Made by a program: the position numbers and the translations under genes
The notes under the pieces: generated by a model
What the model was told of the DNA's origin: nothing
The model's input: only the letters and a program-made list of their open reading frames with translations
Database searches by the model: none
Part shown: in pieces, positions 1 to 64,000 of the stretch
Position numbering within the stretch: position 1 is the stretch's first letter
How the letters are laid out: every line of letters begins with the position of its first letter
NCBI GenBank assembly: GCA_011032825.1
Contig: JAADJZ010000006.1
Location: 682,001 to 746,000 of the forward strand
Source of the DNA: Massariosphaeria phaeospora
Lineage: Eukaryota > Ascomycota > Dothideomycetes > Pleosporales
Direction: 5' to 3'
Length of the DNA stretch: 64,000 nt

Positions 1-1653
1 GAGGGAGAACAAGGAAATGCAGTGCCCGCGCCGAAGAACCCGTCTCCGTGAGTAATGTTTTCGAGTCTGGGTAGATCCAACTGACGTACCCAGTAAACTT
101 CTCCTACGGATTTATGGTCCGCAGGTCGAGCACTTGATTGACCGTGAAGGTGAGTTACAGATCCTCCAGCGACTCGCGCGCAAACGTATTGGCCCACGAA
201 TGCTTGGGACCTTTACAAATGGACGTTTCGAGGAGTTTTTCAATGCCAACCCGCTCTCTCCGAATGAGCTCCGTATGCCAGACACGTCGAAGCAGATTGC
301 GAAGCGTATGCGCGAACTACACGAAGGTATCGAGCTACTCCAGAAGGAAAGGGAGGGTGGGCCGTTCGTATGGCTGAACTGGGACAAATGGGTTCATCGT
401 TGCGAAAAGATTGTTACCTGGCTCGATCAGCAGATAATCGATGGCAATCAGGGCTCTGTACAGTCACCAGCTGACGAGTGGAAGAACCGAGGGCTAGTCT
501 GCGGAGTGCAGTGGTCGGCCTTCAGAAAGACGGTCGAAAAGTACAGATTATGGCTTGAGGAGCAATACGGTGGCATTCAACGAGTTAATGAGCGGTTGGT
601 GTTTGCCCATAACGATGTAAGCCACTCTTCGAATCTTCTAAGCGGTGTAATACTGATACATCTACGTTCTAGACTCAATACGGCAACATTCTTCGGCTCA
701 TGCCTGCTGGGGAGTCTCCGTTGCTTTTACCTGCGAATGAGCATAAGCAGCTTATTGTCATCGACTTCGAGTATGCCAATGCAAACCTCCCAGGACTCGA
801 GTTCGCCAACCACTTCGTAAGATCACTTCAATCTAGCCCATTTACTCCACAACCGCCACTTGAAGCGGTTGAACTTCCAGCTAACTAAATCCCTCAGACT
901 GAATGGTGCTACAACTACCATGATGATGTATCATACCGCTGCAACACAGCCTTCTACCCCACCCCTGAAGCACAACATCGATTTATCCATGCCTACCTCA
1001 CCCATAACCCAACCTACAAAGCGCGCGGTGGCTCGGCCTCCAACCCACCCACTCCGTATCTCAGCCCACTTCCTACGTCTGGAAGCACAACGGCTCTAGC
1101 TGCTACAGCAGCACCATCCAATATCTCAGCCTTCATGCTCGACTCCCGTGCGCCGCCCAGCGAGAAGAACTACTTCCAAGAGCAGGAAGCGCAAGCAGAG
1201 CGCGAGACCACCGAAGAAGCCCACCGGCTGATGGCAGAAACAAAGCTTTGGCGCCTGGCCAACTCGGCGCAGTGGGTCGCTTGGGGCATCGTACAGGCTC
1301 ATGTGCCTGGAATTCCTGACTTCCACTTCGATGACAGCGACGACGGCGAGCAGGGCGGCGAAGCTAGCGGAATGGGTGAACATGCGCAGCAGCTCGAGAG
1401 CGCCACGAAGGAGATACGTGACGTCGCCGGGGCGGACAAGAAATCTGAGGCTGGGTCTAGTGAGGCGGGTGCGGACGTGCACGGAAAACAAGATTCGCCG
1501 GCCCAGGAGGAGGAAGAGAAAGAGTTCGACTACCTAGGCTATGCGCAGGAGCGCGCATTGTTCTTCTGGGGCGATGCTATTCGTATGGGCATCATCAAGG
1601 CCGAGGACTTGCCAGAGAGTGTCAGGCAGAAAGTCAAGATTGTCGATTATTGA
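1..1653 (+). CDS. Choline/ethanolamine kinase, 5' end outside the window
   Basis: Phosphorylates choline (and probably ethanolamine) with ATP, the first step of the cytosolic CDP-choline (Kennedy) pathway to phosphatidylcholine. Likely exons are 1-47, 94-616, 673-816 and 898-1653; all junctions are GT-AG and keep frame. The frame gives family signatures: LLLRIYGPQVEHLIDRE, then IGPRMLGTFTNGRFEEF, then the Brenner-type catalytic motif HNDTQYGNIL, which exists only after removal of the 617-672 intron, and the metal-binding VIDFEYA. The protein continues with TEWCYNYHDDVSY, a low-complexity acidic stretch (about 1320-1520) that looks like a fungal insertion, and a C-terminal helix ending VKIVDY. 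The N-terminal part lies upstream of base 1. Family assignment is firm. Choline versus ethanolamine preference cannot be read from the sequence. Confidence 0.93.
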
Positions 1654-2211
1654 GCGTGAGAGGTAGATGGATGGGCGCTGGGGACACCGAGATGCGAATT
1701 TGCGAGTGGTGAGAGTGAAGATGGCCTTCGGGGTTTCAACAGACAGATGGTGTTTTATGGGACTTGGACGAAGTGAGACTGAGACTGAGACTGAGATTGA
1801 AATTCATGGTTGCTGGAGGAGGGTAGGGGTATGCTCTGAGATGATAGGGAAGGGCATGCATTGAACGCTGGCACTGGGGAAAAGGGACGGTAGTTGCAAC
1901 AGCAATAAGAATGGCAATGAGACTGGCAATAGGAATGGCAACAGGGGATCCAAGTAGCAAGTGGTGGCTTTCTGTCAAGTCCAGATAATTCAACATAACT
2001 TGTAAGAATCGCCATCCAGTGACCCCAAAAGCGCCCAATTGAAGCGTACAAGCCCCTTTCCCGCATGCATGCATTACATGCCCCTAAACACCGTATCCCA
2101 CTACATCGATAGTACAGCTCCCAATCCGCACAACAAGCGTCCCAGACTCGCACATCCTTTGCCCCGTACGTACAACCACTCAACTACCAGACCACCTAGG
2201 CAGCCTACCTA
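1654..2211. other. Convergent intergenic spacer with simple repeats
   Basis: 3' space between the choline kinase and the CASP gene on the other strand. It contains a short GAGACT-type repeat near 1770-1800 and a degenerate repeat built on GGCAAT/GGAATGGCAA around 1895-1950. No supported gene was seen. Confidence 0.5.
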
Positions 2212-4638
2212 CTACGTACCCACCCCGTCCGCCGCCTCTCGAAACGGCTCCTTCGGCCACGCGGCTCCCTCCCCCACGCCTGCAGCCACCGGGCGCGCCA
2301 GACTCGCCGCCGCCGCACCCGTCGCCGTCGTCTGCACACCCGCATACGTAAACAGCATCCAGAAGACCATGCAGTGCAGGCCGACGCAGTACGCAGCAAA
2401 CAAGTTGCGGCTGGTGCGCGTCTGCAGCACGAGCCTCGTGACGCGGAAGACGACGCGCTCGAAGACGCTGAGGCGCTTGAGCGCGCGCTGCGTCTCGCGG
2501 CCGCGGAACGCCGCGAACGGCGAGATGTTGGACTCGTAGGCGGAGCGGTAGCGGTGGTCGACTGTTGACGTCGACATGGTGGTGATGTCGGAGCCGTCGC
2601 CCGAGACGTGGATGGTCGAAGGGTTGAGGTTGGAGGCGTAGGCGGTTGCGGACGACGCGGGCGCACCGCCGCCGCCGCGGTTGTACGACGCGGCGTAGCG
2701 GGTCTTCTCGTACAGGTCGAGGTTGTCTTTCTGCAGCGAGCCGATCTCTGAGCGCAGCGCCGACACGGTCTGGTACGATTTCTGCAGCTCGGACTCGAGT
2801 TCTGAGTTGCGCTTCTTGAAGCGGTCGCGCTGGGCTGTCACCATAGGTAGGATGCCCGAGCCGCCGCCGACGGGCTCGCCGGCGCGCAGAGCGGAGAGCG
2901 TGGTTTGCGGCGAGTGGGCGGGGTCGAAGCCTGAGATGATGGAGGAGGTGGGCGAGGAGCGGCCGCGGCGGCTGGCGGCGAACGAGGACTGCGGGTAGCG
3001 CGATGTGTAGGTGCCGGCTACGGACATGCCGGATGGGTCGAAGGCGTTTGTGGCTTCGCGTTGCACCTTTTCGAGGTCGGCTTCGAGCGTCTCGTTGAGG
3101 TTTCGTGATTTCTCGAGGTCCATGTTGGTGTTGGAAAGCTCTTCTTGGAGGGCTTCCAGGCGGCTTTGGATGTCTTGGTGGGAGACACGGAGGACGGTCA
3201 ACTCGTTGCTGAGTTTTTTGTTTCGCGCGAGCAGAAGCTGTTCCAAGGACTCGCCCTTTCCTTTGGCGACTGCACCGTTCTGTGACAGACCGATCTCTGT
3301 TGCTTCATCGTCATCGTCGCCGGTGGCGAACTCGATAGACTATAGGGGGTCAGAATTTAGAACGAGAGGAATGAAATGAAACCCACCTTGAGGACTTCGA
3401 GCTCTTGCTTTACGTTGTCGTAGTCGCTCCATTTCTGGACCTTCTCCCGTAGAGCGTCTTTCTCGCTCTTCAGAGTCTTGACCTCTCGCTCCAAACTGCG
3501 CGTCTCGGTATCCAAGCGTGTCCGCTGGGAGTCCTTTTCGAATCGAGATGTTTCCAGTTTGCGTAAGAGGGAGGAGTTCTCGGACTGCAGGCGGAGGAAC
3601 GCGGGGTCGTCTTCAACGGGCACATGTTGCGTTACTTGGGCTGATGCAGACTGGGCCAGTTCCAGGCGCAACTGTTCGTTCCGTGCTTGGACTTCGGCTA
3701 AGCGGTGACTAGTCCTCTCTAACTCTGAGCTGACGATCTCGAGCTCTGCCGCCGTTGCTCCTCCGGTAGACTGAGCCTCGGTTTCCTCCCCCTTTCCTAG
3801 CCGCTGCGAAACTTCATAGCTGGCCTTGAGCTCTTTCAGCAGTCGGTCCTGGTTCTCCACCTTTTCCTCGAAGTTCTTCTCCTTTGCCTCCCAGTTGTCT
3901 TGTTTCTCGCTCAGGACTGCAGACCATGACGCTTCGATTTCCTTGATCTTGCTGTCCCGGGTATCCTCAAGCGCGCTTCGGGCTGTGCGCTCCTCCTCTA
4001 GCTTCTTCTCCACCTCGTCCAACTGTGTGCTAAGACTTGCGACCGTGGTCTGCAGGTGCTCGTTCTCCGAGGACAGCTTGGGAAGTGTCTCTTCGGCGGT
4101 TACGAGGGAGTCGACCGAGGCTTCGAGGAGGGGGTATGGGTCGGGCGCTTCGGATAGCGGGGAGTAGACCTGGAAGAAGGCGGCCTGGACGGTCTTGGAC
4201 TGGTTTGATATGAGGTCGATGAAGCTCTGGTAGGCTGTAGCTGTCAGCGGAATCCCGTAAGCATGCAGCAGTGGCAGGCGTACACTTCAAGAGCGCCTTG
4301 ATGTCGTTGAGCTTGCTCGCATCGTCCTGCTTGCGGAAGTCCTTGGTCTTCTGGGCGAGGTCTTTCCGCTGCGTCAGCGAGTCTCGTTGGTGTGCGACGA
4401 TGTCTGAGGCGACCGTGTCGAGCTGGGGGATGAGGGCCGTCAGGTCAATGTCTGCACCACAGTGTCAATTATTTGCCTCTAGCAACTGTATATGTTGCAT
4501 ACTCCTCCATGCCCCGATGGCCGTCTGGAACTTGTTGTCGTCGGTCCCATCTGCAGCGGCGTGGCCTGCATCCGCGTCCGCATCCGCGCGCGGCGCATCC
4601 TGGGAGCTTCGACTCTCAGCGTCGACTCCGCCCTCCAT
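2212..4638 (-). CDS. CASP/COY1-like Golgi coiled-coil membrane protein
   Basis: Predicted tail-anchored golgin of the CASP family (yeast COY1), which acts in intra-Golgi retrograde vesicle tethering. Exons on the minus strand are 4638-4503, 4451-4284, 4234-3387 and 3339-2212; joined they give 759 residues with every junction in frame. The ATG at 4638 is chosen because an in-frame TGA lies seven codons upstream. The N-terminal part has the family block around FQTAIGAWRN and DIVAHQRDSLTQRKDL. The middle is long heptad coiled coil rich in E, L, K and Q. SLEQLLLARNKKLSNEL is the conserved second block. The C-terminus carries RLSVFERVVFRVTRLVL and a single hydrophobic segment (CVGLHCMVFWMLFTYAGV), as expected for a C-terminal anchor. 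The roughly 40-residue alanine-rich lumenal tail is variable. Sequence family is clear; function is by homology. Confidence 0.9.
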
Positions 4639-5181
4639 GCCAGCTTGCCGCTCGCGTTTTCAGGCAGGAAGGAATATGAAGAGCTTGCGGTACGTTTCAG
4701 CGGATCCGGGTGCATCGGTTGCAGCCGTCAACGAGATCGAGCGGGCGCATCGGGGAAGACGTGTTCTCCGTTGCGGACAGCTTTCACCACCGCCGACGAT
4801 GATGCAGGGCCACTAGCCTAGTCTCGCCCAACGGCTGCCAAGGCTCTACATGTTGGTTACAGCACTGAGCAGGCAGCCTCGTCACCATCATTGCAAAATG
4901 TTACACTGTAACTTGGCAATGAATCCACTTCATTGCATACCGGCCGGCCTAGGGACTTGGAGTGCGAGAGTTCCTAACGCTTGAACCGCGACATCACTAG
5001 TCCGGAATAGGCTTAGGCGCTGAACCATCAGTACATACTTGTACCCCCCAGGTGCCCGTGCCCCTCACCCAGGTGTGCTCACTGCCACTACCACTACACC
5101 AGTATTTCGCGACGGTCAGTTCGCGCATTCGTCACTTTCACCCCCGATCATCTCCTAGTGAACCGCGCCAATAAGCCCACC
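4639..5181. promoter_or_regulatory. Divergent promoter between CASP and the F-box gene
   Basis: Head-to-head spacer containing both 5' flanks. It is C-rich on the plus strand just before the F-box ATG (about 5045-5160), as is common for fungal transcription start regions. No individual binding site can be supported and no gene was seen. Confidence 0.4.
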
Positions 5182-6647
5182 ATGGCCGAGCCAGCGCCCT
5201 CGCTAGCCTCCCTCCCGCAAGAGTTGATGGACCATGTTGTCCAGCATCTCCCATCCGCCGACGTGTCCAATCTGTCCAAATCATCCAGAGCCATTCGAGC
5301 AGCACCACTTGAAGCTCTTTCGGAGACATCAACATGGTCTGGGAGGGCAACGACGCATTCGATTCCTCAAACTGTCAAACCATCACGTCTCCGCGCATCG
5401 ATCTTCTACTTTGGACTCTTGTCAGACACCCAGAGTATGCGCGCTTCGTCTCCATCGTCAGTCTTCAGGCCATAGGATACCATGCCGGACAGGTCAGCTG
5501 GTTCAAGCCTGAACTCCCCCCGTCGTTGGAGCCGCTCGACGAGCTTTTCGAACATGTTGCGCGCACGTTTGACGTTCTGCCGAGCGTAGATTGGGCGTCT
5601 GCCGCGAACGAGAACAGCTTGGGCGCCGTCGTGGCTCTCTTTCTGCTTGTGTGTCAAAACATAACGGCACTTACGCTGGGGATTGAACTCACCCGCGGAA
5701 ACAAGTTCCTTTCCGCAATATTGCGGCATAAGGCGTTCCATCCCGTTTGTTCTGAGATATCCGGATTCAAGAAACTGAAATATGTGCGCATTGGGCTGAA
5801 AATCCTGGAGGAACTTGGTCCGAAGCCAATTCTCAAAGATATAGTCGCTTGTAATCTGGATCCTCTGGCCTATCTTCCCTTCTTTTCCTGCCCGGCTCTC
5901 GAGACTGCAGTCATGAAGCTGCCTGACATGGATGTTACCAGCAACTCTGTATGGTCAACGCACGCCCCACATTCGTCCTCCTTGCGCTCATTACGCTTGC
6001 AAGAATCGCAGCTCTCTCCTGCATCGTTGGGCTTGCTGTTGTCGCCAACGATGCCGATACTTGACCTCTCAGTGGATTATCTATGGAACTACGACTATGA
6101 TCTGGACTTGATTGCTCTCCGCCGCTCCCTCGAAACGGTCAAGAACACCCTCACACACCTCACATTCAGTTGCCAGACTTGGTCAAGAAGAGACACACGG
6201 CCGGGCCTAGTTGATACCTACGGACGAGACAACAACCATATCCTTGGGGCCTGCTCACTACGAAACTTCCATGCATTAGTCTCTGTCCAGATCTCTCCCA
6301 CCATTCTCCTCGGACGGTTTCGCAGAACAGCTGTTGCTCCAGCGCTCGCAGATGTGCTGCCTGCAAACCTAGTCAATCTGTGTTTTCGCCGGGACTTTGG
6401 CCCTGCCTCTAGCTTTTACCGAAGCTCGGAGTGGCCGGCTCGTGAATTCTTGAGGCATTCTACTGAGTTCATACAAGGTCGGCGTTGGACCCAGTCTCAT
6501 GCGAGGCTTCGACGGTACGATTTAGCTAGAAGCGCCCCGTGGTTTTCGAAGGACCAGAGGGAAACGATGAGGCTGTTGTGTAGTGAAAACGGACTGATAT
6601 GCCAGTGCTCAGCAGAGGATATAGATTTTGAGGCTCCCGACGAGTAA
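5182..6647 (+). pseudogene. F-box protein with a one-base frame break
   Basis: F-box proteins act as substrate adaptors of SCF ubiquitin ligases. The ATG at 5182 opens a typical F-box (SLPQELMDHVVQHLPSADV, then LSKSSRAIR). This frame leaves the homology at about 5317-5321, where the continuation (FGDINMVWEGNDAF and onward, open to the stop at 6647, over 430 codons) lies in another frame. One extra T in the TTT run at 5318-5320 would join the two without any other change. No GT-AG intron spares the F-box and fixes the frame. The long C-terminal part resembles the LRR-like region of fungal F-box proteins (VRHPEYARFVSIVSL) and has no other lesion. It may therefore be a real recent frameshift or a homopolymer assembly error. 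Translation from the ATG at 5334 would give a protein without F-box. Confidence 0.7.
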
Positions 6648-6808
6648 AACTAATAACAATCGAATCCCGGATTTGATATACTCACCAACTACATGGATTT
6701 TTTTCCAGCATTCTCGCTCCGCTCATTCTATTCTCCTTTACTTATGCAAGGCCCTCCAATGCTGCTAGACTCTGACCTTGTTCAATACACACAGCAAACA
6801 TCTTCCAC

Positions 6809-7384
6809 TCAATCAGCCAGTCCACTCTTAAATAGACGGTACCAAAGCAGGAAGTAACTCACAGTCCCCCATTTATTATTGAACCAGCCGCCACAGCGGA
6901 CACACGCGTTCATGATTTCCATCATAGTCCCCATGCACTCCTTCCATTCAATCTTGATCGGGCCATGGCGGTCGACGCGATAGTTGCCTGGCGCAGGAGT
7001 CAGCGCCAGAAGCCAAGCACATGTCTTGGTGCGAGCAAACCCCAAAACCGAACTCGGTGTCCGAGGTGGTCGTAGTACTCGTTGTCTAAGTGCTCCCAGT
7101 ACGACGTGCCCTGCGCAACTATGCGGCCTTGGTTCTTAAAGCACCAGTTCATGATGGCGCGCACGGCCGTGGCGTCGTCTTTGAACTGGCAGGGAGTGCC
7201 GGAACGGTCCGCTCCTAGGTTTGACTTCAGCGAGGAGGCTCTATATGTCTCTTGTGGCCTTGGGTGTTGCGGGGAGAATCTACTTACTATCACGGCAAGC
7301 TTTTAATCCTCGCTGCTCAAGCTCTGTTGGGGTGGCGAAGGTCGCGAGGGACAACCCGAGGACGGCGAGGAGTGATAGGCGCAT
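6809..7384 (-). pseudogene. Small secreted protein, probable effector-like, frame broken
   Basis: The ATG at 7384 starts a classical signal peptide (MRLSLLAVLGLSLATFATPT). A GTAAGT donor at 7287 and a phase-compatible CCTAG acceptor at 7215 give a 73 bp intron. Exon 2 encodes a cysteine-containing mature part (GTPCQFKDDATAVRAIMNWC) in one frame to about 7044. It continues in another frame with TKTCAWLLALTPAPGNYRV, IEWKECMGTMMEIMNAC and CGGWFNNKWGT to the stop at 6809. The switch falls in adjacent homopolymers (CCCC then AAAA at 7040-7047 on the plus strand), and a single missing base explains it. The overall pattern (signal peptide, about 150 residues, paired cysteines, a GGW..N motif near the end) matches lineage-specific fungal secreted proteins. 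No function is known to me. Either a recent pseudogene or an assembly error. Confidence 0.5.
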
Positions 7385-8077
7385 GGTAGATGGAAGGTTG
7401 GGGTGGTGGTAGGCAAAGTGGATGAGGTGCAGCAAGACGGAGCGACGGCCACAAAAGTGATCAACGGGGGAGTCGCATACGCTTGTATATACACCTGCAG
7501 TGAGTGATATTTCGCAAGCGTCGGAAACTAGCTACGTGGCGTGAAGCAAGAGAGCTAGGGGAAGATGTGATTCGGATAAAACCACAAGGCTCACTTTCCA
7601 ATACTTCGACGTAACGTTGCGCTCGCCTGACTTTTGCTAGTGTTGATGTCTTGTCGTATGGCGGAGAATGATTATATGCGTAGTCAGAAGCTCCGAGATG
7701 GTTCCCAGGGGTTACCTGTCGCTGAAGTCTGCGATTGAGAACAAACAGATGACCGGGTCTAGGTGTTGACTAACCCTAACACTGCACCCTCTTTCTGCGA
7801 TGGTCAAAGTAGGGCTCACAGGACCCTAGGGCTGCTTGCCTTGAAGAAACTGAGACCAGACGAAGCAGGACGTCTTCTTCTTCGACCAGCCCCTCGTGGG
7901 AACTGAATCAATGAAAAACGGCGCAACTCGAGGTAGTGCAATACGAGCGCGCCGGTGCAAAAAGTGTCAAGCGTGATATTTGAGAATCTCAACAGACTGG
8001 ACCCCGGTCGTTGACAACGCGAGTATCTCAGCCTCTCACTCAGACTGAAACGGTTCAAAAAGTGTGCCGAAGCCAGA
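7385..8077. other. Intergenic spacer, nothing recognised
   Basis: No open frame with family resemblance, structured repeat or RNA gene was seen. It is probably the 5' flank of the secreted-protein gene and the 3' flank of the membrane-protein locus. Confidence 0.4.
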
Positions 8078-8959
8078 CTATGCTGTCTGGGGCCTCATGA
8101 ACGGCCCTGGCCACATGCTTCGCTCATGGAAGAGCAAGAGGAAGAGGAGCACATTACCCCACATGAGGAAGAAGACAACCGAACGACGCAGGAAGTGTTG
8201 AACGTCCTGCGCAGGTTGGGCGGGTCCCACCAACCAGTCGAGAAGCTTTGCTTGCCAGATAGCCAGCGTGATCGGCACCATCAGGCAGTAGACGTGGAAG
8301 AGAATGTCATCGGAGTAGTGCATGATTAAAGAATGAAGGGTACGTGTACTTCCCGTGCATAAAAGGTGAAGAGAAAAGAAGAGAAAAGAGCTCGACGGAC
8401 GACTTTTATCGTTGCTGATTGCGCTACGTCCCTGTCTGTGCTGGGAGCTTCCTTCCCTGGGACGTTCAAGCCGTGCTCCACCAGAAGTGGTTCGATGAGA
8501 GAGGGGACAGCGAAGGGCGAAGGCACCATCGACCACCACCTCGCAAGAGCGCCGCCACTTTGGCAGCGACCTCCGGCCTACACCTGCTCAGGATACGGGC
8601 GATCTTGGAAAGGGCGAAGCTAGACATCATCAGCGCTTGTTATCATGCGCATACAACCGTTTTCTTACTAGGACGACAAGCACCCAGGTTAGACTGAAAT
8701 GCGGCACGAAACATTCAAGCTGTCTCCGCACAAGGCTTTGCGTGGGTGGCTTTCCTCTTCTGCACACCCAGTCAACGGCCGGCAGCAGAACGAACGAGTT
8801 CAGAAAGGGCGAGAGGAGCATCATTGTCTGCTTAGCGAGGTCGTTTGGCTTCGTGGGCTCGGCGAAATAGCGTATTGACGGTGGTACGTGAAGGACGGTC
8901 GCTTCGAAGTGCATCAAGATCTTGCCTATGTGGAATAGGACGACTTGTACGGAATCCAT
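8078..8959 (-). CDS. Putative multi-exon membrane protein, exon structure uncertain
   Basis: Two minus-strand segments look coding. The first, from ATG 8959 to about 8690, begins MDSVQVVLFHIGKILMHFEA and includes hydrophobic stretches (LLSPFLNSFVLLPAVDWVC and FSLTWVLVVL). It ends at a good GTAAGA donor near 8679. The second, 8323 to the stop at 8078, begins MHYSDDILFHVYCLMVPITL and has two further hydrophobic helices (SVVFFLMWGNVLLFLLLF). A pyrimidine-rich tract at about 8350-8400 precedes the second part, as expected for a splice acceptor, but I could not find a phase-consistent intron joining the two. It could be one gene with an unseen short exon or two small genes. I do not recognise a family; an integral membrane protein is all that can be said. 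Confidence 0.4.
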
Positions 8960-9694
8960 CGTTGGGTATGGCGGGTTGGGACAGGAGGAGGGTGAGGATG
9001 AGGAGAGAGTTTTGAGGATGGTGGTTGAAGGGGCTGTGGTGAGCTGAGCTGAGCTGTGCGCAATTGACTGCGGAAGATTTTAGGCCGAGGGTGGGTGAAC
9101 CGTGGTTGAGAGGAGTCCGCTCGGAAATACTGGAACGCGGCCCTTTGGACGCGGAAGCGATCGAATAGAGAGAGCTACAATCACGAATATTACAGTCTAG
9201 CTTCGAGTTCTTCCTCCTCCTCGGCGAGAACCTGGTACTCTGTCAGCTCGATCTCTAGAGAAAGGGGCAAAGGCGGCACATATCATCGATTGTCGTTTCC
9301 ATCGAGACCAATGAATGACCGGAACTCAATATTCTAGGAATGTTAATGACTGGTGCATGCATCAATATGTTATCTTGGTTTGACTCCGCGCAACCGCTTG
9401 CTATGCTTCTTTTGTCATCATATACAGGCATGCTAAGTTGGAGATGGAGAAATATATGCTTGTTATGACCTAAATTTAGGGTTTTATCCTGTTCGTCTAT
9501 TTCATCGCTCGTTCGTTACCGTTATCTCGTCCTTTGATTATTCCTTCAAAGATCTAAGTCAAATTCGGCCCCTGCTTCTGAGCCACACACCCACTACTGC
9601 GAGTACCAATAACAAGGTTACATGTTATATACATGCATATATCAGAACTGTATGCGCCTAATATTCCAAACCCATTCAAAATCATCGCTGCGAT
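8960..9694. other. Intergenic spacer
   Basis: Contains the 5' flank of the uncertain membrane-protein gene and the 3' flank of the F-box gene. AT-rich around 9400-9700, which fits a 3' UTR and terminator. No gene seen. Confidence 0.4.
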
Positions 9695-11065
9695 TTAGCT
9701 CAAACTCCCATTCCGTTGGAAAAATTCTCGCGGTGCTGGTACAGCGCTGAACCCGTCACTGAAACTCGCTCGGAGGAGTCTGTGTCCCAGCTGCTTCTCT
9801 CGTGCCAAAAGACCGGATTCAGTAGTGAATGTTTCCCATGGACTCTCAGCAGCGATTCGGTCATGTAACGTCGCTGTTGATTGCTCCCAAGACCAGGGGC
9901 GTGAGCGACCAGGGGGCATTCTTGACCCGTTCGAGATCTCTTTCCAAACTAGAGGTCCTTCTAGCGAAGTTTCAATATCGTTGTTGAATCCAAGAATACC
10001 TTCGCCCGCGCAGTCACGAAGTAGCATCAAGGTCTTGGGCCTTGTTTCGTCGACCGATTCATCAACTCGAGCAAAGATATCGAACTTGTCCGCAATATTA
10101 CTTTCTGCGTCGTGATAGTTGAGAATCTCAGTCCGAGGTATGGTCAACATGTTGTTACTGACGATGTTTCGAACTCTGTAGGAACTGTAGGCAAATTCTC
10201 GTGTCCAAACACTAACATGCTCTTCCAACAGCAGGAAGTACTGCAGTCGAGGAAACCTAGCGGCTGTATAGATGTTCCTAAGACGGTTTGCGAAGATGGT
10301 CGGATCAAGCTGATGTTCGTCAGACTCTGAGGCGTGGGGCCTAGCACACTCAAGGATGTGTTCATCACTTTCCTCGAACCGATCGAGTTCGCGAAAACTG
10401 AAATAGAGCGGCACCACGGCTATTCGAAGTCGCGGATAGACACAAGATAACTGCCCTGAATCATCCTTCGGAGAACGTCCTACTAAGTCGTCGCAAAGCT
10501 GGGAGACTCGGAGTCGTAACACCTCCAGTTGGGGCAAGATCTCGCGGATGGTAGGGCAAATGTGCCCATGCTCCCACATATCGTCGCATCCGTTTGTATC
10601 GAGTTCTAGATTCACGACCGATTTAGGAAGACGTTGGAGAAGCCGTTGGAGCACGGCGGTGGGGAAGAGGTCACTGCGGTATTCCTGGTCGTGGTCTAGC
10701 TGGAGCGAGAAAGTCTCTAGTCGGTCGAGGGACGATAACAGCCGATAAACTGATTCGTAGTCGTACTCTATGATCGGGCCTGCAACAAGCATGCTACAAG
10801 TGCGTCGGCGATTATAACGAAAACCTTTCACACTGATCGAGCGTACCCACTCCTTGTTTGCAAGTGGGGTGGCGAATTTCGGCAGAGAGTAGGGGAAGTC
10901 CCAGTCGAGGGAGAAGGATATGTGGCGATAGAGCAGTGGTTGGGCCACGTGAAAGAATCTTGAGCACGTCAAAGGAATGCTGAGGAAGCTCTCGAAGTCT
11001 GTATCGCGCACGATCTCGAAGACGTCGAGCAGGATCTCGTGGGGAAGTGTGTCGAAGGTGACCAT
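9695..11065 (-). CDS. F-box domain protein, single exon
   Basis: A 456-residue intronless frame beginning MVTFDTLPHEILLDVFEIV and followed by FLSIPLTCSRFFHVAQPLL, a standard N-terminal F-box (roughly residues 4-45). F-box proteins recruit targets to the SCF E3 ligase through Skp1. The remainder contains leucine-rich segments such as VLQRLLQRLPKSVVNLELD and LPQLEVLRLRVSQL, resembling degenerate leucine-rich repeats that would bind substrate. No membrane segment or signal peptide is present. It is unlike the frame-broken F-box gene at 5182 in its C-terminal part and shows no lesion. The target is unknown. F-box call is secure; the LRR fold of the rest is inferred from spacing only. Confidence 0.82.
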   Translation of the reverse strand: MVTFDTLPHEILLDVFEIVRDTDFESFLSIPLTCSRFFHVAQPLLYRHISFSLDWDFPYSLPKFATPLANKEWVRSISVKGFRYNRRRTCSMLVAGPIIEYDYESVYRLLSSLDRLETFSLQLDHDQEYRSDLFPTAVLQRLLQRLPKSVVNLELDTNGCDDMWEHGHICPTIREILPQLEVLRLRVSQLCDDLVGRSPKDDSGQLSCVYPRLRIAVVPLYFSFRELDRFEESDEHILECARPHASESDEHQLDPTIFANRLRNIYTAARFPRLQYFLLLEEHVSVWTREFAYSSYRVRNIVSNNMLTIPRTEILNYHDAESNIADKFDIFARVDESVDETRPKTLMLLRDCAGEGILGFNNDIETSLEGPLVWKEISNGSRMPPGRSRPWSWEQSTATLHDRIAAESPWETFTTESGLLAREKQLGHRLLRASFSDGFSAVPAPREFFQRNGSLS

Positions 11066-11546
11066 GGCTGTATCTGAACGAGAGCAGGATGGCTAAATCC
11101 AAACGAGAGCAGGAAGGGGAATGATAAAATGAGAAGAGAGAACAAGATGAAGAAGCCCTGAATATTTTATATGTGGCTTCGCAGAATGATATCGCAGCCC
11201 ATGGTTCTGATAACTCTGACAGGCCAATGTAAGACGGTAGATTTGATATTACCGTCGAAAGAAAGCAATGCCATGCTGTGCCGTCTTGAGCCAAGACTGA
11301 GCCATGTAAAGAAAACCCTCCCGATGATGGCCATTCGTATGGATGAAGGCGTAGGCCAACGACGATGCATATGAAGTTGGTTATCGTCGCTTAGTCACGC
11401 CGTATTGCACCTGAGGTAATATCTGTAGCACACCTCCGATTGGCCGCGAAGCTGACGGCACCTACCTCGGACCACCGCCATGTACACGACTACGACTCCA
11501 AAGAGCTGCTCGTAGCCCGCTATAGCTGCTATGGCGTCGACCAGAC
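11066..11546. promoter_or_regulatory. Divergent promoter of the F-box gene and VPS3
   Basis: Head-to-head spacer. It holds a short overlapping upstream frame for VPS3 (11531-11650, listed separately). No recognisable TATA box or other individual site. Confidence 0.4.
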
Positions 11547-11650
11547 ATGTCAGAAGCATCTTCGCCCGCGCAATTGACCTCGCGCCCGCCGCCGCAGGAC
11601 GGAGCCTACCTCCTCCGCAAGCTCGTATCCGACCTGCCGCTGTCCGCTGA
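11531..11650 (+). other. Overlapping upstream ORF on VPS3
   Basis: An ATG at 11531, 16 bases before the VPS3 start and out of frame with it, opens a 39-codon frame. It ends with TGA at 11648-11650, inside the VPS3 coding region. Ribosomes starting there would miss the main start, so it could lower VPS3 translation. This matters only if transcription starts upstream of 11531, which is not known. Confidence 0.4.
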
Positions 11651-14600
11651 TGGCCAGGCCACCGACGTACGCATAACCTGTGTCGAAGTATGGAGTACGT
11701 GTGTATCGAGATGAAGCTTGTGTAGTGGAGCGCTCTTGGACGACGCTAACCTTTCGCCAGACGGCAACCTCTACGTCGGCACGTCCGCGCCAGAGATCCT
11801 GCACTTCGTCTTGCTCCCGCCCGAGTCGAACGACGCCGCGGCAGCACCCACTGCAATCCTAGCCTCGAGGCTTGAGCCTGTATATACTCACGCGACCGGT
11901 GCTGGCGTGCAACAAATCCTCCTCCTGCCGAAGGTCAACAAGGCCTGCATTCTATGCAACAACACCCTCACCTTCTACTCGCTGCCGGAGCTGAGCCCCG
12001 ACTCAAGCGTCAAGCCGCTAACATGTTCGTGGGTGGGTGGCGCGGATCTAAATGCGGAAGAAGATGATTCAGGCGGTCCCGGGGTCGTTCTTATGCTCGG
12101 GTTGAAGAACAGGATCCGTCTGATAAGAGTGTCGGAAGATGCGCCGCCACGAGGCATCAAGGCGGTAGATTACGGGGGCTGTCTCGTCTCTGTCCGCCGA
12201 GATAATTACTCGTGTGCCGCCGATTCGCATTCATACGCCCTACTAGACGTGGACCACCAGCAGAAGATCGGCCTGTTTCCTATCTCTTCGCTCGATCCCA
12301 ACGCTGGTGATGTCGGCGGAGCTGTCGAGGATATCACTGCGGCTCTGCATGGACCCTCGAGAAGCGTCTCTTCAGCGAGTGCGAATCCACGTGGTCTACA
12401 AGAGGAACAGCGAGGGCACAGTCGGAGTACAAGCCTGGGTATCTTTGGCACGAGCAGTCCGGCCTCGCTTCGCACCGATAGTCCGCGTCCAACGCGCCAA
12501 AGATACGGCTTTGATGTCCCGGAGTCACTGTCCAGGAACTTGTCTCCAGCACCGCCGCAATCGCCGGCAAGGTCCCCGGATAGACACCATCCAGAAAGGA
12601 CAACGAGTCTCCCAAGAACTCCGTCTCCAGACAAACCATTACCCCCTCCACCAGAAGAGGAGACGCCCACGCAAGAGGAGTCCTCTCAACCGCCACCATT
12701 TGTGCCGCTTAAAGCGCACATCGCATCACCTTCACCGAACGAATTCCTCCTTACTGTCGGCACCACACCTTCAGAGCCCGGTGTTGGCATGTTTGTAAAT
12801 CTAGACGGCGATATGTGCCGAGGGAGCATTCAGTTCAGCAGCTATCCGGATGCTATTGTAGTTGATGGAAGCGGTATCGATTTAGCTGCTTCTATGGCTC
12901 CGGACATGGACGCCGAAGAAGGCTATGTCATGGCCGTTGTGCATCACCAAGTAGACGACCATGCTGAATACGGCATTGAGATACAGCGATGGGATGTAGA
13001 TCCCGTAGAAGGAGAAGCCTCGAAGCAATGGCTGAATCTGAGCCTGATCGGTGACACTTCCGGGAACAGTGGAAGTCACGTTGCCATACCACTCGGCATC
13101 CGGAGAATCGTGGAGACGAACAATTTGGTCTTGCCAGAAATCGGTTCGAAGCTGTCTGTGAAGCGCCTCCAACTGTCGCGCTCGGAATCACGTTCACGCG
13201 ATGCTGAGCTTGCTAAGACTACAGCCACACAGGGAAAGGCAGACCTCGAGTTTACTGAGCGACTTTCAAGGCTTCAGACGCGCATTGTCATCTGGGCTGG
13301 CAATGAGATATGGTGGACAGTCCGCAATCCGCTTGTCACTCGGTTAGACGCTCGCCTACAGCAGGCGCAAGCGACTTCCACCGGCGATGAGCTTCATATA
13401 CAACCAAACAGGAGCCTGATAGAACGTCTACTTGGGGACATTCGAGGACAAGAATTTCACAACGAGGCCGAATACCTCAGCCTCATCTACATCCGCCAGA
13501 AAGCCTCAGTGTTGTTGTTCATGGACCTGATCCTTCGCAGTAGCACCAATATCATCATCTTCGAAGCCGAGAAGCGCATCACAGAACAAGCGCTCGTAAA
13601 CGGGGAAATCGATCCTCGAGTTGTCCTGTCTCTTATTCCTATTCTTAACCAAGAAGTTGTGCAAGGCCCGGAGGGCATTCAGATTTCTGGTGGTATTACT
13701 ACACTCGTTGAGGATTTCCTCGAACAGAATGATCTCACCGCAATGCGAACTACCGTCAATGGTCCTTTCGGCGACAACCTTCTACAACTCGTCAAGAGAT
13801 ACCTGCTGTTTTGGAAACGCAGAAAAGGAATGGCAAGCGTTACGAACGATCCATATATGTTCCAAACCGTTGACGCAGCGTTATTGCATATACTTCTACT
13901 CCTAGACCAGCAGTCTCCCAGGGGTCCTGCGACCACTGGTTCACTACGTGCTGAGCTCAACGAGCTTGTAGATAATGACGTCGAATGCTTCGACCGTGCT
14001 GTTATTCTGCTTGAAGACTTCAAACGTCTGTACGTGTTAAGTCGCTACTACCAGCGCACTAGCAAAGCATCCATGAAGGCCGTCAACGTGCTCGCAACCT
14101 GGAGGCGTATCATGGAGGGTGAGACGGATGATGGCGGAGAATTTGTCGATGGAGATAACGAAGTGCGCAAGTATCTCACCCGAATCCGAGATCAGTCGAT
14201 AGTAGAAGAATATGGCGCGTGGCTTGCGAACAGGAATCCGAGACTCGGTGTTCAGGTCTTTGCCGATGATAACAGCAGGGTGAGGTTTGAACCCACACAT
14301 GCTGTCGCCCTCTTGAAAGAGAGGGCGCCCGGTGCTGTCAAAGAGTACCTTGAGTATCTCGTCTTTGGCAAAAAGGTTTGTGCACACTCGCGCTATGACG
14401 ATACTTCCTGACACTACCACAGCACACCCAATACGTCAACGAGCTCATTAAATTCTACCTCGACATCGTTATAACCGAACTCTCCACCAACCCTACCTCC
14501 CGTACTACCCTCCTCGAAACCTACACCACATACCGCATCTTGCACCCGCCCAAACCCACTTACCGCCAGTTCATCACCGACAACGCCCTTTCCGCCGAAT

Positions 14601-15214
14601 GGTGGACCTCTCGCCTGCGCCTGCTTCAACTCCTCGGCTCCAACCAACCCGCCACCTCCTCCTACGACGTCCCCCTCATCCTCTCGCGCCTGGCCCCCTA
14701 CGAGCAAGAGCTCGTCCCCGAAATGATCATCCTCAACGGCCGCCAGGCCCGCCACCAACAAGCGCTGCGCCTGCTCACTCACGGCCTCGGCGACTTCGAC
14801 ACAGCCATCTCGTACTGTCTCTACGGCGGGTCCTCCATCTTCCGCTCCTCGGACGCCGGCTACGTCCCGCAGTCGGCGCTGCCAACGCGCGCCGAGCAGG
14901 CCCTGCTCTTCAACTACCTTCTGCAAGAGTTCCTGCGCCTCGCCGATCTCTCGCAGCGCGTCGAGCGCACGGGCGAGCTGCTCGAGCGCTTTGGCGCGTG
15001 GTTCGATGTCGCTGATGTGCTGGCGCTGATCCCGGACGACTGGAGCGTGGATGTGTTTTCCGGGTTCTTGATACAGGCGCTGAGGCGGCTGGTTAGGGAA
15101 AAGGCGGAGGTCGGTGTAGTGCGGGCGTTGAGTGATGCGGTGAATAGTCAGGCTAGTTTTGAGGTGGTGCTGCGGAAGGAGGGGTTGGGGGCTACGGTTG
15201 AAAGGGTGGGTTAA
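11547..15214 (+). CDS. VPS3: VPS3/TGFBRAP1-like CORVET tethering subunit
   Basis: CORVET is the endosomal tethering complex that binds Rab5/Vps21; Vps3 is one of its Rab-binding subunits. Exons are 11547-11694, 11761-14375 and 14423-15214, giving 1,184 residues; all phases agree. The first junction creates CVEVWNGNLYVGTSAPEIL, the first blade of the N-terminal CNH beta-propeller. A serine/proline-rich insertion of about 110 residues (12360-12690) interrupts the propeller. After it come conserved helices of the Vps39/TRAP1 type (DARLQQAQ region, EYLSLIYIRQKASVLLFMDL, VVLSLIPILNQEVVQGPEG) and the C-terminal clathrin-repeat-like part (VPEMIILNGRQARHQQAL, AISYCLYGG). The length is close to that of fungal Vps3 (about 1,000-1,250 residues). 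The alternative, VPS39 of HOPS, is less likely because the TRAP1-like middle is present. Confidence 0.88.
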
Positions 15215-16101
15215 TGGAGGGTGCGAATTGTTGTGCATATGCTTGGGAGAGAGAATGGTAACTAGCACCTAAGATGTTAAATAATGATGTATCGTGCCGA
15301 AAATATACTTTGGCTGTCAATTCAAGAAAACTGCGTAGTGCCGCCCGTTTCCCATGGGATCACTCTGTGCGGCAGAAGCTGTTAAGGAGTGAGCCTTCGT
15401 GTATGGGTCACTTGAGACTCAAAAGTCGAGATTCAGCAGTAGATGATCCGCTCGAAAGCCGATCGATAGCACGAAAACTATCCAACGAATGTTTGCTCAC
15501 TTTAATGTTTTGCAGTTGATCGACTGTTTCCATTGGTATGTATTCTATTTGTTGCGGAGCGTGTGATATTACTTACCATAAAGAAAGGAAGTCTGTGGCC
15601 TAGCGTACTGGTCCACGATAGCCGCCACCTTGATGGCTATCGCTCCCAACGAAGGCCGTTTGCAGTTGTTTTCTTCCTTTTTATTGTTCACGCATGTCCG
15701 TCACCGTCATCTTGCGTCTGTACCGCAAATGCCGGCACGCTACAGTAATCTTTGATTCACATTGATTCAACCGTGGTGCTGATCAGCGAACCCAACGCGT
15801 CCACCCCCGGATCCGCGTTCCCACGCGAGCCACGGAAGAAAGCTGCAGCGAGTTTCCCACGTCATCCGCCGTCCTGCAGCCCCCTCTCCGTTCTCCTCGA
15901 CACTTGCGCACTCTCTCTTCGCTTCGGTGCAGTTCTATCCGCCAACCCCCATCTGCAAGACTACCGTGCACGGCGGCCCTAGCACCGCATTATCCCCATT
16001 CCAGCGCAAGACCGGGGTCCAAATCCCCCCTCCAGACGACACGACCACGCCTAGAGCTGCTAATCTCGTGCCGCCTCCCCTTTCTGCCTTGTCGGTCGAC
16101 C
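15215..16101. other. Intergenic spacer and RNR-inhibitor promoter
   Basis: The 3' flank of VPS3 followed by the 5' flank of the RNR inhibitor gene. The final 200 bases are C-rich on the plus strand (C-tracts such as those near 16020-16080), as often seen upstream of fungal starts. In-frame upstream ATGs exist but encode unconserved sequence. No other gene seen. Confidence 0.4.
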
Positions 16102-17139
16102 ATGCGACGCCTGTCTTCGTCGTCCACCACGACTTCAGAGCAGCACAGGCACAAGCGACCGTTCCAGCCGTCGATTGCTCGCTTCTTTGCACGCGACGCC
16201 CCAAACGAGGTCGAGGCTGGGCTTGAGTGGGGTTCAGCTCCCGGTCCGATTACCCGAAGCCACCACTATCAACAACTCGAGCGGCAGCGAGCGGCTGCAC
16301 CACAGCGCCAGAGCGGTGTTCCCAGCGTGCCCGGTCACGTACAAGCCGATCTGCTGAGTGTCGGGATGCGGGTTCGAAAGAGCGTGCCTGAGGGCTACAA
16401 GACACACAAGAGGGTTGCGCTGCCGTCGATCCAGACCACCTTGTCGAAAGCCCCTAGTTCCACGACGATTACCGCCACCATAACACCACTCGGAGCCGAA
16501 TACAGCGTCAAGCTGCCTGGCGATGTCGACCCAGAAGACTTCCAGCATGAGAGGGAGTTGTTGCCGTTCTGCGGACTGCACAAGATTGGCGGCTTCGCGG
16601 AACAGCCGGTCACAAACGTCCATCTCTACGGTGGCAAAGACGACAATGGGGTCCGGCCGGTGAACATATTCCCACTACCCGCCGAAGCCTTCATCCAGCC
16701 CTTCTCTTCACAAGACTCAACTGCCACATCCTTCTCGGCCGAGCTGATACTGCCGAACCCCGCAAACCCGCAAAAACGCTCCTGGCAAGACGAAGACGCC
16801 TGCCGGCCGAAGCTCAGCTCCACCTACCTCTTCGCCCTCCCCAAAAAGTTCTCCGACGACGACGTCCCCGTCTCGCCGCTCTCGGCAACCCCGCCGCAGT
16901 CCATACCACAAGCCGCGCTCCGGCCCTTCGCGCAGCCCAAGACGCGGAAAGCAGGGCTACGTGTCGTCGAGGTCGAAGCCGGGCTGTTCAAAGAGCTGGA
17001 TATGGATATGGATGCGGAGAACGCTGAGCAGCAGAGCGAAGGGCGTGTTGCCGTGGGCAGCTCGAGCGACTTCGACGATGCCGAGTTCCTGCGGCCGTGG
17101 TCGCCGCCGGGGCGTGAGGTCGATATGGGCGGCGTGTGA
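16102..17139 (+). CDS. Ribonucleotide reductase inhibitor, Dif1/Spd1/Sml1-type
   Basis: Small RNR-regulating proteins of this family control dNTP supply by inhibiting RNR or by importing its small subunit into the nucleus (Dif1 in budding yeast, Spd1 in fission yeast). The frame from ATG 16102 encodes 345 residues. Residues about 17-29 carry HKRPFQPSIARFF, and residues about 80-102 carry VQADLLSVGMRVRKSVPEGY, the hallmark of the fungal RNR-inhibitor domain. The rest is low-complexity, proline- and serine-rich and acidic toward the end. The frame stays open upstream to an ATG at 15904, but that extension is unconserved-looking and proline/arginine-rich, so 16102 is preferred. No intron. Expected regulation is S-phase/DNA-damage degradation, by homology only. 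Confidence 0.85.
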   Translation: MRRLSSSSTTTSEQHRHKRPFQPSIARFFARDAPNEVEAGLEWGSAPGPITRSHHYQQLERQRAAAPQRQSGVPSVPGHVQADLLSVGMRVRKSVPEGYKTHKRVALPSIQTTLSKAPSSTTITATITPLGAEYSVKLPGDVDPEDFQHERELLPFCGLHKIGGFAEQPVTNVHLYGGKDDNGVRPVNIFPLPAEAFIQPFSSQDSTATSFSAELILPNPANPQKRSWQDEDACRPKLSSTYLFALPKKFSDDDVPVSPLSATPPQSIPQAALRPFAQPKTRKAGLRVVEVEAGLFKELDMDMDAENAEQQSEGRVAVGSSSDFDDAEFLRPWSPPGREVDMGGV

Positions 17140-17991
17140 GCAGCTCCACCCACCGAACAGGGAACGACAGGCTAGCGATAGCATTGCTACGCCTGATACC
17201 GAGCAAGCTACAAACTGCGCACCAAGACCCGATGCTGGCACAAACTGCCGGCGATTCATGTGTACTCTTCTCTTCTGTTTTGATATCCCCTTTTCTCTAC
17301 ATGTCCTCTACGCAATGTCGTCTGTTTCATGCCATTTCACCTCCAGCCTAGACCGGCACAATCTCCTTGCTGTCATCATCTCCATTTTCCTTGGCAAATG
17401 TTTACCAGCACAGAGCGGCGTAGCGGTGTTTTGGGGGGACGGTTTCCTGGTCGGGGTGGGCGGAGTATACCCTGCAAACAGGCAAATCTTCCATGCTGGT
17501 CTGTTGTTTACTCGCAGCGCGACTTAGAATCGCACAGTTAATGCTTCACACCTCATATTTCGGTCATGTCGTAGCTTTTAGTTGGGTTTATAGAGCATTG
17601 GGTTTAGGGAATACATACTTACAACGTACTTACTTTGACACAACTCGGGCGTGAGGAGGATACTTTGAGCTGCAGCGAACAAGTTATGACCACCACGACC
17701 ACCACGACCACCAACAGAGATGTAGAGTATGCAATGCTTTAAGATACATGCTAAATTGTAATGCTGGCAGGAGACTAGATCATACAGAGTCCGCCAACTG
17801 AATGCGTAGAGAAGCGACAACGTCCATGCTAACGTTAGACATGAATACACCGTGCCGGCGTTCTCAGTTCCATCCTCCGATCCTCCCCAGTCGTGGCAGT
17901 TGGCTGTGCGCATGACGAAATTGTTCGAACAGGTCAACAAAGAAGTCCGGAAGGTCTAGCCCATGGAAACTGATTTGCCAACAGCAGGCGC
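17140..17991. other. Convergent 3' spacer
   Basis: Lies between the RNR inhibitor and the four-TM gene, which converge. A short trinucleotide-like run (ACC/ACG, about 17687-17712) is the only notable structure. No gene recognised. Confidence 0.4.
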
Positions 17992-18740
17992 TCACGATTG
18001 CTGGTTCGCCATCTCCACCTCCTTCCTCGCCTGTCGCGACACCCACTTATCAGCCATCCACGTCACAATTGTGAGTCCCATACTCGCACTCAAGAGTAGG
18101 AACACGGTCAAGGTGCCATAGAGTGCGAATTGCTAAATCAAGCATTAGCATATGTATACTAATGTAGCATTGAAGTATGAGACTTACCCCCTCGCGGCAC
18201 AAGCTCCCGAAGTTCTCGTTGCCCATCACGTCGAGGTCGTCGAGTTGTTGGAGCGACTGGCTGTTCTTGTACTTGCATGTCCACGTCTGGATCGTGTCGA
18301 GCTCGGGCGAGCCCTTGTTCTGGATGTGGACGTAGATGACGGTGACGAGGGTGAGGAGCATAGTAGGGAGGGTGGTTCCCAGGCCTAGGAGTGCGCGCAT
18401 CGTATGCTTGTTCGCTATGTTGAACTAGGGGTGTTGTCAGTATGTATGACCTATGGACCATGGACGATATAATGGATAGTCTTACAAATGGTACAAGAGA
18501 TACAGCAAGGAAGACTGAGGAGAATATGAGGACCGTCGTCGAGGTCCCGACCAGAGCCTTCGTACCGCCGACATCGAAGTGTTGAGGCCAGAGCGGGAGC
18601 CACCATGGGTTGGACGTTTGCTGCTTGTTGAAGACGTCGAGGGTATGCGCTGAAGTACCCAAGACCGCAATGCTGAGCGCAACTATCAAGCTCGTGACAG
18701 CGACTTGCGCAAGGTGGAGAGGTGCTGGGTTGATCTTCAT
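17992..18740 (-). CDS. Four-transmembrane fungal protein of unknown function
   Basis: Three exons on the minus strand (18740-18486, 18424-18188, 18132-17992) join in phase 0 to 210 residues. Four hydrophobic segments are evident: near the N-terminus (AQVAVTSLIVALSIAVLGTS), after an extracellular-type loop (TTVLIFSSVFLAVSLVPF), in the middle (TLPTMLLTLVTVIYVHI) and near the end (LYGTLTVFLLLSASMGLTIV). The loop between the third and fourth contains two cysteines (WTCKYKNSQSL and GSLCREG), which is reminiscent of claudin/SUR7 or MARVEL-like tetraspan proteins, but I cannot assign a family. The C-terminal tail is charged (RQARKEVEMANQQS). Probably plasma membrane. The exon structure is well supported by donors GTAAGA and GTAAGT and acceptors CCTAG and TTTAG. 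Confidence 0.72.
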
Positions 18741-19592
18741 ATTGCCAAATATCTTCTTTCGTTCTTTTCTTCAGCCTTTGGGTATATAAAATTATCAGCG
18801 CGAAGCAACAGCAGACAGACGTGCGTAGGTAGGTGTAGAAAAGAAGGACAGGGGCGCACAACCAGGAGCACCCAAAGAGTCAGACCGAAGAGACAGAGTC
18901 GAAGAGGAAGTACGAAGCAACAATATCAACGCGAACTAGAAGACTGATATACCGATCTACCCGAGAGTCGACAGACACAAAGGGGGGGAACCACCACTTA
19001 GCCTTTAAAACATGTTGGTCGCCATGGGCGTTTCGAGACCCAATACTCTGCTCATGCCTCCCACCCACATGTGCCCGAAATAAGCATTCCCTTACCGTCA
19101 ATACATGCGGCCTGCAGGCGCAGGCGCCAGTGGTACAGTTAACCACATTCGCATGTCTGCGTTTCCCAGCGCCCTGTCGATCGCTGACTGCAACAGGAGG
19201 GGAAACGAGAGAGGGCGAATGAGATTCGAGAAAAGAGCTTGCGTGTGCTCAGTCTGGTCTGAAACGGAAGTGCGTCGGCGCTTCGAGGGTTTGACTTGCA
19301 GATGGTGATTCGAGAGACGTTTCGGCGCTTAAATGGTGGCGCCGGGACGGATGGTTGGTCTGCCAAGATATTGTATCGGAAGCGTCCAAACTCCAAAATA
19401 GTAATCTCGCGTGAGAATGCTAAGATTTAGAAATGCACATAGGATTTCGGTGTCCAGGTTCGCATGTCTAAGGGATGGTGGGAAGCTGTTAGATCCCCAG
19501 AAAACATGGTGCTTCCAAGCAAAACAGTCCCGAGCTTCATATCATGCTTCATGGTAGTGACATTGGTAGTACAAATACGCCTACACGTCGAT
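18741..19592. promoter_or_regulatory. Upstream flank of the four-TM gene
   Basis: 5' flank of the minus-strand four-TM gene, with a TATA-like stretch (TATATAAAATTAT at 18782-18794) about 45 bases upstream of its ATG. The rest, up to the MITE, shows no gene. Confidence 0.4.
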
Positions 19593-19794
19593 AATGGGCT
19601 CTTGCGGAAACCTGATCTCCGGAACTAAGGCTGAACACGCTACGTTGTAACTAAAGCTCTATCTACTTAGATTTTATACTGTGTCTTGTAAGATCAAGTA
19701 AACGCTGTGTGTCAGATTGTAGCTTTCTATTGTTATATTAACTAACTTACTGCGTTAGATGATCCTTTTGGAGGCGCGCAGATTTATCTCTTTA

Positions 19795-19835
19795 ACGTCC
19801 CTCCCTATAGGTAGAAAAATCCCCCGCGCCGAAAA
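19795..19835 (+). repeat. Left terminal inverted repeat of the 9.2 kb element
   Basis: Starts ACGTCCCTCCCTATAGG and ends CGCCGAAAA. It pairs with 28951-28991 on the other strand, with 35 of 41 positions identical. Confidence 0.9.
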
Positions 19836-19935
19836 TTTTGAGGGGTACTTCAACTTCGAGAGCCTTAACAGCCACGCACACAGTAGCATTACCTACAGAG
19901 ACTATGTAATTGTGAGTAGTAGCTAATCTTAGATA

Positions 19936-19996
19936 ACGTACCTCACGGGTTCGTGCATCACACGGGTTCGTGCATCACTTTTGCCAAGCCCCCACC
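19936..19996 (+). repeat. Left TIR of the nested Fot1-like element
   Basis: A 61 bp terminal inverted repeat with an internal tandem 17 bp unit. It matches the reverse complement of 21739-21799 except at one C/T position. Confidence 0.9.
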
Positions 19997-20264
19997 AAAA
20001 CCACCCCATTCTGGCGCAAAACAGCCCACTTTGGCTCTGTGTAGAGTAATATAACACGAGATATTATTCAGAGTCTACTTCTACTGCTTGCTTACACGTA
20101 CGCGCGTTGTGCTCAGCCTAATGACACCGTCCACACCGTCTTTGAGATGGTTCACCTGCTTCAGCGCGCACTCGCGTCTTTAGCTTCTTCTTATCACTAC
20201 GCGCCTCAAACTCCTTTAGAGCAGTCAGACGAGCTCCATCCTCAACTGTCAAGGTCCCTTCTGC

Positions 20265-21719
20265 CTAAACCCGCTTTCTTTTATGCGATTTACGTCGCGT
20301 AGCGGCCTCATTTGCTATCTTCAGTTCAGCTATCTCCCGTTGCGCCAACACTAGCTTGTGCGCGATAATAGCTGCCCCCTTTGAGACCTTCTCAAAGGCC
20401 TCTACTATAGACGTTGGTGAGCTATCTATATGCCTCTGAATCCTTGCCTTCACGAGCGTCGATTGCGACCCTAGTTCAAGGGTATTGCTTGAGGTTTGCG
20501 ACTGCCAGGGCTCGTTGTTGATAGGCAGTAGTGGTGATGGAGTACGTAGCCGGACGTCAAGGGCTGTTATGACCCGTTCTGGGTCAAATGGAACCAATCC
20601 AGCGCCTCGAAACCCTCCTTGGATATTACTAGAAGTAATTGCTGCATTATAGGCGCGTATAAAGCATGGTAGGAACTCAAGTTTTGTAATGTGGGTGATC
20701 TGGTTGCGCATGAGATCTTCGGCTTGGCGCCCGTACGCCTTCTTCAGAGGGGCAAAACAACCCACATCAAGAGGCTGCAGGAGGTGCGATGAGTGCGGAA
20801 GCATGCAGATAGTAATAATCTTGTTCTCCTTGCAGTATTGCTGGAATGCGAGCGAGTCATGGCTCTCATGGCCGTCGATTGCGAGCAGTCGGTAGCTGCC
20901 AACTACTCTCTTCTTTGTATGCTCATTAAAGTGCTTCAACTACTGCAGCCTAAGCTTATTTGTTGTCCAGCCCTTCTTAGAGACTGCAATAACCCAGTCC
21001 TAGGGCAGATTCTCCTCCTTGTACCAGGCAGAGAGGTGATAGTAGCCCTTGAAGATAATAAAGGGTAGAATGGCCCACCCTGTCGCGTTGATGCCTTGGA
21101 TGACCGTCGTCCACTCTCTATTGCCTTGCTGTATTGCCTTTGGCCGTCCTCGTTTCTCTAAAGCGGTAACAACTGCCCCAGTTGATATCTGGCCCATTAT
21201 GAAGCCTGTCTCGTCAAAGTTGTACGTGTCTACATCCTGGATACCGTACTTGGCTTTTATGTTAGCTACTAGGCGAAACCAGCCTTGGATAACCTCAAGA
21301 TCCTCGCAGAGCGCTCTCTTGTAATCGTACTTGCGATTGAACTTCATTGTGAACTCAGGGCGGTGCATAACCCACGTACTGGGCTAGTTTAAGCCAACCT
21401 GGCTCAGATTGCGCTCTGCGCGCAAGGAATTGGCCATATCAGCTACAGCTGCGAGCCTAGGGGGAAATCCGCGCGATATGAGCTCAAGTATATACTCAAC
21501 AACTACGCCCTCCTCGGTCTTTGTTAGATTCCTTGATTTAGGCCAGTAATCTGCTTGTGAAGTCTGTCCTGCGCGTCGGCGGCTTAGTGTTGATTGATCG
21601 ACGTTGTAGATAGCTGCAGCGCGTCGCTGAGAGAGTGTCGCGTCTTGTTTAAGAGCCTGAAGCGCAAGCTGTATCTGACGTTCTTTAGAAGGTTCTATCT
21701 AGTGTTGTTGTTGAGGCAT
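20265..21719 (-). pseudogene. Fot1/pogo DDD transposase with four TAG codons
   Basis: Reading from ATG 21719, one frame of 485 codons runs to 20265 and is interrupted only by TAG at about 21699, 21384, 20998 and 20938. The N-terminal part has helix-turn-helix features (QALKQDATLSQRRAAAIYNV and STLSRRRAG), as in the Tc5/pogo DNA-binding domain. The DDE_1 catalytic core follows, with first Asp in YNFDETGFIMGQ, second in LLAIDGHESHDS and third in LLQPLDVGCFAPLKKAYG. The C-terminus is basic (RKSHKRKRV), probably a nuclear localisation signal. The two middle-to-late TAGs, LN-stop-PSTW and LQ-stop-LKHF, fall where relatives usually have Trp, consistent with TGG-to-TAG change. No frameshift was seen. 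Confidence 0.9.
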
Positions 21720-21738
21720 CACGTAGGAGGTAGAGTTT

Positions 21739-21799
21739 GGTAGGGGCTTGGCAAAAGTGATGCACGAACCCGTGTGATGCACGAACCCGTGAGGTACGT
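21739..21799 (-). repeat. Right TIR of the nested Fot1-like element
   Basis: Reverse-complement partner of 19936-19996, with the same duplicated 17 bp unit, followed by TA at 21800-21801. Confidence 0.9.
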
Positions 21800-21801
21800 T
21801 A

Positions 21802-22526
21802 CCTAAGATGTTACAAATACAAAAATTACCTTCTGTATCATCGCTGTACACTCGATTTACAAAAGGCGTTTTTTTATAGAACAACAAAGGTTGCTTGACG
21901 CAGCACTACTATAAGGCTCTTACTACTCTATAGACTCTAAGAAACTCTCTTCTTGCACTATAGTGCCTTCATGCAATGCTGGAATACTGTTATCAGTCCT
22001 AGGACGCTGTGGCGACTATAGTAATGCGAAGTTGCCACCCTGGTCGGTACGTCCAGCAGAGGCAACTTCCTATTATAACTAGCTAGTCACCAGGGCTTGC
22101 GTAATCACGTTAATGTAACTTAATTTACTACTAGCGGGCAGATAAGCTTAGCATGTGATTGTCAGCTTGAGTTGGATTGCTGTGAATAATTCGAGCCCAA
22201 GACACATAGGCAGGCCGATCTGCGCAACATATCGCAATAGCGCTCGCGAGAGCCCGCTAACCTAAGGACAACGCGCGATAGATGACTAGTAGACTACGCT
22301 CGTCCACCCACACGAACGATTCTGCCTCCAGCACCCGGCCTCCTTATACACATGTCTGCTGCTGCAGGAAGGCAGACGCGCGACCTCAGCCGCACGCGCT
22401 GGGGGCGGGAATGCTGCGCCAGCGATATCCGTCGAGGCACTCGCCAGGACGTAGGCCAGACACCACGCCTCCTTACGACTCGACCTTCACACTGTTCCGA
22501 TTCTTGCTATTAGGAACGCACACACT
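21802..22526 (+). promoter_or_regulatory. Upstream region of the NLR gene inside the element
   Basis: About 700 bp between the nested transposon and the NLR start. AT-rich to about 22150, then richer in GC. No coding frame with homology. The nested insertion therefore sits about 730 bp upstream of the NLR ATG and may have displaced distal promoter elements. Confidence 0.45.
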
Positions 22527-25500
22527 ATGCTCAGCAACGATCTCCGCCTGCTTGCGCTTGACGGTGGCGGTGTGCGCGGCCTATCTGCCCTGATGATCCT
22601 CGAGCAGCTGATGGAAGCTGTCAACCCAGATGCACCGCCAAAGCCGTGCGATTACTTCGACATGATCGGTGGGACGAGCACAGGCGGGTAGGCATATAAT
22701 TTAGCGGCATAGTTCAGATTGTGCTGACTTACTAGGCTGATTGCCGTCATGCTCGGCCGGCTGAGAATGAGCGTGGCCGACTGCATCACGGCGTACTTGT
22801 CGCTCTCTGACCGCGTGTTCCGCAAGACACAACATCGTGTAACGGTCAGGGGCAAGGTGCAGGGCCGCTTCAATGCAGAAGAGCTTATGCGGGCGGTGAA
22901 GGAGGTAGTGAAGCAGCAAGGCCTGCCCGAGGCTGTGTTGCTTAAGGATGTGCCTGAAGCAGGGTGTAGGGTGTAGGTCAAGTGTGACTCACATCAAAAT
23001 GTAGGCTTACAATTACAGCTTTGTGTGCGCGACAAGCAAGGAGACTAGCGAGACGGTCTGCCTCACGAGCTACCACACGCCGCGTGGCAACACCGATCTT
23101 CTGAACCGCGTAACGATATGGGAGGCGTGTCGAGCCACCTCGGCGGCCACCACCTTCTTCGATCCAATTGCGGTGGGCAGATTTGGTGAGGAGTTTGTGG
23201 ACGGGGCGACAGGGGCAAATAACCCAGTGTGGGAGGTGTGGGACCAGGCACAGCTTGTATGGGGACCAGAGCCGCTAGAGGGCAGGGTCAAGTGCCTGGT
23301 GTCTATTGGGACAGGGGTGCCGTCGCTCAAGCCGTTTAGGGACGATGTATTCAACATCGGCGAGACGCTAGTTGCTATCGCGACAGAGACAGAGGTGACG
23401 GCGGAGAGATTCCGGCGCGAGAGGGCACTGCTGGACAGCACTGGGCGGTATTACCGGTTCAACGTGGTGCGAGGGCTGGAGGACATTGGGTTAGAGGAAG
23501 CAAAGAAGATCAAGGAGATGGCGGCAGCGACACGGCGATACATCAGCTCTCAGGAGGTACACAAGCAGATGCAGAAGTGTGCTGGCAGCATTTCAGTCAG
23601 GGAATGTTAGTTCAAACGACTACCTTTGTGCAGGACCTGTAGCTAAAGTGCCTAGACTATGGCAACTACCGAATTATCTTGAGCCTTGAGGGCGTGCCAA
23701 AAGCGCGTCAATTTGTGGACAGGCCAGCGGAGATGGCGAAGCTCGAGCGCGTGCTCATGCCGCGACCAGGACAGAGCCAGCGTCAGAAGATGTACGTACT
23801 GCATGGCCTTGGGGGTATGGGCAAGACGCAGCTGGCAGTAGAGTTTGCACGACGACACCACCGCTGGTTCAGCTCGGTGTTTTGGCTGGACGGGCGAAGC
23901 GAGGATACACTCAAACGCAGCATTGCGAGTTGCGCTAGCAGGATCCCTCAAGGCCAGATTCCAGAGACAAGTATGGGATATACCGCGGATAGCAGCGCCG
24001 ATATTGCTGCTGTGGTAAAAGACGTTATGGCCTGGCTGGCACGGCCTGACAACACCGCCTGGCTGCTAATCTTCGACAATGTCGACCGAGAATACAAGGC
24101 GCAAGGTGGGGACCCTGATGCATACGACGTGAAGCGCTACCTGTCTAGTGCAGACCACGGATCGGTGCTAATGACGACTCGACTAGCTCGGCTGGAGCAG
24201 CTGGGAGAGTCGCAGCAGCTAGGCAAGGTTTCTGAGGAGCAAGGCCAGGCAATTTTTGAGAGCTGGTACAAAAAGAGGCACGGTAAGCTAAAGGCAGCAA
24301 ATTGTTTAACGTGAGTAATTAATGCTAACAGTATAACTATAGACATAGCCCAGGGCAAGCAGCTACTTGCGCTGCTGGACGGCCTGCCGCTGGCTATTGC
24401 ACAGGCAGGCGCGTACCTGCAGGAGAGCGGAATGGGATTGGCAAGCTATCTGGAGTTCTATACACAGCGGTGGAGCGAGCTGATGAAGGCCGATCACCTG
24501 GCCGACACGCCACTCCAGGATTATCCAGATCGCAGCGTGTGGACGACCTGGGCTATCTCGTACCAGGCGGTCTACGACAAACATGAAGCCACAGCTAGAC
24601 TGCTGCTTCTATGGTCGTTTCTTGACAACAAGAACTTGTGGTATGGCTTGTTTGCAGCAACGTGCGCGGCATCTACTGTAGCTGCTAGCCTGCTGTCGGC
24701 ATGGATTGGCCACATCGCGAGTAGTGAGCTTGACTTCAGCCAGGCGATGCAGCTGCTGCGCAGTTACTCACTGATCGAAGAGGTGGCAGAGACGACAAGC
24801 TATGCCACACATCCAGTCGTCCACCAGTGGGCACATCACTCGCAAGGCAAGTACTTCGCAATAGAGCTAAGCCAGCTAGCAGTGATTACTGTAGGGTCAG
24901 CTGTGCCAGGAAGCTCTACTCGCAACTACTCGACCTTGCAACGCTACCTTCTCCCGCATGCGCAGGCGTGCTCTAGGCATATAGTAAAGAGCGAGGCTGA
25001 TTGGTGGCTTAGTATCAACAAAGGCAATAATAGAGACCCTGATGATTATGACCGGCAGAAGGCAGTTCTTGATGCTATACACCGCTTAGGCATCCTCTAC
25101 GCGGACCAAGGCAAGCTGGGCGAGGCAGAGCAGATGTACGAGCGGGCGCTGCGAGGGAGAGAGGAGGCACTTGGACCTACCCACACGTCGACACTAATGA
25201 CGGTCAACAACCTAGGCATCCTCTACGCTGACCAAGGCAAGCTGGGCGAGGCAGAGCAGATGTACGAGCGGGCGCTGCGAGGGAGAGAGAAGGCACTTGG
25301 ACCTACCCACACGTCGACACTAACGACGGTCAACAACCTAGGCATCCTCTACGCTGACCAAGGCAAGCTGGGCGAGGCAGAGCAGATGTACGAGCGTGCG
25401 CTGCGAGGGTATGAGGAGGCACTTGGACCTACCCACACGTCAACACTAATAACAGTCAACAACCTAGGCATCCTCTACGCTGACCAAGGCAAGCTGGGCG

Positions 25501-26699
25501 AGGCAGAGCAGATGTACGAGCGGGCGCTGCGAGGGTATGAGGGGGCACTTGGACCTACTCACACGTCGACACTGGACACGGTCAACAACCTAGGCAACCT
25601 CTACAAGAACCAAGGCAAGCTAGGCGAGGCAGAGCAGATGTACGAGCGGGCGCTGCGAGGGTATGAGAAGGCACTTGGACCTACCCACACGTCGACACTA
25701 ATGACGGTCAACAACCTAGGCAACCTCTACGCGGACCAAGGCAAGCTAGGCGAGGCAGAGCAGATGTACGAGCGGGCGCTGCGAGGGTATGAGGGGGCAC
25801 TTGGACCTACTCACACGTCGACACTGGACACGGTCAACAACCTAGGCAACCTCTACAAGAACCAAGGCAAGCTAGGCGAGGCAGAGCAGATGTACGAGCG
25901 GGCGCTGCGAGGGTATGAGAAGGCACTTGGACCTACCCACACGTCGACACTAATGACGGTCAACAACCTAGGCAACCTCTACGCGGACCAAGGCAAGCTA
26001 GGCGAGGCAGAGCAGATGTACGAGCGGGCGCTGCGAGGGTATGAGGGGGCACTTGGACCTACTCACACGTCGACACTGGACACGGTCAACAACCTAGGCA
26101 ACCTCTACAAGAACCAAGGCAAGCTGGGCGAGGCAGAGCAGATGTACGAGCGTGCGCTGCGAGGGAGAGAGGAGGCACTTGGACCTACCCACACGTCGAC
26201 ACTAATAACGGTCAACAACCTAGGCATCCTCTACGCGGACCAAGGCAAGCTGGGCGAGGCAGAGCAGATGTACGAGCGTGCGCTGCGAGGATATGAGGGG
26301 GCACTTGGACCTACTCACACGTCGACACTGGACACGGTCAACAACCTAGGCAACCTCTACGCTGACCAAGGCAAGCTGGGCGAGGCAGAGCAGATGTACG
26401 AGCGTGCGCTGCGAGGGTATGAGGAGGCACTGGGTGAAGAGGCTGTTCAATGCTACTTGCCAGCACTCAACACATTAGAGAACGTAGGCAATCTCTATGC
26501 AGATCAAAGAGAAACCGCCAAAGCACACGCGGTTTACGTAAGGGCTCTATCTGGACTTCGCAGCGTACATGGTCAATCAAGCGACCGGTACTTATCATTA
26601 GCAGCGAGGATAGACGCTTTACCTACTCCTCAAAGCCGAAGGGAAGGAAAGAAGAATGCAAGGTTTTCGATACGAAAGTTGGCTAAGAAGTTGTTTTAA
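22527..26699 (+). CDS. Patatin/NB-ARC/TPR NOD-like receptor (PLP-1-type architecture)
   Basis: Five exons (22527-22687, 22736-22972, 23019-23605, 23656-24282, 24343-26699) join without a lesion to 1,322 residues. The N-terminal patatin-like phospholipase has the oxyanion loop GGGVRG (residues 13-18), the nucleophile elbow GTSTG (Ser51) and the catalytic DGA (Asp194), so it should be active on membrane lipids. The central NB-ARC ATPase has P-loop [11 protein letters not shown] (about 379), Walker B LLIFDNVD (about 466), GSVLMTTR and [13 protein letters not shown] (about 550). The C-terminus (about 783-1300) is ten near-identical 42-residue TPRs plus two diverged ones. Fungal NLRs of this architecture, such as Neurospora PLP-1, trigger cell death at allorecognition; this role is inferred here. 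The gene lies inside the 9.2 kb transposon, 23 bp from the transposase end. Least certain junction: 23606-23655, chosen for its GTTAGT donor and phase. Confidence 0.9.
25086..26471 (+). repeat. 126 bp tandem repeats encoding TPRs
   Basis: Ten consecutive 126 bp units (25086-26345) and an eleventh that diverges after two thirds. Each encodes a 42-residue kinesin-light-chain-like TPR with core [17 protein letters not shown] and [10 protein letters not shown]. Differences are confined to a few positions: ADQ/KNQ, the GYE/GRE region and the residue after STL (M, T, I or D). Units 5-6 and 7-8 form a 252 bp higher-order duplicate that appears identical at the base level. This marks recent unit gain by unequal exchange. 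Confidence 0.93.
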
Positions 26700-26722
26700 A
26701 ATGGTCCTTTCCTTGCACTATC

Positions 26723-28414
26723 CTAGTACATCCGCGCGACTGGGGCGCTCCATAGTGCTACTGTGTCCTTTGCTGCCTCTGAGGCTGCGCTCATCCGTAC
26801 TACTTTCGGGTTTGGCTCTCCTAAATCCGCCTCCGGCGCAGCACTCTTGCACTTCCGGCTACCTTTCCCCTTGCCTTTACCGGCAGAAGCTTTATCTTTC
26901 GCAACACGATTTGCTCGTGCTACCTCAAGATCTTCCCATTTCATCACCTTTGCCTTCTCTAAGACAAGTGATCTGGTTGACCGGCGAACTTTGGCGTCTT
27001 TATTGATTTCAGACAAAAATTGGTTCTGATCCCGGAGAAGAGCACATTCAGCAAAGGACATTTGTGCGGCGCTTGCGAGCTTCTGTACGTGCTTTCGAAT
27101 GCGCTGCTTACTCAGCTCGTGGGGCCCAGAAGTATCCTGTTTTATAAGGTTGTGCAGCGACGCCAAAGCCTCTGTTGTCACCGGCGTTACAGGCGATTGA
27201 GGTTCATGTTGGGGAAAAGATGCCACTACCTCAGCGACTTTTGGCAAGGTCTTTGCATCTGGAGGCCTTGGTGTATGTCTAAAGACTCTTTCTGGATTGA
27301 AAGGAAACAAGCCAGCTGCAGCCCATCCTGCTAAGATGTTCCTCTTGCGCAATGCTTTTCCTCTCGCAGGGCTGTAAAGAGAAGTAAAATGCTGATTGCC
27401 TACTGTGTCTACACCTCCACGGTTCAGTCGTTCAACCTTATCACGATAGGCTACTTTTAATGGGGCAAAAGGTCCAACATCGCAGGGCTGGAGCTTGTGA
27501 GAAGTGTGAGAGGGAAGACGACACAGAATAATGTTGTTCTCAAAGCAAAATTCCAGGACTTCCAGTGTCTCGTGAGTCCCGAAGCCATCGCATATTAGCA
27601 CCCGTGGCTTGCCATTAGCCTTGTCTTTAGTTTGGGGATCAAATACACGCGTTAGCTACTCTAGGCTGATTTTAGAGTTATTGTATCCGTTCTCCGAGTG
27701 CGCATAGTGCCACCCAGGGGTCGGGTAAGTAGTCCAGTTGCTTCGATGGGTTGAAGCTGGCCAGATGATTAGAGGTAATAGCGACTCACCGTCAGCACTT
27801 ATGCACTCTATTGCAGTTACCATTGTGCGCTTCACGCCCGCGCCTCGATAGTTACGCAGGTTATCCTTACCTACAAGGACCTTCACAGAGCCAAGCTTGC
27901 TTAGCATAACTCCTGTCTCGTCCATGTTGTGCACATTTTCTGGTCGGATGTCCGGCTCCTGTAGTACCTTGCTTATCACCTCAAACCGCTCCTTGATCTT
28001 GTAGTATATGTTGCCCTCGTGACGCTTCCAGTCTATTGCTTTGACTCTTCTCGCTTTGAGTTCAGGGTGACGTGTTTCGAAGGCCCGAGGCCAGTTCTTG
28101 CCGGGAGGCTTGATAAGGTTGTTTGTCGTAACGTTAGACCGCCGGCGGGCAATACTGAAGGCTAGTGAGGGAAGAAATTTGATCCGCACAGGATGCCCAA
28201 GACTGGACATAAGTAGCAGGAACTTAACCATGGCTTTTTCCTCCTCTGGAGTGAGGTATTGCTGGCTGTGGGCATGTTCCTCTTTTGAGCGTCGTCCATG
28301 TGCACGGTGATAGATTGTTGTTAGGGGAACATCGCCCCAGTCAGACAGGGCAGCGTACGTCCTGGGTACATCTACGGGTAAAGCTTGCGCCAGTACCTGG
28401 CTAGCACGATCCAT
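26723..28414 (-). pseudogene. Pogo/Fot1 DDD transposase with one nonsense codon
   Basis: A 564-codon frame from ATG 28414 to the stop at 26723, broken only by TAG at 27656-27658 in the context ISLE-stop-LTRVFDP, where relatives have Trp. The N-terminal helices (VPLTTIYHRAHGRRS and YLTPEEEKAMVKFLLLM) look like the CENP-B/Tc5 DNA-binding region. The DDE_1 core has first Asp in VHNMDETGVML, second in VLICDGFGTHETLEVLEF and third in LQPCDVGPFAPLKVAYRD. The C-terminus is coiled and very basic (KGKGKGSRKCKS). The nonsense codon separates the first catalytic Asp from the other two, so the truncated product would be inactive. The gene sits next to the right end of the 9.2 kb element and is its likely former transposase. 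A single base change explains the inactivation. Confidence 0.9.
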
Positions 28415-28950
28415 AGCGACTGTAGTGATGCGAACGGAACAAGTGAGGCCAGCAAGAACCGTACGAGCTCGATTCTAAAATTCGCTAGCGCTTGGACATT
28501 TCGAACACAGAAACTTCGAGAAGAGTGCGCCACACTTAGGATAATTATGGCATAGTGCCGATAGCTGCTAGGATAAAATACAATGCTAAGTAAGCACGCT
28601 AAATGTGCTTGCTGGAACACAGTGCCTGGGTTTGCGCGTAGAAACTTGTAGCCCAAGATTTTGCGAGCAGAATACCACAAAACTGTATGAAAATCTCGTA
28701 GTGAGCTATTGCTATACCGCTAATGCTCCGTAAACCAAAAAACATACCGATAAAAGCAGTGCCGTAGGGGTGCAAGCACAATGCGGTGCTAGATAACATA
28801 AGCAGAACGATCTACAGCACCACCAACACCGTTGTATTTTTTTCGTTACTAACTAGCGTTAGATAGAGGAATACATTAAGAGTATTATTAAGTCCTATGT
28901 AGCTCTATATACGGACGGTGTCGACATTTAAGAGTCTTAACTCAGGATTC
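28415..28950. other. Right-end non-coding part of the 9.2 kb element
   Basis: AT-rich, no coding frame with homology. Contains the presumed promoter of the transposase and leads to the right TIR. Confidence 0.5.
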
Positions 28951-28991
28951 TTTTCGGCGTAGGGGGTTTTTCAACTTGTAGGGAGGGACGT
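28951..28991 (-). repeat. Right terminal inverted repeat of the 9.2 kb element
   Basis: Reads TTTTCGGCGTAGGGGG at its inner edge and GGGAGGGACGT at its outer edge. Inverted relative to 19795-19835. TA follows at 28992-28993. Confidence 0.9.
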
Positions 28992-29122
28992 TAGTTCCAG
29001 AGATTCCGTTTCCGTGAGAGAATGGGCATGGCCTGCAGACTACGTCTTCTCCACACCAAGCACGTTCCAAACGCTAGTCCGTAGAAGCGCCCGCAATCTC
29101 GTGTTCTCACTTATGTCGGTCA

Positions 29123-30000
29123 CTAGAGCTGGCCTGTAAGGCCACCCCCGCTGCCGCCGAACCCCCACCTCCGTCTCCCGGAAGTCTGTGAAGCCTTCGA
29201 CTTGCCCTTCTTGGCTGCCTCCAACGGATGTTCTTGCTCCCACTTCTCATCAGCTTTGAAAGCTGCGATTGCTTGGTCGAGGTCGTAATCTGCTTGTTGC
29301 AAGTATAGTAACGCGACATCGTATCTGTAACGAGGAGCAAGACTCCTATGATCAGCCTGGGCTTTCGAGTTACGATTCTGCGAGTACTCTCGGGAGATAC
29401 GTACTCTGCCACCTTGCAGCCAACCATGAACTTGCGTACTTTGCCTTTCCGAACTTCTTCTTCTTCGCCCTCCAAAGGTCGCGGGCTCAGACTGACTCCG
29501 CCTTTGTAGTATTCGCCCGGAATTAACACGGTTCGTCGCGCTGCCACTAGATGGTCGGCATATAGCCCGTTGGTTCTCCGCAAGACGTCAGCAGGTACGC
29601 CATATCGTAAAGACAGCGAGGCCAAAGAATCATTATTGGAATCTACGAAATGTAGAACGTCGGGCGCGTTTTCTCCTTCGCCTTTCGTTTTTTCTGGCGG
29701 TGGTTGTAATGAATTATGTGCAGAGTATGGTGGCGGCTGGTCGTCGACTTGTTTCTCTGTCGGTGGCGAGTATGCGGGAGGTTCTCGTAGGCCTTGAGGT
29801 AACGGAGACGGTACGATAGAGACCTGGCAGAAAGGGCAATAGTCCGCAAACCGAGGATTGTCTGTTATGCATCGAGCACATATCGCGCGACTACAGCATT
29901 CGAGACGACGCTCATACTGTGCAGGTTTCTCGGTCTTTTCGTTGTACGTTGGCGGAATAGAGGATAGCTGCGCAGCGCAAGTGCAACAAGCTTCAGTCAT
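29123..30000 (-). CDS. Intracellular LysM-domain protein with N-terminal zinc-ribbon-like motif
   Basis: Exons 30000-29405 and 29324-29123 give 265 residues; the intron has donor GTACGT and acceptor TTACAG. The N-terminal 70 residues are cysteine-rich with CxxC pairs (ACCTCAAQ, ECCSRAICARCI, ADYCPFC), suggesting a zinc-binding module. A proline-rich linker precedes a LysM domain (VLHFVDSNNDSLASLSLRYG through RRTVLIPGEYY). The C-terminal exon gives YDVALLYLQQADYDLDQAIA, a UBA-like helical segment, then a basic tail (KKGKSKASQTSGRRRWGFG). There is no signal peptide, so this is not a secreted chitin-binding effector; it resembles conserved intracellular LysM proteins of ascomycetes, whose function is not established. 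The start at 30000 lies just before the Cys-rich block. Confidence 0.85.
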
Positions 30001-30662
30001 GGCGATACGGTCGTAGAAGGTGATCAAGGACGGGTTATGAGAGGAAGCTTGAACAAAGTGTGACCACGAAGGCGAAAGATGGTACCGTGGTACGTCATGA
30101 CTAAGGCCGTTGGCGGATCCACGTCTCACGTGTCGGGCAAAGGACGGAGATAAGCGAGGACTAGCTTCTCCGGATCATGGCAATAGCTTCTGTTCAGAGA
30201 GTAATCCAGAGAGTAATTTGAACATCTCGTCGCCACAAGTGAGGAAGTTTGGGATACAGAGTTCCAAGGTTGCGACAGCCCTGGAGACGCGTGCAACAGC
30301 CGCTAACGCACGGACCGCTCGGCCCGTCTCGCTTGCCGAGCCCACACCAAATTGATCTTCGAACTTTTCATCTCCCTCAACACCTCGCAAACCCACGTCA
30401 ACACTCACCCAACCCCATTCACTACGAGGTATGTCTCTCTCCACGACGAGTGCCCTTCAGAATGCCAGGGGAAGCAATCGGCTCGTGCGCGAGTCCGACA
30501 CGCTTCCCCTCAGCGACACGAGCTGAAGAACCCTTTGCAGCTGCACATCGCACTGAGGGCACTCTTTCTGGCTCCGGCATCTGGAGGCTAACAGCTATTC
30601 TCCCCGCAGATACCTCAGTCGCGCTTTCGAGCCATTGAGAATCTCCCTCCACACCCGCCAAA
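30001..30662. promoter_or_regulatory. Divergent promoter of the LysM and uS8 genes
   Basis: Head-to-head spacer of 662 bp. The last 300 bases before the ribosomal protein gene are C- and T-rich on the plus strand, as is common in ribosomal protein promoters and 5' UTRs. No specific factor site can be named. A 5' UTR intron is possible but not demonstrable. Confidence 0.4.
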
Positions 30663-31306
30663 ATGGTCAAAACATCCGTCCTAAATGACGCGCTCAACGC
30701 CATGAACAACGCGGAGAAGAGCGGCAAGCGCCAAGTGCTCATCCGCCCTTCGTCCAAGGTCATCATCAAGTTCCTTACCGTCATGCAGCGACAGTAAGTC
30801 TTGTATTTTCTATCAGTGGGTGCTGTCTGCACCCACTTTCGGGCTGATAACTAGGCAATGATTTCGACTCCTCTACGATCTTTGCCCTTTAAGTGTCCGA
30901 TACATTGAATTTAGCGAAGGACTTACACGTCTTCGGATTCTTCTATGACGTCTGATGTTTATTTCTTCGCTACATGCTAATCTTCTTCCAGCGGCTACAT
31001 CGGCGAGTTCGAAGAGGTCGACGACCACCGGAACGGCAAGATCGTTGTCCAGCTGAACGGCCGCGTACGTACACCTCCGCTATATACTACTTATAGCCTT
31101 ACTAATATCCAATACAGCTCAACAAGACCGGTGTCATCAGCCCTCGCTACAACGTCCAGCTCCGCGATCTCGAGAAGTGGGTTGTCAAGCTTCTGCCCTC
31201 GCGTCAATTCGGCTTCATCATCCTCACCACCTCGGCGGGTATCATGGACCACGAGGAGGCCAGGAGGAAGCACGTTGCAGGAAAGATTCTTGGATTCTTC
31301 TACTAG
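30663..31306 (+). CDS. RPS22: 40S ribosomal protein uS8 (S22/S15a)
   Basis: Structural protein of the small ribosomal subunit, close to the central domain of 18S rRNA. Three exons (30663-30793, 30992-31064, 31118-31306) give 130 residues, the exact family length. The sequence is nearly invariant with other eukaryotes: [47 protein letters not shown] and the C-terminal [15 protein letters not shown]. The first intron is 198 bp, longer than most in the window; the second is 53 bp. Early introns in ribosomal protein genes are usual in ascomycetes. The gene ends in TAG, showing that TAG is an ordinary stop in this genome. Confidence 0.98.
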
Positions 31307-32034
31307 TCTGCGCAACGCAGGGGCTGATACTGGGGCCTTTGAATCTACAGACACGTCGTTCGGCATGGCAACGATAGATGAAATGACAAAAAGCTTATGA
31401 GACATGTCGATACTCAATCTCTGCCTGGACAGTCTCAATGTCGCGAATTATGTTGCCCGTCATCATGCCTTGCCATTTGGGTAGCGACTCGCCTTGAACA
31501 AAACCGCACACTGCAGTTGACCACTGGTGACTCCCCTTACGCACCCATAGTATCGCGTTGTTATTTACCTGTAACATGTCGAGTCTCCAAATGAAATGAT
31601 GGAATTTAATGTTACTACTAGTTGTGCACTGCAGTCGAGCTACCGTAAGAGGCATGCAGCATGGCAAAGAAGCTCAGGTGATTGTAGAGTTAGCCAACGA
31701 CGACGTAGAAGTAACTTTTCACACTCAATACACGGTGCAGAATGTTTTGGATGTATTTAGGAGTTTCTTATCTAACTATATATAGACACAAGGTTTATGA
31801 AGTTTGAACCCATGTCTCCAAACCAAACTCCAATGCAGTGCCCACCCACGGACGGAATTCCGCCGAAGGGGTAAAACGCAATCCGTAATATGGGAGTGCT
31901 TCAATCATCATCCGTCATTAATCATGATATCAGACCTCCAGAACTCCTGGCGAGTTGGGAATTACAACTCCCACCCGAAATGCTCAGTCCAATACACTTT
32001 TGGCACCATGGGTTCCTCCTCTGTGACTGCACGT
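31307..32034. other. Convergent 3' spacer between uS8 and HSP104
   Basis: Both genes end toward this spacer. No coding frame with homology and no repeat was seen. Confidence 0.4.
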
Positions 32035-34794
32035 TCAGTCGTAAAGGTCCATTCCACCCTCATCGTCCTCGAGTTCCGCCACAGCATCAGACTCATCGTA
32101 CATCTCCGAGTCCGTGTCGCTGTCAGTGTGGTTGGGTAGGACTTGGACATGACCGTCCTCAAGCACCACCCTTGCCACTTCACCGTCCTTGATGCTGCCC
32201 CGGAGGATCATAACGGCGAGCCTATTAAGCACTTCCTTCTCGATCAGTCGGGCGAGTGGACGAGCACCGTAGGCAGGCGAGTAACCGGCGCTGCCAAGGT
32301 AGTCCCTGACTCCGAGTGTCATGTCGATGCGAACATTCCTGCCGTTGGCGGAAAGTCGCTTCTGGATCTCACCGAGACGGACATCAACGATCTTGCGGAT
32401 CTCCTTCTTAGTCAGGCGATTGAAGATAACGGTGGATGAGATACGGTTAAGAAACTCAGGCAGGAAATAGCTGCGCAGAGCCCCCATAACCATTTCCCTG
32501 GTTGCTGGGTCAATGCGTCCGTCCGGTGCGTTTGGTCGAGAGAGGTATTCTGCGCCCAAGTTGCTGGTCATGACAACAATGCAGTTCTTTGCGTCGATTA
32601 TCCTGCCTTGGCCATCCGTGATGCGGCCGTCGTCCATAAGCTGCAAGAGAACAGTGAGAACTTCCTTGGCAGCCTTTTCAACCTCGTCAAAGAGCAGGAT
32701 TGAAAATGGACGACGCCGGAGAGATTCAGTGAGCTGGCCTCCCGCGTCATGACCAACATACCCTGGAGGAGCACCGATCATCCTGCTCAGGGAATGGCGC
32801 TCCTGATACTCGGACATGTCGAATCGAATCATAGCCTTTGGATCGTCGAAGAGGAACTCAGCAAGAGCTTTGGTGAGTAGCGTCTTTCCGGTTCCAGAGG
32901 GACCGCAGAACAGGAAACTCGGGGGTTGATTGGGGTTCGCTAGGCCAGATCGTTGTAGTCGAATCGCGTTGGAGACAGACACAACTGCTTCTTTCTGGCC
33001 AATCACTACTTGGCCGAGGTGTCGTTCCATGTTCAATAACTTCTCTTTCTCGGTGGTTTTGAGACGTGTGACAGGGATACCAGTCCAGCGAGCGACAATC
33101 TCATTAATCTGATCAGGCCCCACATTGTCACTGAGAAGGGATTCACCAATACCACCTTGCTGGCTCCACATCTCGGTATCAGCTTTCGTTTTCTCGCGTT
33201 CAAGCTCCGCGATGCGCTGTTCAACATCGGGAATAGCATAGTATTTCAGGTCCGAGGCAGTCTGGATATCGCGGATGCGCTCAGCTTCGGCCAGCTTGGT
33301 TTTGAGGTTGTCGAGTTTGAGCTTCGCCTCTTGTATTTCTCTACTTCGACCCTTCTCGCGCTCGTACATTTCCTTAAGTGGCTGAAGCTCTTCCTGGATA
33401 TTGGCCGCTTCTGCCTTGGCCTCCTTTAGACGCGTTCGGGATGCGTCGTCTTTTTCTCGGTCGAGGGCGTGAATCTCGATTTGGAGCTGACGGTGGCGAC
33501 GCTCGAGATTGTCCAGTGCTTCAGGTTGTGACTCTCGCGTAACACGAACTGCGGCGGCTGCCTCATCGACTAGGTCGACAGCTGAATCTGGAAGACGGCG
33601 CTGGGTAAGGTAACGAGCAGCCAGCGTCGCCGCGGACACAATGGCACCATCTAGAATGGTTACACCATGATGTGTCTCGTACCGCTCCTTTAATCCACGG
33701 AGGATCGAGATGGTTTCTGGGATCGTGGGCTCCTTCACTAAAACCTGTTGGAATCGTCGCTCGAAAGCCTGGTCCTTCTCGATATATTTCCGGTACTCGC
33801 CGAGGGTAGTGGCGCCAATGCAATGAAGCTGGCCACGGGCAAGCATGGGCTTCAATAGATTGGCGGCGTCCATGCCACCCTCGCCAGAAGAGCCAGCTCC
33901 CATGAGCAGATGGATTTCGTCGACGAAAAGGACAATCATATCTTTCGACTCGGTGATCTCCTTCAAGACACCCTTCATGCGTTCTTCGAATTCTCCGCGG
34001 TACTTGCTGCCAGCGACCAGAGCACCCACGTCGAGCGACAGCAACTTGCAGGCTGCAAGAGTGGTCGGGACGTCAGCGTCGACAATGCGGCGGGCAAGTC
34101 CTTCCACGACAGTGGTCTTGCCGACACCAGGCTCACCAATCAGGACGGGGTTGTTCTTGGTTCTCCTCGACAGGATGCGGACCACTCGTCGAATCTCCTC
34201 TTCTCGGCCAATGACTGGGTCGATCTTGCCTTCCCGCGCCATGGCCGTCATGTCGATTGTGAACTTCTTCAAATTCTCATTCTCGTCCTCGGCATCCGCC
34301 GTCTTCGAATCCACCCGTTTCGTGCCTCGAATGGCCTGGATAGCCTGGTCGATCTGCTTTGTGTTGGGGATGTTGGCCTCAGCCAGGCATTTCTGGATGC
34401 TCGCGTCTTGGACGAGTGCCGAGATGAGATGTTCAACGGCAATGAAGCTGTCTTTCTGTGTCTTGCTGAGGTCTTCGGCGGCACGCAGAACCTTGGACAT
34501 GGCGGGGGACGGTGGATTTCGCTCTGGCGGTGGATCCTGACTCGGGAGCCGGACCAGAGCCTTTTTCAGGGCGCGTTCGAACTGCTGGGGGTCGCCATTC
34601 GCACGGTCGACGACCTGGCGGAACATGGGTATCGAGGGCTGAGAGATCTGGTCTGCCTGGTTCGGCGGCGGGTCGATGAGCGAGACAGCCAGATGTAAAG
34701 GGGCGAGTTGGGAGTGTGCATAGCCTTTGGCGAGCTCGAAGCTGTCGCCGAGGGCTTTGGCTGCCCGGTCGGTGTAGGCGTCGAAGGAAGTCAT
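32035..34794 (-). CDS. HSP104: HSP104/ClpB disaggregase
   Basis: Hexameric AAA+ chaperone that threads aggregated proteins through its pore with Hsp70/Hsp40 help. It confers thermotolerance and remodels prions. A single exon encodes 919 residues. N-domain: residues 1-150 (AYTDRAAKALGDSFELAKG). First nucleotide-binding domain: IGEPGVGKTTVVEGLARR (about 211), Walker B VLFVDEIHLLMGAGSSGEGG and pore-loop-type KYRGEFEERMK. The middle coiled-coil domain spans roughly 410-530 (LERRHRQLQIEIHALDREK). Second domain: FCGPSGTGKTLLTKALAEF (about 628) and ILLFDEVEKAAKEV. The acidic tail (DSDTDSEMYDESDAVAEL, then GGMDLYD) marks the cytosolic/nuclear HSP104 rather than the mitochondrial Hsp78, which would need a targeting peptide. 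Confidence 0.97.
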   Translation of the reverse strand: MTSFDAYTDRAAKALGDSFELAKGYAHSQLAPLHLAVSLIDPPPNQADQISQPSIPMFRQVVDRANGDPQQFERALKKALVRLPSQDPPPERNPPSPAMSKVLRAAEDLSKTQKDSFIAVEHLISALVQDASIQKCLAEANIPNTKQIDQAIQAIRGTKRVDSKTADAEDENENLKKFTIDMTAMAREGKIDPVIGREEEIRRVVRILSRRTKNNPVLIGEPGVGKTTVVEGLARRIVDADVPTTLAACKLLSLDVGALVAGSKYRGEFEERMKGVLKEITESKDMIVLFVDEIHLLMGAGSSGEGGMDAANLLKPMLARGQLHCIGATTLGEYRKYIEKDQAFERRFQQVLVKEPTIPETISILRGLKERYETHHGVTILDGAIVSAATLAARYLTQRRLPDSAVDLVDEAAAAVRVTRESQPEALDNLERRHRQLQIEIHALDREKDDASRTRLKEAKAEAANIQEELQPLKEMYEREKGRSREIQEAKLKLDNLKTKLAEAERIRDIQTASDLKYYAIPDVEQRIAELEREKTKADTEMWSQQGGIGESLLSDNVGPDQINEIVARWTGIPVTRLKTTEKEKLLNMERHLGQVVIGQKEAVVSVSNAIRLQRSGLANPNQPPSFLFCGPSGTGKTLLTKALAEFLFDDPKAMIRFDMSEYQERHSLSRMIGAPPGYVGHDAGGQLTESLRRRPFSILLFDEVEKAAKEVLTVLLQLMDDGRITDGQGRIIDAKNCIVVMTSNLGAEYLSRPNAPDGRIDPATREMVMGALRSYFLPEFLNRISSTVIFNRLTKKEIRKIVDVRLGEIQKRLSANGRNVRIDMTLGVRDYLGSAGYSPAYGARPLARLIEKEVLNRLAVMILRGSIKDGEVARVVLEDGHVQVLPNHTDSDTDSEMYDESDAVAELEDDEGGMDLYD

Positions 34795-35030
34795 GGTGGT
34801 GGAGTTGCGGTGTTCGCAGGGACTCGACGGGTTGGGTGTGCTGCAGCCGGTGGTATGAAAGGCAGGTGTTTGTTAGCAGAATCTATGCGGACGAGGTTTC
34901 GAGGTCGAGGGGCTTATATAGCAGTGGGTGACGCGAGGGTGAGAGAATCATGAAGCGACCAGTTGCAACACGAGACTTCTGGCAGTCTCGAGCAGCGTCG
35001 TGTCACCGGTCGAAGCTTCTGGCGCTTTCC
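34795..35030 (-). promoter_or_regulatory. HSP104 promoter with TATA, STRE and HSE-like sites
   Basis: On the minus strand a TATA-like CTATATAA lies at 34921-34914, about 120 bases upstream of the ATG. It is followed on the same strand by CCCCT (34912-34908), the core of a stress response element. Further upstream, GAAGCTTC at 35022-35029 has the nGAAnnTTCn form of a minimal heat-shock element. The sites are short, but their order upstream of a heat-shock gene is as expected. Confidence 0.45.
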
Positions 35031-35543
35031 TGCGCCTGCCAGGCTTTCCCGCGGTGAGCCCCGCCTTACGTCAGGCCACAGCCCAGCCGCACCTTCCCCA
35101 GCTGGGGTTAGTCGGTGGGCTCGTCAGCCCATCATCCCACTCCCACTCCACTCCGCCCGATCATACCCAAGGGAACAATACTGCACACTTCGTTTCCTCG
35201 CTGTCAACATTGACCGGTGTAAGCTCGGTACCGGAGGGCTGTGTCTCAATACCCCATGAACCTATCGGACCGCGTTCGGATGCCAGGAACGGCACATTCG
35301 ATGAATCAGCCTGCATGCCAACCTCCCACTGAACCGTACTTATCCACCTGCTGCTGCTCATATCCCCATTCAGCACATACTCGCTTTGACCCCGCAGTCC
35401 ATTGCATCTCGTCCTTCAGCTCCGGCCTTCCCCGCAGCAGCCGATGCGTGGTGCAACCCACCAGGTATTTCCTTTAAGACGACGCTCAGGTACAGTTGTA
35501 GACATTTTCCTATTCGTGCTTTCAGTACCTGCAGCCATCTAGC
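35031..35543. promoter_or_regulatory. Divergent spacer, upstream of the beta-glucosidase gene
   Basis: Distal HSP104 flank and the 5' flank of the GH1 gene. Plus-strand C/T-rich stretches occur around 35090-35160. No gene recognised. Confidence 0.4.
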
Positions 35544-37734
35544 ATGTTTTCGATCACTCTATTTCTTCTGCTTCAGTTCGTGCGCCAATTCGTTGAGTGT
35601 CAGAATCTATCATCTAGCCTGTCGAGTCCCATAGCTACAGTTAGTCAAACAAGTACCGGATCTAGTGCTTTTGTCACTAATGTCGATCTAACATTAGAGG
35701 GTAAGTTCGTCCGTTTCCCAGCGAGTACCTCTTCTCAATTATGTATGAGCCCTCGTCACAAGCTGTCAGGGACTCACGATTTCGTCGCGGCTACTTCTGT
35801 GTATATGCAAGAAATGCCGTGATGTCTCGAACAGATTTTGAGCCTAGCTTTGAGAATTCCTAATCGTACACTACTGAGGAAGCCTCTAAAATATCTAGAC
35901 TTCTGGGATCTTTATGTTGGTCCAGTGTCGACGTTCTCCATCAACACCACGGTCGAACCGACACCGGTACCCTCAAGCTCCCTCATCCCACCGCCACCAC
36001 TTTACTACCCGTCGTTTCCGACTGGTCAGCAAGTACCATTCCAATCAAAGAATGAGAGCTGGAAGTTCCCAAAGGACTTTTGGTACGGCGTAGCAGGTGC
36101 CGCATATCAGATAGAAGGCGCAGTAAAAGCCGAAGGAAGAGGACCGAGCATATGGGATGTCCTAACCCACCGAGTACCCAATTACGTTGTGACAAATGAC
36201 ACGGGAGATGTCGCCGATAACCACTACTATCAGTACAAGGAAGGTCAGTTCAGACCAGTGACATGCATCCTATCCCCAATAACGACAAGGATCGTGGCAA
36301 GGCTATTCCTGCATAACTACATCCGGCCACTAACGGACCATCTGAACAGATATTGCTCGAATAGCTGCTCTCGGCATCAAGACCTACTCCTTCACGCTCT
36401 CGTGGTCGCGTATTCTACCCTTTGGTGCAGGTGCCGTAAACGAGCAGGCCCTAGCACACTACGACGATGTTATTGACACGTGCCTCGACTACGGCGTAAC
36501 GCCGATGATCACGTTGTATCATTGGGATTTGCCTCTCTTCCTTCAAAACTCCTATGGCGGGTGGCTCAGCGAGCGGATTGTTCCACACTTCAATGAGTAC
36601 GCTAGGATCGCTTTTGGACGATGGCACTCCAAGGTGCAAACTTGGTTCACATTGAACGAGCCCATAGTTTTCTGTGGTTTCTATCCGTTTCCTATTAACT
36701 ACTTCAAGAAGACTGATATTCCTGATGTACAGCAGCCGTACTACTGCGGCCACCACGTTCTTCTAGCTCACGCAGCAGCATATCATTTAGGCAAACAGAT
36801 CAACGACTCGCTCAGCATATCGCTTAAGCATAATGGAGGATACAAGATCCAGCGAACAGATAGCGAGGAGGACGCAATCGCTGTCCAACGATCATGGGAC
36901 TTCCAAGAGGGCTGGTTCTCAGACCCAGTGTTCCTCACGGGCGACTATCCTAGATATTTGAGAGAATACGTATCTACCTTCTTGCCAGATTTCACCGAGG
37001 AACAGAAGCAAATGATCAACGGAACGAGCGACATCTATGCACATGATGCATACACCTCGGACTTCATCATGGCACCAGATACTGGCATCGAAGCTTGCAC
37101 GAGAAATGAGAGTCATCCGCTATTTCCGCTGTGCTACAACACCACAAAGCTATACGCAAATGACTATTGGGCTATTGGGGCTGCAGGCGACCCAGGGACA
37201 CCCTGGTTGCACCAAGCTACAGATTGGGTACCGGCCTTCTTGCATTACATGCAGGACACTTGGAAGCCTAGGGTATGTCGTGCTTGTACTCGATCCTAGA
37301 GTACCATCTACGACTAGATCACGAGGCTGACTTACCCTGCACGTAGGGCGGTATTGCAATCACCGAGTTCGGCATGTCAGAACCCTACGAGTCTCTCAAG
37401 ACAAACCTAGCTTCGATACTGATTGATCCGGTCCGATCGCAGTACTACCGCGATTACCTGGAAGCAATTCTGATCGCTCTCGCAGAGGGTGTGAATGTGG
37501 TCGGTACTCTGGCGTGGAGTATCTACGATAACCTTGAGTGGGGTCAGGGGTATGGAGTGCGGTTCGGTATTCAGGTAAGATTCATAACGATTCGCGAGAC
37601 GCGAGACGCTGTATAGCAGTGATGTGGCTAACGGCTGGGAACAACAGTACGTCAACTTCACTACCCAGGAGCGCTACTTTAAGGCTAGTGCGTTCCATTA
37701 CGTGAATATGTTCGATACTTATCTAGAAGAGTGA
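35544..37734 (+). CDS. Secreted GH1 beta-glucosidase
   Basis: Hydrolyses beta-glucosides outside the cell. Likely exons are 35544-35700, 35899-36243, 36350-37272, 37347-37574 and 37648-37734, giving 579 residues in frame. A hydrophobic signal sequence starts at MFSITLFLLLQFVRQFVECQ. Family signatures: FPKDFWYGVAGAAYQIEGA, GRGPSIWDVLTH, DIARIAALGIKTYSFTLSWS (created by splicing), ITLYHWDLPLFLQ, the acid/base Glu in TWFTLNEPIVF (about 271) and the nucleophile Glu in GGIAITEFGMSEP (about 482). The nucleophile motif reads TEFG rather than the usual TENG, a known variant in extracellular fungal GH1 proteins. Several N-glycosylation sequons fit secretion. The first intron (198 bp) is the least certain; a small extra exon there is possible. 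Confidence 0.87.
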
Positions 37735-38036
37735 CGAGCAACCGAAGGCAAAGGTGGAGAGAGACGTTTGACCCCTCTAAGGTATGCCTTGAAAGGCAGG
37801 CAGAAAGAGTTGGAGAAGACAGTATCCCGCGCTTTCTAACATTCGTTTACGGAGTACATTGGCACTGCTTGGTTCTAAGGCCCGTCGCCGTTTTTCCCGC
37901 CCCAACCTTTACCCAACTAGACTTCTGGAGTCCACTGTCCCTCTCTGGTTTACCTTCATTTGCTCTCATTGTCCCATAGATCAAAGAAAGCGCATTCCTT
38001 TCGCATACAGCCATTTACGTTAACACATATCTCTCC

Positions 38037-38216
38037 ATGTCATTGCCTCGCACGCCTGCCACGTCTTCTCGCACATACGCCACAGCCACGCCTACACAGC
38101 TGGGTACACACACCTAGTCTCCAGCGTCGGCGTCGGCGCCAGAGGATATCGCATCCCGCGCCTCCTACGCAGCGTTGATTGAGCGCGCATACGGCCGCAA
38201 GAGACAAGTCCGCTAG
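38037..38216 (+). pseudogene. Short frame interrupted by one TAG
   Basis: From ATG 38037 a frame encodes MSLPRTPATSSRTYATATPT and reaches TAG at 38115-38117. It then continues in the same frame with APEDIASRASYAALIERAYG and KRQVR to TAG at 38214-38216. The second half has the composition of a real amphipathic helix followed by a basic end. CAG-to-TAG at the first stop would unite a 59-codon frame. This may be a small decayed gene or chance. The family is unknown. Confidence 0.25.
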
Positions 38217-38636
38217 AAGCGTGCTAGTTATTTGCAGAAGTGATAACCAGAGGATGGCGGCGAATCTAGAAGATCTTCTGGCCGTGTCAACTCACCGCCG
38301 CTCCTGCACTTGATCCCGTCGCAGATCCAGATCCCGATCCAGGCCAGATCCAGTTCAGTTCAGTTATGGCCCAGTCCAGGTGCAGCCCAGTTCAGTCCAG
38401 GTCCAGTTCATCATCCAGACCACCTACCATGCACACCCCATCGCCGAAACCGCACACAAGACACGGCTGAAAAAAATGGTAGCTCGACAGTCCAGCTCAG
38501 CACCAAAAGGAGGCTCCGCTCTAAGCTCGCGAAAACTACTCAGTCCAGCTCAGTCCAGCTCAGCTCAGTTCAAGCCTCGCTCAGCCCAGCCCACCCCGTC
38601 CCTCGCTTGGCCATCCATCCTATGAATTCTCCGACA
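38217..38636. repeat. Low-complexity CAGTCCAG/CAGTTCAG region
   Basis: From about 38320 to 38590 the plus strand is dominated by short imperfect units such as CCAGTCCAG, CAGTTCAG and CAGCTCAG. They form a degenerate tandem array without coding support. Confidence 0.5.
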
Positions 38637-38642
38637 AGGCGT

Positions 38643-38872
38643 CTCTCACAGAAACAGGCTCTCCAGGACTGAGGCTAAACACGTTAGGAATAACTCTTTA
38701 ACTACATACAGCACTATCTATTTACTTACATTTAATCGTGCATCTTGTAAAATCAAGGTAACACTGTGTATACAATTGTAGCTTTCTGTCGTTGTATTGC
38801 TGCGTCAGATGATCCTTTTGGAGGCGCGCGGATTCATCTCTTTGGTTCTAGAGATTCTGGTTTCCGTAAGAG
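38643..38872. mobile_element. MITE copy B, uninterrupted, 230 bp
   Basis: The ends are inverted (CTCTCACAGAAAC at the left, GTTTCCGTAAGAG at the right), flanked by a perfect 6 bp duplication AGGCGT (38637-38642 and 38873-38878). The interior matches copy A, for example TGATCCTTTTGGAGGCGCGC and CATCTTGTAAAATCAAGG versus the corresponding bases at 19685-19705. Across the position where copy A holds the 9.2 kb element, this copy reads ATCTCTTTGGTTCTAGAG without interruption. No coding capacity. Confidence 0.88.
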
Positions 38873-38878
38873 AGGCGT

Positions 38879-40611
38879 GTTTACCTAACTGTAGCTAGCT
38901 GCAACCAGATCCGATGCGCCAAAGGAAAAGAACAAGTAAAACTCAATAATCGATCGATTCACGTCGCACCAAACCCGCTGTCCAGAGCCGCACTACGGAG
39001 TATGACTTCCTCACTCACCGCACCGCACCGCACCGCACCGCAACGCAGCCTCGCCGCGCTAGACCAGCCTAGAAGCAGAAGATGAAGATGAAGAACTGCA
39101 GATCTGGACTGCGACTCCGGATGCGGACAATGGCGCTGCCACGTCGTTGTCCTCGGCACTTGGGCACGCGCACGGCAAGCACGATGTATCCGATCCTTCG
39201 TTCGCTCGCTTCCACCGGCTCACCCATGATCCATCACTCCCCCATCTTTCAGCTCTCCACAACAAACCAACCCGGCCACCCACCTACCCGGTTCCGATCT
39301 CTTCAGCCCCAGCCCAAACAGTCGCCCAAAGCAGCGCGCTAACGCGTCGCTCTCCCGCTGCCTAGTACAGCGCATCAGCCCAAACAAGTTTAACCCCGTG
39401 CGTAGTGCATCGTCGGAGAGCGCGAAGCGCAAGAGTTGGGCTGGCTGGGCTGGCTGGCTGGGAAAGCAAGATCTAGATGCTAGGAACGCTAGGTGGGAAG
39501 GCGATCGGATCGGGTAGTGAATGGTAGAGGGAGAGAGGGGATAGCTATACGTACATATGAATCGAGACACGATAGTCACTCACACCTGAGTCTAATGCGC
39601 CTCTGTGAACGAATAGACTACTTACTCTGAGCTGAACTGAACTCTGGACTGAACTGAGCTGGGGAACCGAGACACCAAACCGAAATCGAACCGAATCGAT
39701 GGTGTGGACTTTGGATTCTGGATTCTGGGAAGCCGACGTGCATCTGGTCTCCATGTGTGGTAGACGACGTAGATGGAAGCCACCGGCACCTGGGGCATGC
39801 ACACAACACCACGTGGACGCTGAATAGGAAGTGACAGCTAACGGGCGTGCAAATCAGATCTCGGTAGCTTTAGACGCATATGTCGGTACATGGTTAGCAC
39901 TGAAGATTTTGTGTGTGTTATGTGCAACGTGGCGTGCACGCGTCCTATTAAGAATATCTCGCTACTGCCACCACAGTGTGTTCCAGTTGTGCCCACCCGA
40001 CTCGTAGTCCCTTGAGTCGGTCGGTCGCGCGGTCGCGCGGTCAGTCGGTCGTGCTTCCTTGCTCGCTCAAACAAAGGAGATGCCGTACAGGGTATATGAA
40101 AAGCAGGAAGAAAATAATGATAATGTCCCATGTGCCGATTGCTTGCTTGCTTGCTGCTGGGATGCTACCCAACGCCGCGCATGCTCGTCCATGATTGTCC
40201 CATAAACGCCATCGTATGCGTAGCCGTAGCCCCTTGGGGCCGCCGCTTCGCTATGCAGTGTGTCTGTCTGTGATTATGCGTATTTGCCATGTATTGACCA
40301 GTGATGCTCGATATTGAAGGAGAAGGAAAATGAAAATGAAACTTGGGGACCATTTATAGACCAATGCCCGAGAAGACAGGCTATAAGGAAATCATGCTGT
40401 ATGCCACACGATCTGGGTGGTGTGCCGTCCCGTTGGGCCAGAAAAGCCTTTCGATAGGGTTTCAACGCCGTGGCTTCGCTTCCGAGCTTATGCGCGAGTA
40501 ATGTGCTTTTTGTGTCCGGAAATTGCCGACGACATGCGATAAGAGAACAGGAAGAGCAGCTAAGTAAATCTGGACGGTCAGATAGCTTAGTAATGCTAGG
40601 GATCAGGCGGA
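38879..40611. other. Long intergenic region with simple repeats
   Basis: About 1.7 kb without a supported gene. It contains a CCGCA pentamer run (about 39016-39042), GGCTGGCT repeats near 39440-39460, a GAACTGAACT-type stretch near 39630-39665 and GGTCGCGC repeats near 40020-40050. The last part is the 3' flank of the MIF-domain gene. Confidence 0.4.
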
Positions 40612-41800
40612 TTACCGCCGGAATATGGCAATGAAGCTTTTTCGTTTGCCGATCCTAGGTGTAGGAGAATCTCTTGGGATAGGAGGAGGAGAAATATCGT
40701 GGACTGGCTTTGTCGAAGTCTTTACGCCTGACTTTTCACTTAGAAACTTGGACGCCTTGCGGCTCACCGAGGTCTTACGGGATCTGCTATCGACGGATTG
40801 GAGAGGGCCGAGCTGGTCGCCGGTTGCTTTGTCGACTGCAACTCCGGAGTCGAACGGGCCTGGACTAGGAAGCGGAGGGGTGACGGCGGATCTTCCTCCA
40901 GTGTTAGCTTTAGAATTGTTGCGCGAGAGCTGTATGCTACTCTTGGCTTTGGTAACTGCAGATCGCTTTGAACTCTTCGTCATGGCACGCTTCAACCCAG
41001 TGCCGAACTGCTCGGCATGCTGCCGCTCAATGTCGCCGAGAACAGTCATTCCGTTGATGGCTAGATTGTCTTCCAGAATAGGAACAAACTTGATGATGCC
41101 ACGCTCTGGCGGTACGCCGATAGTCTCAGATAGGAAACTCTGGATGAGGGCGGCATTGCGTTTGTTGGTAGTCGGCTGTAGCTGGACCGGCAGTGCACTG
41201 ATAGTGAGAACGTAAGTCGGTTCGAAAGTGCCGTCCAGGAGGAGACAGGCGGAATGGTTGACCATTATCATGATGGACGTTTCGGGCCGCTGGTATCGAG
41301 TCGACATATGGTGGGAGAAATCAGTGACCAGCGTGTATTCGTCCTTGATCTGCAAAGGGTGAGCACAGTGCAACACGTGGCCTTGAAGTTACCTAGGTAC
41401 TTACAATGACGTTGGTCCGCAGCTCGGCGATGATGGGGGTGTACTTGGCCACACGTTCGCGGGCAGAGGACGTCGAGTCCTCTTTGTACGCGAACTGGTC
41501 TTCATAGTACTGGGTGCGCCGACGCGAGCCAAACTTGGACTGCAGCGGGGCAACCACACCGGCAATGGTCTTCGACGACTGCGTGTTGGCAGTGTCGTCG
41601 AAGGTCACTCGCTCCGAGCCGGGAACAGACTGGGGCGAGGAGTCGAAGGAGAAGGTCGAGCGTGCTGGCGAGAGCTGACCCCCAACAGGCTCGGGAGCTA
41701 GCAGGGTGGTACCAGCGGGTCTGGGGAAGGCGTTGGCCGAGCTGGTTGCGGACGACGGCCGCGACATGGTGTTGGTGGAGTTGTTGACTGAATGAGGCAT
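40612..41800 (-). CDS. MIF/tautomerase-fold domain protein with long flanks
   Basis: Exons 41800-41405 and 41349-40612 give 377 residues; the junction (donor GTAAGT, acceptor TTGCAG) is phase 0. Residues about 115-235 form a macrophage migration inhibitory factor-like domain: TPIIAELRTNVIIKDE, PETSIMIMVNHSACLLLDG, YVLTISALPVQLQPTTNKRN and SETIGVPPERGIIKFVPIL. The N-terminal 110 residues are Ser/Pro/Ala-rich, and the C-terminal 140 are Ser/Lys-rich and basic, ending RKSFIAIFRR. Canonical MIF tautomerases need a free N-terminal proline; here the corresponding proline is internal, so the Pro1-dependent activity should be absent. Cytosolic or nuclear by lack of a signal peptide. Role unknown. Confidence 0.83.
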
Positions 41801-44605
41801 GCTGGCAACGGCGAGGACAGCGTGGTGTATGGTGATGGGGGCGTGTTTGTTTGGGAGGGGAGCCGTGAATTCCTCAGGCCCGATGCTGCTGGCTCGTCGC
41901 CTCTAGATATGGCTCGAGGGCGCTCGTGCAACCCGTAGCAAGCGCGGACCTCTCAGCGGCCGGAATGCAGGCTCTTATCAGGACAGGGTCAGCGGCCGTT
42001 CGTGAGGCGACTGCTCGAACCAGACTAGGCGGCGCGCAGGCGAAAGGGGCAGACAGCTGGATGCACACCCGTAGGCGCTGCGGGGGGGCCGTCGAGAGAT
42101 AAGTACTCCGTAGCTACGAGGCAGGTGGGTAGAGCCTTGAGGTGGTCGCTGCCGCGCGGAGTTGAGCGTGGGCAAGCAGACGTGCAGCCGCCAGGAGCAG
42201 CAGGCAGGCACGGGGGGCAGTGGGCAGTGGGGAGTGGGGAGTGGGGAGGGTTGTATATTGGAGGGGAGACGCAGGCCAGGACTGGAACACGCAGCGACCG
42301 TTCGACGAGCACACGCAGACGCAGACGCTGCCAGCGCGCACCGGCTATCTATACACATATGGGAGTTGGGTCATGCCCACGCCCACGCCGACGAGCGCAA
42401 GACACTCGATTGCACGACCGCGACCCCGGACACTTGGGGAAAGCCATCGCCCGGCTGGACAGCCGCCACCGTCACCAGCGCACGCCCGCGGCCCATGCCC
42501 ATGCCCATCGCGCAGCCTCTCCGCCCGGCACGGTATGGCGTGCAGCGCCGGCGTCTGGCCTTGTCTGTCTTGGGCCTCGAGGCGTACCCCGTTGGGGGCT
42601 GGAGCAGACGCCCATCGGCCACTCCACCCCCCGTCCAGCGACCTCTCCCTCCCACCGCCGTCCTCCGTCCTCCGTCCTCCGCCCGCTCTCTAGACTCCAG
42701 CCTTGCGCTGACCGCCAGACACCCATCTCATCCGCCCGTCGCGGCTCCAGCCTCGCTGGCCGCGCCACGGCGACCGGCTCCAGCTGGATGACACTCTCGC
42801 TGTCAACTTGTCATGCAGCGTCTTCTACGCGAGGGACCCGGCTCCACTGAGATACTGACACCCGCGTGTGCCCGAGACAAACCCTTGGTCCAGAACCACA
42901 CTCCTGGCCTGGCGGACGTTGACCAGCGACCACCGCCAAATCGCCGTGGCCCAGCTGGTCTGCCCCAAAACGAGCGCGTCCGCTAGCACTCAGGCGTGCC
43001 TCTACCTGGCTCGTCGGATATCCCTGGCTTTGAGCCTCGCGAGCTGCCACCCCTTCAAGTTGTTTTTAGGTTTTAGTGCTAGACGCAGTCTCCATCGCGC
43101 CCGCTGCTTTCCCCGCCTTACTGTGACGGGCTCAGACTTCCTTCGGCTTATCTCTAGCGTCCCAAGCGGCCTCTGCCTGTAGTCCGTACGCTCCCTTTAC
43201 AGGCCGGACTCTGTGCTCCTGAATGTCTTTTTGTTTGTACTCCGTTGGGCGCCCGGCTTTGCGGTGCAAAAGCAATCGCTACTCTACCACCTACCGGAAC
43301 CAGCACCGCCATCCTCACACGGCACTGCCGCCTTGCTGCTGCGGTCAGCTGCAAGACTGGCCTCCTCCCCGAGTTCCGGCATATGCACGTGAATCTCTTC
43401 GGGATCGAACCGACGGGAGAACACATATCAGGAGGGACCCCCGTGCTCCTTGACACCGCTACCTACGCTATCGTACTAGGTACTCGAGTACCTAACGCCC
43501 TTCCTCTAACTCGCGAGGACTCTGCTACGTGCCTTCTCATATTACGTGTGGCACGCTCCGTGGTAGTCTTCCTACCATCAAGAAGAGAGTTTGGGTCGCA
43601 AGCGCCAAAGCACACCACTAGATCCGGATACAAAGCAATAACAGCATTGAAAGGCAAACAACATGTACGTACGAAATTTTGATATCTTTGTGCATCTGGT
43701 TCAACACCTGCACCGGACCTGGTGATGTTTCAAGGACCACATTGCACCATGACGACCGCTGCGCCGGTAACGTAACATGTCAGAACTCTAGATTGGATCT
43801 GCCCGCCGCTGTTGTGTCACGCTGCACCTTACTGGCCTTGCAGCTCACAGATATTGCCTTCATCAAAATGGTTGGCTGTCACTTGTGCCATTTCTAGCTG
43901 TGGAGATCACTCGTCTAGTCGAAACCAGCCGTCCTCGCCACCGCTTTGCACCGTTGTCCACTCGGAGCGTTTGCGCAGACACAACACGTCGTACAGAGGC
44001 CGCCTTTGCCAACCGGTGGTGATACGGTGCGACGCCAGCGATGCTGCAATTGCTGGAAGAACGTATGGCCCGCGTTTGATGAGCCTAGCCAGAAGGCGAG
44101 CAAACGCCAGATCGGAGCTTGCACTAGATATATACGATCTCTTGGAAGTCTACTATATGTTGAGACCCGACAAGCAAGGACTATACTACTTCGATCCGAG
44201 TCGCCAGATTTTATGTAGTGTAATAGCAGATATACGAGGGGGCAATTTGCTAGGTGCATCGTACTGGGAGCAATTATAGATCTGGAACGACTGTGCTTTT
44301 TGAGAAAGATGGGTAGACGAGGTTTTGGCAATTCAATGAAGCGGCAATCTCCCTTGATGTAAATACTATACCTACGGTTGACAACGCGTCGCTAACCTAG
44401 TTTGGCATTGCGTGACCCGCTCGGTTCCTTCCCGAGAAGATCGCGGTAGGTAAATGTTTGGTTGTTTCTGTAATAATGACGTACCGCATAGAGCAAGTCA
44501 GGTGAGAACGCGCTTTCCGATTTGGGCCACAAGCCTCGGGGCCTGCCAACCAAAGGTTTGCGACGACGGTGTCCAACTCCAATCTTCCACCCCACCATCC
44601 CCAAC
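41801..44605. other. 2.8 kb intergenic region, no supported gene
   Basis: GC-rich from 41870 to about 43100, with open frames on both strands and in several phases at once (for example around 42125-42850). None has recognisable family motifs or consistent introns, so composition rather than coding explains them. A GTGGGGAGTGGGGA run occurs near 42225-42250. The AT content rises after 43450. It holds the promoters of the MIF-domain and CENP-X genes and could contain an untranslated transcript, which cannot be shown here. Confidence 0.4.
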
Positions 44606-45163
44606 ATGCCTCCAAAAACCATAAATCCGCCGAAGCGAAAGGGGCCAGCTTTCAAACCGCCACGGCCTGTCAATGCGACGAAACCCACCGCTACGAAACG
44701 CGCATCTGCTACAACCGCAGCTCGCGCCGCAGGCGTGACGAAGAAGGCCACCACCTCGCGGCAGAACGCGCAACAAGCCACTACCATCATATCCTCGTCT
44801 GAAAGCGAAGATCAGGGCGAAGCTCCCCGGGAAGACTCTGACCGCGACGAGTTGATGGACGACGCGTCAGACGACGAGCCCCGAGACCACCAACCCGCTC
44901 CAGCACAAGCTACACAGACAAGTCCGATACCGTCACAACTCCTCAACCGATTACTACATGAGAACTTCGAGGATGAGGGTACACAGATCCAAAAAGGGGC
45001 AATGAACCTGGTGGAGAAGTACATGGACATATTTGTGCGAGAGGCAATCGCTAGGGCCGATGTTGAACGGCGCGCTGCGGCTAAAGAAGGAGGCATAATG
45101 GATGGGTTTTTGCATGTTGAAGACTTGGAGAAACTGGCGCCGCAGTTGGTGCTGGATTTTTAG
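44606..45163 (+). CDS. CENP-X/MHF2 histone-fold protein
   Basis: Subunit of the CENP-S/CENP-X (MHF1/MHF2) tetramer, which binds DNA at kinetochores and assists FANCM/Mph1-type helicases in fork repair. A single exon encodes 185 residues. The C-terminal 80 residues are the conserved histone fold: SQLLNRLLHENFEDEGTQIQ, MNLVEKYMDIFVREAIARA, then GFLHVEDLEKLAPQLVLDF. The N-terminal 100 residues are basic, then acidic, Lys/Ala/Ser-rich and disordered (MPPKTINPPKRKGP; SSSESEDQGE). Animal CENP-X lacks this extension, but it is usual in filamentous fungi. ATG 44606 is the first in frame after an untranslated-looking stretch. Confidence 0.88.
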   Translation: MPPKTINPPKRKGPAFKPPRPVNATKPTATKRASATTAARAAGVTKKATTSRQNAQQATTIISSSESEDQGEAPREDSDRDELMDDASDDEPRDHQPAPAQATQTSPIPSQLLNRLLHENFEDEGTQIQKGAMNLVEKYMDIFVREAIARADVERRAAAKEGGIMDGFLHVEDLEKLAPQLVLDF

Positions 45164-46410
45164 GCCAATAAGCACGGTACTCGATATCGTGGAGAGTCTT
45201 TGAGGCTGCGGCAAAGTCCCCTGGTACGAGTTTAGCCAGCGCTGACTCGACTCGTATTGCTTGTGCCGAAAAGCTGCAACCCTTATCATCTTGGCTGAAG
45301 GGGCGGTCTTGGAAGATTCTGCACATCGAGGAAAACGGCAACGATAAGAGTGTAATCGACAGCTGTAGCTTCTCGCCAAGCTTGGTCTGTGCCGGTCAGG
45401 TATCTACGAAACAGTATGAGAGTGGAGGATGTTTTCTCCGGTGCATCATTCGCAACGGCTTGCGTTGTGGCAGACTGGTATTCCGGCTTCACGCCTTAAA
45501 GACGCGGTGACGGCACAGCTCCGCGAACAGGCAGATGGTTCAGATAATGGGCTACACCAATGAAACACATGACCGCGTGCGAAACCCATCTGCCAAGATT
45601 GAAGGTCAGTATACGGAGTAGGGCTCAGGTGTTTGCGAAAACATGGCCTTCCATGAATTTTCCAAGACCGGCATGGCCAGCAATTAACTGTTCAATCTCG
45701 CGAATGAGTGTTCCGAACGCCTCTGGGTCGGGCTAGACGTTCCCGGAGGATTGTGATGGGCGGGGACACGGTGAAGCAGGGCCTCAAACACAGCCGTAAC
45801 AGAGACTGCTTCGCGTGTTCAACACCCGGACCCAACCTTGCGTAAACATCAGTTCCGCACTTTCGACACCACAACACCAAGCTGAACAAGCGGCATCTGT
45901 TGATTTCTTCACTGCACCACCCTTGCAAAATCTCTGCTCATTTTGAATGTAGATGTGCATGTATGAAGGGTGCAGTGCGCTGTGCGCTGTGTGCAGTCGC
46001 GTTGCCGCACACGCCTCGAGCCTCCAGGTTCGGGGTCTGTAACAACCGAGCGGGAGGCTGAAGCACGAACAGATTCTGACATGTCGCAGAGAGGCTCACC
46101 ATGTGTCGGAACACTGTTAACCGCCACGAATACGTCTGGGCAAAACGCACTAGCCAACTTCGTGAGGTCTTCTTCATGCCTTAAGAGAACTCTATAGCCG
46201 TCGCATCAGCTCACATTTCCTCCCCATCTGCTTCATACACGTTATCTGCTTTCATTTCGTCTTTCTCTCCATTTCCACTTTACGTTCACTTCAATTCTTA
46301 ATTCGCCTGGCCAGTCCAGCTTCAAGCGCTAGTCGCCCATTCATCAGTCCCCTTACGCCATCCGGTTACCTTAATATTCCGTCACTCTTTCGACAATCAA
46401 ATCAGCAAAA
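45164..46410. promoter_or_regulatory. Intergenic region upstream of the cupredoxin gene
   Basis: About 1.2 kb. Short frames occur on both strands but none carries family motifs. The final 200 bases (46200-46400) are C/T-rich on the plus strand, resembling the 5' UTR/promoter of the secreted cupredoxin gene. Confidence 0.4.
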
Positions 46411-47354
46411 ATGTACTTCTCCAGATCCGTCGTCGTCTCCGCTCTCCTGGGACTTGGAGCAGCAACCACACATGCAGGTGAAGCGGTCGCGCCAACAGCG
46501 GCGGTAGCTTCGCATGTAGCCGCTGCAGCACCAACTGCAGCGGTAGCTTCGCATGTGGTCGCTGAAGCGCCATCTGCAGCAGCAACACATGTGGCTGCGC
46601 CTGCCGGAGAAGCAATGGTCAACATGCATGTGGTTCAAGTTGGTGGAGCAAACGCGACCCTTGCTTTCTTCCCCGAGCACATCGTGGCCGCGCCGGGAGA
46701 CCTCGTCCAGTTCCAGTTCAATGCGAAGGTGTGTATCCACGGAGTCTTGCTACCATATCAGCTAACAGAATGAACAGAACCACTCCGTTGTCCAATCTAC
46801 CTTCGACCAACCGTGCATCCCTATCCAAAACATCACGCCAAACAAGACCGACGCCTTCTTCTCCGGGTTCATGCCCACCAACGCTTCCATCACATCCACA
46901 CAACAGAAGCTTACCTACACCATCCGCGTCATGGACACGAAGCCCATCTGGTTCTACTGCTCCCAGGGTATGCATTGCCAGTCCGGTATGGTCGGAGCCG
47001 TCAACGCGTAAGTGTAGTGTGCAGTCCTACTTGTCACTTACACTAACATTGTCTCATAGCCCTGCCTCAGGAAACAAGACTCTCGCCGGATACAAGGCTC
47101 TCGCCGGCGCCGCCACCCAGAACTTGAGCCCAGGACAGGTTTCCGGTGCCGGAAGCGCCGCTCCACCCGGTTCCCCTGGCGCCCCTGGTGCTGGTGGTGC
47201 TGGCCCTGTCCCAACCGTTGCTCCCTCCAGCACTGTCAGCGCCAACCCAGCAGAGCAGAGCGTCAACGCCGCACCCGGCAGCTTCTCCGATGTCACACGG
47301 CACTCCTTTGTTGGCCTGGGTCTGGCTGCTCTTGCCGCTTTCGTCGCCTTGTAG
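46411..47354 (+). CDS. GPI-anchored cupredoxin-domain protein
   Basis: Cell-surface blue-copper-like protein, common in fungal walls. Exons 46411-46728, 46778-47007 and 47060-47354 give 280 residues. Signal peptide: MYFSRSVVVSALLGLGAATT. An alanine/valine-rich repeat segment (APTAAVASHV twice) precedes the cupredoxin domain: VNMHVVQVGG, FFPEHIVAAPGDLVQFQF, NHSVVQSTFDQPC (His ligand), then IWFYCSQGMHCQSGM, which provides the Cys, His and Met of a mononuclear copper site. The Gly/Pro/Ser-rich stalk ends in a hydrophobic tail (SFVGLGLAALAAFVAL), typical of GPI attachment. A plastocyanin-like electron carrier or stress role is possible; no enzyme activity is implied. Confidence 0.88.
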
Positions 47355-48158
47355 AACTAGAGCTTCACATGACCGGAGGCTTGATGTCGTTTAATACAAA
47401 ACGGTTGGAAGCGTAGTGTTTCTTAGACGTCGGGGGAGGGGGTTTGTAGGACGAATCATCTTTTAGTGATACCATTCTTGTCTTGATGACTAGAGCTGAG
47501 CTTGTTACCTCTTAGTAAAGGAACCGTACTATTCATGGCTTGGGGGCGTTTTCATACATTGTTACTTTGTCGGAGAAGAGAAGAGGGATTATACGGTAGT
47601 GGATCAGCTTGTCCTAAAGATGGTGCGGATGGGGGTGAGAATCATCATAGAAATTAGGCAATAATACTGTTGTGACCTCATTGATGTTCTTGGATATGCG
47701 GTGATAAATTTTTGGTACCTTTCTGATCTGGCAACTTCATTTTGAACTAGCTTCAATTTCGTTCTTGCTAATGCTATTCGTTGTATTTCTAAAATATATC
47801 TAAAATGCATTCATGACTGCGTGACCTCATGGCCGTCTACTTTGGCAGGTACCATTAGCGGCACTGGCGACAACTCCAACCTGCGGGCTCGCAGCTTCCT
47901 CACTTCTCTCATCAACATGCTACTCATGTATCTGCCCGTCGTTTACCGCCGACGCTGGTCGTCCAGCATCCTTCACATCCACACCTTCTGCATGCTTTCC
48001 TCTGAACACAACGCTTTGCGACCTTCATCCTCTACATCTGTCATACACAGCGCAGCCATCCTTTACGACCTTCATAGCTGCTGCGTATGCACCCCTTTAT
48101 TCTTCCTCGACATCGTGGCACGCAATAATACCACGCTCGTCGTATCGTTCCAAAAACC
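47355..48158. other. Intergenic spacer
   Basis: 3' flank of the cupredoxin gene and 5' flank of the thaumatin-like gene; AT-rich 47600-47820. No gene recognised. Confidence 0.4.
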
Positions 48159-49501
48159 ATGACACCTCTACAGTCAGGCGCGCGCGTCCGCCCTACCACG
48201 CACATCCCCTTCTCGCACACGTGCATCGCACTCGGCATCCTAGCCGCGCTACCACTGACAGGCGGCCTACACCACATGGCTAGACAAGCGCCTCAGAAAC
48301 TAGAACGCAGGAAAGAACCGCTCACGCCGCTGCTGGTCACCAACACGTGTCCCGAAACCATCTGGCCGGGTATCTCCACGCAGTCCGGGGAAGGGCCGGG
48401 CCAGAACGGGTTCGAGTTGACGCCGGGGAGTACGTGGAATCAGACGGTGTCGGAGGATTGGCAGGGCCGTGTGTGGGGCCGGACGAACTGCTCGTTCAAT
48501 GATGAGGGGACGGGGCCGCGGGAGGGACGTGGACGGGCTTGTCGTTCGGGGGACTGTAACGGCATTCTTAACTGTCAAGTGGGGGTGAGTCAAGATGCAC
48601 ACCGTATTGCATCATGCGCTCATCTCCGCTTCGTTTGATTAACCAGCTTGTAGGGTGACGTTCCAGTCAGTCTGGCCGAGTTCACGCTCGATGCCGGTGA
48701 CGGACACACATACTACGACATCTCATTAGTCGATGGCTACAACCTACCTATGGCGATAATCCTGCAACCTCTGCAGAACGCCAGCTTGGAGGACCTTCCC
48801 CCGAACTTGATACATCCTTCCTGCGAAGGGACAGTTGGACTGCTGAAAGAGCAAGACTACGACCCGTACACGAGTGGATCTCCCAATTTCCTCCGGACGA
48901 ATAGCACCTATCCCTTGCCGTTCGATCGAAAGGTCGACGATAGCCAAGTGGCCAAGTGGTGTCCCTGGGACCTGCAACAGGAGCCTCCAGACAAGCCCAG
49001 CGACGGCGTATACCCTTACCCAGACGACAACATCCAACGACCCGCATTCAGCCCATGCTATTCCGCATGCGCCAAAAACAACAAGCCTGAAGACTGCTGT
49101 ACCGGGCAGTACAACTCGCCGAGTGCATGTTCAGCGAGCGAATATTCCAAATCGGTCAAAGCCGTGTGTCCAGATGCTTATAGCTTCGGTGAGTTTCGAG
49201 CAACCTACTCTACTCTCACTCCTTGGGCTCGATGGAAAAGCTGATTGTATGGTTCGTAGCGTTCGATGATCAGACGTCTACATTCATCATCCCGTCCGGC
49301 GCCGGCTTCGAGGTCGTGTTCTGCCCTGGCGGTCGCTCAACCAATATCCTATCAACGGAGTCTGAGAAGATGCGTCAACTCGCCCAGAACGGCCATGTCT
49401 CCCGCAGGAGTGCTGCGATGCGGAGCATCCGATTGGATCATACCGGCTTCGTGGTAACCTTTGTACTGGCTGCAGGTCTGGGATATGCGGCACTCATTTA
49501 A
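48159..49501 (+). CDS. Thaumatin-like/osmotin-fold secreted protein, GPI-type tail
   Basis: Exons 48159-48584, 48654-49188 and 49260-49501 give 400 residues with all phases matching. A hydrophobic segment near the N-terminus (TCIALGILAALPLTGGL) is a signal peptide or anchor. Thaumatin-like landmarks: LLVTNTCPETIWPGI, NGFELTPGSTWNQTV, WQGRVWGRTNCSF, GDCNGILNCQVG, then VPVSLAEFTLDAGDGHTYYD and ISLVDGYNLPM. A cysteine-rich C-terminal region includes CYSACAKNN, EDCCTGQYNSPSACSASEY and KAVCPDAYSFAFDDQTSTF. The hydrophobic end (FVVTFVLAAGLGYAALI) fits GPI addition. Fungal members may act on cell-wall beta-glucans; this is inference. Confidence 0.87.
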
Positions 49502-50916
49502 AAGACACCGCAGTCACCTCAGACAAGTGCAGAGTTTGACAAAGGTTCGCAGCTAGCTCCTAGAAGAGAGTCTGGTTTTGCGTACAGTTGAGTAGTCAGT
49601 CAGTCAGTCCTAGATACCCCTTATCCCTTACCCAATCAATGCATCATTCATTCAGGTCGCCGACGTGTGTAACACAAACACTCTATCGCATGTATGCGTC
49701 ACCTCCAAACACACACACACACTCACACAAGCGGAGTCACGTCACCAGACAACTGGTCCAGATTGACGTCCCGAAACCTACCTGGCGTAAACATTGCGTC
49801 CGCGGAAAGTCCATAGGTGGGTGCTGCGCAACACTCCATGGTACATGCCGATCGACGACTCCGACGGGCGTGCTGCGTGCGTGTGTGTGCGTGCGTGGTA
49901 GATGCGCTCGCGAACGCATGGCCTATGGTGCGGGGAGCGGAGAGCGGGACACTGCAGCGTGTGTGCAGCTGTTCTGCATCTATCTTCCTATAAAGTAGAT
50001 AGATAGACAGACAGACAGCTAAGAGAGGAGTGGTGAGATGGCGAGGCTGTAGCGTAATGCAATGGATTGGCATACATGTTTATATGGATGGAGTCTTCCC
50101 TTTGGTAGATGGGTATAGTGTATGGTGCGTGTGTATGTATAGGTATCTTGTTGGCAGGAAGCCGTAGTGGTGATGCAGGTGGTGATAGTTGCACTTAGTA
50201 TTAGTGTCGGTGTCGGTGGAAGCAAACCTCGATCCAGAAACCCCCACGCGGGAGGAGGGGGCGAGGCCGTGCGTCATGGCTTGCCGGATCGCTACGCCCG
50301 TCTTCTTCTGGCTTCGGCGCTCCATCATTCGCCTCGCCCTCCAAAGCACAACAGCTCTGTGCAGCACGGAGCCAGCAGCCCCGGCCTCGTCGCGACATGT
50401 ACTGATTGCAGCGCCTGAGAGATATTGCACGACCGCCGTGCGAGGGCGCGTGGTCACCTCTTCTTCTGCTCGCAGCTCGGCTGGGCTGGGCTGGCCCTAG
50501 TTCTAATTTTCCGAACGACTCCGCAGCTAAACGGCGTGCGGGCTAACCGCGTTGGAGACGGAGCTGCGTGCGACGCGCACCTGCTGGAAGCTCAGCTCTG
50601 CAGCACAAGGTGCTACAAACTAGACTATGTGCTCTGATCTGGTCTGATCTGATCTGATTTGGATGGAGCACGAGCGGCGTCAATGGCTCCGGTCAAACAA
50701 GTCAAGACCCTTGGAAGGTGACTGACGGGCTGGGTGCTGCGTCGGGAACGAAGGGCCTAGTAACTTACATTGCGCTACGTATATGTAGAGCAGGCGGGGC
50801 TGCCGTTTTGAGGGTGGAAGCACTCCTCTGCGGCCCCGCGGTTTCTCGCAGAGCTCCCTTGTGTGGGCTCGAATTGACTGTTTGTTGCTGGAGCGCCCTA
50901 TAGCTTTCGTTCTACT
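49502..50916. other. Intergenic spacer with microsatellites
   Basis: Includes an ACACACACAC tract (about 49710-49725), a GATAGACAGACAGACAG tract near 50000-50020 and a TCTGATCTG repeat near 50635-50660. No supported gene; upstream flank of the mannosidase pseudogene. Confidence 0.4.
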
Positions 50917-53760
50917 ATGGCTCAAGCGGTCGCTGTCCATGACTTGACTGACGGATGGACCTTCAAGCAGGCGGACGATGCTAGACCAGACGCCTAGCTG
51001 CCGGTTGCAAGAGTGCCTACCAATGTTCATCTTGACCTCACCGACGACAACGGAAAGTATGTCTTCACGTGGGGTGGTGTTTGCAGGTGGTAATATGCTC
51101 CAAGGCATATCTGACGGCAGTGCCTGCATAGGATACCCGACCCTTTTCTCGGAATCAGCGGGCTCCAGGCCGAATGGATGGCGGATAAGACGTGGACATA
51201 CAAAGGCAAGCTACCCGAGGTTGGCGCTACCGGGCATGGCGCCGTGACCGTCCTGGCCTTCGATGGCTTGGATTCCTTTGCGACGGTCAGGCTTAATGGC
51301 GAGGTTGTCCTGGAGAGTGACAATATGTTCATTCCCCACCGCGTCGATGTCACCGCCAGATTGAAGCACGGCTCCGACAATGCTCTGGAGATACACTTTG
51401 CCTCAGCACGGCTGCGCGCGATTGAGACCCGGGATGAATATCCAGAGCACACGTAGGTTGGCTTCAATGCCGACCATGTCCCGACTCGCGGTCCGTAAGG
51501 CTAGTATCACTAGTAAGTGAGATAGCCGGCTCTGCATCGACGGCACCACAAAGCTGATAATCGGATAGGGGTTGAGACTGGTGACCGGTCCTCAACACCT
51601 GCGGTCCCTGGCGTTCAGTCCGCTTGGAAACATATCAATCGCAGGTTGTCGATCTTCGCATCGACTACGAACTCGACGAGAGCCTGAAATCCGTAAGCAG
51701 TACGATAACCACCAAGGTGGAAGGTCCATCGACCACGGAGGTTCTTTTCTTGGTGCAAAGTGGGACGGGAAGCTTGTGTTTATGGAACAGGCGGTTATCA
51801 GCGATGGAGTGGGTAAGGTGTTCCACGTCAAGAATCCTCAGCTGTGGTACCCGCTTGGATATGGGGCGCAACCCCTCTACAAAGTCACTACAATCATATC
51901 AGCGGACGGCGTCACCCTGGATCAAGCGACGCGAAGCACCGATTTCCGCAGAAGCGAGCTCGTTCAACAGCCTGACGCGATAGGCAAGACCTTCTTCTTC
52001 CGCATCAATGGTATAGACGTCTTCTGCGGCGGCTCCGATTGGATTCCTGCCGACTCTTTCGTGTTCGAGGACCGATATCGCAAGTAGCTAGAGCTGACGG
52101 TCGATGGCTACCAGGTTATGATTCGGTATGCAATCCATGCACTCTTATGTGTCGCTGGAGATATGCTACGCCCCGATGCTGCTAATGTGCATACGAAGGC
52201 TAGCGTTTGAGGATGTGGCATCCGGGAAGAGCATGTCTTCTACGATCTGTGCAACAAAGTCGGGATTCTCGCGTGGCAGGACTTCAGGTTCGGCTGCGGC
52301 AACTATCCTGCCTTCCCTGACATCCTCCGTCGATCCAGAAGAATGCGTCACTAACGTCGGGAGACTGCGACACCATCCGTCGGTTGTGATCTAAGCTGGC
52401 AAGAACGAAGATTACCAAGTGCAAGAGCAGTTAGGGTCAACGTATGATTACGAGACAAGAACCCGGAGACCTGTCTCACGACCAACTTCCCAGCGAGATA
52501 TATCTATGAGAAGGTAAGCGCTTATGCTGCACTGTTCTTGACCAACCACACTGACGAGTCATTACCGCCTAGCTGCTATCTGAAGCCGTTTCTGCAAAGA
52601 GGCCCCATGTGCCGTAACACCCAGAGGAGCCCATGGGTGATGGATTGGAAACATCGAATCCCACAGTTGGTGACATGCACCAATGGAACGGTAAGCAGTT
52701 CCACCAAGCTAGAACCCGAGATCGAAGTTGAGGTCTAACAATCAACTGTCAGTCTGGCACAGCACCCAGGAGAAGCATCAGATATTCGATACCCTTGGCG
52801 GCCGGTTCCACAGTCAGTTCGGCACAGAGGCCTTCCCTCATATTGATACTATAAGTGTTATTGCACGGATGAGTCGCAGCTATATCCGCAGTCGCATATG
52901 CTTGACTTTCATAACCAAGCAGACGGCCATAAGCGACGGATCGCGACATATTTGGTGGAGAATTTCAGAACTCAAACGGATCTAGAGGTTGGTGTTGATA
53001 TTCGCCTGTTGGTTAATAATAACACCGGTGTTAAGCTAATGGCATGACAGGCATTTATCCACCTGACGCAACTCTCGCAGGCCGAGGCGTTAATGTTCGG
53101 ATATCGGGGTTGGCGCAGACAGTGGGGACAGCAGCAGGTTTGCGGAGGTGCATTGGTTTGGCAGCTCAACGACTGCTGGCCGCCTGCATACTACGCTATG
53201 AGACGCGTCTTGGCGCCGGTTGCAGTGGCAGTTAAGCGGGCCCACCATGACTGGAGCGTGGTTCATGCTCGCGTCCTGACAATCAGCGAGTATGAGGTGT
53301 GGGTGGCCAGCAGCAGTCAGCCCACAGAAGTGGCAGCAACCGTTGAGCTGCGGTTCTCATCGGTGTCCACGGGCAAAGAGACAATGACAAGACTGTGAAG
53401 AGAGACATCAAGCTCGTGGCGAACCGGACAACGGATGTGACGTCGGGGTTGATTGTTAACGAAGAGCCGCACGTCCTAGCGGCAAGGATCTGGATCAACG
53501 GGAACAGTGAGATGGTCTCGCGACGTCGACTGGCCGCAGCCGCTCGAGTATCTGAGCTTCGAGGACCGCGGGGTGGAAGTGCAACCCAGCGGCAAGACGA
53601 TAGTGGTCTCGGCACGCAAACCCAAGGGCCTGGTGTTTGAGGAGCGAAGCGGACTGTTTGTCCATGACAGCGCCATCGACGTGGTCCCAGGTGACGAACA
53701 GGTTCATCCAAGGGAGGGGCCTTGCGAGCAGCGACACGCCGCTCCAGTGGACCTATCTAG
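50917..53760 (+). pseudogene. Decayed GH2 beta-mannosidase
   Basis: Intact relatives remove terminal beta-mannose from manno-oligosaccharides. Homology begins at ATG 50917 (VHDLTDGWTFKQADD) and can be followed in changing frames: ARVPTNVHLDL, DKTWTYKGKLP, FDGLDSFATVRLNG, VDLRIDYELDESLKSV, LWYPLGYGAQPLYKVT, CGGSDWIPADSF, WQDFRFGCGNYPAFPDI, HIDTI, RGWRRQWGQQQVCGGALVWQ, LNDCWPPAYYAMRRVLAP, WPQPLEYLSFEDRGVEV and GLVFEERSGLFVHDSAIDVV. Breaks include TAG at 50995, 51454 and 52085 and TAA at 52392. Each falls where the family has Trp. There are also several frameshifts. In the region of the catalytic nucleophile motif (normally SEFG) the sequence reads SQFGTEAFPHI, suggesting loss of the nucleophile too. 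The gene cannot make a functional enzyme. It lies 1.5 kb upstream of a CLR-2/ManR-like regulator in the same orientation. Confidence 0.88.
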
Positions 53761-55270
53761 GCAAGACGTGAAGCGGGGATTGCACATGAGAATGGGCTGC
53801 AGCGCGGCGGCGGTGCCTGGGACGAGGCAGGAGTGCTGCTTGACGGCAGGAGAACAGGAGGCGGATGTGCAGCATGCTGACGGACACAGTCTGGCACCTC
53901 ACCTCGCGATGGAAGCGGTACATGCAGGCAGAGAGAAGAGCCAGCAAACCGCAGCGGCCGGAGCAGCGCTGGCTCGAGGGCGGCTGCAGCAGTGGAGATG
54001 TGACGCTGGCGGCCTGGCGCTGGTGTGGACAGGAAGGCAGCGGATTGCGTTATAAGACAGGGTATGGGTGAAGTCGCGGGCGGGCGCCATAGGATAGATA
54101 TTGGGGGGGGTATATGCGAGCACATATAGGCAGTCAATAAGGTTCCTGGCACGAAACTTGAAAAGGCGCCAGATATCGGGCGCCAGCCAATGTCGCGCGC
54201 TGCCGGCAGCCAGCTGATAATTAACGCAGGCCGGTCCAGGGCGCGGTGAGGATGGGTGGGCGCGGGCTGTGGGTGGTCGCGGGCGTCCTTGGGTGCTGCC
54301 GCAAACTGGCTCAGACCCGGGCGCCGGAAGCCGTGGCAGAGTGGCTGTCGGCAAGCGGGAGAGCAGCCCGTGCAAGGCTGGCGCCGCCTGAGTGAGAGCG
54401 AGAGCGAGACAGGGAGGCGGCGGCAGCGAGCCCAGGCCCGATGGCAGATGGCAGATGGGGCGGCAGGGTGGTGGTGGTGGTGGTGGTGTCTGTCTGTCGT
54501 GGGCCCTGGCACCTGGCGGCCGTTGGGGGATCATCGATTCCGAAGTCGTCATCTGCTGCGAGCTTGGCGGGGGGTCGCGGCGGCCATGCCCTGATGCTTA
54601 TGGCGAACGCGAACAATGGAACCCGCGGTGAAACGGGAGCGAGTGCAGTAGCTGTACCCTCCCCTCGAACGGCGTCAATCTCGGATGCCCAGGCCCGCAT
54701 GCGCGCCTCGGGTCTCGTCGCCGCTCGACCCTCGACCCTCGACCGCCCGACCGCTCGACGCTGCCCGGCCTCAGGCTCTCGCCGTCCCAACCGTTGCTGC
54801 TCCCTGCCAGGCCCGCGCCCCAAGACCCTATCATCCGGCCGTTATAATGCGGGGGCTAGTCCGTCGACTACTTTAGCATTGCGCCCTGGAGACGCGAGCC
54901 GGGCCAGGACGACACGACATGGCGACCGCAGACGCCGACGCAGATGCAGACGGGGCAGCGTGGTAATCTGCAGCCTGAAAAGAGGGAACAACGGTCATCT
55001 ACATCTGCTGCTGGCTGCTCCACACCCCAAGCCCGCTATATCAGCCCTGCTGCCATGTCTAGAGCGCTTTTTCTATTTCTCCTGTTCGTTCTTTTTGGCC
55101 TCCTGCTTGTCGCCTCTTTTCTCACCCGTCTCGTTGCCGCTTCCGGGCCATTCACCACCATCGTGCAGCCTTGCCGAGGCATACGGTGCATGAGCGGTTG
55201 ACGTTCCCGCTTTCCTTCCTGCTAGTGCTGTTAGCATACGTCTAGCTGCGGTGGGGACACGTGAGACAGC
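53761..55270. promoter_or_regulatory. GC-rich region upstream of the Zn2Cys6 regulator
   Basis: Long frames on both strands coexist (for example 53757-54512 minus and 54441-55193 plus). They are Arg/Pro/Ala-rich with no motifs and reflect composition. A G8 run is at about 54104 and GTGGTGGTGG near 54470. Probably the long promoter and 5' UTR of the regulator. Confidence 0.4.
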
Positions 55271-57760
55271 ATGTTCCATACCTTCCAGTCCTCCGTGGGA
55301 CTGCGGTCGCCCGGCGCCGAGGGCGATGGACCCGGGGGCAAGCCAGCTCGTGCAGCAGGCTCGCGGCGCATCTCGACGAGCAACGCCTGCGTCGAGTGCA
55401 GACGGCGGAAGATCCGTTGTGACGGCACACAGCCGTGCGGCCAGTGCCAGTGGTACCAGCATCCGGAGGCCTGTGGCTACTCGAAGCCGGCACAGAGGGT
55501 CGTCCCCAGCAGGAAGTAAGCCATCTGCACTGCTGAGAAAGTCAACGTGTGCTGAACAGACGACAGGCTGGTCGACAAGCTGTCCAACAACATCGAACAG
55601 TACAAGACCATTCTGGCAAAGCTGTATCCATCGAAGGAACTGGACACCCTGGCCTCCCTGCCCCGGGAAGAACTCTTGGAACTGGCTCTCTCTTCTCCTC
55701 CTCCACCAGCACTGACGACGTCCCCCTCTACGGCAGGCACGCAGTCCATGTCGGAAGCAACCCATGGATCTGACGGCGCCGACGGCCTTGAAGCACTCGA
55801 GCAGGCTCCTCCAGAAGACCCCTACTGGGATGAGGCCCGCAAGCACCTGGTTCGGGTTCAAGGGATTTCCGACGACGTGAATGGCCTCTCCATGTCGGTG
55901 GATCGACTGTCTTCCTACGTTGGGATTTCCTCCATAACCGCGGCGCTGAAGGTCATCGTGAGATGTGCACCGCAAGCTCGACCTCTGATAGCCCACAACA
56001 ACCAGGAGACGGCACTTCCAAGTCGAGCTGGATCTCCAACGCCTGATTTCGAGGACGAAAGATTGTATGCTTTACCGCCTCAGGCACACGGACACGAGCT
56101 TATTGAGAGCTATTTTGAGCGAGTGCACCCCTTCTTCCCGATGATTGAGGAGCGGAAATTCTGGTCAATGTTCCTATATGGAGATCGAAGAGATTCCCCA
56201 TGGCTAGCATTACTGAATATGGTCTTCGCACTGGGATCACTGGCGTCGTCAACGGCCGATAACGAAGCACATTACGTCTACTACAACCGCTCACGACACC
56301 ATCTGACACTGGAGTCTTTTGGCAGCGGAAGTCTCGAGGTCCTACAGGCACTAGCGATTATGAGTGGCTACTATATGCACTATCTGAACCGGCCGAACGA
56401 GGCGCATTCGCTTATGGGCGGCACGCTCCGCATGGCTACTGCGTTGGGCTTGCACCGCGAGTACTCGGATGCATCGAAGATCGATATGAACAGGCAGCTA
56501 CACGTCATGGCACCCGGGGAGGAGGATTCCATATCCCCTGAGATGAGGAGGCGGATATGGTGGAGCCTTTTCTGTCTCGACGCCTGGGCTTCTACTACGA
56601 CTGGGCGGCCGTCTCTGGGCAGAATGGGACCGTCCATCACCGTGCTACCCCCAGGAACAGTTTCAAACTCGGTACAATAAACCCCATCTACTTTGGTTTT
56701 CAACGAGCCGTTACTTATCAATTCGTAGGCAGATGGCTTCTCTCCACCAAACAGCTCCCAGTACATAGAGCAACTCAAAGTGCTCCCCCTGATGCACTCA
56801 TCCGAGTTCTGCAAAATCGCGACGAGAATCCAAGACCGGCTCGTAGAATCCACGCTTCTCACGCCGTCCGAAATGTCCGCCTACGACGCAGAAGTGATCC
56901 GCTGGCAAGAAGAACTGCCCTCGATCCTCTCCAACATGAACGAGTCCTGTCCCGACTTCCTCCGCCGCGTCCGCTTCGTCATGAAGTGGCGCTTCCAGAA
57001 CATCCGCATTGTTCTGCACCGCCCGGTCCTGCTCAACACAGCTCTGCGGCGCTGCCCGTTCAGCGCCCTAAGCGCCGAGGAGAAAGTCGCCGTTGGTAAA
57101 TGCCGCATCATCGCTGCTAAAACTATCGAGGACATTGCCAGTGAGTGTTTGCCGGACCTGATCTCCGGCTGGAACGCAGTGTGGTTCACATTCCAGGCGT
57201 GCATGGTGCCGCTCGTGTCGCTGTTTAGTGACACTAGCTTGCCTGAGGAAATAGAGAAGTGGTGCGCGAGTATCGAGACTGCGCTGAACTTCTTCGAGCG
57301 CAGTAAGCCGTGGAGTATCGCTGCGAAGCGCAGCATGGACGCTGTGTCGAAACTCTACCGCGCCTACAAGCTGCAGTTCCCCGAGCAGCAACAACAGCAG
57401 CAGTACCATCAACACCACCCTCCGCAACCTCAGCCGCAGAGTCACCCACACCCACAAAGCCACCGCCTTCCACACTCCCACCCACACCCACACGCCCAAT
57501 ACCCTCCCACGCCCTTCGAATACACCCCGACCCCCGACATCGCCACGCTCTCCATGAACCCCAACGCCGGGGCCTGGACCGGCGACCCGCACGCCGCCGC
57601 CGCCGCCTCCATGGGCCACTTGTCTGGCTTCTGGGATGACATGATGTGGGACACGAATCTGCCCGACATGCTCGAGACGCCGTTCAACATCACCAACGAG
57701 TACGGGTTCCAGGGCGCGGGGCAGGATTCCGGGGCGCCGTGTTGGATGCAGGGGAATTGA
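55271..57760 (+). CDS. Zn2Cys6 transcription factor, CLR-2/ClrB/ManR-like
   Basis: Exons 55271-55515, 55567-56671 and 56729-57760 give 793 residues in frame. The binuclear zinc cluster is C40-x2-C-x6-C-x5-C-x2-C-x8-C68, within RRISTSNACVECRRRKIRCD and preceding GYSKPAQRVVPSRKLVDKLS, an arrangement that resembles the CLR-2/ClrB/ManR regulators of cellulose and mannan use. The Fungal_trans middle homology region is clear (ELIESYFERVHPFFPMIEE, GGTLRMATALGLHRE, EMRRRIWWSLFCLDAWAST, GRPSL). The C-terminal part ends in a Gln/His/Pro-rich low-complexity tract (57385-57500), then WDDMMWDTNLPDMLETPF, an acidic/aromatic segment that may be the activation domain. The neighbouring dead beta-mannosidase fits a former mannan-use link. 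The family call is strong; the specific orthologue is moderate. Confidence 0.85.
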
Positions 57761-60687
57761 CGTTGAAGGGGGGGGCAAAGGGGTGGTTTACTTCGCCCAC
57801 ATCGTTCGGCCGAGCTGTGCAACAGTGGGAACGAATACACGATGTTAAGTAAGACGGTAAAACGCGCCAACGCAGCAACAACAGCCTCTCAGTACTCAGG
57901 CAAGACAAAAGTTTTTTCCTAAGTCGGCTTTTTTTTATATCTTCACATATTTCACCCGTGCACACTACATTGGTTCCATTTCCTTATCTCCAGCATGTCG
58001 GTATGTCATCCTTTCTCTCTCGCATTGCAAAGCATGTATGTGTATGGCATCATTCGTTCCAGTCGTTGTCATCATTCGCTCTACTTGTTCCGTTCTTGCA
58101 TCCAGTACGGTACGGTACGATTACGATAGACCTATCCTTTGCATTCGACGGGTGGGTGGATGGGTGGCTTTGTTTTGTTCATATTTGTGGAAACGAGTAC
58201 GAGGTGGGATGTTGAAGCTATTTATCTAGACTATGCTACGCAACGCAACGCAAATGTAAATGTCAAAAAGCGCATGTGAACTTTGGAATTGAAACCGCTT
58301 GGACTATCGACATGGCTGCTTGCATTGTGATTTGATGGTCGCTTGCCGACAGAAAATCAAAAGGGCGGAGTTTTGAATAGACTTGTGGCGTGAGGGACAC
58401 AGGCTGGTCGGAGTTTGGTTGGTTGACACATAGTTGTTCTGGTATAGATGGAGGTATGACTGACTATCGGAGAATTACACCTACAGCTACATGTACGTCT
58501 TGCTTTATCCATGGCGACAATACACATAGTAGGTGGATGGTTGTCTCCGTGTAAAGTACTCGAACGACTTAGGAAGAAAGGGTGCGCGGGTAGACAGATC
58601 AAATCAGATTTGTCGTCGACGTGTCACTGCGATGATGCCATGGTTTGGTTGCCCGTTGTGCTGTGTTGTCTTTGTTGAATGAAGAATACGTGCGTGGTGC
58701 TGTGCTGTGGTGCTGTGCTGTGCTATAGGGCAGGCATGTATACGATGCCCCAGATTTGCAAGTGCAAGGCTAAACGGAGAACGCTCGCTGTATGCACGCA
58801 ACGCACGCACGCACGCAACGCAATGCACGCACGATGCTGCAGCCGACTCGCCGGCCAGCTAGCCAGCCCGTTGTTAACGCTATGTCCAGCATAGCTATAC
58901 TCGCCTCCAGATTATGTAGCTATGTGGCTTGGGTAGACGGACTAAGTATAGCTCTTAACCTTTGCCTATATGTGCAGTCGCATATACCGGCTGCATCATG
59001 AACATGCGGCGCCCCGGATGCATGTTTGTAGATGCTGCCTTGTGTGCTGGCCTGGTTGTTCAGTTTACCCGTTGCGGGCTGGGCTGGCTAGCAGCAGCAG
59101 CAGCAGCAGCAGCGTGGCCGGTGGCATTAGTTGCACGGGTTAAGGTTGGGAGTGTGGTGTGCTGGCTGGAGTGGACTCCAGTGTGAGGAGGCGCGAGGAG
59201 AGGAGGGGAGGGGGAGGGGAAATGCCTAAAAGGTTGCTGCTGCTGTTGTTGTTGCTGGTGGCTGCAGACAGCAAGACTTCTGCCTGCGACCTTCCGCGCG
59301 CGGGGCTGAATGATGATGGATGTGCCAAGCGGGGGGATGGTTTGCAATTCGAACATGGAGGGCGGGGATGCCGGATGATGGAAGAGAGGGGAGGAAGGTC
59401 TCGGTTAGGCGCACTCCCGTACTCCGTGTTGGCCCACATGGGTAGGTAGTTTTGTTGGTGGATTTCGAAATGCGAGGGTAGGTAGGCAACCTGGCGCCGG
59501 CCTTGGCAACTACGAACCCGTACGTAGATGACAAAAGCTGCGTCGATGTGCAGTTCGGCGTCTCTACTAGTATGAAAAGCCTCTGGACCTTGGTACGCTC
59601 CATGTTCGCTCCATATGTCCATATCACTGCCCTATGGCAGGTAGAGAGCTGGTGTTATCCAAACAGCTGACGGCTTCGGCTGGTAGGGAACGACATCCGC
59701 CGGCGGCCTGGCCTTCTGGAAAGTTCCTGGGACAGTGCAATAATGACGGCGTCGATGGTTGGCGTACACACTCGGACTGGATGGGCGCACGGCCCTTTAT
59801 ACATATGCATGAGCGTTAGGGATTGCGGGATCCAGAGCTAGCCGGTGGGAAGCAGTTTTGTCGAGGATTTTGGTAGATGTGGGGAGGGGAGGGGAGAGAG
59901 AGTCGGGTTGAGCGCTTTAGATTAACGTGGCGGCGGTTGAGTTGTTGTCTGTGCCGTGCGGTACGTACCTGGAGCCCGGGAGTTGGCTCGTCTGTCTCTG
60001 GGCGTGGAAATTAACATCTGAAGTGGTGGAAGTGGGAGCGCGATGCTGTGAGGTTGATGTCCATGTGTAGGTAACGATGTGGGCACGCGTGGGTAGGTTA
60101 TCGATAATACACCTCACGGAGAATTTGCACGCCCCTTTTCTCTCTAGCGTGAGCGACGATGAATGTAATTTCCTTCGGCTCTCGCCTCGGGGCGATCTTG
60201 CTCGGAACTGGGAAGACGGGCAAACAACGCTCCATGTCTCGCCACAACAACGCCATTTGCTGGCGAGATTAATAAGATGGCTCCTGAGATCTTAAGCTTG
60301 GCATGAGCTTGACCGTGTGCTTGTCTCCTGACTCTCATCTTCTCTTTGCGCACTCTTGCCTGGCCTCCCCTTACGGCTTGCTTCTCTATTATTGCGCAGC
60401 TGTCTTAATACGGCGCCTAATTCAATCCTTTCAGTTCAGTCCTTTTGTGCCATCGCTTCTGGCCCCCCAATCATCCCGCGTCCTTCCGCGCCTTCCGCCA
60501 CCGTTCGGCCTATATTTCCTGCGCTGCAGTTACTCCACCTGAAATCGCCTCCTCAATCACTGCAACGGTGCGGCGAACCCTAAACATATTGCTAGCTCTC
60601 CTCTACGATCGCCTAGCGACAAACCCGCGGTCGCGCACCACATCCTGCGTACGGAAACGCATCTGCGCATCCTCACCCGCCGCCACC
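57761..60687. other. 2.9 kb intergenic region with microsatellites
   Basis: No supported coding frame on either strand. It contains ACGC/CGCAACGCA repeats (about 58795-58835), a GCA trinucleotide run (59091-59113), TGCTGTGGTGCTGTGCTGTG near 58700 and GA/GGGGA-rich stretches near 59195-59220 and 59880-59900. The last 400 bases are C/T-rich and lead to the SCS7 start. An untranslated RNA or a long regulatory region is possible; nothing specific can be shown. Confidence 0.4.
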
Positions 60688-61959
60688 ATGCCTGGCCTCA
60701 CCCTCCCGAACATTCCGCTAGCCGACGTGAGACAACACAATACAGAGAAGTCTTGTTATGTCACCATCGGCGCCAAGGTCTACGATGTTACCTCTTTTCT
60801 CTCCGACCACCCCGGTGGCGGAGACCTAATACTCGAGTATGGTGGGAAAGATGTACGAGAAATAATGGAGGACGAGGTCTCCCATACGCATTCGGAGGCT
60901 GCGTACGAGATACTGGACGAGAGTTTGGTGGGATTCGTACCAGACGACGACATCATCAACGGCGCCACCAAAAGTGGGAAACCCGCCGAGATCATCCCAC
61001 TGCTCCCCTCTGAAGAAGGCAAGCAGGAGCTTCAGGCCATGGAACAGAATGGCAAGCCTCTCTATGCCACGACTGGCATGTCTTCAGCAGACGATCTCTC
61101 CAAAGCTACCGACCCCGACTCCGACTACAAAACGCACAAATTTCTCGACCTATCAAAACCACTCTTTCTTCAAGTGTGGAATGGCGGTTTCTCGACTCAA
61201 TTTTATCTGGAACAGGTACACCGGCCACGGCATTATAGAGGTGGGGATTCGGCACCGTTATTCGGTAACTTTTTAGAACCGTTAAGCAAGACGCCCTGGT
61301 GGGCTGTACCGATGCTCTGGCTACCACCTGTAGTCTATGGGACAGTCCTTGGGGTCCGAAGCTTAGGGGCTCTGTCGACGATGGCTCATTGGCTTGCAGG
61401 CTTGGGTCTTTGGACAATCATCGAGTACGGCCTTCACAGATGCCTGTTCCATCTGGACGAGTAAGTGCTTCAGGCTCTTGCACCTAACTTCTACTAACTG
61501 CATCAGCCACCTGCCCAACAACCGTGTAGCGATCACAGCACATTTCCTGCTTCACGGCATTCACCATTATCTCCCCATGGACAAGTATAGACTGGTCATG
61601 CCGCCGACGCTGTTCTTGGTACTCGCTATCCCGTTCTGGAAGCTTGCTCATACTGTCTTCGCCTACAATTGGAACGTCGCGACGACGGTCTACTGTGGAG
61701 GCATATTCGGATACATTTGCTATGACCTGACCCATTACTTCCTCCATCATCGCAAGTGAGTGCTCATATCCATTAGTAGTTGTGTGTGTTGTCTAACATT
61801 ACAAGCCTTCCTGCGTGGTATCGTCAACTCAAAAAGTATCATCTCAGGCATCACTTTGCCGACTACCAGAACGGCTTTGGCGTCACGAGCCGCTTCTGGG
61901 ACTGGGTGTTCAATACAGAGCTGGAAATGCCGCAGGCCAAAGTCATGAAAGCAAACTAG
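60688..61959 (+). CDS. SCS7: Sphingolipid fatty acid alpha-hydroxylase (SCS7/FA2H)
   Basis: ER membrane enzyme that 2-hydroxylates the N-acyl chain of ceramides. Exons 60688-61460, 61507-61755 and 61806-61959 give 391 residues. The N-terminal cytochrome b5 domain (about 8-85) has the heme-binding FLSDHPGGGDLILEYGG and the second His in DEVSHTHSEAAYEIL. The C-terminal di-iron hydroxylase has the histidine motifs YGLHRCLFHLD, TAHFLLHGIHHYLPMDKYRL, YDLTHYFLHHR and KKYHLRHHFADYQNGFGV, several of them completed only by splicing. Membrane helices lie around WWAVPMLWLPPVVYGTVLG and LAIPFWKLAHTVFAYNW. The length matches yeast Scs7 (384). All catalytic histidines appear intact. Confidence 0.95.
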
Positions 61960-62508
61960 GCTGCGCTTCATTCATATTAATCTTGTGCAATAGGCATATG
62001 GGCGGCGCTGGAGGGTGTTGTACGAGTAGTATGCGTTGTTTGAACCTGGATTCGACCTCGACTTGTCCGTAATAGCATCTGTGGCTCCTAATTGGTTGGT
62101 GCTAGAGTTAATGATACCATTCGTAGTACACTGAGTAATGTGCAATTCACACTCGATAAGACATTCAAAGTCACCGTCACAAATGCCAAGTTTCGCAGGC
62201 TCGCTTATACTAGCTAGCACGTGCCTAAGTGCTGCAGGTGCTGATTGGCTGCGCACTAAGCGAGCTTGGGACTTAACTTCTTCACTTCGCCGCCTCTCAA
62301 TCTCTTCTCATCGCTCCACCCACCCGCCGCCACAACAACCCATCCCGCTAGAAAAGCTTCACGAGGGCACCAAAACACCAGGCGCGACACGACAGCATAG
62401 CCAACACGTCACGCTGCCTTGCCTCGCTGTGACCGTTGTTGTGTCCGCTCCACCTACATCAACTTCGCTATCAGCACTCAAGCTTACAACACAACTCTCG
62501 ACACCAAC
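61960..62508. promoter_or_regulatory. Spacer between SCS7 and the splicing-factor gene
   Basis: 3' flank of SCS7, then the 5' flank and probable 5' UTR of the next gene (C/A-rich from 62300). No gene recognised. Confidence 0.4.
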
Positions 62509-64000
62509 ATGGCTCCAAACGCCAGCGAGGTAGAAAACCTCTTCGCAGAGGTCGAGAAGGAACTGCAAGAGAAGAGTCCTGCGAGCGATTCGCCGAAGAA
62601 CAGTGGCGATGACCGTCGGTCTCGTGGCAGCGATCGTCGCGACGGTGAACCGCTTCGTGGAGGACGTGAGCGACGACGAGATTCGAGCCGCCCCCGCCTG
62701 GATGCCAGCAAGGATGAGAAACTGCCTGACTGGCGCCACAACTCAAGCGAGTCTTATCGCGGCAGCTTCGGAGGTCGCGAAGGCGATCGTCGAGGACGCG
62801 GAGACTTTTACATCCCACGTCGAAACGGTCGCTCTCGGAGCCCTCGTCGTGATCGCCCTGATCGCTATCGCGACCGACGACATAACTCACGCGATCGTAA
62901 CCGGGACCGACGAAGCTCCCGCGAGCGTCTCCGCGATTCGGATCGCCCACCCAAACCTCGCCGCGAAGCCACGCCAGAGGTGTCTGAGGACGACCGTGAC
63001 AAGCGGACCGTTTTTGTTCAACAAATCTCGCAACGTGCGGAGACCCGTCACCTTCGTCAATTCTTTGAGGCAGTTGGCCCTGTGATTGAAGCCCAGATTG
63101 TCAAAGATCGAGTCACTGGTCGCTCGAAAGGGTAAGTACCTTGGCACGGAAAATACACTCTTGCTAATGTTCTTAGTGTCGGCTACGTCGAATTCAAGCA
63201 GGAGGAGTCTGTTGCCCAAGCGATCGAGCTCACCGGACAGAAACTCAAGGGTGTACCTATCATCGTTCAGCTCACAGAGGCCGAAAAGAATCGTGCTTCT
63301 CGTGCTACCAATGGTGCTGCGGCTGCAACTGCTGGAGCAAACGGATCACCGTTCCATCGTCTATTCATCGGCAATATCCACTTTAGTGTCTCGGAGGACG
63401 ACCTAAACGCGGTATTTGCGCCATTTGGAGAAGTAGAGCAGATCTTTCTGCAGCGTGAGGAGGCTGGGAATCGCTCCAAGGGCTACGGCTGGATTCAGTA
63501 AGTCATGTTAGTGTTCTTGAACCTTTGCATCGCTAACGAATGTATAGATACGCAAAACCTCAGGCCGCAAAGGAAGCTTTGCAATCCATGAATGCGTTCG
63601 AACTTGCCGGGCGTCAGATCCGCGTTGGACTTGGAAGTGACAAGTTCACACCTGAATCGACCGCAACACTTCTGCGTAACTTTGAGCAACAGGCACAGAG
63701 TTTTCAGGGATCCGCCTTTAGTGGAGCGGGAGGACGTGGCGCCCACGCTGGAGGTTCCGGCGGAGTCTATGATCGCAGCCACGGTAGAGACGACCGCGGG
63801 GTTGGTGGAGCATCGGCCCTAGACGATACTGACGTCGCTGGCGTCAACTTCAAAACTGTGGATCGGACGAAACTCATGAACGCCCTAGCTCGAACGGATG
63901 AGCCGGTTCAGAAGGGTGCTCAGCTTATCTCCAAGCCCCGTGTTCCTGTTGTCGACAAGCCTATGCCGTCCAGGTGCATAAAGATTGAAAACGCTTTCGA
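62509..64000 (+). CDS. RBM39/CC1-like RS-domain splicing factor, 3' end outside the window
   Basis: Nuclear pre-mRNA splicing factor related to U2AF65 and human RBM39. Exons seen are 62509-63131, 63177-63497 and 63548-64000 (continuing). The N-terminal 60 residues are acidic (SEVENLFAEVEKELQEKSPA), followed by an Arg/Asp/Ser-rich RS-like domain (about 35-160). RRM1 begins KRTVFVQQISQRAETRHLRQ, and its RNP motif GVGYVEF spans the first junction. RRM2 begins HRLFIGNIHFSVSEDDLNAV with RNP1 KGYGWIQY spanning the second junction. A linker follows, and the window ends at SRCIKIENAF, the expected beginning of the third, UHM-type RRM. Start at 62509 by context (ACCAACATGG) and conservation. Confidence 0.92.

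Follow-up and report, generated by a model that had tools for sequence, protein, structure and literature searches.

A TA-flanked transposon of Massariosphaeria phaeospora probably carries a complete NLR gene beside a pogo/Fot1-like transposase

The patatin-STAND-TPR NLR gene found in the window, i.e. the whole stretch of 64,000 nucleotides analysed here, is most probably part of a single cut-and-paste transposon of the pogo/Fot1 group (Tc1/mariner) that holds the receptor gene complete and belongs to a family whose usual cargo is NLRs. We give this reading a probability of about 0.87. The sequence itself shows two ends that match and sit on TA, enclosing an NLR and a DD35D transposase. It also shows sister elements with other NLRs, two elements whose backbone is the same while their NLRs are not, and relatives that hold an NLR only. 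The window lies on contig C48 of the Massariosphaeria phaeospora genome (all C-numbers denote contigs of that genome), and the outer element, as we call it, has the following limits:

19793..28993, no strand assigned: outer element, whole; 9,201 bp when both TA are counted, or about 7.3 kb once the nested element is subtracted
19793..19835, + strand: left terminal inverted repeat (TIR) including TA; 37/43 against the right end
28951..28993, - strand: right TIR including TA; pairs with the left end

With the TA counted, 37 of 43 positions are complementary between the two ends, and 9,115 nt lie between the arms. An earlier note on this DNA had reported 41-bp inverted ends (35/41 matching) on a TA target enclosing an NLR and a transposase, and our delimitation agrees with it. 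The ends enclose the NLR as well as the transposase, which speaks against TIRs that flank the transposase only. TA flanks both TIRs, as it does the ends of sister elements. The left end resembles C2:634364-634428 (80% over 65 bp), the likeness beginning 1 bp before the tip, and the right terminal ~527 bp resemble C39:6097-6622 (66.7%), the match ending 2 bp past the tip. Likeness to other loci thus breaks off within 2 bp of the tips, so that the TIR match does not appear to stem from unrelated repeats. When up to 3 mismatches were allowed, a 32-nt consensus of the two ends matched only these two sites in all 42.08 Mb of the genome, and its reversed control gave 0 matches. Two observations count against our reading, namely that 6 of the 43 positions differ between the ends and that there is no second full-length copy of the outer element in this genome.

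The receptor gene between these ends has the following parts:

22527..26699, + strand: patatin-STAND-TPR NLR; five exons, 1,323 aa, stop-free
22527-22687, 22736-22972, 23019-23595, 23643-24282 and 24343-26699, + strand: NLR exons, open frames
22560..23214, + strand: patatin domain motifs DGGGVRG (22560-22580), GTSTG (22671-22685) and DGATG (23200-23214)
23805..24410, + strand: STAND nucleotide-binding core with GLGGMGKT (23805-23828), LLIFDN (24063-24080) and a ten-residue motif (24381-24410)
25087..26472, + strand: TPR array of 126-nt units

The introns (46-60 nt, GT..AG) were picked by hand, the junction of exons 3 and 4 being the least certain; the public gene model BDV95DRAFT_616739 (1,084 aa) has different limits and is 100% identical over 80% of our 1,323-aa model. 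Pfam matched the Patatin domain at 8.4e-22 and eleven TPR_10 stretches, and the three patatin motifs are what we take to be the oxyanion, nucleophile and catalytic-Asp motifs. TPR units 1-10 are 88-100% alike (mean 92.6%), and unit 11 diverges in its second half. The gene has the fungal-NLR layout of effector domain, STAND NTPase and repeat domain within a single protein, with NB-ARC below the cut-off. Receptors of this kind serve fungi in telling self from non-self. Of the intact five-exon patatin/NB-ARC/TPR gene described earlier, the five open exons, the patatin and the TPR parts hold; the NB-ARC score is under the Pfam cut-off (1.9e-4), with the P-loop motif GLGGMGKT present. Fungal NLRs are thought to work with a TPR sensor, a STAND switch and a patatin lipase effector, and the cargo NLR would, by analogy, use its three parts in the same way.

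Two transposase-bearing features accompany the receptor gene:

26723..28414, - strand: outer pogo/Fot1-like transposase; Met at 28414, DDE_1 on both halves
19934..21801, - strand: nested Fot1-like element; 1,868 bp from tip to tip, with arms at 19926-19999/21736-21809 (97%)

The outer transposase has its aspartates at 27922, 27589 and 27481, with 35 residues between the last two. This DD35D spacing, seen in the C9 transposase as well, is typical of the pogo/Fot1-like group, and DDE_1 with a third D and TIRs on TA are further traits of that (Tc1/mariner) group found here. A CENP-B type HTH was not found at E 0.001 in the two halves or in the C9 transposase; PF03221 is listed for some homologs. 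The earlier assignment to a pogo/Fot1 DDD transposase is borne out by DDE_1 and the DD35D spacing. The frame is interrupted by one in-frame TAG at 27656-27658, a point that counts against our reading. The transposase is 62% identical to that of C9, where the genome holds a full-length open copy of the family. The nested element has three in-frame stops in its transposase frame (21698-20265), and its family numbers at least 42 copies including that of the window (42 of 121 matches cover most of the element), a lower bound with 40 of 479 candidates scored. Neither the nested element nor the transposase stop figured in the earlier note. The window copy of the outer element is probably immobile in cis. 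It could be, and we consider this rather likely, that the NLR once arrived as cargo and has since settled as an immobile host gene under selection, as the broken transposase, the nested insertion and the single copy would suggest; against this, the open full-length family transposase in the same genome could act in trans. Such a relic is compatible with the carrier reading and differs from it on present activity only, the question to which this estimate applies.

Whether NLRs accompany this transposase family generally bears on a second alternative, by which NLRs and transposases merely cluster in a transposon-rich region and the NLR lies between the ends of separate insertions. There are many transposon copies in the genome, het genes are reported to lie near transposons elsewhere (available portions of PMC6034849), and on C9 and on C39 the NLR occupies one of two nested or adjoining elements and the transposase the other. 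However, an NLR lies within 5.5 kb at 9 of 11 loci of the outer-transposase family, a distance at which none of the 48 other Fot1-like loci has one (Fisher 4e-9). When the locus in the window is left out, 8 of 10 family loci have an NLR so near (Fisher 2e-8). The 5.5-kb limit was fixed after the distances had been seen. With a stricter, Pfam-only NLR list the proportions were 7/11 vs 0/48 at 5 kb, 8/11 vs 2/48 at 7 kb and 8/11 vs 4/48 at 10 kb. The uniqueness of the outer-element ends at 3 mismatches, the halt of end likeness at the tips and four sister elements whose paired ends enclose both transposase and NLR also argue against coincidence, which we therefore regard as very unlikely.

The TIR pattern of the family had 19 genome matches (reversed control 0). 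Ten of 12 TIR-pattern sites contain an NLR, as do seven of the eight sites whose ends did not shape the pattern, and 16 of the 78 STAND-receptor loci of the genome are tied to the family, 10 by both ends and 6 by one end or an adjoining family transposase. Within 5.5 kb of the family loci on C7 and C31 there is no STAND NLR, though a patatin exon adjoins that on C31; the latter was considered as a sister with patatin cargo, dropped when no end pair was found, and is not counted among the sisters. No end pair was found at two C1 loci, the searches gave no NLR for an end pair on C5, and the NLR lists hold none near a family fragment at C33:182565-183139, which is beyond the 11-locus list. The transposase tree leaves 8 of its 15 inner branches open and does not place the outer transposase of the window. 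A pattern search for relatives in viral and prokaryote contigs matched 15 and 10 stretches, 0 of them confirmed, and when homolog lists of transposase and NLRs (679, 1,274 and 1,068 entries) were compared by eye over the best 120 rows, no small common contig was seen.

The sister elements and their relatives are:

C48:521143-530990: sister element, 478-bp inverted ends (82%); transposase with PigL_N, NACHT and WD40
C2:247337-257273: sister element, both ends read; transposase with HET-NACHT-WD40
C17:223622-230267: sister element, 48-bp ends (90%); transposase with HET-NB-ARC-TPR
C33:97812-105580: sister element, both ends read; transposase with NACHT-ANK
C9:469917-475172: sister element without NLR, well-formed; transposase with kinase
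C39:13037-18453, C20 and the outer C9 element: NLR-only relatives

NLR carriers with both ends read span 5.2-9.9 kb, and the claim that a small TIR/TA element with a pogo/Fot1-like transposase has an NLR as its cargo is supported at the window locus and even more so by these sisters. C17 and C33 have a ~2.2-kb backbone in common, which starts at the tip and takes in the transposase (93.9% over 722, 85.6% over 1,477); their NLR cargoes are unrelated, and no match was seen between their left flanks. Judging from sequence, the same backbone with unrelated NLRs is a case of apparent cargo replacement. C2 and C20:473435-478592, on separate contigs, have an NLR 3′ part and the end in common (76.6% over 1,518). 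In 2 of the 9 NLR-associated loci, C9 and C39, the NLR and the transposase are in different elements, which counts against our reading: at C9 the NLR sits in the outer of two nested elements, and at C39 the NLR-only element 13037-18453 has a transposase fragment directly adjoining its right end. An extra end at C9:476626 had led us to discard C9 as a single 10.9-kb element in favor of two nested ones, and when the flanks at C39 were joined computationally the left flank was no continuation of the transposase, so that no empty site was seen there.

The NLR-only relatives (C39:13037-18453, C20 and the outer C9 element) would also suit a third alternative, in which the TIR element holding the NLR is non-autonomous and received the transposase by an independent insertion. 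Yet the listed end pairs include none around the outer transposase alone, which starts 579 bp from the right tip, much as the open C9 frame begins 488 bp from its own right tip, and tip and transposase make up a single shared block in C17 and C33; a separate insertion is accordingly unlikely.

Stops are present in 9 of the 11 family transposase loci, and six NLR pieces of C2, C9, C17 and C33 are stop-free. The transposases of C17 and C33 have a TpA/ApT of 1.49, their NLRs 0.83 and 0.86. NLRs are not spared everywhere: at C1:2371382-2375444 the ratio is 1.21 in the NLR and 1.17 in the transposase, the window NLR reaches 1.20 over its full length (2.10 for the TPR part and 0.97 for the remainder) vs 1.04 in the outer transposase, and two stops interrupt the first C1 NLR. 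We see about an even chance that this pogo/Fot1-like family is specialised as an NLR carrier, with interchangeable receptor cassettes, common ends and both transposase-bearing and NLR-only forms, and that receptor swapping protects the cargo from repeat-induced mutation. Since the cargo differs per element, such mutation would strike the common backbone and spare the receptor, and swapping would thereby be protective.

For the carrier reading itself, one can presume that the transposase, whether in cis from an undamaged gene or in trans from another copy, for instance that of C9 with its open frame, would bind the TIRs and move the whole unit into a TA. NLRs may have been captured repeatedly or exchanged among backbones, probably by recombination or nested insertion, and point mutation of the RIP kind could later have damaged many backbones while most readable NLR frames stayed open. 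A single transposon family appears to have assembled and reshuffled part of the receptor set of M. phaeospora. Fungal NLR repertoires have a fast turnover and differ between close relatives. Starships are one carrier for arriving receptors, and a small transposase-bearing TA family would be a second, simpler one, traceable in any long-read genome set.

That the outer element is itself part of a Starship is scarcely credible. Both have NLR and patatin genes as cargo, and the available portions of PMC12506042 place such genes among Starship accessory genes; Starships, however, are large and have a tyrosine recombinase captain, whereas none of 19 DUF3435 matches fell on C48 and the outer element is bounded by TIRs on TA. 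With pogo/Fot1-like fungal transposons it has the DD35D transposase, TIRs and TA target in common; the nested example, at 1.87 kb with a transposase only, contrasts with the 5.2-9.9 kb of the NLR carriers.

The closest precedent is ToxTA (formerly ToxhAT) of Pleosporales. As described in the available portions of PMC6737239 and PMC12506042, it is a type II element of 14.3 kb with 74-bp TIRs, a TA target duplication, ToxA, an MFS gene, a nested Tc1 element and a patatin-TPR gene assigned by its authors to the NLR family, and is likely non-autonomous. From these portions, ToxTA and the outer element are alike in a patatin-TPR NLR between TIRs on TA, a nested Tc1 or Fot1-like element and a Pleosporales host, and differ in that the outer element has a pogo/Fot1-like transposase inside and sisters with other NLR types; the TIRs match over 43 nt in the outer element, against 74 bp in ToxTA. 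The earlier statement that no Fot1-type element with NLR cargo was described needs this qualification, ToxTA being a published TA/TIR element with such an NLR, albeit one described as non-autonomous. No pogo/Fot1 family with NLR cargo was recognised among the literature matches listed, with preprints, supplements and most subscription papers outside the search. The novelty lies in a family that bears a transposase and many types of NLR, with exchanged cargo and relatives that hold an NLR only, and for which ToxTA/ToxhAT is a precedent; the family is a candidate transposase class for TA-flanked NLR elements called non-autonomous, such as ToxTA. In the available portions of PMC12222747, NLRs of the HET-D/E type with high internal conservation likewise combine an N-terminal effector, a nucleotide-binding core and near-identical C-terminal repeats; unlike in that comparison set, NLRs of such a build lie here inside TIR elements. 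According to the available portions of PMC6416283, ankyrin and WD40 motifs are underrepresented among genes that old transposon insertions have struck.

The earlier note had placed an NLR and a pogo/Fot1-like transposase between inverted ends on TA, and closer analysis bears this anatomy out: the two ends of the outer element are complementary at 37/43 positions, the NLR frame is open, and the DDE_1 domain of the transposase has its last two aspartates separated by 35 residues. From left to right, the element encloses a nested Fot1-like element, the NLR and the transposase.

19793-19835, left end of the outer element, TA at the tip
19934-21801, nested Fot1-like element, 1.87 kb, arms 97%
22527-26699, + strand, NLR of five open exons, 1,323 residues; patatin, STAND core and eleven TPR_10 stretches
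28414-26723, - strand, outer transposase, DDE_1 domain, one in-frame stop
28951-28993, right end of the outer element, TA at the tip

In protein comparison the NLR corresponds to BDV95DRAFT_616739 of Massariosphaeria phaeospora (Pleosporales; genome of 42.08 Mb in 51 contigs) and is identical to it across the matched part. The nested element has three stops in its transposase frame and is high-copy, with at least about 40 relatives in a genome search; its tip TAACGTACCTCAC is similar to the outer tip TAACGTCCCTCCC.

A 32-nt end consensus built from the outer element's own ends matches only those two ends in the genome, and a search of the 42.08-Mb assembly found no second full copy of the unit. 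Parts of it do recur, the right ~527 bp on contig C39 (66.7%) and the left 65 bp at C2:634364 (80%). With flanks included in the comparison, both likenesses end at most 2 bp from the outer tips, which argues against the possibility, raised by the earlier note, that the end match arose from unrelated repeats. At C2:634364-636014, the end similar to the left outer end is followed, 1 kb further in, by a STAND domain, and a transposase fragment accompanies it at 638281.

To survey the family of the outer transposase, the transposase of contig C9, whose frame is open over 750 codons, was used as query, and the best 60 of 1,086 candidates were scored. At least 11 family loci (12 of the best 60 rows) have an identity of at least 48%, and the remaining 48 rows, at most 36%, served as control loci; since 60 of 1,086 candidates were scored, further family loci may exist. 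Transposase fragments at C2:638281 and C33:182565-183139 lie outside the 11-locus list. STAND receptors were mapped with the NPHP3_N profile (66 matches, 87/87 candidates scored), the NB-ARC profile (8 matches, 17/17 scored) and the outer NLR as query (the 15 of 36 rows reaching the STAND part, 40/40 scored), and merging within 3 kb gave 78 loci. At a limit of 5.5 kb, chosen after the distances were already known, an NLR is near 9/11 family loci versus 0/48 controls (Fisher 4e-9), or 8/10 versus 0/48 when the window locus is left out (Fisher 2e-8). At 7 kb, 2/48 controls are near a STAND NLR and the family is unchanged at 9/11; Pfam matches alone give 7/11 versus 0/48 at 5 kb and 8/11 versus 4/48 at 10 kb. 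Proximity is not inclusion, however: on C9 and C39 the nearby NLR is part of a different element from the transposase, and no end pair was found when one was looked for at both C1 family loci. Inclusion of both can be read directly in the first four of the following elements.

C48:521143-530990, 9,848 bp, both ends read, transposase and NLR inside; 478-bp inverted ends 82%; PigL_N-NACHT-WD40 (SesA slightly below its cut-off)
C2:247337-257273, 9,937 bp, both ends read, transposase and NLR inside; HET-NACHT-WD40; nested 1.7-kb element
C17:223622-230267, 6,646 bp, both ends read, transposase and NLR inside; HET-NB-ARC-TPR
C33:97812-105580, 7,769 bp, both ends read, transposase and NLR inside; NACHT-ANK
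C20:473435-478592, 5,158 bp, both ends; NACHT, with WD40 assigned by DNA likeness to C2; no family transposase among the best 60 of 1,086 candidates scored
C9:464317-476626, outer C9 element; NACHT-ANK NLR; right end a 30-nt match only
C9:469917-475172, inner C9 element, nested in the outer one; open transposase and a protein kinase ORF (471061-471828) as cargo
C39:13037-18453, NLR-only; NACHT at 14372, ankyrin array 16953-17678, stretch between only partly read

At both C1 loci the transposase (C1:1334911 and C1:2379188) is followed by a HET-NACHT NLR. By coordinates alone, C17:276931-285240 and C49:1398354-1405515 also enclose STAND domains. The same 30-nt end occurs at C34:2108-2577 and C39:13036-13507, each with a NACHT domain 1.3 kb inside; a single NLR element may be present in both places. 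Stretches resembling family ends at C45:2034484-2035048, C22:569403-569865 and C1:2927557-2927895, with NACHT domains at distances of roughly 1-9 kb, are possibly additional carriers. An end pair 16 kb apart (C5:81792-97868) encloses a more distant transposase (32%), and at C6:452287-455558 a patatin-NLR paralog (55%) adjoins an open transposase of another Fot1-like clade.

A pattern of 30 places, written with four sites (both C9 elements, C48 and C20), approaches the same association from the ends. It matched the genome 19 times, versus 0 times in the reversed control, and these matches make up 12 sites, seven two-ended and five one-ended, the latter searched for an NLR over 7 kb inward. A STAND NLR is present in 10/12 sites versus 0.18 expected from chance placing, in 7/8 of those independent of the pattern writing, and in 6/7 after removal of C39, known beforehand to bear an NLR. 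Family TIRs, for example at C48:521143, contain two copies of a short motif similar to AGCGGAACA, possibly paired binding sites of the transposase.

Cargo differs between closely related backbones. The C17 and C33 elements are alike from the tip (223621 and 97811, respectively) up to and including the transposase, agreeing at 93.9% of 722 and 85.6% of 1,477 positions, and their transposases are sisters in the tree (100/100). Past this block C17 has its HET-NB-ARC-TPR gene, on the other strand, and C33 its NACHT-ANK gene, after which the right ends are alike again; the left flanks (1.5 and 0.5 kb compared) gave no match. The alignments thus demonstrate, at the level of sequence, cargo replacement on a common backbone. 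As judged by their likeness, C2 and C20, on separate contigs, are the reverse case: they have the 3' part of the NLR and the end in common (76.6% over 1,518, starting 16 bp inside the C2 tip), and C2 alone has a family transposase. Between C2 and C1:1336767 the NLRs are 69% and the transposases 73% alike, and the tree separates these transposases, the support of the forks concerned being modest or open. In the outer element and in C17 the NLR and the transposase point towards each other; in C2, C33 and both C1 loci they share a strand, and in the C48 sister they are divergent. These differing orientations fit separate captures.

Stops, largely TAG, interrupt the matched part of the transposase at 9/11 family loci (of at least 11, among the best 60 of 1,086 candidates); the stop-free ones are C1:1334950, a partial match, and that of the inner C9 element, the sole full-length, stop-free family transposase among those 60. 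Six NLR pieces of C2, C9, C17 and C33 have no stop. The C48 sister NLR has two TAA, both at GCTAAC, a sequence like that of intron branch sites, and an in-frame intron is compatible with the second; the NLR at C1:1334911 has two stops in its NACHT part. The TpA/ApT ratio, used as a sign of repeat-induced point mutation (RIP), is 1.49 in the C17 and C33 transposases versus 0.83 and 0.86 in their NLRs. Transposase and NLR values are 1.12 and 0.93 in the C48 sister, 0.97 and 0.87 in C2, 0.83 and 0.99 in C9, 1.17 and 1.21 at the second C1 locus, and 1.04 and 1.20 in the outer element (NLR without repeats 0.97, flanks ~0.75), so that the contrast is clear in C17 and C33 only. Between the backbones of these two there are 195 transitions and 37 transversions, a pattern that fits RIP of a duplicated part and would imply that RIP operates in M. 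phaeospora. In seven further repeat arrays measured, the repeat match is 87-93%.

Sequence comparison establishes the anatomy, the family, the cargo swap and the tip-anchored likeness at unlinked loci. From that, it is inferred that the DD35D transposase binds the TIRs and moves the unit by cut-and-paste into TA, the NLR having probably been captured via recombination or nesting. At present the transposase would act in trans, and selection would keep the NLR frames open.

The earlier note knew of no described Fot1-type element with NLR cargo, which needs some qualification: ToxhAT was described as a TIR element of 14.3 kb whose patatin-TPR gene belongs to the NLR family (PMC6737239). It was later renamed ToxTA because it duplicates a TA target, and a single transposition event has been observed (PMC12506042). 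A TA transposon with an NLR therefore has precedent, although ToxTA is likely a non-autonomous Tc1/mariner element (PMC12506042). Otherwise, in the literature consulted, NLR cargo is attributed to Starships (PMC9815663; PMC9594970); a profile search of the genome gave no DUF3435 match on C48, the contig of the outer element. Het genes of Pyrenochaeta lycopersici are described near transposons, by proximity (PMC6034849), and the accessible portions of PMC12258605 and PMC10691877 contain no comparable NLR-carrying element. Among the matches listed, outer-NLR homologs occur in Clohesyomyces, Alternaria, Pyrenophora, Parastagonospora and others, and transposase homologs (120 of 679 matches listed) in Curvularia, Pyrenophora, Bipolaris, Alternaria, Botrytis and others; the two nearest to the outer transposase among the matches listed for it, 86% over its full length of 566 residues, lie on ~4-kb JGI contigs.
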